Source: Candidatus Aminicenantota bacterium (lineage in GTDB: Bacteria; Acidobacteriota; Aminicenantia; JAMOAD01). From it: a DNA stretch of 34,531 bases. Where the stretch lies: positions 1-34,531 of the forward strand of contig JAMOVU010000106.1 of the NCBI GenBank assembly GCA_027067555.1. Reading direction: 5' to 3'. Numbering within the stretch: position 1 is the stretch's first letter; every line of letters starts with the position of its first letter. The position numbers and the translations under genes are program-made. Shown here one piece after another: positions 1 to 34,531 of the stretch. Under the pieces are notes generated by a model. That model was given only the letters and a program-made list of their open reading frames with translations. It did no database searches and was not told where the DNA came from.

Positions 1-110
1 AGATAGCCAGGCTTATTGTTGATGCCTGGTTTGAAACAGATTTTGCAGGAGGAAGGCATCAAAGAAGGGTTGACAAAATAAGCAGGATAGAAAGCAATAA
101 TTTTAAATAA
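1..110 (+). CDS. rpiB: Ribose-5-phosphate isomerase B, C-terminal fragment
   Basis: The frame enters from the left edge (first full codon at base 3) and stops with TAA at 108-110. The 35 visible residues include the segment [13 protein letters not shown], which matches the conserved C-terminal tail of RpiB/LacAB isomerases. RpiB interconverts ribose-5-phosphate and ribulose-5-phosphate in the pentose phosphate pathway. The gene ends 22 bases before glyA; rpiB-glyA adjacency is seen in many bacteria. Only the tail is visible, so catalytic residues cannot be checked. Confidence 0.8.
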
Positions 111-132
111 TTTTATAAAAAAGGAGGGCTTT

Positions 133-1410
133 ATGTTTTCAAAAAGGCTTTATGAACTTGATTATGATGTTGCAAATGCCATATATAATGAGGCAACCCG
201 TCAACATCATAATATTGAACTTATAGCATCTGAAAACTTTGTTCCCCGTGCAATTTTAGAAGCCATGGGCTCTGTTTTTACAAACAAGTATGCTGAAGGC
301 TATCCGGGCAAAAGGTATTACGGTGGTTGTGAAAATGCAGATACTGTTGAAAGACTTGCTATAAACAGAGCCAAAGAGCTTTTCGGAGCAGAGCATGCAA
401 ATGTACAACCCCATTCGGGAACTCAGGCAAACATGGGTGTTTATATGGCAGTTTTAAAACCGGGAGATACTGTTCTCGGGATGGATCTTTCCCACGGAGG
501 GCATCTTTCGCACGGTCATCCTCTTAATTTTTCAGGACAGCTTTACAATATTGTCCCCTACCATGTAAGAAAGGATACAGAGACAATTGATTATGATGAA
601 ATAGAAACACTTGCAAAAGAGCACAAACCCAAACTCATAATGGCAGGTGCAAGTGCATACCCGAGATTCATAGATTTTGAAAGATTAAGAAAGATTGCTG
701 ATAGTGTCGGAGCTTATCTTGTGGTTGATATGGCTCACATAGCGGGACTAATTGCAGCCGGCGTTCATCCATCTCCTGTTCCATATGCTGATTTTGTCAC
801 ATCCACAACTCACAAAACTTTGAGAGGTCCGAGAGGTGGTTTTATTCTTGCAAAAAAAGAGCATAAAAAGCTTTTAAACAGAGAGGTTTTTCCCGGAATT
901 CAGGGAGGTCCTCTTGTTCATATCATAGCTGCCAAAGCTGTTTGCTTTAAACTTGCTATGACAGATGAATTTAAAGAATATCAAAAACAAGTAGTGAAAA
1001 ATGCAGCGACTCTTGCTGATGCCTTGAAAGAGGAGGGCTTCAGAATTGTTTCAGGGGGAACGGATAATCATCTTATGCTTGTGGATTTAACTTCAAAGGG
1101 AGTTACAGGGAAAGAGGCTGAAAAGGCTCTTGACAAAGCTCACATAACTGTTAACAAAAATACAATTCCATTTGATCCCAATCCTCCTCTTATAACGAGC
1201 GGTATCAGACTTGGAACACCTGCTGTTACCACAAGAGGAATGAAGGAAGAAGAAATGAAAGTTATTGCAAAACTGATTTCCGAAGTTATTAATAATATAA
1301 ACGATGAGCAGGCTATCGAAAGAATTAGCAAAAAAGTTGATGAATTAACAGCAGCTTTTCCTTTGTATCCTGATATAAGGGAGGAGTATAAGAAAGAATT
1401 AAATATCTGA
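133..1410 (+). CDS. glyA: Serine hydroxymethyltransferase
   Basis: This 425-residue protein has the normal length for bacterial GlyA. It interconverts serine and glycine while loading tetrahydrofolate with a one-carbon unit, using pyridoxal phosphate in the cytoplasm. Family landmarks are visible: IELIASENF near the N-terminus, the [15 protein letters not shown] segment, the VDMAHIAGL motif, and the PLP-binding lysine at about residue 228 in [12 protein letters not shown]. The ATG is preceded by a strong AAGGAGG ribosome binding site. The next gene starts one base after the stop, so glyA probably leads or sits in an operon running to nadE. Nothing unusual was seen. Confidence 0.98.
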
Positions 1411-1411
1411 T

Positions 1412-2821
1412 ATGAGTGATTATAAAGTTCTTGTTTCCTTTTCCGAAGACGAGATGGAAGGATATGTCACCATTGTACCCTATCGTGATGATAGAAGGGG
1501 GTACATAGAAACCGAGCATGAATTGATTCAGGAGCTTAAAAGGGAAGGTATTGTTTATGGTATTCTCGAAGATAAGGTAAGGGAAGCTATGGAGCTTTAT
1601 AATTCCGGTAAGGATGTTAAAAATTTTCTCATAGCTGTTGGAAAGCCAGTTGAGGATGGAGTGGATGGGAAGGTTGAGCTTAAGGTAGATTTATCCGCCC
1701 AACCCAGGATAGAAGGGAATAAGATTGATTATAAAGAGCTGGATAAATTCAAAGTTGTTGAAAAAGGGGAACTCATTGCAATAAAAACCAAGGCTAAAAA
1801 AGGCAAAAGAGGAATTACTGTTACGGGGCTCGGTAAGGAGCCAAAAGAGGGCGAGACAGCAATTCTTTTCCCGGGTAAAAATGTAAGAACGGAAGAAAAA
1901 GAGGATACTGTTTATTTTTATGCTGATGAAACAGGATATGTGGTATATCAGAAGGATAGAATAGCTGTTTTCCCCATGCTTAATATCACCGGAGATGTGG
2001 ATTTCTCAGTGGGAAATATTCATTATAATGGGGATGTAAAGATTATGGGGGATGTTTTACCGGATTTTGTAGTTGAAGCAACAGGTAAAGTTGTTATTTA
2101 CGGTACAGCAATCTCCTGTACAATTAAATCGGAGAGTGATGTCGTTATAAAGGGTGGAGTCGCCGGCAAGGATAAAGGTAAAATAATTGCAAAAGGGGAT
2201 GTTGATATTGGCTATATTGAAAGAGGATTTATTTATGCTGAAGGGGATGTGTATGTAAAGGGAGGGGTGCTTGACAGCAAAATAATTTGTGGCGGAACCT
2301 TTTACGGAGAACTTAGAACAGTTAAAGTGATGGAGAGTGAAATAAAAGCTTCAAGGGGAGTGAATGTTTATATTGCAGGTTCTCCCTATAATAAAGAGCT
2401 TAGCCTGATAACCGGGGTGGATGTTTTAAAAGAGAAAGAAATTGAAAAATTCAGAGAAGAATTGGCTCTTTTTGTTAAAGAGTTTGGTGAGATTAAGAGA
2501 AAGTATGGAGAGGATAATCTTGAAAATAAAAATATGAGCGCATTTTTGGGCTCTTTACACACAAAAAGAAAGGTTGAGGAGGATTTTGCAAGGTATTTTG
2601 AGCTCAAGGATATTATAAGGGAGAAATACGAGGAGCTTAAGAAACATGAAGAAGGCGTATATGAAATAAATGCCATGATTAAAGTAAAGAATACAATTTA
2701 TCCGGGAGTTAAGCTTCAGATAGGGCAGTATAACCTTATTGTACCAAAAGAGCTTCATAATGTTATATTTTATAAAGACAAGGAATCAGGAGAGATAAAA
2801 TGGACAGTGGATCTAAAGTAA
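1412..2821 (+). CDS. DUF342 / FapA-family polymerising-type protein
   Basis: This 469-residue protein starts one base after the glyA stop. Its layout is typical of the DUF342 (FapA) family. An N-terminal domain ends near a glycine-rich TVTGLGKEPKEGE segment. A central right-handed beta-helix-like stretch (about residues 190-310) has repeated short units of the kind G-D-V-x-I/V-x-G. A charged alpha-helical coiled coil (about 330-415) and a small C-terminal beta domain follow. Members occur beside flagellar or cell-surface genes in some bacteria, but no such genes are nearby here and the role is unknown. Its last 22 bases overlap the following amidase gene, so the two are probably translated together. 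Confidence 0.85.
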   Translation: MSDYKVLVSFSEDEMEGYVTIVPYRDDRRGYIETEHELIQELKREGIVYGILEDKVREAMELYNSGKDVKNFLIAVGKPVEDGVDGKVELKVDLSAQPRIEGNKIDYKELDKFKVVEKGELIAIKTKAKKGKRGITVTGLGKEPKEGETAILFPGKNVRTEEKEDTVYFYADETGYVVYQKDRIAVFPMLNITGDVDFSVGNIHYNGDVKIMGDVLPDFVVEATGKVVIYGTAISCTIKSESDVVIKGGVAGKDKGKIIAKGDVDIGYIERGFIYAEGDVYVKGGVLDSKIICGGTFYGELRTVKVMESEIKASRGVNVYIAGSPYNKELSLITGVDVLKEKEIEKFREELALFVKEFGEIKRKYGEDNLENKNMSAFLGSLHTKRKVEEDFARYFELKDIIREKYEELKKHEEGVYEINAMIKVKNTIYPGVKLQIGQYNLIVPKELHNVIFYKDKESGEIKWTVDLK

Positions 2822-3654
2822 TAGCAATAAGCCAGTATAAACCGATACTTGGAGATCTGGAGAAAAACATAGAAAAGCATATTAAGGAAATCGAAAAGGC
2901 AATAGATAAAAGCGCGGAGCTTATTATCTTCCCTGAATTGAGCCTTACCGGTTATCTTTTGAGAGATTTGGTTTATGATATTGCAATTGAAAGTAATAAC
3001 CCCTATTTTGATAGCTTTAAAAAATTAAGCAAAAAGATAGATATAGTTTTTGGGTTTGTTGAAAAAGCAAAAGATAAACTAATCTATAATTCATCGGCCT
3101 ATTTTTCCGGAGGGAAGCTTATTAATATTTACAGGAAGATAAGGCTTCCGAATTTTGGGATGTTTGAAGAAAAAAGATTTTTCAAAGCAGGCGATGATCT
3201 AACACCATTTAAAACAGATTTTGGGAATACTGGCATTTTGATTTGCCGGGATTTTCTCTTTCCCTCCCTTGCTTATTCTCTCTTTTACAAGGGAGCTGAT
3301 TTTCTTATATCAATTTCAAATTCTCCTTTAAGAGGTGTTGAAGGAGAAGAATACTCAAGCCAGAAGATGTGGGAAGATGCAGGCAAAGTTTACTCGCGAT
3401 TTTTTTCAATGTATGTGATTTATGTGAACAGGGTTGGATTTGAGGATGGATTCGGATTTGCCGGTGGCTCTTTTGTTTCGGATCCTGATGGAAAAATAGT
3501 TTTCAGGGCTCCCTTTCTTGAGGAGAATCTTTATTTTGTTAATATTGATTTGAGTGTAAGAGATAAGGCAAGATCTGTCTATGCCTACTACAGAGATGAA
3601 GATTTCGAACAAATAAAAAGATTTATAAGTGAAGGTAAAAATGAAGATAAATAG
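2800..3654 (+). CDS. Nitrilase-fold glutaminase subunit of split NAD synthetase
   Basis: This 284-residue carbon-nitrogen hydrolase carries the Glu-Lys-Cys triad of the nitrilase superfamily: Glu46 in FPELSLTGY, Lys113 in RKIRLPNFG, and Cys149 in ILICRDF. The LPNFGMFEEKRFF and GGSFVSDPDG segments are those of the amidase half of glutamine-dependent NAD synthetases rather than of general nitrilases. It probably hydrolyses glutamine and hands ammonia to the synthetase encoded immediately downstream. In the usual fused enzyme both halves sit on one chain of roughly 550-680 residues; here they are separate overlapping genes. The start overlaps the end of the DUF342 gene by 22 bases, with AGGAGAGAT just upstream as ribosome binding site. 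Confidence 0.9.
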   Translation: MDSGSKVIAISQYKPILGDLEKNIEKHIKEIEKAIDKSAELIIFPELSLTGYLLRDLVYDIAIESNNPYFDSFKKLSKKIDIVFGFVEKAKDKLIYNSSAYFSGGKLINIYRKIRLPNFGMFEEKRFFKAGDDLTPFKTDFGNTGILICRDFLFPSLAYSLFYKGADFLISISNSPLRGVEGEEYSSQKMWEDAGKVYSRFFSMYVIYVNRVGFEDGFGFAGGSFVSDPDGKIVFRAPFLEENLYFVNIDLSVRDKARSVYAYYRDEDFEQIKRFISEGKNEDK

Positions 3655-4453
3655 CCAGCTTGTTGAAAAAACCCTCGTTGAATTTTTAAAGGATGAGATA
3701 ACCAAATTCGGATTTAAAAAGGGAGTGATAGGCCTTTCAGGTGGCCTTGATTCCACTGTAGCGGCTTTTCTCGGAGCAAGGGCACTGGGCAAAGAAAACC
3801 TTGTGGCACTGGTACTTCCTTATAAGAGTTCTGACCCTAAAAATATAAATGATGCTGTTGAAATTGCCGGTATCCTGGGAATCAAACACTATAAAATAGA
3901 CATTACTGCTCAAATTGATATATATTTTGAAAAAAATCCCACGGAGGATAAACTTCTTATTGGTAATAAAATTGCCCGGGAGAGAATGTCAGTTATTTTT
4001 GACTATTCTGCTCGCGAGAAAGCAATGGTAATAGGTACATCAAACAAAACAGAGCTTCTTCTGGGATACGGTACATGGTACGGAGATCTTGCATCATCCG
4101 TAAATCCTTTGGGCGATCTTTACAAAACTCAGGTTTTTGAACTTGCAAAGTATCTGGGAGTCCCTGAAAAAATCATAAAAAAGACTCCCACTGCGGATCT
4201 CTGGCCCGGGCAAACTGATGAAGGGGAGATGGGACTAAAGTATGAGGTCGCTGATAAAATCCTTTATATGATTTTTGATCAGAGAAAATCAAAAGAGTTT
4301 GTTATAAAATCAGGATTTGATGAAAGAATTGTAGAGAAGATTTTATCTATGGTGAAAAGGTATCAGTTTAAAAGGACTCTTCCCATTATCCCGAAATTAT
4401 CCCATAGAACAATAGGTAAGGATTTTCTATACCCGAGAGATTGGGGCGTTTAA
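3641..4453 (+). CDS. nadE: NAD+ synthase, ammonia-using subunit
   Basis: This enzyme amidates nicotinic acid adenine dinucleotide to NAD+ using ATP, the last step of NAD synthesis. The PP-loop motif SGGLDST lies at residues 33-39, and the conserved GTSNKTE...GYGT...NPLGDLYKTQV block follows. The product is 270 residues, the length of ammonia-dependent NadE. I chose ATG at 3641, preceded by GAAGGT, over an in-frame GTG at 3629. Either start lies inside the 3' end of the amidase gene, so the pair is coupled and likely forms a complex. The stop shares the bases TTAA with the stop of the convergent diguanylate cyclase gene. Confidence 0.93.
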   Translation: MKINSQLVEKTLVEFLKDEITKFGFKKGVIGLSGGLDSTVAAFLGARALGKENLVALVLPYKSSDPKNINDAVEIAGILGIKHYKIDITAQIDIYFEKNPTEDKLLIGNKIARERMSVIFDYSAREKAMVIGTSNKTELLLGYGTWYGDLASSVNPLGDLYKTQVFELAKYLGVPEKIIKKTPTADLWPGQTDEGEMGLKYEVADKILYMIFDQRKSKEFVIKSGFDERIVEKILSMVKRYQFKRTLPIIPKLSHRTIGKDFLYPRDWGV

Positions 4454-6183
4454 TCTCCTTCAAAAACCACTACTATGTTTTTCCCTTCCCTCTTACCTTT
4501 ATAAAGGGCTATGTCAATCTCCTTTAAAATTTCATCTTCTTCCTTACCAATATCATTGTAAGCCGAAACTCCCGCTGTTATGGTAATTTTTATCTTTATG
4601 TTTTTGTTAATTGGGAAATCGGTGGTTGAAATTATTTCCCTTATTTTCTCAGCTAAGATTTCACCACCTTTTAAGTTTGTCTCAGGGAGGAACAGCAAAA
4701 ATTCTTCTCCACCCCACCTCGCTACAAAATCCTGCTCTCTGATACTTGCCTTTAGTGTTTGTGCGAATTTTTTTAAAACATCATCTCCAACATTGTGGCC
4801 ATAAACATCATTTATATTTTTAAAATTATCAATATCAATCAGAATTAATACGAATGGTTTTTTTGCTCTTTTGAATCTAATCTTTTCTTCCTGAATTTTT
4901 TTTAAAATCGCTCTTCTGTTTAAGAGACCGGTAAGAAAATCCGTGCTTGCCATTTGTTCCAATTTTTTTGACAGTTTTGTCAGAGAATGATTTTTGAATT
5001 CAAGCTCTTTTGTTCTTTCAAAAACTTTCTTTTCAAGTATTTTTGTATTGTCTTTTAATTGGTTCATTGCACTTTCTATGTCTGCTGCCATTTTGTTTAT
5101 GCTTTTTGCTATTTCCGAAAGCTCATCATTACCCTTAATCTTGATTTTTGTTTGATAATCTCCCTTTGCAATCTTTTTTATTCTTTCATTAATAATAAGT
5201 AATCTTTGCAAAAAAGATTTGTCAATTATTATTAATGCGATGAAGTAGAAAATGATAAATGTTATAATAAAGCTTACTATAGAAAAAATAATGACTTTTC
5301 TTTCATATTTGTATATCGGGGAAAAATCAAACACAGCTTTCAGATATTTACCTGTTGACCATTGGAAATCACCTTCACCCGCCATTACTCTTTTCCAGAG
5401 CTCTATTTTATCACCTTTTTTTATCTTGATAATTTTTCCGCTTTTTAATATTTCAAAAAAATCATCACTTTTAAAAGAATATTTTCCTTTATTAATAATT
5501 GACCAGATTTTTCTCTTTGAACGGTAAAAAATATCAAGGGAAACAATATAATTCGATTTTTCTTCTTTGAAATTGAAAAAATTATTTATTATGTATTTTT
5601 CATAATTTACTGAATATCTTTTTTCTATATATTCTTTAAGGTTAATTGATGTTTCCAGAAGATAATCTTTGTTTTTTATCCCATAGTAGGCATAAAATTT
5701 GAATTTACCTGTTTGGGCGGAAGGGTCCACTCTTTCAAAAAACATTTTACCTGATCCGAAAAGTTTTACCAAATTCTCTTTAAATTCTTCTCCAACAGAA
5801 AAAATATTAAACCCCAGGTCTATCCTGTCAGAAGTTTTGACTATTATTCCATCTCTGTTAATAATATAGATATCATCTATCTTGTATTTTTTCTTGAGGT
5901 TTTTTAATTCTTCATTTGTTATTTCATTTATATCCTTATTACCGATTTCTTTGCTTATTGACATAAGGGCATTCTTACTTATTTCTTTCATATCTATTTC
6001 AAAAAGATAGAGGATTTTGTAGAATATATTTATTTTTTCTTCGAGCTTTTTTAAAACAAGTTTCTCATAATTATCCAATATTTCATTAAAAGCTTTGGTT
6101 GTGTAAAGATTTGTAATAATCGCTATACTAAAGGCGGTGGAGAAAATAATAATAAATAAGTAAATTAATAGTTTTTTCTTCAT
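4450..6183 (-). CDS. Membrane-bound diguanylate cyclase (sensor-HAMP-GGDEF)
   Basis: This 577-residue protein should make cyclic di-GMP from GTP in response to an external signal. An N-terminal membrane helix (about 5-25) is followed by a periplasmic Cache-like region (about 26-295), a second helix (about 297-320), a HAMP segment (about 322-375), a short coiled coil, and a GGDEF domain (about 413-577). The active-site motif GGEEF is at 491-495. The inhibitory-site pattern RxxD (REQD, 482-485) sits five residues upstream, so product feedback inhibition is likely intact. On the minus strand a TATAAT with a weak -35 lies about 34 bases before the ATG. No convincing ribosome binding site is visible. 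It converges on nadE with a 4-base overlap. Confidence 0.93.
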   Translation of the reverse strand: MKKKLLIYLFIIIFSTAFSIAIITNLYTTKAFNEILDNYEKLVLKKLEEKINIFYKILYLFEIDMKEISKNALMSISKEIGNKDINEITNEELKNLKKKYKIDDIYIINRDGIIVKTSDRIDLGFNIFSVGEEFKENLVKLFGSGKMFFERVDPSAQTGKFKFYAYYGIKNKDYLLETSINLKEYIEKRYSVNYEKYIINNFFNFKEEKSNYIVSLDIFYRSKRKIWSIINKGKYSFKSDDFFEILKSGKIIKIKKGDKIELWKRVMAGEGDFQWSTGKYLKAVFDFSPIYKYERKVIIFSIVSFIITFIIFYFIALIIIDKSFLQRLLIINERIKKIAKGDYQTKIKIKGNDELSEIAKSINKMAADIESAMNQLKDNTKILEKKVFERTKELEFKNHSLTKLSKKLEQMASTDFLTGLLNRRAILKKIQEEKIRFKRAKKPFVLILIDIDNFKNINDVYGHNVGDDVLKKFAQTLKASIREQDFVARWGGEEFLLFLPETNLKGGEILAEKIREIISTTDFPINKNIKIKITITAGVSAYNDIGKEEDEILKEIDIALYKGKREGKNIVVVFEGD

Positions 6184-6238
6184 AGCAAAAAAAGAAATAA
6201 AATGTTTTTAATAAAAATTATATCACTTGTTTACCGAT

Positions 6239-6258
6239 GGGTAAAATAATTTTTACCC
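6239..6258. repeat. Perfect 8-bp hairpin between minus-strand genes
   Basis: GGGTAAAA at 6239-6246 pairs fully with TTTTACCC at 6251-6258 around a 4-base loop. It lies downstream of the stop at 6291 and just upstream of the diguanylate cyclase promoter, overlapping the weak -35 region. It may be a transcription terminator for the upstream gene, although there is no clear U-tract, or a binding site controlling the cyclase. Confidence 0.5.
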
Positions 6259-6290
6259 GCTTTTATTCCTTTGAATAATAAATCGATTAG

Positions 6291-6947
6291 TTAAAGGTTA
6301 GGTTTAAAATTCGTCAGATACTGATTAATCGATGCTATGCTTTCCTGCTCTCCGAGGCCTGTAAGAAAATCATTCAGAACTTTTTCTATTTCACTCTGCT
6401 CTTTGCCGGAGTTAAGAATTGTATTTGTTTGATTCAGGTAAGTATTTAAAGTGTCTGTTATTCCAAGGGGATTTTCTCCTTTGCCTGTTTCAAGGATTTT
6501 GTTCAGCCCTTCCAGAACCTTATCCGCTCCCCCCTGACCGAATTTGCTTTGGGCATTGTTAATCGTATCTATTACAGAATTTGTATTTGCTCCGAGATTT
6601 TCATTTGAAAGTTTTCCGAGAGTTGAAAACAGATTCATAAAGCTTTCTGCATTGTTTGTTTTAAGAGTGTTTGCATAGGTCAGGAAGTTTACGGCTCTTG
6701 AGCTTGTGATATCATTTCCCATTGATGTTAGAGCTGATTTAAATCCATTTATCACATTTTCATCACCTGTTTTTTGAGCATAGGAATATAAATTGTTAAT
6801 TGTCTGGCCCAATTCTGAAATTGTGCTCATGCTGGCTTGACCAAAAGCTGCATTTTTCAGAAGATCATTGCTTTTCAAATTTTCTTGATTTAATAGATTA
6901 AAGATGGATTGATTGTTGCTTGTTCCGATAGGCGGTATACCTGCCAT
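6291..6947 (-). CDS. Asn/Ser/Thr-rich hypothetical protein
   Basis: I do not recognise this 218-residue protein. The start is well supported by AGGAGGT seven bases before the ATG on the minus strand. The sequence is rich in Asn, Ser, Thr, Gly and Leu, has no cysteine and no clear signal peptide, and looks largely alpha-helical with repeated phrases of the type LxxLxxxLxTGxGEN. The composition and the MAGIPPIG start recall extracellular or structural proteins of motility or secretion systems, but that is only an impression. It lies directly upstream of the diguanylate cyclase on the same strand, which might link it to surface behaviour. Confidence 0.65.
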   Translation of the reverse strand: MAGIPPIGTSNNQSIFNLLNQENLKSNDLLKNAAFGQASMSTISELGQTINNLYSYAQKTGDENVINGFKSALTSMGNDITSSRAVNFLTYANTLKTNNAESFMNLFSTLGKLSNENLGANTNSVIDTINNAQSKFGQGGADKVLEGLNKILETGKGENPLGITDTLNTYLNQTNTILNSGKEQSEIEKVLNDFLTGLGEQESIASINQYLTNFKPNL

Positions 6948-7238
6948 AATCCACCTCCTATAATTTTAATCGGAAGAAGAGCAAGAAACTTTAAGGTTTT
7001 CTTCGATTTTTTATAAAAAATTAGATTTAAAAATAAAAAGTATTTTTCTTCTAGACATTCTAATAAAAAATGCCTATATATGATACCGTGAAATTCGGAA
7101 GGGAAAATCAGGGGGTTGAAAAAGACAAACCGCGGTTAAAAAAATTTTTCTTAGACTTTTTAAAAAAAAGAGGGGTGTGTATCATTATTTGCTACATACC
7201 GGGGAGTACAATAAAGGTAGATTTTTTACGGAGGTGCT
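6948..7238. other. Intergenic stretch with one doubtful 73-codon frame
   Basis: This gap separates the minus-strand hypothetical gene from the plus-strand lipoprotein genes. An open frame at 7070-7291 (+) could encode 73 residues starting MPIYDTVKFG. It has no ribosome binding site, but TCTAAT ends five bases before its ATG, which would suit a leaderless start. No -35 is visible and coding status is doubtful. A hairpin with 8-bp arms (one G-T pair) lies at 7174-7181/7193-7200. I looked for a cyclic di-GMP riboswitch because of the nearby cyclase and found no matching core. Confidence 0.35.
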
Positions 7239-7454
7239 ATCGCAGACAAAAAGCGCTCTTTGGAGCAAACGGGTTTAATCGTATTTTTTAAAAAATGGGT
7301 TTGTTTTGTTTGCAAAAAAGAGTTTGTTGGTGATAGTTGCTTCATATTAAAAGGAAAAAACAAATTAACAGAAGCTTTAATCTTATCAAGAAGAAAAATA
7401 ATAAAGACCTATCCGGATGGGCAAAATTTGTATCAGGGAGGTGTAAGATTTTGA
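7239..7454 (+). CDS. Possible small cysteine-containing protein with ATC or TTG start
   Basis: The frame is open from about 7224 to the TGA at 7452-7454. It reads as a plausible small basic protein with a CFVCKKEF motif and a third Cys eight residues later, possibly a zinc-binding knuckle. A strong GGAGG sits at 7230-7234, but the codon at the right place is ATC (7239). The first standard start is TTG at 7260, without a ribosome binding site. The stop overlaps the next gene's TTG start in the pattern TTGA, as seen for recG-rsmD in this window. That argues for real translation. It could be a gene whose ATG mutated to ATC, a rare ATC start, or noncoding leader. Confidence 0.4.
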   Translation: MADKKRSLEQTGLIVFFKKWVCFVCKKEFVGDSCFILKGKNKLTEALILSRRKIIKTYPDGQNLYQGGVRF

Positions 7455-7831
7455 AAAAAACATTTATTGTTTTAATGTTAATTTCATTGATGTTTTACTT
7501 TTCAGGATGTGCGGCTATCTTCAAAGGTTCAAACAGCAAGTTGAATCTGTCTTCTGACCCCGAAGGGGCAAAAGTTTATGTTAATGGTAATTATTATGGC
7601 ACAACTCCTATCAGAATTCTGCTAAAATCCAACCAGACCTATACGATTGAGTTTAAAAAAGAGGGGTACAAAACAGTTACAAGAAATATTACAAATCATG
7701 TGGGGGCCGGTTGGGTTATTCTGGATGTCCTGGGGGGACTTGTTCCGGTTATAATTGATGCTGCCACCGGTAGCTGGTATGAGCTCGATCAGAAAAATAT
7801 CAATGCTCTTTTAGAAAAACAGCAGCCGTAA
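7451..7831 (+). CDS. PEGA-domain lipoprotein
   Basis: I place the start at TTG 7451, seven bases after a GGGAGGT ribosome binding site, giving 126 residues. The N-terminus is a lipoprotein signal: two lysines, a hydrophobic stretch, and FSGC with the lipidated Cys at residue 20. The mature part has a PEGA domain (SSDPEGAKVYVNG...GTTP...KKEGYK), a small beta-sandwich common in surface proteins. A hydrophobic segment with GWVILDVLGG and DAATGSWYELD follows; this combination recurs in envelope lipoproteins of Bacteroidetes and other diderms. It is probably anchored in an outer membrane. Its molecular role is unknown. Confidence 0.85.
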   Translation: MKKTFIVLMLISLMFYFSGCAAIFKGSNSKLNLSSDPEGAKVYVNGNYYGTTPIRILLKSNQTYTIEFKKEGYKTVTRNITNHVGAGWVILDVLGGLVPVIIDAATGSWYELDQKNINALLEKQQP

Positions 7832-7858
7832 GAACTGAAGCTTTGCTGTAGGCTAAGT

Positions 7859-7886
7859 GGGGAAGAGTCTTTTCGGGCTCTTCCCC
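7859..7886 (+). repeat. 9-bp perfect hairpin just before a ribosome binding site
   Basis: GGGGAAGAG (7859-7867) pairs perfectly with CTCTTCCCC (7878-7886) around a 10-base loop. The GGAGGTG ribosome binding site of the next lipoprotein gene starts four bases later. There is no U-tract, so a simple terminator is unlikely. It may be an RNA processing or stabilising hairpin between two cotranscribed genes, or may control access to the binding site. Confidence 0.65.
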
Positions 7887-7903
7887 AAAGGAGGTGAAAT
7901 TTG

Positions 7904-8356
7904 ATGAAAAATTCCATAAAGATTGGGGCAATTCTAATTTCATTACTTATTTTGATAGGAGCGGTTTCCTGCAAAAAAGAGAAAATCATACCGAGCGCAT
8001 CTTTCAATATAATGTTGCAGGCTCAAAGTAGGTATATTTACCTTTCAGGGATTTTATCCGCTCATTATGATTTAAACTTCAAACTTAAAGAAACTAATGG
8101 AGTTGGTGCGCAAATATTGAGTGTGAAGATGGTTTTTTATGATATTTATGGCTCTGCTTTTGAATTTAATAAATCAGCAGCGGAAATTTTTGGGACAGCA
8201 TATATTTCTCCTAATCAAGAGATTAATAGAGGGATTTGGGCTGAAATTTTGGGGACTAAATTAGCTGAAGCCAGAACAGTTCAGATGACAATAGAATTTC
8301 TTGATGATAATGCACATCATATCACAAAGACTATTCGGGCGAGTGTTCAATGGTGA
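7904..8356 (+). CDS. Small predicted lipoprotein
   Basis: This 150-residue protein has a lipoprotein signal: a basic start, a hydrophobic core, and GAVSC with the lipidated Cys near residue 23, followed by lysines. I chose ATG 7904 over the TTG at 7901, since both lie well placed after AAAGGAGGTG. The mature region appears to be a single beta-rich domain with alternating hydrophobic residues, and I do not recognise the family. It follows the PEGA lipoprotein with a strong hairpin between them. The two could be cotranscribed envelope genes. Confidence 0.8.
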   Translation: MKNSIKIGAILISLLILIGAVSCKKEKIIPSASFNIMLQAQSRYIYLSGILSAHYDLNFKLKETNGVGAQILSVKMVFYDIYGSAFEFNKSAAEIFGTAYISPNQEINRGIWAEILGTKLAEARTVQMTIEFLDDNAHHITKTIRASVQW

Positions 8357-8421
8357 GTACTTTGTTGAAGGTTAAGCTGAATCATTATGATTTTAAGAAG
8401 TGAGTTTGAAAAACTTTATGC

Positions 8422-8455
8422 CGAAAAACAGAGGAATTCATTCTAATGTTTTTCG
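8422..8455 (+). terminator. Hairpin with 8-bp arms, possible terminator
   Basis: CGAAAAAC (8422-8429) pairs perfectly with GTTTTTCG (8448-8455) around an 18-base loop, followed by CTTTT. It lies 65 bases after the lipoprotein stop. The tail is short and the stem AT-rich, so it is at best a weak intrinsic terminator. Confidence 0.4.
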
Positions 8456-8458
8456 CTT

Positions 8459-8535
8459 TTAATCTGAAAAAATGAAAGCTGAAATGGCCGGGAGCCTGAA
8501 AATTTTCAGATTAAGGCTTTTCGGCCACTCAGCTT
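8459..8535 (+). promoter_or_regulatory. Interleaved hairpins ahead of ARPP-1 gene, possible RNA switch
   Basis: Two stems here cannot form together as simple nested hairpins. Stem A pairs 8459-8470 with 8503-8514, 12 perfect base pairs. Stem B pairs 8476-8482 with 8529-8535 and 8485-8490 with 8522-8527, 13 pairs with a small internal loop. Inside stem B, a further short stem (8492-8496 with 8515-8519) and the palindrome at 8496-8509 extend it. The AAGGAGGTG ribosome binding site begins directly after stem B. Competing structures next to a binding site are typical of regulatory leaders. The ligand or trigger, if any, is unknown, and a pseudoknot is also possible. Confidence 0.55.
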
Positions 8536-8550
8536 AAAAGGAGGTGTCAT

Positions 8551-9042
8551 ATGGAAAAATTTATCAAGGATTATTTTAATCAAATCAAAATCGGGGATGA
8601 TGAAAAGTTTGAGGGCTTTCAAGTGTTTCCTCTTTTTTCTGATATTGATTATGAGGTGGAATATCTTATGATGAGAGAGGCTCTTGATCAGGGGCTTTTA
8701 ATAATAGAGGAGGTATCATCTTCAGGTGATGTTAACAAACTTACTGCCACAAACAAATCCGATTTGCCGATTCTTCTTTTGGGAGGAGAGGAGCTTGAAG
8801 GAGCAAAGCAGAACAGGATTTTGAATGTGTCAATCCTTCTTCCTCCCAATAAAAGGTCAGTGATTCCCGTAAACTGCGTTGAAGCGGGTAGATGGTCTTA
8901 CAGAAAAAAGGATTTTAAATCCTCTGAAAATTTTGCAAATTTTAAATTAATTTCAGGTATACTTGAAAAAATTCAATTTTTACGGAATATTTACTTTATC
9001 TTAACAAACCTTTTGGGCTATTTTCACTCGGATTATTTTTGA
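8551..9042 (+). CDS. ARPP-1 (DUF6569)-like protein, shortened at C-terminus
   Basis: The 163-residue product starts with a strong GGAGGTG binding site. Residues 1-125 look like the N-terminal half of ARPP-1/DUF6569 proteins: the phrase EALDQGLLIIEEV, then LLLGGEELEGAKQNRILN, then IPVNCVEAGRWSYR. Family members are usually clearly longer. Here family-like sequence fades after about residue 140, and the last 22 residues (around FLRNIYFILTNLLGYF) are hydrophobic and unlike the family as I know it. The gene has therefore probably lost its 3' half by deletion and may be nonfunctional. The biochemical role of the family is not established. Confidence 0.7.
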   Translation: MEKFIKDYFNQIKIGDDEKFEGFQVFPLFSDIDYEVEYLMMREALDQGLLIIEEVSSSGDVNKLTATNKSDLPILLLGGEELEGAKQNRILNVSILLPPNKRSVIPVNCVEAGRWSYRKKDFKSSENFANFKLISGILEKIQFLRNIYFILTNLLGYFHSDYF

Positions 9043-9079
9043 CGAAAATGGAAATCTTTCCTCTTAATTAAAATTCTGT

Positions 9080-9085
9080 TATAAT
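9080..9085 (+). promoter_or_regulatory. -10 box TATAAT for leaderless HicB-like gene
   Basis: A consensus TATAAT ends six bases before the ATG at 9092, so transcription should begin at the start codon. The -35 region (about 9057-9062, TTTCCT) is weak. Confidence 0.6.
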
Positions 9086-9091
9086 TTTTTT

Positions 9092-9253
9092 ATGAAAAGA
9101 TTTATTGCCTATATAGAAAAAGATACGGAGACAGGACTTTATGTGGGAGTAATACCTTCCGTCCCCGGAGCTCACACGCAGGGAGAGACATTGGAAGAAC
9201 TTATGAAAAATCTAAAAGAGGTTCTTTCTCTTTGTATTGAGGTTCTTTTGTAA
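9092..9253 (+). CDS. HicB-like (UPF0150) antitoxin-family protein, no HicA neighbour
   Basis: This 53-codon gene reads MKRFIAYIEKD...GLYVGVIPSVPGAHTQGETLEELMKNLKEVL, the classic HicB-like fold: a beta-hairpin, the P-x-x-P/C-G-A/C-x-T/S-x-G core, then an alpha-helix. HicB proteins normally neutralise the mRNA-cleaving toxin HicA encoded beside them. No HicA-like frame lies on either side here, and the protein lacks the C-terminal DNA-binding extension of longer HicB forms. It may act with a distant partner, be a remnant, or have another role, as many solitary UPF0150 proteins do. There is no ribosome binding site; the -10 box sits six bases before the ATG. Confidence 0.8.
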   Translation: MKRFIAYIEKDTETGLYVGVIPSVPGAHTQGETLEELMKNLKEVLSLCIEVLL

Positions 9254-9298
9254 ACCATTTTTGGACTCATAAATATTTAAGAGCAAAGTTATATTAAA

Positions 9299-9317
9299 TT
9301 ATCTTATCTTATCTTAT
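9299..9317. repeat. Short tandem repeat of TTATC
   Basis: Three full copies and one partial copy of TTATC run in tandem between the HicB-like gene and the convergent XRE regulator. It is too short to assign a role, though such tracts can vary in length by slippage. Confidence 0.7.
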
Positions 9318-9331
9318 ATTTATAAGAAACT

Positions 9332-9646
9332 TCACTGCATCTCAACGATTTTTCTTATAATTTCTTTTTTAAGAACTCTAAACTCTTTGTCAAGTATTTT
9401 TTTTATTGCCTTTATTGAATCATCCTTTGATAATTTGTTCTCATCCAAAAAGAGAGCGGCAGGAGAGATCTCAAGCTCCTCTGCAATCCTCTCTATCAAA
9501 TCAGCAGAAACAAACCTTTTACCGATTTCTATACTGCTCAGATGATTCTGGGATATGTTAAGTTTTTCGGCAAGCTCTTCCTGACTCAACCCCATCTCCT
9601 TTCTATATTTTTTCAAATTCTTACCGAAAAGTTTTTTTATGTTCAT
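9332..9646 (-). CDS. XRE-family helix-turn-helix regulator
   Basis: With ATG at 9646, preceded by GAGGA at five bases, the product is 104 residues; a TTG four codons upstream is a weaker start. Residues about 5-60 form a standard XRE/Cro helix-turn-helix domain, with LSQEELAEKLNIS as the recognition region and HLSSIEIGKR following. The C-terminal third is charged and helical and may serve dimerisation. It diverges from the GTPase gene, with a 339-base interval between the first codons that contains an operator-like palindrome. It probably represses its own gene and perhaps the divergent promoter. Confidence 0.9.
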   Translation of the reverse strand: MNIKKLFGKNLKKYRKEMGLSQEELAEKLNISQNHLSSIEIGKRFVSADLIERIAEELEISPAALFLDENKLSKDDSIKAIKKILDKEFRVLKKEIIRKIVEMQ

Positions 9647-9689
9647 AATATTCCTCAAAGATAGAATACAAAATAAGAGAAAACAAAGC

Positions 9690-9707
9690 TATCATTTAAA
9701 AGTGATA
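9690..9707. promoter_or_regulatory. Operator-like palindrome TATCA-N8-TGATA
   Basis: TATCATTTA is followed by an almost exact reverse complement, giving an 18-bp palindrome with 7 of 8 pairs matched plus a G-T. Related half-sites TATCAC at 9721-9726 and GTGATA at 9764-9769 lie nearby, the latter overlapping the -10 of the rightward promoter. This arrangement suits binding by the adjacent XRE regulator, which is an inference. Confidence 0.55.
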
Positions 9708-9744
9708 AAAATATACAAAATATCACTATAAGAGATGAAAACTA

Positions 9745-9773
9745 TTGACATTGTAATTATTTTGTGATAATTA
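9745..9773 (+). promoter_or_regulatory. Sigma-70-type promoter toward GTPase gene
   Basis: A perfect TTGACA (9745-9750) is 17 bases from TAATTA (9768-9773); GATAAT at 9766 is an alternative. The predicted transcription start coincides with the ATG at 9780 of a short frame. A GTGATA half-site overlaps the -10 region. Confidence 0.6.
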
Positions 9774-9779
9774 AAATTT

Positions 9780-9851
9780 ATGAGGCTAACAAAAAACTTG
9801 ATGTATAAAGGGAAAAAGGTGGCGGTATGGGAGGAGATAGTAAGGGGATAA
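9780..9851 (+). CDS. Possible leaderless 23-residue leader peptide
   Basis: The ATG lies six bases after the -10 box, at the predicted transcription start. The frame reads MRLTKNLMYKGKKVAVW and ends at TAA 9849-9851. Two further short basic frames overlap in series at 9827-9919 (30 codons, AGGTGG upstream) and 9906-9974 (22 codons), ending 23 bases before the GTPase ATG. They may be translated leader frames or chance. The whole gap from 9647 to 9997 holds nothing else recognisable. Confidence 0.35.
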   Translation: MRLTKNLMYKGKKVAVWEEIVRG

Positions 9852-9997
9852 AAAATAAAAAGCAAAACACATTTAAAAAGTTTTATGATAGAAAAATTAA
9901 GGGTTATGAAAGAAAGTGAACAAGAGGATTTTCTTAGAAAAAGAAAAAAAGGGACTTATAAATTTAATCTTTAAAAATAAAAAGTAGGAGGTGAAAA

Positions 9998-11260
9998 ATG
10001 GCGATTAACAGAAATGATACAAAAAAGTTAATCAATGAAATTGATGAAGTAATTGAAGTAATAATTAAAGAGCCAAAAATTAAGGAATTTGTAAAAAAAA
10101 CAATAATTGGGACTGCAATCAAAGAGATTCAAGAATTAATAGAAGAAAGCAGACCACCTAGAATGTATTTTTTAGGAAGAAGTGGACATGGAAAGTCATC
10201 TTTAATTAATGCACTTGCTAACAAAAAAGTTGCTGACGTCGGTGATATAAAACCAACCACTAAGGAATCAGAAGTTTATACAATAATGTTTGAAGATGTT
10301 TTTTCTACTTGGAGTGTTATAGATTCAAGAGGACTTTTTGAAACCACATCTCCGGAGGGAGGTGAAGGGGAAGATGTTGCTGAGATGATTATTGAGGATA
10401 TAAAGAAACATAGTCCAGATATTGTACTACATGTAATAGCAGCTACAGAAGCAAGGAATTTAAGTAATGATTTCGAATTTTATAAAAAAATCCAACAAAT
10501 TTCAAAAGATAAATGGAATACAGAGGTTCCTACAATAGTTGTTTTGAATAAAGTGGATACTCTCGGAAATCCAAGGGAATGGCCACCAGAAAAATATCCT
10601 AAGAAAGCAGGACAAATAACGGAACTTTTAAATTATATGATTAACGATGTTATAAAACCAATAAGTCATAATTCTTTTAACAAAAATTTTCCAATAAAGG
10701 GCTATATATTAGAGGACAATGTATATGGAGGAATTCTCCCTGTATCAGCCTTGGATAAAGACGAATGGAATATAGAAACACTCTCAGAGTTTATTGGTAA
10801 TTATCTACCCGAGTCAGCTCTTTTAGATTTTTATCAAGCACAAAGAAGAAAAGAACTTCTAAAGAAAATATCATCGGCAATTATTAAAAGATTTGCAGCT
10901 ATATCGGGAGGTATTGGTTTTTCCCCTATTCCTATATCTGATTTAATTATTTTAGTTCCTCTTCAATATTTCATGATTATAATTGTAGGATGGTTGGCGG
11001 GCAGACCTCCTAAAGAAGAAACATTATTTGAATATTTATCTGCAATGGGGATAAATACAGGAGTAGGTTTTGGAGCAAGGTTTTTGGCGCAACAGTTTTC
11101 AAAATTATTTCCGATTGGAGGAGATTTTGTGAGTGGTGCAATAGCATCAACTATTACTTACTCTATAGGAAAATCAGCAGAAGCTTATTTCTTTTCAGGA
11201 GAGAAAAAAAGTTATAAAGAGTTTGTAGAAGAGGCTAAAAAGGAAATAAAGGAAAGTTAA
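9998..11260 (+). CDS. Ribosome/dynamin-like GTPase with DUF697-type membrane domain
   Basis: This 420-residue protein starts after a strong AGGAGGTG site. The G domain is complete: P-loop GRSGHGKSS (60-68), switch threonines in KPTTKE, DSRG (109-112) and NKVD (184-187). After about residue 290 comes a DUF697-like region, with the phrase GFSPIPISDLIILVPLQYF and a second hydrophobic stretch, typical of membrane-associated GTPases such as the YcjF/YcjX-linked group. It probably switches between soluble and membrane-bound states under GTP control; its process is unknown. Codon use, with more ATA and AGA, looks different from flanking genes. Together with the adjacent XRE regulator this suggests acquired DNA. 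Confidence 0.85.
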   Translation: MAINRNDTKKLINEIDEVIEVIIKEPKIKEFVKKTIIGTAIKEIQELIEESRPPRMYFLGRSGHGKSSLINALANKKVADVGDIKPTTKESEVYTIMFEDVFSTWSVIDSRGLFETTSPEGGEGEDVAEMIIEDIKKHSPDIVLHVIAATEARNLSNDFEFYKKIQQISKDKWNTEVPTIVVLNKVDTLGNPREWPPEKYPKKAGQITELLNYMINDVIKPISHNSFNKNFPIKGYILEDNVYGGILPVSALDKDEWNIETLSEFIGNYLPESALLDFYQAQRRKELLKKISSAIIKRFAAISGGIGFSPIPISDLIILVPLQYFMIIIVGWLAGRPPKEETLFEYLSAMGINTGVGFGARFLAQQFSKLFPIGGDFVSGAIASTITYSIGKSAEAYFFSGEKKSYKEFVEEAKKEIKES

Positions 11261-11571
11261 TAAGAGCCTCATATTAATCAGCGAGCTGTTTCCCACCCCG
11301 TAAGTGGCACATTTTACGAATAAGAAACCTTTGAAATTTTTTTAAATTGGAGGCAATAGTAACCTCCATTACGGTAATGGTGATTACTATTATGGAATTT
11401 TTGAAGAATATTTCAAATTATGTGGGGGAGTTGAGAGATTTTGAAATAAAGGTGGGTTATGCTTGGATTGATAAAGGAGGGGGGGGTGAGAATAGAAATA
11501 AGCTGATAGTTGGTTATTAGAAACGTGTCTTTCCCCTTTCTTCCTACAAATTTAAAGTATAAAAGAACATG
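11261..11571. other. Gene-poor stretch with degenerate coding remnants
   Basis: This interval carries no confident gene. A frame at 11392-11520 (+) could encode 42 residues starting MEFLKNISNY and stays open upstream to 11335. A second frame over 11346-11444 also looks protein-like (NLHYGNGDYYYG). Neither has a good ribosome binding site, and I recognise neither. They may be the remains of a gene destroyed next to the GTPase. A large palindrome lies inside, listed separately. Confidence 0.4.
11355..11391. repeat. 37-bp near-perfect palindrome
   Basis: Bases 11355-11372 are the reverse complement of 11374-11391 at 16 of 18 positions, around a single central G at 11373. The inner arms CCATTAC/GTAATGG and the outer arms AATAGTAA/TTACTATT are perfect. 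With no loop it suits a dimer-binding DNA site or a recombination site better than an RNA hairpin. Confidence 0.75.
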
Positions 11572-11598
11572 TTGACTTTAAATTCCTTCTGATATAAG
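11572..11598 (+). promoter_or_regulatory. Probable promoter of O-antigen ligase-like gene
   Basis: TTGACT (11572-11577) is followed 15 bases later by TATAAG (11593-11598). The spacing is short, but the position, about 48 bases before the ATG, is sensible. Confidence 0.4.
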
Positions 11599-11646
11599 CT
11601 ACTTAATGCAGATTATTTTCTCTTGTTCTGTGAAGGAGATGCCTTT

Positions 11647-12810
11647 ATGCTTGAGAGGGTAGAAAATAGCTTGCCCTATTTTGCTATTTTGTATGCTCCG
11701 TTAACCCTTATCTCAATCTCTTTGGCTGAGATTGTTCTTTTCACAGGTATAATTTTATATCTGTTTCTTATCTCAAAGGGAAAGTATAGATTTGAGTATC
11801 CTAAATTTTTTATACCCCTGATTTTTTATGCCGGATTTTCAATTATTTCCTCTTTTTTTTCATACTTACCGCTTAGAAGTCTTTTTTCGCTTAAAGAGCT
11901 TTTTTTATTCCTTGCTGTTCCATTTGTATTTTCTGTTCTTAAAAGTGAAAAGGATAAGATTGAGAAGGTAAATTCCTATTTTTTTTATACTGTTTTACTA
12001 TCTTTTCTCCTGTCTCTTTTTCAATTTGTCTATTTTATTTTAAAAAAATCTCCGTCTCCACGCTCTTTCGGATTTGAAAGCCATTATATGACTCAGGCCG
12101 GGATAATGATGATTCTTGCAATTTACAGTATTACTTATATCCTTGAAAAGGGAAAGGAAAGCGACTATAAAATTTTTGGAATTTTTGCACTTTCAACTTT
12201 AAGCCTTCTCCTTACTCTGACAAGATCAGCATGGCTCGGGCTTATTGTGGCAGGAGCGATTCTTGTTTTTAGAAAAAAGCCCATTCTTATTTTTGCGGGA
12301 ATTTTTGCAATTATCATAGTTTTTCTCATCGCTCCAGCTCCGCTGAAAAATCGCATTCTTTCATTTACAAATATGAAAGATATAACATTTCAGAATAGAA
12401 TTATAATGATTAAGAAGGGAATTAGGATGATAAAGGATAAACCTTTGTGGGGAATAGGGCCGGGGATGGTGAAGTATGCTTATACTGTGCCCCGCTTTAA
12501 GGTTGAGGAAAAAGAGGAGCTGCATTCCCATCTTCACAATAATTTTATTCAGATCTGGGCTGAAAGAGGGGCATTTACTGTTTTAAGCTGGCTGTTTTTT
12601 GTAGCAATTCTATTTTACTCTCTGATAAAATTAAAGCCGGATAGCAAATTTTTCATAATCGCCAGAGAATCTGCAATTTATATTTTTATCGCCTTTCTTA
12701 TTGCGGGAATGTTTGAATTTAATTTTGGAGATTCAGAAGTTTTAATGGTGCTTTTCTGGTTTTTAACAGTACCTTTTTTAGAGGGTGAGACAATAAAGCC
12801 TGATAAATGA
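11647..12810 (+). CDS. O-antigen ligase / polymerase-like membrane protein (WaaL family)
   Basis: The ATG at 11647 follows GAAGGAG and gives 387 residues; an upstream in-frame TTG at 11623 is less likely. About ten hydrophobic helices surround a large loop (about residues 240-305) with TRSAW before it and the motif GIGPGMVKYAY, then HSHLHNNFIQIWAERG. This is the Wzy_C/O-antigen ligase signature, in which the conserved His and Arg contact the lipid-linked glycan. Members join O-antigen to lipid A-core or act on related glycans at the periplasmic face. No other glycan genes are adjacent, so the substrate is unknown. Confidence 0.88.
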   Translation: MLERVENSLPYFAILYAPLTLISISLAEIVLFTGIILYLFLISKGKYRFEYPKFFIPLIFYAGFSIISSFFSYLPLRSLFSLKELFLFLAVPFVFSVLKSEKDKIEKVNSYFFYTVLLSFLLSLFQFVYFILKKSPSPRSFGFESHYMTQAGIMMILAIYSITYILEKGKESDYKIFGIFALSTLSLLLTLTRSAWLGLIVAGAILVFRKKPILIFAGIFAIIIVFLIAPAPLKNRILSFTNMKDITFQNRIIMIKKGIRMIKDKPLWGIGPGMVKYAYTVPRFKVEEKEELHSHLHNNFIQIWAERGAFTVLSWLFFVAILFYSLIKLKPDSKFFIIARESAIYIFIAFLIAGMFEFNFGDSEVLMVLFWFLTVPFLEGETIKPDK

Positions 12811-12867
12811 TGATAAGTATGGTTATGTGAGAATATGTGTTGATATTTTGTAATAAAGTTGATATTT

Positions 12868-12896
12868 TTGACACAAAGCCCTTTCTATGCTATAAT
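12868..12896 (+). promoter_or_regulatory. Perfect-consensus sigma-70 promoter
   Basis: TTGACA (12868-12873) is separated by exactly 17 bases from TATAAT (12891-12896). Transcription should start near 12903-12905, on or beside an ATG at 12905. It drives the large unknown gene at 12964. Confidence 0.85.
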
Positions 12897-12904
12897 ATCC
12901 CACA

Positions 12905-12973
12905 ATGTTTAATTCACCTTCATTAAAATCAAAAAAATATTACCTAAAAAGGGGAAAGAATAGGTGTTTTTAG
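12905..12973 (+). CDS. Possible leaderless 22-residue leader peptide
   Basis: The ATG sits at the predicted start of the strong promoter. The basic frame (MFNSPSLKSKKYY...) ends at TAG 12971-12973, overlapping the GTG start of the next gene by 10 bases. Reading through it would bring ribosomes onto that start. It is short enough to be chance, but the same arrangement recurs at 9780 and 31368. Confidence 0.4.
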   Translation: MFNSPSLKSKKYYLKRGKNRCF

Positions 12974-14688
12974 AAAAAATAATAGAAAAACTTTCAGAGG
13001 AAAAGGCTACAAGGCTGGCTGAAAATCTTTTTATTGAAACGGGAAGAATTGATATTATAAAGAAAAAGCTCTTGAATGCCCTTTCAAGTGAAGCTTTTCT
13101 TGTAAAAAGTGCATCTTCTTTTATCGAGGATTTCAGAGAGCTGATGCGGGAGATGTTTTACAAGGGAGGAAAGGGAGAATTCCCATCTCAATATGCTTCA
13201 TTGGTGGAAGAGGTGGAAAAAAGAGGACTTGCTTATTATATTAACAAAGAGCATACTCAAATTTTAATCCCTTTTGAATTTTACTTTGTACCGGATTTTT
13301 TTTCACCTTCCTATTTTTCTCTTCTTTATGCTTTTCAAAATTATGATGAAAGTGTACTTGGCCTTATAGCTGATTATTTAAATATTGATGATCCTGTAAA
13401 CTCAAAATTAAGCCTTGCGAGAAAAATTTATTATTTTCTAATAAAGTATATAGAGAAGATTCACAGTTCTCTGACACACGAAGAAAAAAAGATGATAGAA
13501 ACAATCTATTATAATAAGGGAGAAACTTTCTGGCACGATATTTTTTCAAATTTCATTGAGGATGAAAGAGGTGAGCATAAAGACAAATATTACATAAAGG
13601 AGCTGTTTTTCAAGGCTGATAAAAGTTCTCCTGTGTTTTCCCTTCTTCTTAAATCAATTTTGATTCCTGTTTCTGACAGAACAAGGTTATTTGTTGAGGA
13701 GTTAACTGTACCATCAGAGTTTGAGCAGGAGATTTTAAGAGAGTACAGGGAAAAGGATAAGAAGATTGTCTGTGATCTTCAGGATCTTTACATTCAGGAT
13801 GATGTGATAAGCATATCAGGGGTGGAGAGGGATTTTAAAAATGATTTCAGAAGATTTGTTTACTATGTTCTTACCCATGATATTAAAGCAACCACTACAA
13901 AGAAGATTTATTTTAAGGACTTGAAAAAAATTCTTGATAATTTTGAATGGGAAGAGGATTATTTTGACCTTTTGTGGAGTTTTCAGAAAGATAACAAAGT
14001 ATTTATTGTGGATGAAGGGACCAAAAATTTCCTGCTTTCCCCGAGGGGTGAAGAATTATTAAGATTGGATGATTTAGGTATTGAAGAAAGGGCTTACAAA
14101 TTCTTTTTAAAACATTCGTGCTGCTCGGCTGATATAAAGAAAATAGTATTAAAAGATCTTGCTAAGAGCTATCCCTGTTATATTGATGTGCGCTATTTTG
14201 TGGAACTTTCCAAAAAGGTTGTTTCAGAACTTTCCCATCTTGTTATAAAGGAAGATTTGAATCTTGATACAACCTTTTTTACAATTTACTATCTTTTATA
14301 TAATCTTGGCTTTGCCCAAAAAATCAATGTTAGAAGAGAGCACTTTAATATTACATCAATAAGATTAAATTCAGAAGGCTACTTTTTTGCAACAGGGGAG
14401 AGAAAGGATTTAAAAGTCCCGATTGAAGAAGAAAAGATAAGCGTGGAAAATGGTTATTTGATACTGGACATTGATAGCAATTTTGATGATTTAAAATTAC
14501 TCTTTGATTCAGCTGAAAAAGTGTCAATAAAAGAGAATATTAGAATAAAGATTAAAGATACGGAGTTTTCCCCTTTAATTGATAAAATTAATGATAAATT
14601 GTTAAAGGAAAAGCTTGAAATACTCAGTCAAAAAAACAGAGTGGTTGAAAGCCCCTCTTTTTCAAATTCATCAGATGCTGTTGAATAA
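12964..14688 (+). CDS. Large protein of unknown function
   Basis: The GTG start at 12964 follows AAAGGGG at a usable distance; the product is 574 residues. It is soluble-looking, highly charged and mostly helical, without signal peptide or membrane segments. I see no Walker, zinc or nuclease motif. The middle (about 280-400) has short segments like winged-helix units, such as FKDLKKIL...FLLSPRGEELLRL. The C-terminal 90 residues alternate beta and alpha in a way vaguely like the Helicase_C_3 domain of XPB-associated proteins, though I would not assign it. It has the strongest promoter of the window and stands alone, convergent with the rhomboid operon. Confidence 0.75.
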   Translation: MFLEKIIEKLSEEKATRLAENLFIETGRIDIIKKKLLNALSSEAFLVKSASSFIEDFRELMREMFYKGGKGEFPSQYASLVEEVEKRGLAYYINKEHTQILIPFEFYFVPDFFSPSYFSLLYAFQNYDESVLGLIADYLNIDDPVNSKLSLARKIYYFLIKYIEKIHSSLTHEEKKMIETIYYNKGETFWHDIFSNFIEDERGEHKDKYYIKELFFKADKSSPVFSLLLKSILIPVSDRTRLFVEELTVPSEFEQEILREYREKDKKIVCDLQDLYIQDDVISISGVERDFKNDFRRFVYYVLTHDIKATTTKKIYFKDLKKILDNFEWEEDYFDLLWSFQKDNKVFIVDEGTKNFLLSPRGEELLRLDDLGIEERAYKFFLKHSCCSADIKKIVLKDLAKSYPCYIDVRYFVELSKKVVSELSHLVIKEDLNLDTTFFTIYYLLYNLGFAQKINVRREHFNITSIRLNSEGYFFATGERKDLKVPIEEEKISVENGYLILDIDSNFDDLKLLFDSAEKVSIKENIRIKIKDTEFSPLIDKINDKLLKEKLEILSQKNRVVESPSFSNSSDAVE

Positions 14689-14712
14689 GATAATTTTCTG
14701 AATCTATAAAAA

Positions 14713-15408
14713 TCAAATTCTCTGAAAAGGAAGCCTTGTCCCTTTTATAAAAATTTTTAATAAAACCACTCCTCCCATAAAACCACCTATATGAGCCCAC
14801 CATGCTATTGCGCTTCCCTCAGCCCCCATGAGAGAAAGTGTCCCGGAAAAGAGTTGAGAAAAGAACCATAGAAATATATAAAAAAAGGCCGGGATATAGA
14901 TAATTATCGGAAATACAAAAAAAATGAAGAGTGTTTTTATTCTTGCTGCTGGAAAGAGTATGGCATAAGCTGCCATAACTCCCGAGATTGCCCCTGATGC
15001 TCCTATTGAAGGTGTTATCGAATTATAATTAAAAATAGAGTGGACAAAACCTGCAATAAGTCCCGCTCCAATGTAAAAAATCAAGTATTTGAAATGTCCG
15101 AGCCTGTCTTCAACATTATCTCCGAAGATATAAAGTGCCCACATATTAAAGATAATATGAAGCCACCCTCCGTGAAGAAACATTGAAGTAAAATAAGTTA
15201 TAAAAGGGGAGGTGAAAAAATCATATTTAATATTAAGAGATGGGAAAAATATCCTTGCGGGAATTATCCCGAATTCATAAATAAATCTTGTTAATTGTTG
15301 CTGAGATAGTGTAATTTCAAAAATAAATACGATTACATTTATTATTATGATTGTATAATTTACAAAAGGAATTGTTTTTGAAGGATTTTCATCGCTTAAT
15401 GGTATCAA
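14713..15408 (-). CDS. Rhomboid-family intramembrane serine protease
   Basis: This 231-residue membrane protein begins at TTG with AAGGTG upstream; the N-terminal phrase MIPLSDENP is typical of bacterial rhomboids and supports that start. The catalytic serine is Ser138 in GASGAISG and the histidine is His206 in HIGGFMGG. The HGGWLHIIFNMW segment supplies the conserved His84 and Asn88. Rhomboids cut transmembrane segments of substrate proteins inside the membrane. It is last in a three-gene minus-strand operon, 12 bases after the DUF4388 gene and downstream of an SPFH gene. That suggests a membrane-domain partner for the protease. Confidence 0.95.
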   Translation of the reverse strand: MIPLSDENPSKTIPFVNYTIIIINVIVFIFEITLSQQQLTRFIYEFGIIPARIFFPSLNIKYDFFTSPFITYFTSMFLHGGWLHIIFNMWALYIFGDNVEDRLGHFKYLIFYIGAGLIAGFVHSIFNYNSITPSIGASGAISGVMAAYAILFPAARIKTLFIFFVFPIIIYIPAFFYIFLWFFSQLFSGTLSLMGAEGSAIAWWAHIGGFMGGVVLLKIFIKGTRLPFQRI

Positions 15409-15420
15409 ATTAGCACCTTT

Positions 15421-15975
15421 TTATTGTGTAGGTGGTTTAAAATCTATTAAATCATTTACCGAGAGCCCATAAAAAAGTTTAGCCACTTCGTATATACTCA
15501 TCCTTGCTTCAAATGCAATTTCTTTAATGCTCTTTTTCCCATCTATTTTTGAAAGAACATACCATTCCTTTGTATTAAGGGTAATTCTTCTCTGGTTTTC
15601 CGGGTCCACCTCTTTAAAGTATGGAATAACTTTTTCGGAAGAGATTTTTTTTCTGATTAACTCCCACTCATCCATAATTCTGACTGCTTCCATTAGAATA
15701 GTTGCGAAAGGTCTCTTTATTGTAATTTTGTCAGCTTTTTGATCCATTTCAAAGGCAAAATCTCCGTCTCTCCAGGAGGCAAGTCTGTAAATTGCACTTT
15801 CTCCTACAAGATTTTCACTTGCTAACTCTGCGTGCACGAGTTTACCATTTTGAAAATAAATGAACCCTGTTTCTCCATCTCTTTCAAGTTTTATCCTACC
15901 CGTTTTCCCCATATTCCCTATAAGCTGAATTATATCAGCCAAACTTATTTCTGCTAATGAACCGCTTAATGCCAT
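15421..15975 (-). CDS. DUF4388 (PATAN-type) protein with winged-helix-like C-terminus
   Basis: This 184-residue protein opens with a DUF4388 domain (about 1-100): LSGSLAEISLADIIQLIGNMGKTGRIKL, then GFIYFQNGKLVHAEL, and GESAIYRLASWRDGDFAFE. Such domains occur in regulatory proteins of signalling and gliding systems. Residues about 125-184 look like the small helical domain often attached, with IDGKKSIKEIAFEA followed by LFYGL. The start has GAAGAGGTG upstream. It lies between the SPFH and rhomboid genes, 40 and 12 bases from them. Its target is unknown. Confidence 0.85.
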   Translation of the reverse strand: MALSGSLAEISLADIIQLIGNMGKTGRIKLERDGETGFIYFQNGKLVHAELASENLVGESAIYRLASWRDGDFAFEMDQKADKITIKRPFATILMEAVRIMDEWELIRKKISSEKVIPYFKEVDPENQRRITLNTKEWYVLSKIDGKKSIKEIAFEARMSIYEVAKLFYGLSVNDLIDFKPPTQ

Positions 15976-16015
15976 CTTTCACCTCTTCCTAATAATATAT
16001 TTCTCCAATCAAAAT

Positions 16016-16858
16016 TTATTTCTTATTTTTTAAAATATCTCCCAGGGATATTATTGTTTTTCCATCTGTAATTATTGTTTGAATGGTAGGCGCAAGTTTT
16101 TGAACGTATTCATATTGTATTAAAGCAGGATTGCTTGCAAGTGCGGCTCCTTTAACTCTTAAAGCCTTTGCTTCTCCCTCTGCTTCAATCACTTTTTTCT
16201 CTGCTTCTATCTTAGCTGCCTGTTTCAAATATTCCATCCTCTTTGCTTCCTGTTGTGCTATCTGTTTTCTCTCAATCGCCTTCTGAAAATCAGCACTGAA
16301 TCTTACATCTCTTAAAAGAACTTCGTCTAAAATTATATAATTCTCTTTGAAAACCTTTTGTAATTTTTTGTAAATCTCATCCTGAATAATTTCTCTTTTA
16401 CCAGAATAAACATCAATAACAGGATATTTTGAAATAGTAAGCCTTGCGAAACTTCTGATTTGCGGTCTTATCACCTTTGTTGCATAATCCATTCCTATCT
16501 CTTTGTGGAGTCTTATGAGCTTTTTGACATCCGGATGATATCTAACCGTTAGATCAAGATAAACTACCTGCCCGTCGGAAGTTAGAGCCTTTAAACTATC
16601 ATCACCCTTTATTTCGCCTTCCCACTGAGTCTGACTCATTGTGTAAGTCTGAATTTTTATGTCATATCTGTAATAAGATTCGACGAAAGGAATTAGAATG
16701 TAGAATCCCGGGTTTTCCGCGAGTCTCATATGCCCTGTAACTTTGTTAAAAATGACAGCTGCTTCTCCCGGTGAAAGTACAATATTGGAATTTAAAATCA
16801 CGAGTATTACCAAAACTATTATTATAATAGTCCCTATTAATCCTCCCTGTTTTTTCAT
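16016..16858 (-). CDS. SPFH/prohibitin-like membrane protein (HflC-like)
   Basis: From the ATG at 16858, with TAGGAGGT ten bases upstream, the product is 280 residues. One N-terminal membrane helix is followed by an SPFH domain (about 30-200) with GEAAVIFNKVTG, VYLDLTVRYHP and LRDVRFSADFQKAIERKQIAQQEA. A long Ala/Glu/Lys-rich coiled coil ends in ALASNPALIQYEYVQKLAP. Such proteins form large membrane rings and often regulate membrane proteases such as FtsH. Here the downstream partner is a rhomboid. The frame also contains an ATG at 16903 that sits exactly six bases after an extended -10 box, so a longer leaderless form with 15 extra residues may exist. Confidence 0.92.
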   Translation of the reverse strand: MKKQGGLIGTIIIIVLVILVILNSNIVLSPGEAAVIFNKVTGHMRLAENPGFYILIPFVESYYRYDIKIQTYTMSQTQWEGEIKGDDSLKALTSDGQVVYLDLTVRYHPDVKKLIRLHKEIGMDYATKVIRPQIRSFARLTISKYPVIDVYSGKREIIQDEIYKKLQKVFKENYIILDEVLLRDVRFSADFQKAIERKQIAQQEAKRMEYLKQAAKIEAEKKVIEAEGEAKALRVKGAALASNPALIQYEYVQKLAPTIQTIITDGKTIISLGDILKNKK

Positions 16859-16909
16859 TTGAAAATTACCTCCTATTTTTTTCATATCGATAAAATCGGT
16901 CATAATGAG

Positions 16910-16918
16910 ATTATAGCA
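16910..16918 (-). promoter_or_regulatory. Extended -10 promoter of SPFH-DUF4388-rhomboid operon
   Basis: On the minus strand TGCTATAAT matches an extended -10 element; the -35 is weak. The -10 ends six bases before an in-frame ATG at 16903, and about 50 bases before the ribosome-binding-site-led ATG at 16858. Confidence 0.6.
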
Positions 16919-16997
16919 GAAGAATCCCATATTTAAAAGATTTTGACGTATAAAAATAAAATCTTTTTTTGTGTGGAGTGGAAAGGTTCCTGATGGT

Positions 16998-17026
16998 TTG
17001 ACAAATAAATGTATAAAAAATAAAAT
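16998..17026 (+). promoter_or_regulatory. Sigma-70 promoter of Rsm22-like gene
   Basis: TTGACA (16998-17003), a 17-base spacer and TAAAAT (17021-17026) predict a start near 17033, about three bases before the ATG at 17036. No ribosome binding site is present. Confidence 0.7.
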
Positions 17027-17035
17027 TCTTTTGAA

Positions 17036-18130
17036 ATGAAAGAAATAGAAAGTTTTTTTTATCGAAAAGTTAGTGAATACGAAGGGAAAATAAAAGCTGT
17101 ATTTGATTTTAATGAGAATTTTTTGGGTACTTTTGTAAAGGATGTAAAGGAGCTTTCCGATAATTTTTTAAGAAAAAAGGTTGAGCCTGTATATTTTTAC
17201 GATGAAAAATTTTTAAGAGCCTATACATTTTTCTATTTCTCTCAAAATTATTTTAAAACAGTCTATCTTCTTTCTCTTTTAAAACCAGCTTTTGAAGAAA
17301 GAAAAAAAGTGGTGGCTCTTGACTTTGGGGGGGGACCCGGAAATTCCACACTTGCGATAAGAGATTTTTTGTTTAATCTTGGGATTGATTATAAAATCTA
17401 CTATATTGATAAGCAATCGTCCGTTTCCGATTTTTTTGAAAGTATAAAGGATGATGAAAAAATAATAATAAAAGATAATTTTGAGATTGAAGAAAAAATT
17501 GATATTTTCCTGTTTTCATATACATTAAAGGAAATTGGGAGAGGGTACAGAAGAATTATTAGCAAAATTATTCCCAGAGCTTCTGATGATTCTTTTATTA
17601 TTTTTTTGGATGCACCTGACCCGGAGGTGCTAAGCTTTATAGATGGGATCAGAAAATTATCATATAAAAATGGTTTTTTTTCAATTTTCCCATGTCCCAT
17701 AAAAGGCTCATGTCCGGTTGTAAAATTAAAAAAGGATAAGGAAAAGACCTGCTTTACCCAGTTGGAATGGGAACCTACGGATTTGGTTAGTACAATAAAC
17801 AGCAAACTTTTTTTCAGAATTAAATATTTGAAATTTTCTTCAATTATTCTTTCAAATAGATGGGAAAGAGAGAATTATGTTTTTTCTATTTCTCCATATT
17901 TAAAGGAAAAAGGAAAGGGTAGGGTTTACTTTTGCACTGATGGGGGGAGAGTTGAAGCAGTCTTAATGAAAAAGAATCTTTCGGAGAGCAATGAGTTATT
18001 TAGGGAAATATTAAGGGGAAGCATGGTAAGGATTGAGGGAGAATTTGAAAAATCAAATAAAATCCTGAAATTGGGAAAGGAGACAAAAATCTCTTTTTGC
18101 GATACGCCATTGAAGAAAAAAAGGAGCTGA
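17036..18130 (+). CDS. Rsm22/METTL17-family methyltransferase-fold protein
   Basis: This 364-residue protein has an S-adenosylmethionine-binding fold, with ALDFGGGPGNSTLAI at about residues 96-110. It then carries the cysteine pattern of the Rsm22 family: Cys220 and Cys226 in PCPIKGSCP, Cys239, and Cys300 in VYFCTDGG. In mitochondrial METTL17 the corresponding cysteines hold an iron-sulfur cluster and the protein assists small-subunit ribosome assembly. Bacterial members are less studied. The gene stands alone under its own promoter with a very short or absent 5' leader. Whether it still methylates anything is unknown. Confidence 0.85.
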   Translation: MKEIESFFYRKVSEYEGKIKAVFDFNENFLGTFVKDVKELSDNFLRKKVEPVYFYDEKFLRAYTFFYFSQNYFKTVYLLSLLKPAFEERKKVVALDFGGGPGNSTLAIRDFLFNLGIDYKIYYIDKQSSVSDFFESIKDDEKIIIKDNFEIEEKIDIFLFSYTLKEIGRGYRRIISKIIPRASDDSFIIFLDAPDPEVLSFIDGIRKLSYKNGFFSIFPCPIKGSCPVVKLKKDKEKTCFTQLEWEPTDLVSTINSKLFFRIKYLKFSSIILSNRWERENYVFSISPYLKEKGKGRVYFCTDGGRVEAVLMKKNLSESNELFREILRGSMVRIEGEFEKSNKILKLGKETKISFCDTPLKKKRS

Positions 18131-18330
18131 ACAGCCCTCCTATATCTGAGCGATGTTGTCTGAAAAATCAAGACGAATACAGGCAAAGAATTCAATATAT
18201 TTATATCTGTTTTATAATAAATGGTAAGTAAATCTAAATTATAAATTCAGGTAATTTTCTTTTTGTTTTTTTTATGATATAAAAAAAGTAAGGTTTGCTT
18301 TGTAAAAAAAAATAAAAAGGAGAATGGCTT

Positions 18331-19827
18331 TTGATTATTAAGAAAAAATTAATTAAACAAAATGAAGAAAGGAAGAAAGAGAATCTTATTGGAAAAGTCT
18401 TTTCTAAAAGAATTACGAGAAAAAAGTTTTTAGTTGATTCTTTAATACTATCATTGGGCGGATTATTTTTGGGTAACTGTAAGTCTTCTAATAATGTTAA
18501 AAAAGATAAAAGAATTATTGTAATTGGTGCTGGTATTTCGGGTCTTGCTGCAGCTTACACATTAAATAATGCTGGCTATGAGGTAATTGTTCTTGAAGCG
18601 AGAAATAGAATAGGCGGAAGAATTAAAACAATTAATTTTAATGGTTTTAAAATGGATGCAGGAGCCTCCTGGATTCACGGAACCACGAATAATCCTTTAT
18701 ATGCTTTTACACAGGAAAATAATATAACAACAATTGCAACTTATGCGGATCCTTCTTATTTATATGATGTTGACGGAAGTGAAATAACTTATGATGACTG
18801 GAAAGAGGTTGAAAAAAATCTGGAGTATCTCTGCGATAAAGCTTATGATTACCCTGAAAAATCTCTGGAGGAGGTATCTGATATTGTTGAACATCAATTA
18901 AGTTTGAGTGATAGAATGAGAAGATTATACTATGGTGCAGTAAGAACAGAATATGAAATACCTGATGGGGGAGATGGGAAAGAGCTTTCTTCAATAGTTT
19001 TGATAAGTAATGATTCATTTCCTGGTGATAATGTTCTTTTTCCCGATGGAATGGAAAAAGTGACTGCTGCCCTTGCAAAGGGGCTTGATATAAGATTGAA
19101 TAGATTTGTTACCAAAATTAATTATGAGTCAGATTCTATTGAAATTTTTTACACTGACTCTTCAAATGTTAAGGACAAAATATCCCCCTATTCTAACGGA
19201 GATTTTTCATCATTGAGTAATGAAAAAATGGTTAAAGCCGATATTGTTATTGTTACATTACCCGTTGGAGTATTAAAGCGTAATATTGTTAGATTTGTAC
19301 CGGAACTTCCTTCGTATAAGGTTGAGGCAATCGAGAGGATAACCACGGGATCAATGAATAAGGTGTTTCTTTATTTTGAAAAATCATTTTGGCCTGATGA
19401 TGGATATTTTTTTGAATATTTCAAAGAAGATTATGAGAATATGATGGTTTTTGAGAGTTTTTCGACAATGGGTATTAAAAATATATTATTAGCCTTTTTA
19501 GCGGGAAAACAGTCAAGAATGGCTGAAAAAGAAGATATTCCGACAGTTAAAGAATTAGTGATGAATGAACTGAAAAGTATGTTTGGAACATCCATTCCGG
19601 AACCAAAGGATATTTATAAGACTTCTTGGTATACAGATCCTTTTGCACTGGGCTCTTATCCTCATATTCCACCAGGTTCGAATTTATCTTTTGCTGATAA
19701 AATAGCGGAGCCGATAGATAATAGAGTCTTTTTTGTCGGTGATTCGACAACTTCCGATTATCTTTCAACTGCTCATGGAGCCTATATTTCAGGAATATCA
19801 GCAGCGAACAAAATAATTAATCTTTAG
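18331..19827 (+). CDS. Flavin-dependent amine oxidase, membrane-targeted
   Basis: The TTG start follows AAGGAGA and gives 498 residues. A basic N-terminus holds ITRKKFL, close to a twin-arginine export motif but with RK rather than RR. A hydrophobic stretch then ends at GNC, like a lipoprotein site with an unusual Asn before the Cys. The FAD-binding GAGISGLAAAYTL motif is at about 68-80, then LEARNRIGGRI and GASWIHG. C-terminal VGDSTTSD...HGAYISGISAA closes the FAD site. Polyamine- or monoamine-oxidase-type activity producing peroxide is likely; the substrate is unknown. No related genes adjoin it. The 200 bases upstream hold no gene. Confidence 0.88.
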   Translation: MIIKKKLIKQNEERKKENLIGKVFSKRITRKKFLVDSLILSLGGLFLGNCKSSNNVKKDKRIIVIGAGISGLAAAYTLNNAGYEVIVLEARNRIGGRIKTINFNGFKMDAGASWIHGTTNNPLYAFTQENNITTIATYADPSYLYDVDGSEITYDDWKEVEKNLEYLCDKAYDYPEKSLEEVSDIVEHQLSLSDRMRRLYYGAVRTEYEIPDGGDGKELSSIVLISNDSFPGDNVLFPDGMEKVTAALAKGLDIRLNRFVTKINYESDSIEIFYTDSSNVKDKISPYSNGDFSSLSNEKMVKADIVIVTLPVGVLKRNIVRFVPELPSYKVEAIERITTGSMNKVFLYFEKSFWPDDGYFFEYFKEDYENMMVFESFSTMGIKNILLAFLAGKQSRMAEKEDIPTVKELVMNELKSMFGTSIPEPKDIYKTSWYTDPFALGSYPHIPPGSNLSFADKIAEPIDNRVFFVGDSTTSDYLSTAHGAYISGISAANKIINL

Positions 19828-19982
19828 CAGGATTTTATAATTTTGTTCTTTATCAGTCTTAACAAAAGTAAAAAGTTGAAAAGTCTCAAACATAGGACAG
19901 GACGCAGTTTTAAAATACTCTGAACGCTTTGAAGCTTTTTATATTATTTTTGACGAACAAAGCCCTCGTGAAAAATAGAAAA

Positions 19983-20002
19983 ATTTGCAGTATAATGCAA
20001 AT
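19983..20002. promoter_or_regulatory. Palindrome overlapping a -10-like TATAAT upstream of recG
   Basis: ATTTGCA (19983-19989) and TGCAAAT (19996-20002) form perfect 7-bp arms around GTATAA. The same half-site, AATTTGCA, recurs at about 20014-20021. It may be an operator over a secondary promoter. The rest of 19828-20096 shows no gene. Confidence 0.4.
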
Positions 20003-20062
20003 ATTATTAGGAAAATTTGCAATGTGGAGCCAAAAAGCAAATACCCCAATAAGTAGTTCCCC

Positions 20063-20091
20063 TTGAAAACCTCTTTTTATTCCAATACAAT
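20063..20091 (+). promoter_or_regulatory. Sigma-70 promoter of recG, leaderless
   Basis: TTGAAA (20063-20068), a 17-base spacer and TACAAT (20086-20091) put the transcription start at the recG ATG (20097). No ribosome binding site precedes that ATG. Confidence 0.7.
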
Positions 20092-20096
20092 TTAAA

Positions 20097-22145
20097 ATGG
20101 ATGAATTGTTAAAGGATATTTCCGAAATAAAGGGCGTGGGTCCCAAAGCCAAACGGGAGCTTAATAATCGTGGCTTTTTCAGAATAAGGGACCTTCTTCA
20201 CTATTTTCCGATTAGATATGAAATTAGAAAAGATATAAAACCAGTATCAGAGTTTTTGCCCGGTGAAATCGGGTGGGTTAAGGGGATAGTTTCAAAAGTT
20301 AAGATGAGCTTTACAAGGTACAGAAGAATGGCAATTGTTACTGTCTATTTTCATGATGGTAAAAAGTACGGGAAAGCTTTATTTTTTAATCAAAAGTATC
20401 TTTTAAGAGCTTTTAAAAAGGGAGGCTGGGTTCTTTTTTACGGTGAAAGCAAAGCTCCCGATGAGGAGAGCATAGTTTTTACTATGACTCCTTCCAAATT
20501 TGAGGTATTTCCTCATGAGCCCAAAGAAAGTGTTGTGCCTGTTTACGGAAGAGTTGGCTCTTTAACTTCAAAGAAGATTCAAAGAATTATAAAAAGCATT
20601 TTTGATTCATTTAAAATAGAGGAGAATATTCCCGAGGATGTACTTAGAAAATACGATTTCCCATCCAGAGAAAAAGCTTTACATTTGATTCATTTCCCTG
20701 AGCTTGAAAAAATACCCTCTCTTGAGCTTTCGGAGGTAAAGAGATTAATATTTGAAGAATTTTTCTTTTTCCAGCTTTCACTTGCATTTTTCAGAAAGAG
20801 GGAAAAAGAGAGGGAGAAAAAGAGAAAGCTCAAATCTTTTGATGTATTCGGAGAAATAGAGAAAAGTGAAAATATAAAGCTTACAAAATCTCAGAAACAG
20901 GCAATAAATGAAATTATAGAGGATTTTAAGAGCAAAACTCCTATGAAAAGACTTTTGCAGGGAGATGTCGGAAGCGGTAAAACCTTTGTCGCATTAACCT
21001 CTGCTCTCTTTATGTTAAAAAACGGATATCAGGTGGCTTTTATGGCTCCGACAGAAATTTTAGCATCCCAGCACTTTTCAAGAATCTGTAAAATGAAAGC
21101 TTTTTCCGGCATAGAAAAAGCTCTTTTGCTTGGGAGCAGCTCAGCCTCCCAAAAAAAGAAAATTTACAAAAATCTGGAAAGCGGGAAAATAAAGTTTGTA
21201 ATAGGCACCCATGCTCTTTTTCAGGAAAAGGTTAAATACAAAAATCTTGCCTATGTTATAGTGGATGAGCAACACAGATTCGGTGTGGCTCAAAGAACAG
21301 CACTTTCCCTTAAAGGCGAAAATGTTGATATTCTGGTTATGACGGCAACTCCGATTCCGCGTTCTTTGTATCTTACGATTTACTCTGACCTTAAAGTTTC
21401 CGTACTAAGAGAGTTTCCATTCGGAGAGAAAAGGATTAAAACATTTATTGTTAAGGAGAAGGATAGGAAGAGGCTTTTTGATTGGATTTTTGAAAAGACA
21501 AGTTCCGGTAAGCAGGGTTTTATTGTTTATCCCCTTATTGAGGAATCCGAAAAGATGGAATTAAAAGATCTTGAGACTGCCTATGAAACTTTAAAAAAAG
21601 CATATCCTGATTTAAAAATAGGGATTCTTCACGGAAAGATGAAACCAAAGGAGAAAGAGGAGATAAGAAAAAAGTTTGAGAATAAAGAGATTATGCTTTT
21701 GATAACAACATCAATTATTGAGGTTGGAATAGATATAAAAGATGCTCTTTTTATAGTTATTGAGCATCCCGAAAGATACGGACTTTCCCAGCTCCATCAA
21801 ATGAGGGGAAGAGTAGGAAGAAGGGAAGAGGGATACTGCTTTTTGATTGAAAACAGAGGAATAGGGGAGGAGGCAAAGAAAAGAATTGAAATAATAAAAA
21901 ATGTTAACGATGGATTTAAAATAGCTGAGGAAGATTTGAAAATGCGGGGCAGCGGAGATCCCCTCGGAAAGCAACAGTGGGGAGATATTGTATTTAAAAT
22001 TGCTGATCCTGTAAGGGATATTGAACTTTTGGAAATTGCAAAGGATGAAGCATACGAAATTCTTGAAAAGGGCAGGATTTCTGATAAAATAGAGAGGTAT
22101 TTTAATTATCTTGAAAATCTAAGAAAGGAGGTTGATTTCAATTGA
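20097..22145 (+). CDS. recG: ATP-dependent DNA helicase RecG
   Basis: This 682-residue protein has the full RecG order. An N-terminal wedge/OB region carries KGVGPKAKRELNNRG and HYFPIRYE. Then come Walker A GDVGSGKT (about 288), the DEQH box in VDEQHRFG (about 388), MTATPIPRS, and the second helicase domain with HGKMKPKEKEE, TSIIEVGIDI and MRGRVGR. C-terminal FKIAEEDLKMRGSGDPLG matches the family. RecG remodels stalled replication forks and branched DNA. It is slightly shorter than typical RecG, as it lacks an N-terminal extension. It leads an operon with rsmD, whose start overlaps its stop by four bases. Confidence 0.97.
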   Translation: MDELLKDISEIKGVGPKAKRELNNRGFFRIRDLLHYFPIRYEIRKDIKPVSEFLPGEIGWVKGIVSKVKMSFTRYRRMAIVTVYFHDGKKYGKALFFNQKYLLRAFKKGGWVLFYGESKAPDEESIVFTMTPSKFEVFPHEPKESVVPVYGRVGSLTSKKIQRIIKSIFDSFKIEENIPEDVLRKYDFPSREKALHLIHFPELEKIPSLELSEVKRLIFEEFFFFQLSLAFFRKREKEREKKRKLKSFDVFGEIEKSENIKLTKSQKQAINEIIEDFKSKTPMKRLLQGDVGSGKTFVALTSALFMLKNGYQVAFMAPTEILASQHFSRICKMKAFSGIEKALLLGSSSASQKKKIYKNLESGKIKFVIGTHALFQEKVKYKNLAYVIVDEQHRFGVAQRTALSLKGENVDILVMTATPIPRSLYLTIYSDLKVSVLREFPFGEKRIKTFIVKEKDRKRLFDWIFEKTSSGKQGFIVYPLIEESEKMELKDLETAYETLKKAYPDLKIGILHGKMKPKEKEEIRKKFENKEIMLLITTSIIEVGIDIKDALFIVIEHPERYGLSQLHQMRGRVGRREEGYCFLIENRGIGEEAKKRIEIIKNVNDGFKIAEEDLKMRGSGDPLGKQQWGDIVFKIADPVRDIELLEIAKDEAYEILEKGRISDKIERYFNYLENLRKEVDFN

Positions 22146-22699
22146 TAAAAATTGTGGGAGGGCTTTACAAGGGAAGAAAATTAAAATCAGTGAAAAAGGA
22201 TGTAAGGCCTTCAACAGCTTATGCTAAAAAAAGATTTTTTGATATAGTGGGGGAGAAAATCATAGGGGCTACCTTTTTAGATGCTTTCTCCGGAACAGGC
22301 GCTGTTGGTATAGAGGCTATAGGAAGGGGAGCGGATTTAGTAGTATTTCTTGACAGCGGAAGGGAGTCAGTTAAAGTCATTAAGCATAATATCGAAAAGC
22401 TTGAGATTCCCGAGGATAAATTTTTAATTATACCAAAGGATTATAATATGGGGGTAAAAGAAGCCGAAAAGAGAGGAATAAAGTTTGATATAGTTTATAT
22501 TGACCCTCCCTTTGTTTATTACAGAACAAACAATCCTCTCAGAATTCTTTACAAAAGGGATGTTTTAAATGATGATTTTATAATTGCCCTTGAAAGACCC
22601 AAAGAGCATCCCTTTGAACCAAAATACTTTAAAGTGTGGAGAGAGTTTAAAACAAGCTCATCATTTATGAGCTTTTTCAAGGAAAAGGCTGATTTATGA
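22142..22699 (+). CDS. rsmD: 16S rRNA (guanine-966-N2) methyltransferase
   Basis: The start is TTG in a TTGA overlap with the recG stop, preceded by AAGGAGG. The product is 185 residues. RsmD features are IVGGLYKGRKLK and VRPSTAYAKKRFFDI at the N-terminus, the SAM site DAFSGTGAVGIEAIGRGA, and the catalytic motif DPPF at 121-124. It methylates the 30S subunit RNA. The next gene starts in an ATGA overlap with its stop, so recG, rsmD and the membrane protein form one coupled unit. Confidence 0.95.
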   Translation: MIKIVGGLYKGRKLKSVKKDVRPSTAYAKKRFFDIVGEKIIGATFLDAFSGTGAVGIEAIGRGADLVVFLDSGRESVKVIKHNIEKLEIPEDKFLIIPKDYNMGVKEAEKRGIKFDIVYIDPPFVYYRTNNPLRILYKRDVLNDDFIIALERPKEHPFEPKYFKVWREFKTSSSFMSFFKEKADL

Positions 22700-23346
22700 T
22701 TGAAAATAGAAAGAATTTGCTGCTGTTTACATTTTTCGGACTTTTAGGCTCATTTTTAATGTTTTGCGGGGATATGATTTTATATTTTGAAAAGGTAAGC
22801 GGAGCAAATTACAATAGTATTGCTAAGATGAGTACAGTGCCACTTAAAAGGGTTATGCTCGGAGGTCTTATGGGGCCCCTTTCCGCAATATTTTCGGTTG
22901 CAGGAGCCTATGTTTTTTATCTGATTTTTTCTTCGGTAAATAAGCTTTTAGCAAAACTCTCCTTTTTATCCCTATCATCATTTTTCATTTTTGCAGGCTC
23001 ATATCATGCGGTTTTTGCAAATTTGGGATTTGTCGGAAGATTAATTGAACCTTATAGAACAATGCACATTAAAATTGTGCTTCACTATCTCTCTTTAATT
23101 TACAAATTTGCCTTTGTTTTCGGGCTTTTGTGGACAATTATTTTTGTGGCACTTGTATTCTTAAAAAAATCACTTCTTCCGGGATGGATTGTGCTTTTTA
23201 CTCCTACGCTCTGGATTTTGCTTGCTCCTGTTTTCAAAAACCTCATTCCCTATCCTCTGGGAGGGATAATTTACGGAGGTTGGATAAATCTCACATTCGT
23301 GGTTTTCTATTCTGTCTTATTAGTTTATTTTTATAAAAAATCATAA
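22696..23346 (+). CDS. Six-to-seven-helix integral membrane protein, DUF6796-like
   Basis: This 216-residue protein is mostly hydrophobic, with about six transmembrane helices. Near the N-terminus is a short polar motif, CGDMILYFE, and then VMLGGLMGPLSA; these resemble my memory of the DUF6796 family, but the match is uncertain. A later helix has GSYHAVFA, and conserved-looking glycines lie near the C-terminus. The ATG overlaps the rsmD stop as ATGA. Its function is unknown and placement in a repair/rRNA-modification operon gives no clear clue. Confidence 0.7.
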   Translation: MIENRKNLLLFTFFGLLGSFLMFCGDMILYFEKVSGANYNSIAKMSTVPLKRVMLGGLMGPLSAIFSVAGAYVFYLIFSSVNKLLAKLSFLSLSSFFIFAGSYHAVFANLGFVGRLIEPYRTMHIKIVLHYLSLIYKFAFVFGLLWTIIFVALVFLKKSLLPGWIVLFTPTLWILLAPVFKNLIPYPLGGIIYGGWINLTFVVFYSVLLVYFYKKS

Positions 23347-23419
23347 AATTGAATTTGCTGAAATTAAATATCTTTAAAAGTTTAAGGAAAGATGCTATTA
23401 TTAAATAAGTGAGGTTTTA

Positions 23420-26400
23420 ATGGATGAGTTCAGGGCTATAAAGGTTGAAGCATCAGCAGGGTCGGGTAAAACTTACAGATTAACCCTTGAATATCTTAAA
23501 AGATTGTACAAAACTTTTCTATTATCAGGAAAAAAGCTTGACAGCAGAGTATTAAATTCAATTCTTGCGATAACATTCACAAAAAAAGCTGCCAATGAGA
23601 TGAAGGAGAGAATCTTAAAGAGGCTCAAGGCTTTCTCTCTTGCAAAAAGCAAGAGTGAACTTTCGGATGATGATAAAAAATTTCTCAAAACACTTTCGGA
23701 AATATCGGAAATCTCGGAGAAGGAAATTTTAAAAAGTGCTGAATCCTTAATGGAGCTTATTCTATCATCTTTCACTGATTTTAATGTTAAGACCATAGAC
23801 TCACTTATGAGCTCAATAGTAAAAGTTTTAGCCTCTGAGCTTGAACTTGATCCTGAGTTTGAGATAAGGGTTAACTCATCGGAGGAGCTTGAAGATAAGA
23901 TTTTGAGTTTTACTGAAAAATTGGCAAGGGATTGCTGGGATGAGATTGAAAATTTCTTGCTTGATCTTTTTAAAATAGAAAATCTTGAAACATGGTCACC
24001 TCAAAATAAGATAATTGAGAGGATTAAGGGGCTTTACAATTTGAGCATTAAAAGGGATATTGAAGGGATTTTGAGTACTGATGTTGAGAAAATTGCGGAA
24101 AATCTATTTAAAAAGATTGAAGTATTCAAAAGTTTACTTGGTGGAAACGGAGGCCTTTTAGAGCTGTTGGAAGAGGGTTTTGAAGGGAAATATTTTAATG
24201 GAACAAGAGTAAGAGATTCACTCAAAGAAAAAATCACGGATTTTTTGAGTGATGAAAAATCGGTTAACAAAGTAGAAACCCTTGTTTCAATTGCTTTTTT
24301 TAAATATGAAAATCCTGAAGTTATTTTTAGTAGTAAAAGATCCACCCCTGAATTTAAAGCGAGATTTACACCCGTTTATAAAAAGGCAAAAAAACCGATA
24401 CCTGAAATTATAAAATTATTATCTATCTACAAAATAAGCAATTTTATAAAATTCTTTTCGGATTTTCACAAATTCTGGGATACTTCAAAAAAGAACATAT
24501 ATGTTGAGGAGTTCAGTAAAAAGATAAGGGATAAGCTTACGGAATGGAAGGAGTTTGCTCCTCCCTTTCTTTACCTGAGATTATCAGAAAAATTTTATCA
24601 CTTTCTCATAGATGAGTTTCAGGATACAAGCGAGCTTCAGTTCAAGGCGCTTTCTCCTTTAATTGATGAGGTTTTTGCAGGTGAAGAGAATTCAAGCCTT
24701 TTCATAGTTGGTGATAGAAAGCAGGCTATTTACAGATGGAGGGGAGGAAGCTCAGAACTTATGAACAATGAAAATCTTTTAGATGAACTTCCTTCACTTA
24801 AAAATATCAAAGAGAAAAATTTGGATGATACTCTTGAATACAATTTCAGAAGCGGAAAAGAGATTGTTAAATTTAACAATGAATTTTTTTCACAGGATAA
24901 TCTTAGCGCAATTGTTAATAATCCGGAAGCTGTTGAGCTTGTGGTGGAAAACTTTAAAAATGCAGAGCAAAAACCTGTAATAGAGAATGATGGCTATGTG
25001 CGTGTTGAGTTTATAGATGATGCGGATGATCCGGACGAAAGCTATTTTGATTCCATACGCAAAAGTATTAAACTTGCCCTTGATGCGGGGTTTAAACATT
25101 CGGAGATTGCAATTCTGGTCAGGAAAAATGATGAGGGAAGGGATATTATAGAAAATCTTTCTGATGAATACGATTTTTTCAGCGATGAATCACTATTTCT
25201 ATCCTCATCTCAAAAGATTTCCGAAATAATAAGTTTTTTTAAATTTATTGAGTATCCCCCGGATAATCTCAGCTTTTTTACATTTATAAACGGAGAAATT
25301 TTCAAAAAATCCGCAAAAAAAGTATCGGAAGAGGAAGCCGGGAAACTTTTTTCAGGAATTGAGGATTTTTATCTTGATAATAAGGATAAAAGGATTTACA
25401 CAGTATTCAGAGATGAATTTCCCTATCTCTGGAAAAATCTTATAGCTCCGTTTTTTAAATCTGTCGGATTTCTTCCCCCCTACGATATTTTTCAGGATTT
25501 TACTATGATTTATGAGCTTTACGACAATTTCCCGGATGAAGCTCCCTTTTTTGCAACATTCAGTGAGCTACTTCACGAGCTTGAAGACAAAGGTTTTTCC
25601 TCTGTTGCTTCTTTTTTGGAAAGATGGGAAGAAGATCAGGGAGATGAGAGTATTTCAAAAACCTCTGTTCCCCTTGAAGAGGCTTATGGAAAAATTAAAA
25701 TTCTTACAATGCACAAATCGAAGGGGCTTGAATTTCCTGTGGTGATTCTTCCCCTAAAAGAAAAAAGTAGAAGTGATGGAGGAAGAGATTCGAAATTTTA
25801 TCTTGGAAAGAATATCCATTATATTAAAAAAGATTTTGCAACCATAAATAATGAATTAAAAGAGCTTTATATTGATGAAATAAAGAGAGGATACGTTGAT
25901 GAGCTTAATATTCTCTATGTGGCAATGACAAGGGCAAAGGATGCTCTCTTTGTGCCTATTATCATAGCTAAAAATGATAAGCCGAAAAAATCAGAGTATG
26001 AAAAATTCAGAGGTTTTGCCGCTGCTTTTAAAAATCATCCGATTTTTAAAGATTGGGAGAAAAAAAAGATTTTTGAATGGGGAATCTTAAAATCAGATGA
26101 AGAGGAAAGTGAAAAAGCAGAGTCAGAGTACTTTAAATATGCATCAAAAAAGATAATAACCAGAGAATGGCAAAAAGATTTTTTGGTCTTTTCTCCATCT
26201 CAGATTTTATTGCCTGAAGATAGAAAGCTTATTGACAGAGGTAAGAGAATACACAGAGTTCTTGAGAAAATAGAAAAGGTCAAAGATTCCGAAGAGATGG
26301 AAATTTTACTTAAAGTTTACGCAGAAGCCGAGGGTCTTAATAATGATGATATTGAAAGTTTAAAAAGATTTTTTATGAGGGATGAAATTTTAAATTTCTA

Positions 26401-26665
26401 TACGGGGGAATTTGAGGTTTTCAATGAAAAGGAGCTTTTGAAAAAAACGGATGATAGTTTTGAAATAAAAAGAGTTGACAGGCTTATTGTAGGGGATGAT
26501 GAGTTTATAGTCATTGATTATAAAGCAGGAGAGGAAAAATCTGACGAACACCTGGAGCAGGTAAGAGAATATCTATCCATTTTAAAGGAGTTTTACAGTG
26601 AAAAAACAGCTAAAGGTTTTCTTTTTTACATTGAAAAAGGGGAGATTGAGGAGGTAAAGCTTTAA
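23420..26665 (+). CDS. addA: AddA-type helicase-nuclease subunit (UvrD family)
   Basis: This 1081-residue protein is a double-strand-break resection enzyme. Walker A is ASAGSGKT (11-18), followed by TFTKKAANEM. The DEFQDTSELQ box is near 397, GDRKQAIYRWRGG near 430, and YNFRS soon after. LTMHKSKGLEFPVV is near 762 and LYVAMTRAKDAL near 831. The C-terminal PD-(D/E)XK nuclease has RIHRVLEKI and then VDRLIVGDDEF...VIDYKAG (about 1018-1035). That fits AddA rather than RecB-only helicases. The start has GTGAGGT upstream. The stop overlaps the ATG of the partner gene by one base. Confidence 0.93.
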   Translation: MDEFRAIKVEASAGSGKTYRLTLEYLKRLYKTFLLSGKKLDSRVLNSILAITFTKKAANEMKERILKRLKAFSLAKSKSELSDDDKKFLKTLSEISEISEKEILKSAESLMELILSSFTDFNVKTIDSLMSSIVKVLASELELDPEFEIRVNSSEELEDKILSFTEKLARDCWDEIENFLLDLFKIENLETWSPQNKIIERIKGLYNLSIKRDIEGILSTDVEKIAENLFKKIEVFKSLLGGNGGLLELLEEGFEGKYFNGTRVRDSLKEKITDFLSDEKSVNKVETLVSIAFFKYENPEVIFSSKRSTPEFKARFTPVYKKAKKPIPEIIKLLSIYKISNFIKFFSDFHKFWDTSKKNIYVEEFSKKIRDKLTEWKEFAPPFLYLRLSEKFYHFLIDEFQDTSELQFKALSPLIDEVFAGEENSSLFIVGDRKQAIYRWRGGSSELMNNENLLDELPSLKNIKEKNLDDTLEYNFRSGKEIVKFNNEFFSQDNLSAIVNNPEAVELVVENFKNAEQKPVIENDGYVRVEFIDDADDPDESYFDSIRKSIKLALDAGFKHSEIAILVRKNDEGRDIIENLSDEYDFFSDESLFLSSSQKISEIISFFKFIEYPPDNLSFFTFINGEIFKKSAKKVSEEEAGKLFSGIEDFYLDNKDKRIYTVFRDEFPYLWKNLIAPFFKSVGFLPPYDIFQDFTMIYELYDNFPDEAPFFATFSELLHELEDKGFSSVASFLERWEEDQGDESISKTSVPLEEAYGKIKILTMHKSKGLEFPVVILPLKEKSRSDGGRDSKFYLGKNIHYIKKDFATINNELKELYIDEIKRGYVDELNILYVAMTRAKDALFVPIIIAKNDKPKKSEYEKFRGFAAAFKNHPIFKDWEKKKIFEWGILKSDEEESEKAESEYFKYASKKIITREWQKDFLVFSPSQILLPEDRKLIDRGKRIHRVLEKIEKVKDSEEMEILLKVYAEAEGLNNDDIESLKRFFMRDEILNFYTGEFEVFNEKELLKKTDDSFEIKRVDRLIVGDDEFIVIDYKAGEEKSDEHLEQVREYLSILKEFYSEKTAKGFLFYIEKGEIEEVKL

Positions 26666-29601
26666 TGAAAAGATTAAGATATATTGGGCTTGAGGAAAGT
26701 ATAATAGGTAAGGTCGTAGAAGAGCTTTTGGCGGATAAAGATTTTAGCCTGACAGAGCATAAAGTCATTTTTCCATCAAGAAGAATGGGAGTTTTTTTAA
26801 GGGATAAACTATCTGAAAATTTGAAAAATAGCATTGTTTTGCCTGAGATTTACACAATAGATGATTTTGTCTTCAAGTGTTTTGAGATAATAAATCCTGA
26901 ATTTTCGAAGATTGATGAAACAGAAGCTCTGATTGTAATTTATGAAATTTTAACTCGGGAAAAACCTGATAGTTTTTACGGATTATCTCCTGAAAAGGGC
27001 TTTTTCGGAAATTATTCCTTTCTTTTGAAAATATTTAAGGCTATTGAGGAGATTTCAGTTGAAAGTGAAAATTATGAAAGTGTAAATCCCGATGAGTTTG
27101 AAATTTTCGTTGAACTCGGAGATTATCACGAAGGCTATAAAAATTTTATAAAATATCTTCCCGAGTTGATTTCCATTTTTCACAGAAAATTAAAAGAGTT
27201 AAAAAAGTACACAAGGGGAATGGCTTATGCGGAGGTTTCAAGAAACCCGGAAAAAATTTACGAAAAATTTTCAGGTAAAAAATTTATATTTGCTGGTTTT
27301 AATGCTCTAAGCTCTTCTGAAAAAGGGATTTTAAAGTATGTATTTGAAAATTTTAACTCCACTCTTATAATGAGAGGGGATAAAAATGCTTTGAATGATA
27401 AAAACTCTCCCTTTCATCTCCAGCGGGATACGATAGAGATTTTGGGCTTTTCCGGTGATGAAATTGAATATAGCGGAGAAAAGGGCTGGAAGGATTTTTC
27501 AGAGAGTGTAAGGATTTACTCTGTTCCTGATACTGAAAGTGAAATGCATCTTATAAAAAAGGTATTTAAAGATGAGCTTTTGCAGGACAGTAGCGAGAGT
27601 GAATATTTGAAAAAAACAGGAATAGTTTTATCTGATCCATCCTCTCTAATACCGCTTGTTCAAAATATTGTATCTTCATTTGAAAAGGATAAAATACCTC
27701 CTTTTAACATAACATTGGGATACCCTTTCGGAAGAACTCCTCTTTTTCAATTGTTAGACGCAATGATGGGATTAAGGGAGAATACTGAAAACGGAAGATT
27801 CAATACCAATGATTATCTTGCTCTGATAAGACATCCATATGTAAAACTCACGGGCAAGTATCAGGAAGAGGAGCTTTTGAAAATTGCAATTCACAGAGTG
27901 GAGGATTTGATTTCAGAGCAGAACATTGTTTCAACTGATAACGATGAATTGGAAAAGCTTTTGGAAAATAAAATTAAAGAGAAAAATGATGATGTGAGAA
28001 TTCTCGAAGAGCTTAGGGAAGCGCATGAAAGCTTTGTTTTCAAAGGTAATGGTTTTTCAGAGCTTTTGGATTTTTTTGAAAAGGCACTTTTAAAAATATA
28101 CGAAAGAGGAGAAAACAGCAGTTATCTTTTCTTAAATGAATTTTTGGGGACAGCACTTAACTCAATTGAAAAATTGAAATCATTGTCCGAAGAAAAGGAG
28201 AGTGTGTTTTCGGAAAAAGATTTCAGAGCAATAAGAGTTTTTTTAAACTCATACTTTAGGAATGTAAGGATAAATTTCACAGGCTCTCCACTTAAAGGTA
28301 TTCAGATAATGGGGCTTATGGAATTCAGAGGGCTTGATTTTGAAAGGGTTGTGATAACCGATGCTGTCGAAGGTATTTTGCCGTCAGTTTCAAAGTATGA
28401 TCCGATTTTACCTGTTGACATAAGAAAAGTATTCGGAATGAGAACATATCCCGAAAGGGAAACTCTTATAGCCTATGATTTTTTCACATTGGTTAATAGA
28501 GCTAAAGATGTCAGGCTTTTTGTGCCCCATAAATCAAGTGATGAAAAAGTTGTTGAGCGAAGCAGATTTATAGAGAGAATAATTTACGAAAGAGAGAAAG
28601 CAGGTGAAAACCTTGAGCCCGAAAAATTCAAAGTATCTCTTTCAATAAAAAAAGAGGATTTAAAACCTGTTAAAAAGAGTGAAAGAGTAAAAGAGGAACT
28701 TAAAAAATTCTCATTTTCCCCATCCTCCATTGAGATGTATATTAAATGTCCTTTGAGATTTTATTATTCAAAGGTTTTGGGGCTTGAGGAGAGGGAAGGT
28801 GTGAGCGATGAACCTGATGCCGGAACACTCGGAACAATTATTCACGATTCTCTGAAGAGAATTTACTCTGACAAAAGCCTTGTTTATGAAAAAGATGTTG
28901 AAAAAATTAAAGCAAAAGCCTTTGAGATCCTGGAGCAAGAATTCAGGGCAAAAAATTTTGACCTTTCAAACGGGCTTTTAAAAATAAAATTCTGGATAGT
29001 AAAAGAGAGAATCTCAGAGTTTCTTGAAAGTGATATTAAAAGGGTTAGATATAATGGGATCAAAATAAAAGAGGATTGGCTTGAAAAGCCTCTTACCAAA
29101 AAGATAAAATTTGCAGAAGATCTTGAAGCCACAATTAAGGGAAGGGTAGACAGGATTGAAAAAGAGGGTAATATAGTAAGGATAATTGATTATAAGACAG
29201 GTAATAATATGAATGGGATAAAAATTTCTAATTTAAAAGAAATCAAGGAATATTCACCGGAAGGTAATGAGTATTTTGAGTTTCTTAAATCCTTTGAAAA
29301 AGCATTTCCACCCCTTCAATTGTTAATTTACGAAAAACTTTACTCTGAGCTTTTCGGAAAAAACTTAAATGAGATAGACTCGGCTTATGTATTTTTAAAG
29401 AAAAAAAATCCTCAGGTTGAAAGTATTTACGGGAAAGATGGTATAACTGACGAAGATAAAGCTATCCTTTTTAACACATTTGAAGAAAATCTCGGAATAA
29501 TAATAAAGGACATACTTGAAAATGAATACTTTCTACCCAACCCTAAAGATTCAGGCTACTGTTCTTACTGTCCGTTTAAAACCCTTTGCGGGAATATCTG
29601 A
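26665..29601 (+). CDS. addB: AddB-type iron-sulfur nuclease subunit
   Basis: This 978-residue partner of AddA has a helicase-like N-terminal body without an intact Walker A motif. Its C-terminal RecB-type nuclease has FSPSSIEMYIKCPLRFYY (first Cys about 695), GTLGTIIHDSL, IKGRVDRIE and IIDYKTG. It ends in GYCSYCPFKTLCGNI, whose three cysteines complete a 4Fe-4S site. ATG overlaps the addA stop (TAATG), so the two are coupled. The last 38 codons are repeated downstream at 31094-31209 beyond an inserted ATPase gene. The present C-terminus may therefore have been delivered by that insertion. Confidence 0.92.
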   Translation: MKRLRYIGLEESIIGKVVEELLADKDFSLTEHKVIFPSRRMGVFLRDKLSENLKNSIVLPEIYTIDDFVFKCFEIINPEFSKIDETEALIVIYEILTREKPDSFYGLSPEKGFFGNYSFLLKIFKAIEEISVESENYESVNPDEFEIFVELGDYHEGYKNFIKYLPELISIFHRKLKELKKYTRGMAYAEVSRNPEKIYEKFSGKKFIFAGFNALSSSEKGILKYVFENFNSTLIMRGDKNALNDKNSPFHLQRDTIEILGFSGDEIEYSGEKGWKDFSESVRIYSVPDTESEMHLIKKVFKDELLQDSSESEYLKKTGIVLSDPSSLIPLVQNIVSSFEKDKIPPFNITLGYPFGRTPLFQLLDAMMGLRENTENGRFNTNDYLALIRHPYVKLTGKYQEEELLKIAIHRVEDLISEQNIVSTDNDELEKLLENKIKEKNDDVRILEELREAHESFVFKGNGFSELLDFFEKALLKIYERGENSSYLFLNEFLGTALNSIEKLKSLSEEKESVFSEKDFRAIRVFLNSYFRNVRINFTGSPLKGIQIMGLMEFRGLDFERVVITDAVEGILPSVSKYDPILPVDIRKVFGMRTYPERETLIAYDFFTLVNRAKDVRLFVPHKSSDEKVVERSRFIERIIYEREKAGENLEPEKFKVSLSIKKEDLKPVKKSERVKEELKKFSFSPSSIEMYIKCPLRFYYSKVLGLEEREGVSDEPDAGTLGTIIHDSLKRIYSDKSLVYEKDVEKIKAKAFEILEQEFRAKNFDLSNGLLKIKFWIVKERISEFLESDIKRVRYNGIKIKEDWLEKPLTKKIKFAEDLEATIKGRVDRIEKEGNIVRIIDYKTGNNMNGIKISNLKEIKEYSPEGNEYFEFLKSFEKAFPPLQLLIYEKLYSELFGKNLNEIDSAYVFLKKKNPQVESIYGKDGITDEDKAILFNTFEENLGIIIKDILENEYFLPNPKDSGYCSYCPFKTLCGNI

Positions 29602-29611
29602 TTAACGTTTT
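29486..29611 (+). repeat. Direct repeat copy 1: 3' end of addB
   Basis: This segment matches 31094-31219. The first 32 bases are identical. By hand alignment about 13 differences follow up to the stop, five of them silent, two in the stop codon, and the rest changing only three residues (E/H, L/I, K/R). Similarity continues about ten bases past the stop, then ends. Confidence 0.9.
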
Positions 29612-29675
29612 CTTGAAAATTCGTAAGAAAAAAGATTACTGAAGACATTTTTCGTAAACTTTTGTACGATAGATA

Positions 29676-30980
29676 TTAGCTCTTAAACAGAGATTTTACG
29701 AGTTCTGGTATTAACCACAGGGGATAGAACAGAATTTCCGTTTCTTTGAATATTCTGCTTCCATAAAGATTCAAATTCAAATAGTATGCCTTTTGAGGTT
29801 TATAATTTTCAATATAGCTTATAAAACTTTTTGTTAATGATGGTTTCTTGAGTTTTGAGGATTTAACTTCAATCGGAATACCATTTATGACAAAATCCAC
29901 CTCGGCTCCACCTCCCTTGCGCCAAAATTTTAACTCAAAGCCATTCTTTAAAAATTCCCCAAAAACAAAGTTTTCATAAAGCTCTCCGGAAATGTCCGTC
30001 TTATTTAAAAGGTTTTCTCTCACATAATTCATTAACCCCGTATCAATTGCAAATATCTTAGGTACTTTTGAAACTTCCTTTCTTGCATTGGTAAAATAGG
30101 GAAAAACCCTTTTGAATATATAAGTACCTTCAAGATAATCAATGTATTTTTTAACACTTCTCACATTAAGTCCCGAGTAAACGCTGAGTTCATTGTAATT
30201 GATAAGGTTTCCTATCTGAAAAGCAAGACCTTTTACCAAATTATTGTATCCGCTTATGTTATCAACATTTAAAAAATCCTTAACATCTTTTTTAACATAA
30301 GAATCATAGATTTCTTTTAATTCAATAATCTTATCCTTTTTATCTTTTGATAAAATGACTTTCGGATAGCCTCCGTAAACAATAAACTCAATCAGGAATT
30401 TTAATAGTTCCTCATTATGAAATTTAATTAATTCCCCGGGAGTTTTTTTATCTAATATGTCAACACCTTTTGCCTTTAAAAATTCTCCGAATGAAAAAGG
30501 ATAAATTTCAAATGTATGTTTTCTTCCGGTTAAATGTTCTGATATTTTGGATTTTAATTCAAGTGAGGATGATCCGGAAACAATAATTTTTAACTTTAAT
30601 TTCAAATCACTTATAAGTTTCAGAAAAATCCCCGGATTTTTAAGTCTCTGAATTTCATCAATGAATATGTATTTGAACCCCTGATATTCCGAATTAATAA
30701 ACTGAATAAAATCAGTGTATTGTTCAAAATAAGGATGAAGGTTAAAATCATCAAGGTTAAAATAAAAAACGGATTTTGGCTCAACACCTTTTTTCAAAAG
30801 ATTATCAATTATATTCATAAGAATAGTTGTTTTACCAACCTGTCTTCCACCTGTGATAACCGTAATAGCAGAAGAATTAATATCTTTCAAAATATCAGGT
30901 AGAATCTCTCTTTCAATGGCATTAAAATTAAATTTACCCTCTCTCCACGGATTTTGAAAAATAAAAGATATATAATTCAT
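29676..30980 (-). CDS. AAA_14 / DUF4143 ATPase
   Basis: I place the start at ATG 30980, five bases after the -10 box, giving 434 residues; an ATG five codons earlier overlaps the promoter. The N-terminal AAA_14 domain has Walker A GGRQVGKTT, Walker B YIFIDEIQRL and SGSSSLELK. HLTGRKHTFEIYPFSFGEFL then leads to the DUF4143 domain, which ends with AEVDFVINGIPIEVKSSK, a PD-(D/E)XK-like pattern. These ATPases are patchily distributed and often multicopy in bacteria and archaea, with no settled role. Here the gene lies antisense to addB, between two copies of the addB 3' end, which indicates recent insertion. Confidence 0.93.
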   Translation of the reverse strand: MNYISFIFQNPWREGKFNFNAIEREILPDILKDINSSAITVITGGRQVGKTTILMNIIDNLLKKGVEPKSVFYFNLDDFNLHPYFEQYTDFIQFINSEYQGFKYIFIDEIQRLKNPGIFLKLISDLKLKLKIIVSGSSSLELKSKISEHLTGRKHTFEIYPFSFGEFLKAKGVDILDKKTPGELIKFHNEELLKFLIEFIVYGGYPKVILSKDKKDKIIELKEIYDSYVKKDVKDFLNVDNISGYNNLVKGLAFQIGNLINYNELSVYSGLNVRSVKKYIDYLEGTYIFKRVFPYFTNARKEVSKVPKIFAIDTGLMNYVRENLLNKTDISGELYENFVFGEFLKNGFELKFWRKGGGAEVDFVINGIPIEVKSSKLKKPSLTKSFISYIENYKPQKAYYLNLNLYGSRIFKETEILFYPLWLIPELVKSLFKS

Positions 30981-30985
30981 ACACA

Positions 30986-31014
30986 AATTTAGCATAAACC
31001 CTACATTATGTCAA
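30986..31014 (-). promoter_or_regulatory. Sigma-70 promoter of DUF4143 ATPase, leaderless
   Basis: On the minus strand TTGACA (31009-31014 on plus) lies 17 bases from TAAATT (30986-30991). The -10 ends five bases before ATG 30980, with no ribosome binding site. Confidence 0.7.
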
Positions 31015-31035
31015 GTAGAAATGCACAAATATACC

Positions 31036-31089
31036 TTTTCACCCCAGTGTAAAAATGCATAGCTATGCTATTTTACCATGGGATGAAAA
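31036..31089. repeat. 54-bp imperfect palindrome beside ATPase promoter
   Basis: Arms 31036-31062 and 31063-31089 match at 22 of 27 positions. The core GCATAGCTATGC is perfect, and the flanks are GTAAAA/TTTTAC and TTTTCA/TGAAAA. It lies about 20 bases upstream of the ATPase -35 and five bases from the second addB tail copy, so it could be the element's end or an upstream binding site. Confidence 0.75.
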
Positions 31090-31093
31090 AGAC

Positions 31094-31209
31094 AAAATCT
31101 CGGAATAATAATAAAGGACATACTTCATAATGAATACTTTATCCCCAACCCTAAAGATTCTGGCTACTGCTCTTACTGTCCATTTCGAACCCTCTGCGGG
31201 AATATTTAG
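31094..31209 (+). pseudogene. Second, detached addB 3' end (direct repeat copy 2)
   Basis: The frame here encodes a diverged copy of the AddB tail, including GYCSYCPFRTLCGNI, then TAG. It has no start and a stop (TGA 31084-31086) lies just upstream, so it cannot be expressed alone. Differences from the intact copy are mostly silent, so both were under selection as coding sequence before they came together. It is most simply the original addB end, displaced by the insertion, or one carried in from a relative. Confidence 0.88.
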
Positions 31210-31333
31210 TTAATCTTTTAAACTTTCCATTGCAGAGGTGTTTTTTACAATTGAAGGTAAAAACCGTAAAGTTAAGTCTTCTTACAAAGTTAAATTAAAT
31301 GTTTTCTTTATCTTTTTCCTTTTGTTTGTTTAT
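31210..31333. other. Intergenic stretch before the PhoD-like gene
   Basis: Apart from about ten bases continuing the repeat, this stretch is AT-rich with pyrimidine runs. I see no gene, hairpin or repeat in it. Confidence 0.5.
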
Positions 31334-31362
31334 TTGACAAAATTATTTTATGGTGTTAAAAA
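31334..31362 (+). promoter_or_regulatory. Promoter of PhoD-like gene
   Basis: TTGACA (31334-31339) with a 17-base spacer precedes TAAAAA (31357-31362), a weak -10. The predicted start is near in-frame ATGs at 31368 and 31371. Confidence 0.5.
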
Positions 31363-31442
31363 TGGAAATGATGAGTAAGAATAAGCAAGAGAATAGATTG
31401 AAAGAACAGTTTAAAGCTTCAACATTTGTGTACAATAGATGA
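31362..31442 (+). CDS. Possible short leader peptide coupled to PhoD-like gene
   Basis: A 26-codon frame (or 24 from ATG 31368) ends with TGA in an ATGA overlap with the PhoD-like ATG. The downstream gene has no ribosome binding site of its own, so ribosomes finishing this frame could restart there. The peptide is polar (MMSKNKQENRLKEQF...). Short length makes chance possible. Confidence 0.45.
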   Translation: MEMMSKNKQENRLKEQFKASTFVYNR

Positions 31443-34054
31443 TTAATAAAATAATAAAGAAATATATCCTTTTGTTTGGGTTTATTGTTTTATCTCTTAT
31501 GGTTGCTCTAAACTCTTATTCAATGACCAAAAATGGCAAAAACTTTTCCGAGTCTTTTCCTGAAGGGATAACAAGAATCTGGATTGGGCCTCAATACTGG
31601 GCAAATCGCTTACAGGACTGGCAGGTTAATAATGGCAGATTGGAGTGTGTCACTTCTCAACCGAATCGGAATGTTAATATTCTGACATGGCGGCTGAAAA
31701 AGGAAGATGGTGATTTTGTAATAATGTTTAAAACAGGTCTTCTTTCCCCTGAGCTTTCGGGAGATAGAATGAGCTGGATTGGCTTGAGAATTGGAGCAAG
31801 AGGAAAATTCAATGATTATCGTGATGATGCCATCTACGGAAAAGGACTTAATGCAGGTATTACCACAGCCGGAGAGCTCTTTATTGGGGATTTACCGGTA
31901 AAAGAGGATGGTAATGCAAAAGCTCTAATTCCTTTTGTAAAAAAAGGTTTGATTTTAAAATATGAATTAAAACACCGGAAGGGAGTATATAAACTTATTT
32001 TAAGTGCGATTAATCCTGAAACAGGGAAGGTCATTTCTTCGGTTGAGGAAGATGATGTCCCATATCAGCAATTATACGGTAGTATAGCTCTGGTAAGCAG
32101 TTTTAACAAAAAGCCGAAAAACAATGAGATTCCAAGCTGCTGGTTTGATGATTTGATTATGAAGGGTTCAAAATTGGTTCATTATCCCGAGCGCAAGTTT
32201 GGTCCTATCCTCTTTGCTCAATATACACTTAGCAGAAATATCTTGAAAATGAATGCTCAGATGCCACCGGTCGGGGATAAGGATGGAAAAGAAGTTAGCT
32301 TTCAAATTAAGAAAAATAGTGATGGAAATTGGATTACAATTCAAAGGGCACCGATTGATAAGGATGCCAGAACAGCTACTTTCAGAATTGAAAATTGGGA
32401 TGATACAAAGGATGTTTCCTACAGGCTGGCATATTCTCTTAACACGGGAAATGGAAAGATGAGAGAGTTTTACCTTACAGGTACAATCAGAAAAAATCCT
32501 GTGGATAAAGAAAAGTTTGTCCTGGCAGCTTTTACGGGAAATAATGATCTCGGTTTTCCCAATAAAGAGGTTTATGAAGCAATCAAAAAACTGAATCCTG
32601 ATATGTTGTTTTTTTCGGGTGATCAGATATATGAAAGAGTCGGAGGTTTTGGAGTTCAGCGTGCTCCTCTTGAAAAAGCCATTCTGGATTATCTTAGAAA
32701 ATGGTATCTTTACGGATGGGAGTATGGTGAGCTTTTCCGTGACCGTCCCTCAATAAGCATTCCGGATGATCATGATGTTTATCACGGAAATGTTTGGGGA
32801 TGCGGAGGCAAAGCGGCACCTAAAGATAAGAGGGGATACGAAGCTCAGGATGCAGGAGGATATAAAATGCCTGCCCGCTGGGTGAAGATGGTTGATAGAA
32901 CGCAGACAGCCAATTTACCGGACCCTTATGATCCCACACCTGTAAAACAGGGAATAGATGTTTATTACACATCCTTGAACTATGGTGGCTTGAGTTTTGC
33001 CATTGTTGAAGATCGTAAGTTCAAATCCGCTCCAAAACCATTGCTGCCTGAGGCAAAGGTGGTCAATGGCTGGGCGCAAAATCCCAACTGGGATCCTGTT
33101 ACTCAGGGGGATGTGCCGGGAGCAAAACTATTGGGTGACCGTCAGCTTAAATTTCTTAATCATTGGGTTGCCGACTGGTCCCATGGGGCAAAGATGAAAG
33201 TCCTTCTTTCGGCTACCATATTAGAGGATCTTGCAACTCTTCCAAGTGGTGAACACTTGGATGAGATTGTTCCCAGGTTAAGAATACTGAAAGAGGGCGA
33301 GTATCCTCCGGATGATGAGCCTGTAGCCGACATGGATTCCAATGGATGGCCTCAAACAGGAAGAAACAAAGTTGTGAAAATCATTCGCAAGGGTTTTGCT
33401 ATTCATATTGCGGGGGATCAGCATTTGGCAAGTTTTACGCAATACGGAGTGGACGATTGGAGAACAAGTAGTTTTGCATTTTGTGTCCCCGCCATTTCAA
33501 ACATTTGGCCCCGTCGCTGGTATCCAAAGGAGGGTGGTAAAAACCGTAAACCGGGAGCACCGAAATATACAGGTGATTTTTTTGATGGTTTTGGTAATAG
33601 AATGACTGTTTATGCTGTTGCAAATCCTGTGTATACCGGTAAAAAACCTTCAAAGCTCTATGATCGCTCAACGGGTTATGGAATTATTGTTTTTAACAAA
33701 AAAACAAGAGAGATTACCTCACATTGCTATCCCCGTTTTGTGGATCCAACATCTCCCAATGTCAGGGAGTATCCCGGATGGCCCATTACAATTAGTCAGT
33801 TTGACAATTACAGACGCAAACCTTACGGATGGCTGCCAACAATAAAATCAGACATAATTGATCCTGTTGTAAAAGTATTTAATGAAAAGACAGGAGAGCT
33901 CGTGTATGCTGTCAGGATAAAAGGTAATACTTTTGACCCTCCCGTATTTGAAGATGGAATTTATAGAATAGAGGTAGGAGATGATGAAAGGGGAGGATAC
34001 AGGAAGTATGATGGGCTCAGACCTGAAAAGAAAAAGGGAGCTAAAAGATTATAA
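31439..34054 (+). CDS. Exported PhoD-like metallophosphoesterase, large form
   Basis: This 871-residue protein starts with a signal peptide or anchor (basic start, hydrophobic 9-24). Residues about 38-245 form a beta-sandwich-like region with IGLRIGARG and WFDDLIMKGSK, resembling carbohydrate-binding domains. After a linker comes a PhoD-type metallophosphatase: FSGDQIYER (GDQ 394-396), IPDDHDVYHGN (443-451) and HIAGDQHLAS (659-662) supply metal ligands. It probably cleaves phosphodiester or phosphomonoester bonds outside the cell. Comparable long forms occur in planctomycete-like genomes rich in polysaccharide enzymes. The next gene encodes a beta-helix protein. Confidence 0.85.
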   Translation: MINKIIKKYILLFGFIVLSLMVALNSYSMTKNGKNFSESFPEGITRIWIGPQYWANRLQDWQVNNGRLECVTSQPNRNVNILTWRLKKEDGDFVIMFKTGLLSPELSGDRMSWIGLRIGARGKFNDYRDDAIYGKGLNAGITTAGELFIGDLPVKEDGNAKALIPFVKKGLILKYELKHRKGVYKLILSAINPETGKVISSVEEDDVPYQQLYGSIALVSSFNKKPKNNEIPSCWFDDLIMKGSKLVHYPERKFGPILFAQYTLSRNILKMNAQMPPVGDKDGKEVSFQIKKNSDGNWITIQRAPIDKDARTATFRIENWDDTKDVSYRLAYSLNTGNGKMREFYLTGTIRKNPVDKEKFVLAAFTGNNDLGFPNKEVYEAIKKLNPDMLFFSGDQIYERVGGFGVQRAPLEKAILDYLRKWYLYGWEYGELFRDRPSISIPDDHDVYHGNVWGCGGKAAPKDKRGYEAQDAGGYKMPARWVKMVDRTQTANLPDPYDPTPVKQGIDVYYTSLNYGGLSFAIVEDRKFKSAPKPLLPEAKVVNGWAQNPNWDPVTQGDVPGAKLLGDRQLKFLNHWVADWSHGAKMKVLLSATILEDLATLPSGEHLDEIVPRLRILKEGEYPPDDEPVADMDSNGWPQTGRNKVVKIIRKGFAIHIAGDQHLASFTQYGVDDWRTSSFAFCVPAISNIWPRRWYPKEGGKNRKPGAPKYTGDFFDGFGNRMTVYAVANPVYTGKKPSKLYDRSTGYGIIVFNKKTREITSHCYPRFVDPTSPNVREYPGWPITISQFDNYRRKPYGWLPTIKSDIIDPVVKVFNEKTGELVYAVRIKGNTFDPPVFEDGIYRIEVGDDERGGYRKYDGLRPEKKKGAKRL

Positions 34055-34134
34055 AAATGGTTTAGCAATAAGTATTTGTACTATAAAAACTAAATACCTC
34101 ATACTTTAGTGTTAAATTTTAATTGAGAGGCTAA

Positions 34135-34531
34135 ATGAAAATATTAAGGAAAAAAAATATTTTTCTGATTATTTTATTGGTTTTATGTTATTCTCTTGTT
34201 AATGCTGATGTAAGATTTTATGTTTCTCCGAAGGGGAATGATCTGAATCCGGGTACGGCTGAAAAGCCACTTGCATCATTAAAGGGGGCAAGGGATGCAA
34301 TCCGAAAATACAGAAAAGAACACCCTTCCGCCGGTACTTTTATTGTTATGATTTCAGACGGCACATATACAATGAAAGAGCCTTTTGTATTGACACCCGA
34401 AGACAGCGGAACACCTGAGCACCCTGTCATATATAGAGCTGAAGAAGGAGCCACTCCGGTTTTTAGCGGAGGCAGGAAAATCACCGGATTTTTTGTAAAT
34501 AAAAATGGTATCTGGGAAGTAAAAATCAAAA
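34135..34531 (+). CDS. Secreted right-handed parallel beta-helix protein, N-terminal part
   Basis: The ATG follows GAGAGG and the frame is still open at the right edge, so only 132 residues are visible. A signal peptide (KILRKKNIFLIILLVLCYS, ending near VNA) is followed by FYVSPKGNDLNPGTAEKPLASLKGARDAIR. That opening is typical of secreted beta-helix proteins (DUF1565/pectate-lyase-like) that bind or cut polysaccharides. DGTYTMKEPFVLTPEDSGT and then a GRKITGF turn continue the pattern. It follows the PhoD-like gene by 80 bases and probably works on the same extracellular polymer. Confidence 0.85.
   Translation, partial: MKILRKKNIFLIILLVLCYSLVNADVRFYVSPKGNDLNPGTAEKPLASLKGARDAIRKYRKEHPSAGTFIVMISDGTYTMKEPFVLTPEDSGTPEHPVIYRAEEGATPVFSGGRKITGFFVNKNGIWEVKIK

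Follow-up and report, generated by a model that had tools for sequence, protein, structure and literature searches.

By its architecture, the nearest described parallel to the locus reported here is a class of mobile endonuclease ORFs with C-terminal duplication in fungal mitochondria, known from atp6 of Allomyces and from atp6, atp9, cox2 and nad3 of Glomus (PMC3630166). In these elements a foreign C-terminus lies in phase with the resident gene and the native C-terminus is displaced downstream; the ends measure about 50-280 bp, differ mainly by silent changes and have ORF-less relatives, and according to the same paper the endonuclease was shown biochemically to be responsible for mobility (PMC3630166). 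The gene inserted at our locus belongs to the PDC-S01 family, which is described as an ATPase fused to a PD-(D/E)XK domain and as a single-gene phage-defence candidate, ranking fourth among the most common defences in prokaryotes and with multiple transfers across domains, most such candidates still awaiting experimental validation (PMC12988326). Selected PDC-S01 passages of that paper do not discuss entry into genomes or gene-end duplications (PMC12988326), and the literature filed under DUF4143, COG1373 and PDC-S01, as represented largely by titles and the opening of abstracts, does not describe this mode of insertion.

In the window, a stretch of 34,531 nucleotides, a comparable architecture is seen at the end of addB (26665..29601, plus strand). 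This gene of 978 codons follows an addA-like gene (23420-26665), matches the Pfam model PDDEXK_1 and, weakly, the AddB models, and its end now lies within the first of two direct copies of its own last 38 codons. The copies (29486-29611 and 31094-31219, both plus strand, offset 1608 bases) reach 10 bases beyond the stop codon and are identical at 111 of 126 positions (88%; local BLAST E = 5e-43), in agreement with what the sequence-only reading of this DNA had claimed. Their first 32 bases (29486-29517 and 31094-31125) are identical and all 15 differences lie downstream of that block; with randomly scattered differences, a gene-internal identical run of this length has a probability of about 0.01 (p = 0.014). 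Apart from a few bases, the similarity ends at 29486/31094. Eight of the last 37 codons are changed, five silently and three with a change of residue (E/H, L/I, K/R), and both copies keep the reading frame, a stop codon (TGA and TAG) and the C-x2-C-x5-C cysteines which the same reading had assigned to an Fe-S site. The second, displaced copy lacks the body of the gene and is followed by a PhoD-like gene (31439..34054, plus strand, Pfam), presumably the original downstream neighbour, which is absent from the same-genus genomes G001 and G002. The genome also contains a second full-length addB, 39% identical (G000:C127:2919-4013, L062), and contig G000:C149 (L061), which breaks off in the same addB tail, seems to be a strain variant of the downstream region. 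This isolated tail was rejected as an extra displaced end, since it is where the contig of a strain variant of the second addB stops.

Between the two copies lies one gene only (29676..30995, minus strand), the antisense AAA_14/DUF4143 ATPase that had been proposed from the letters and that is borne out by Pfam (AAA_14 E = 3e-33, DUF4143 E = 9e-32, both above cut-off). It matches the PDC-S01 model in PADLOC with E = 7e-77. Its PD-(D/E)XK-type motif, E365-x-D367...E376-x-K378, is intact; E365, D367 and E376 do not vary among 30 relatives, and K378 hardly does. The AlphaFold model (pLDDT 87.5) places strands at the motif; a whole-chain fold search of the PDB returned ORC/Cdc6 and STAND-type ATPases as best matches and did not confirm a nuclease fold, and a sequence search of the PDB returned only PPR designs, which were discarded as spurious. 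A probable promoter can be read on the minus strand (30986..31014), with TTGACA (31014-31009), a spacer of 17 bases, TAAATT (30991-30986) and an ATG 5 bases further on at 30980; because of this spacing, 30980 is more likely to be the true start than 30995. The same layout recurs at the C115 copy in the own genome and at the copies in genus g7. An imperfect palindrome of 54 bases (31036..31089; fold z-score -5.0), single-copy in the own genome, separates the promoter from the displaced addB end. It may be an operator, a terminator or a recombination-related structure, and an Rfam search across the locus gave no match.

The arrangement is not confined to addB. Seven short coding-end duplications, the window included, each surround exactly one AAA_14 gene: besides addB, they involve the ends of the genes for methylmalonyl-CoA mutase (L188, in G046), a MORN-repeat protein (L116), FtsZ (L323), RarA/MgsA (L336) and a phosphodiesterase (L347); at hsdM (L138) it is the 5' end that is duplicated. 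The addB, mutase, MORN and hsdM cases came from a first set of loci (80 AAA_14/DUF4143 loci from relatives in the class and 15 copies from the own genome), in which 724 genes were checked for displaced pieces of themselves; the scan otherwise picked up transposase-like fragments, a single fragment of an ATPase, a paralogue fragment of ambiguous status and a doubtful ORF. The ftsZ, rarA/mgsA and phosphodiesterase cases came from a second set. Gene-end duplications were thus found at 7 of 123 AAA_14 genes against 1 of 1243 other genes, an excess of about 70-fold in a sample where most loci are centred on AAA_14, and none enclosing a gene was seen in 578 kb of random stretches. The displaced pieces in the main set are all short (23-41 codons), the repeats range from 36 to 210 bp, and the target sequences have nothing in common between loci. 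On this point the sequence-only reading, which had proposed a one-gene unit with a second, diverged copy of the gene end but without an obvious recombinase, is supported by the recurrence of this arrangement at other genes.

Flanking direct repeats, counted when present on both sides of a gene within 800 bp at E<1e-6, show a similar tendency. They were found at 20 of 86 AAA_14 genes in the first set, compared with 4 of 175 size-matched neighbours and none of 160 size-matched genes in the random stretches, which were not chosen for AAA_14 (p = 1.5e-10), and at 8 of 37 AAA_14 genes against 1 of 73 neighbours in the second set (pooled 28/123 vs 5/248, p = 1e-14). Of the first set's repeats at AAA_14 genes, about half are of a dispersed intergenic kind, and with L126 (repeat-like sequence) and L143 (a hairpin) left out by eye, locus-specific repeats amount to about 9 of 86 against 0 of 160. 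The repeats at L173, L141, L168, L174, L185, L180 and L191 were rejected as dispersed, L125 represents nested remnants of the ATPase gene itself, and the ambiguous partial paralogue fragment at L127 was not counted. Outside the Aminicenantes-type class the signal almost vanished, with a repeat at only 1 of about 22 new loci in a small and differently chosen sample. Nearly all genomes surveyed are draft assemblies.

The own genome has 15 DUF4143 genes. The one most closely related to the window ATPase is bracketed by a 37-bp direct repeat of 89% identity (L020, G000:C115, 10559-10595 / 11887-11923), the left copy of which is that gene's own promoter. In L026 (G000:C135, 9968-10215), two adjoining fragments, a C- and an N-terminal part of the neighbouring AAA_14 gene, lie 3 kb from it in the same orientation. 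In G015 a sequence of about 100 bp occurs three times (L169 2756-2868, 4686-4797, 6536-6632), separating an AbiEi/AbiEii pair and an AAA_14 gene.

If these duplications mark insertions, relatives with an uninterrupted gene end should exist, as had been anticipated, and such relatives are seen for mutase and for ftsZ. G046 has three copies of the mutase end (L188 1-3600), first in the gene and followed by the ATPase, then followed by a propeller-like lipoprotein gene, and finally beside the native neighbour. In eight relatives of genus g7 the mutase end is joined directly to the very gene that G046 has after its third tail copy. The distance from ftsZ to the same neighbour is about 1.6 kb at the occupied locus, and 13, 13, 13, 84 and 159 bases in G012, G024, G060, G038 and G048. 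The ATPase at ftsZ in G050 is furthermore the same gene as that found near an MFS transporter in two sister species, G008 and G036 (87-88% over about 1.2 kb), and the homology covers only the promoter (about 50 bases upstream), the gene and some 10 bases after its stop. From this it follows that the unit consists of promoter plus gene, moved between non-homologous places. At addB itself, an end joined directly to the sequence after 31210 was not found in the genomes searched; these include two others of the genus, one with an addB that ends near a contig edge and neither with the PhoD-like neighbour. For L162, no empty site could be recovered within its genus.

Genes of other kinds were also observed at such positions. 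In G034, a genome of another genus, the addB end is duplicated on two contigs (L063 3884-4057, L064 1638-1811), where it adjoins ParE (toxin-antitoxin) and HTH-peptidase M78/PIN-type genes. In G029, also of another genus, addB has a Type ISP restriction-modification gene directly downstream, together with an AAA_14 gene (L067 1829-6386). A YhcG-type PDDEXK gene lies between 148-bp direct repeats in G056 (L118 2359-2502 / 4289-4434), the right part being identical and the contig ending there. In G036 the mutase end is directly followed by two R-M-like genes, one of them methyltransferase-like and antisense (L206 1958-3345), with no displaced tail within the 16 kb covered; the end of the mutase gene looks like a hot spot. 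A lone NTP_transf_8 gene in the own genome is placed tightly between two copies of a 42-bp palindromic sequence (L027, G000:C196, 2640-2681 / 3683-3724).

The explanation we consider probable is that the AAA_14/DUF4143 unit was imported together with the addB end of another lineage, the resident end being displaced. The gene would move as a compact unit with its own near-leaderless promoter, and at addB it would have come from another lineage with the last ~40 addB codons of that lineage. Recombination within the addB end would attach the imported end and the ATPase gene to the body of the resident addB, leaving the resident end, now useless, stranded on the far side beside the resident neighbour. 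Since addB stays intact, the host would pay little for an insertion that falls at a conserved and useful gene's end. We infer that the imported copy is the one now within the gene and that the recombination took place inside the identical block. Recombination with a relative's addB locus, earlier put forward as the main alternative to mobilisation of the unit, is thereby kept as part of this explanation; a donor of the addB end was not found among the genomes searched, and the tails compared for placing a donor, among them those of the mutase gene, were too short to assign the foreign copy.

The closest contender is homology-facilitated illegitimate recombination, in which a donor addB end pairs with the resident one, the other side is joined illegitimately, and the ATPase is a passenger, merely a frequently gained gene. 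We regard this as a serious possibility, if somewhat short of probable. Such recombination is described in transformable bacteria and has tentatively been held responsible for 3' regions left displaced within Vibrio T6SS arrays (PMC5361080). Homology at one junction and none at the other is compatible with every one of our cases, and other cargoes, namely the propeller lipoprotein gene of G046 (between mutase tails 2 and 3), the toxin-antitoxin genes of G034 and the YhcG gene between its 148-bp repeats, are similarly placed. Random illegitimate junctions, however, should leave displaced pieces of all lengths and fragments of neighbouring genes, whereas the displaced pieces are uniformly short and the cargo is one gene, and the 70-fold enrichment of AAA_14 (7/123 vs 1/1243, most sampled loci being AAA_14-centred) also speaks against a passenger. 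In the preferred explanation, the ATPase-nuclease would by contrast cut near the gene end and aid the event in a homing-like manner. Since the few non-ATPase cargoes share the arrangement, an ATPase-specific mechanism is unproven. The suggestion that the ATPase mobilises the unit accordingly gained no clear support from our survey, where 13 of the 15 AAA_14/DUF4143 copies in the own genome are without detectable tail duplication; that the ATPase drives its own transfer is a plausible reading short of proof.

If a recombinase acting in trans had integrated the unit site-specifically, in the way non-autonomous islands enter at the 3' ends of genes, the identical block would be an attachment core. 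The pattern of an identical core followed by divergence, part of the original proposal, recurs at rarA (70 bases, p = 0.0005) and ftsZ (29 bases, p = 0.04) in addition to the window, and the insertions stacked at one gene end in G046 would also suit this reading. The core is nevertheless significant in only 3 of 9 pairs (combined p = 0.02) and not at the mutase, MORN, hsdM or G034 addB ends, the targets share nothing, the hsdM target is the 5' end of its gene, and the unit has no recombinase, so that we consider such integration unlikely. Taken together, an identical block and targets without a common sequence would fit recombination that proceeds through a short stretch of gene-end homology, whether or not the ATPase-nuclease cuts.

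A transposon-like insertion that duplicated a long target site, with later drift of the displaced end, appears slightly less likely still. The same ATPase gene does occur at unrelated sites, and the two ftsZ ends resemble each other more than they do the ftsZ end of any relative, which leaves room for a local origin of the ftsZ duplicate. On the other hand, the unit has no transposase, the repeats vary from 36 to 210 bp, and in five pairs pooled the copies differ at 19 silent and 9 amino-acid-changing codons, where a neutral simulation expects about 7 silent ones and none of 20000 runs matched the observed excess. This argues that the copies diverged mainly as parts of working genes, one of them probably from another lineage, and disfavours a simple target-site duplication that drifted. 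An assembly chimera of two strains, conceivable in a draft genome with strain variants such as contigs C127 and C149, is very improbable, and an artefact appears unlikely in general because the second copy is flanked by unique sequence sharing no long word with the first, the same architecture occurs in several genomes and the uninterrupted relatives fit a true insertion.

Our data point to a route by which a lone gene can enter a genome via gene-end duplication, of which we found no account for bacteria. Such a route would let the widespread lone PDC-S01 gene enter genomes without harm to the target gene, and raises the question whether PDC-S01 serves defence, spreads selfishly or does both. 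Recent acquisitions may be recognised by their scar, a short gene end with silent divergence on the far side of a lone gene, and some caution is advisable with the last few dozen codons of genes such as addB, ftsZ and rarA, which may have a history apart from the rest of the gene. A wider idea, which we hold to be doubtful, is that the PDC-S01 ATPase-nucleases are the bacterial counterpart of the gene-end-carrying homing endonucleases, self-spreading, cutting near conserved gene ends and entering with a replacement end; if true, this would help to explain the spread of a lone 'defence' gene.

Among known systems, the PDC-S01 models are matched by the window protein and by the four other units tested. 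Integrase islands at the 3' ends of tRNA or protein genes resemble the locus in having a replacement end, an identical core and a displaced original end, but here the element is one gene long (AAA_14/DUF4143 only) and carries no integrase or other recombinase, there is no common target, and the core is not universal. The repeats are locus-specific gene ends without the common attC-type sequence of integron gene cassettes, and their length of 36-210 bp, mainly silent divergence and lack of an accompanying transposase distinguish them from those of insertion sequences and transposons. As in Rhs/CDI and Vibrio T6SS loci (PMC5361080), a newly arrived module becomes fused to a conserved upstream portion, while old 3' parts remain downstream, sometimes stacked; unlike in these toxin-immunity loci, the targets are housekeeping genes and the end still encodes the same protein. 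The fungal elements share the single ORF near a gene end, the short extra gene end beyond it, the mostly silent differences and, for mutase and ftsZ, the ORF-less relatives. They differ in encoding LAGLIDADG or GIY-YIG enzymes, whereas the bacterial unit encodes an AAA+ ATPase whose end is PD-(D/E)XK-like, a predicted nuclease, has its own promoter, and occurs in either orientation and sometimes at a 5' end. The architecture thus matches that of the fungal homing class, as a likeness of form and not as a claim of membership.
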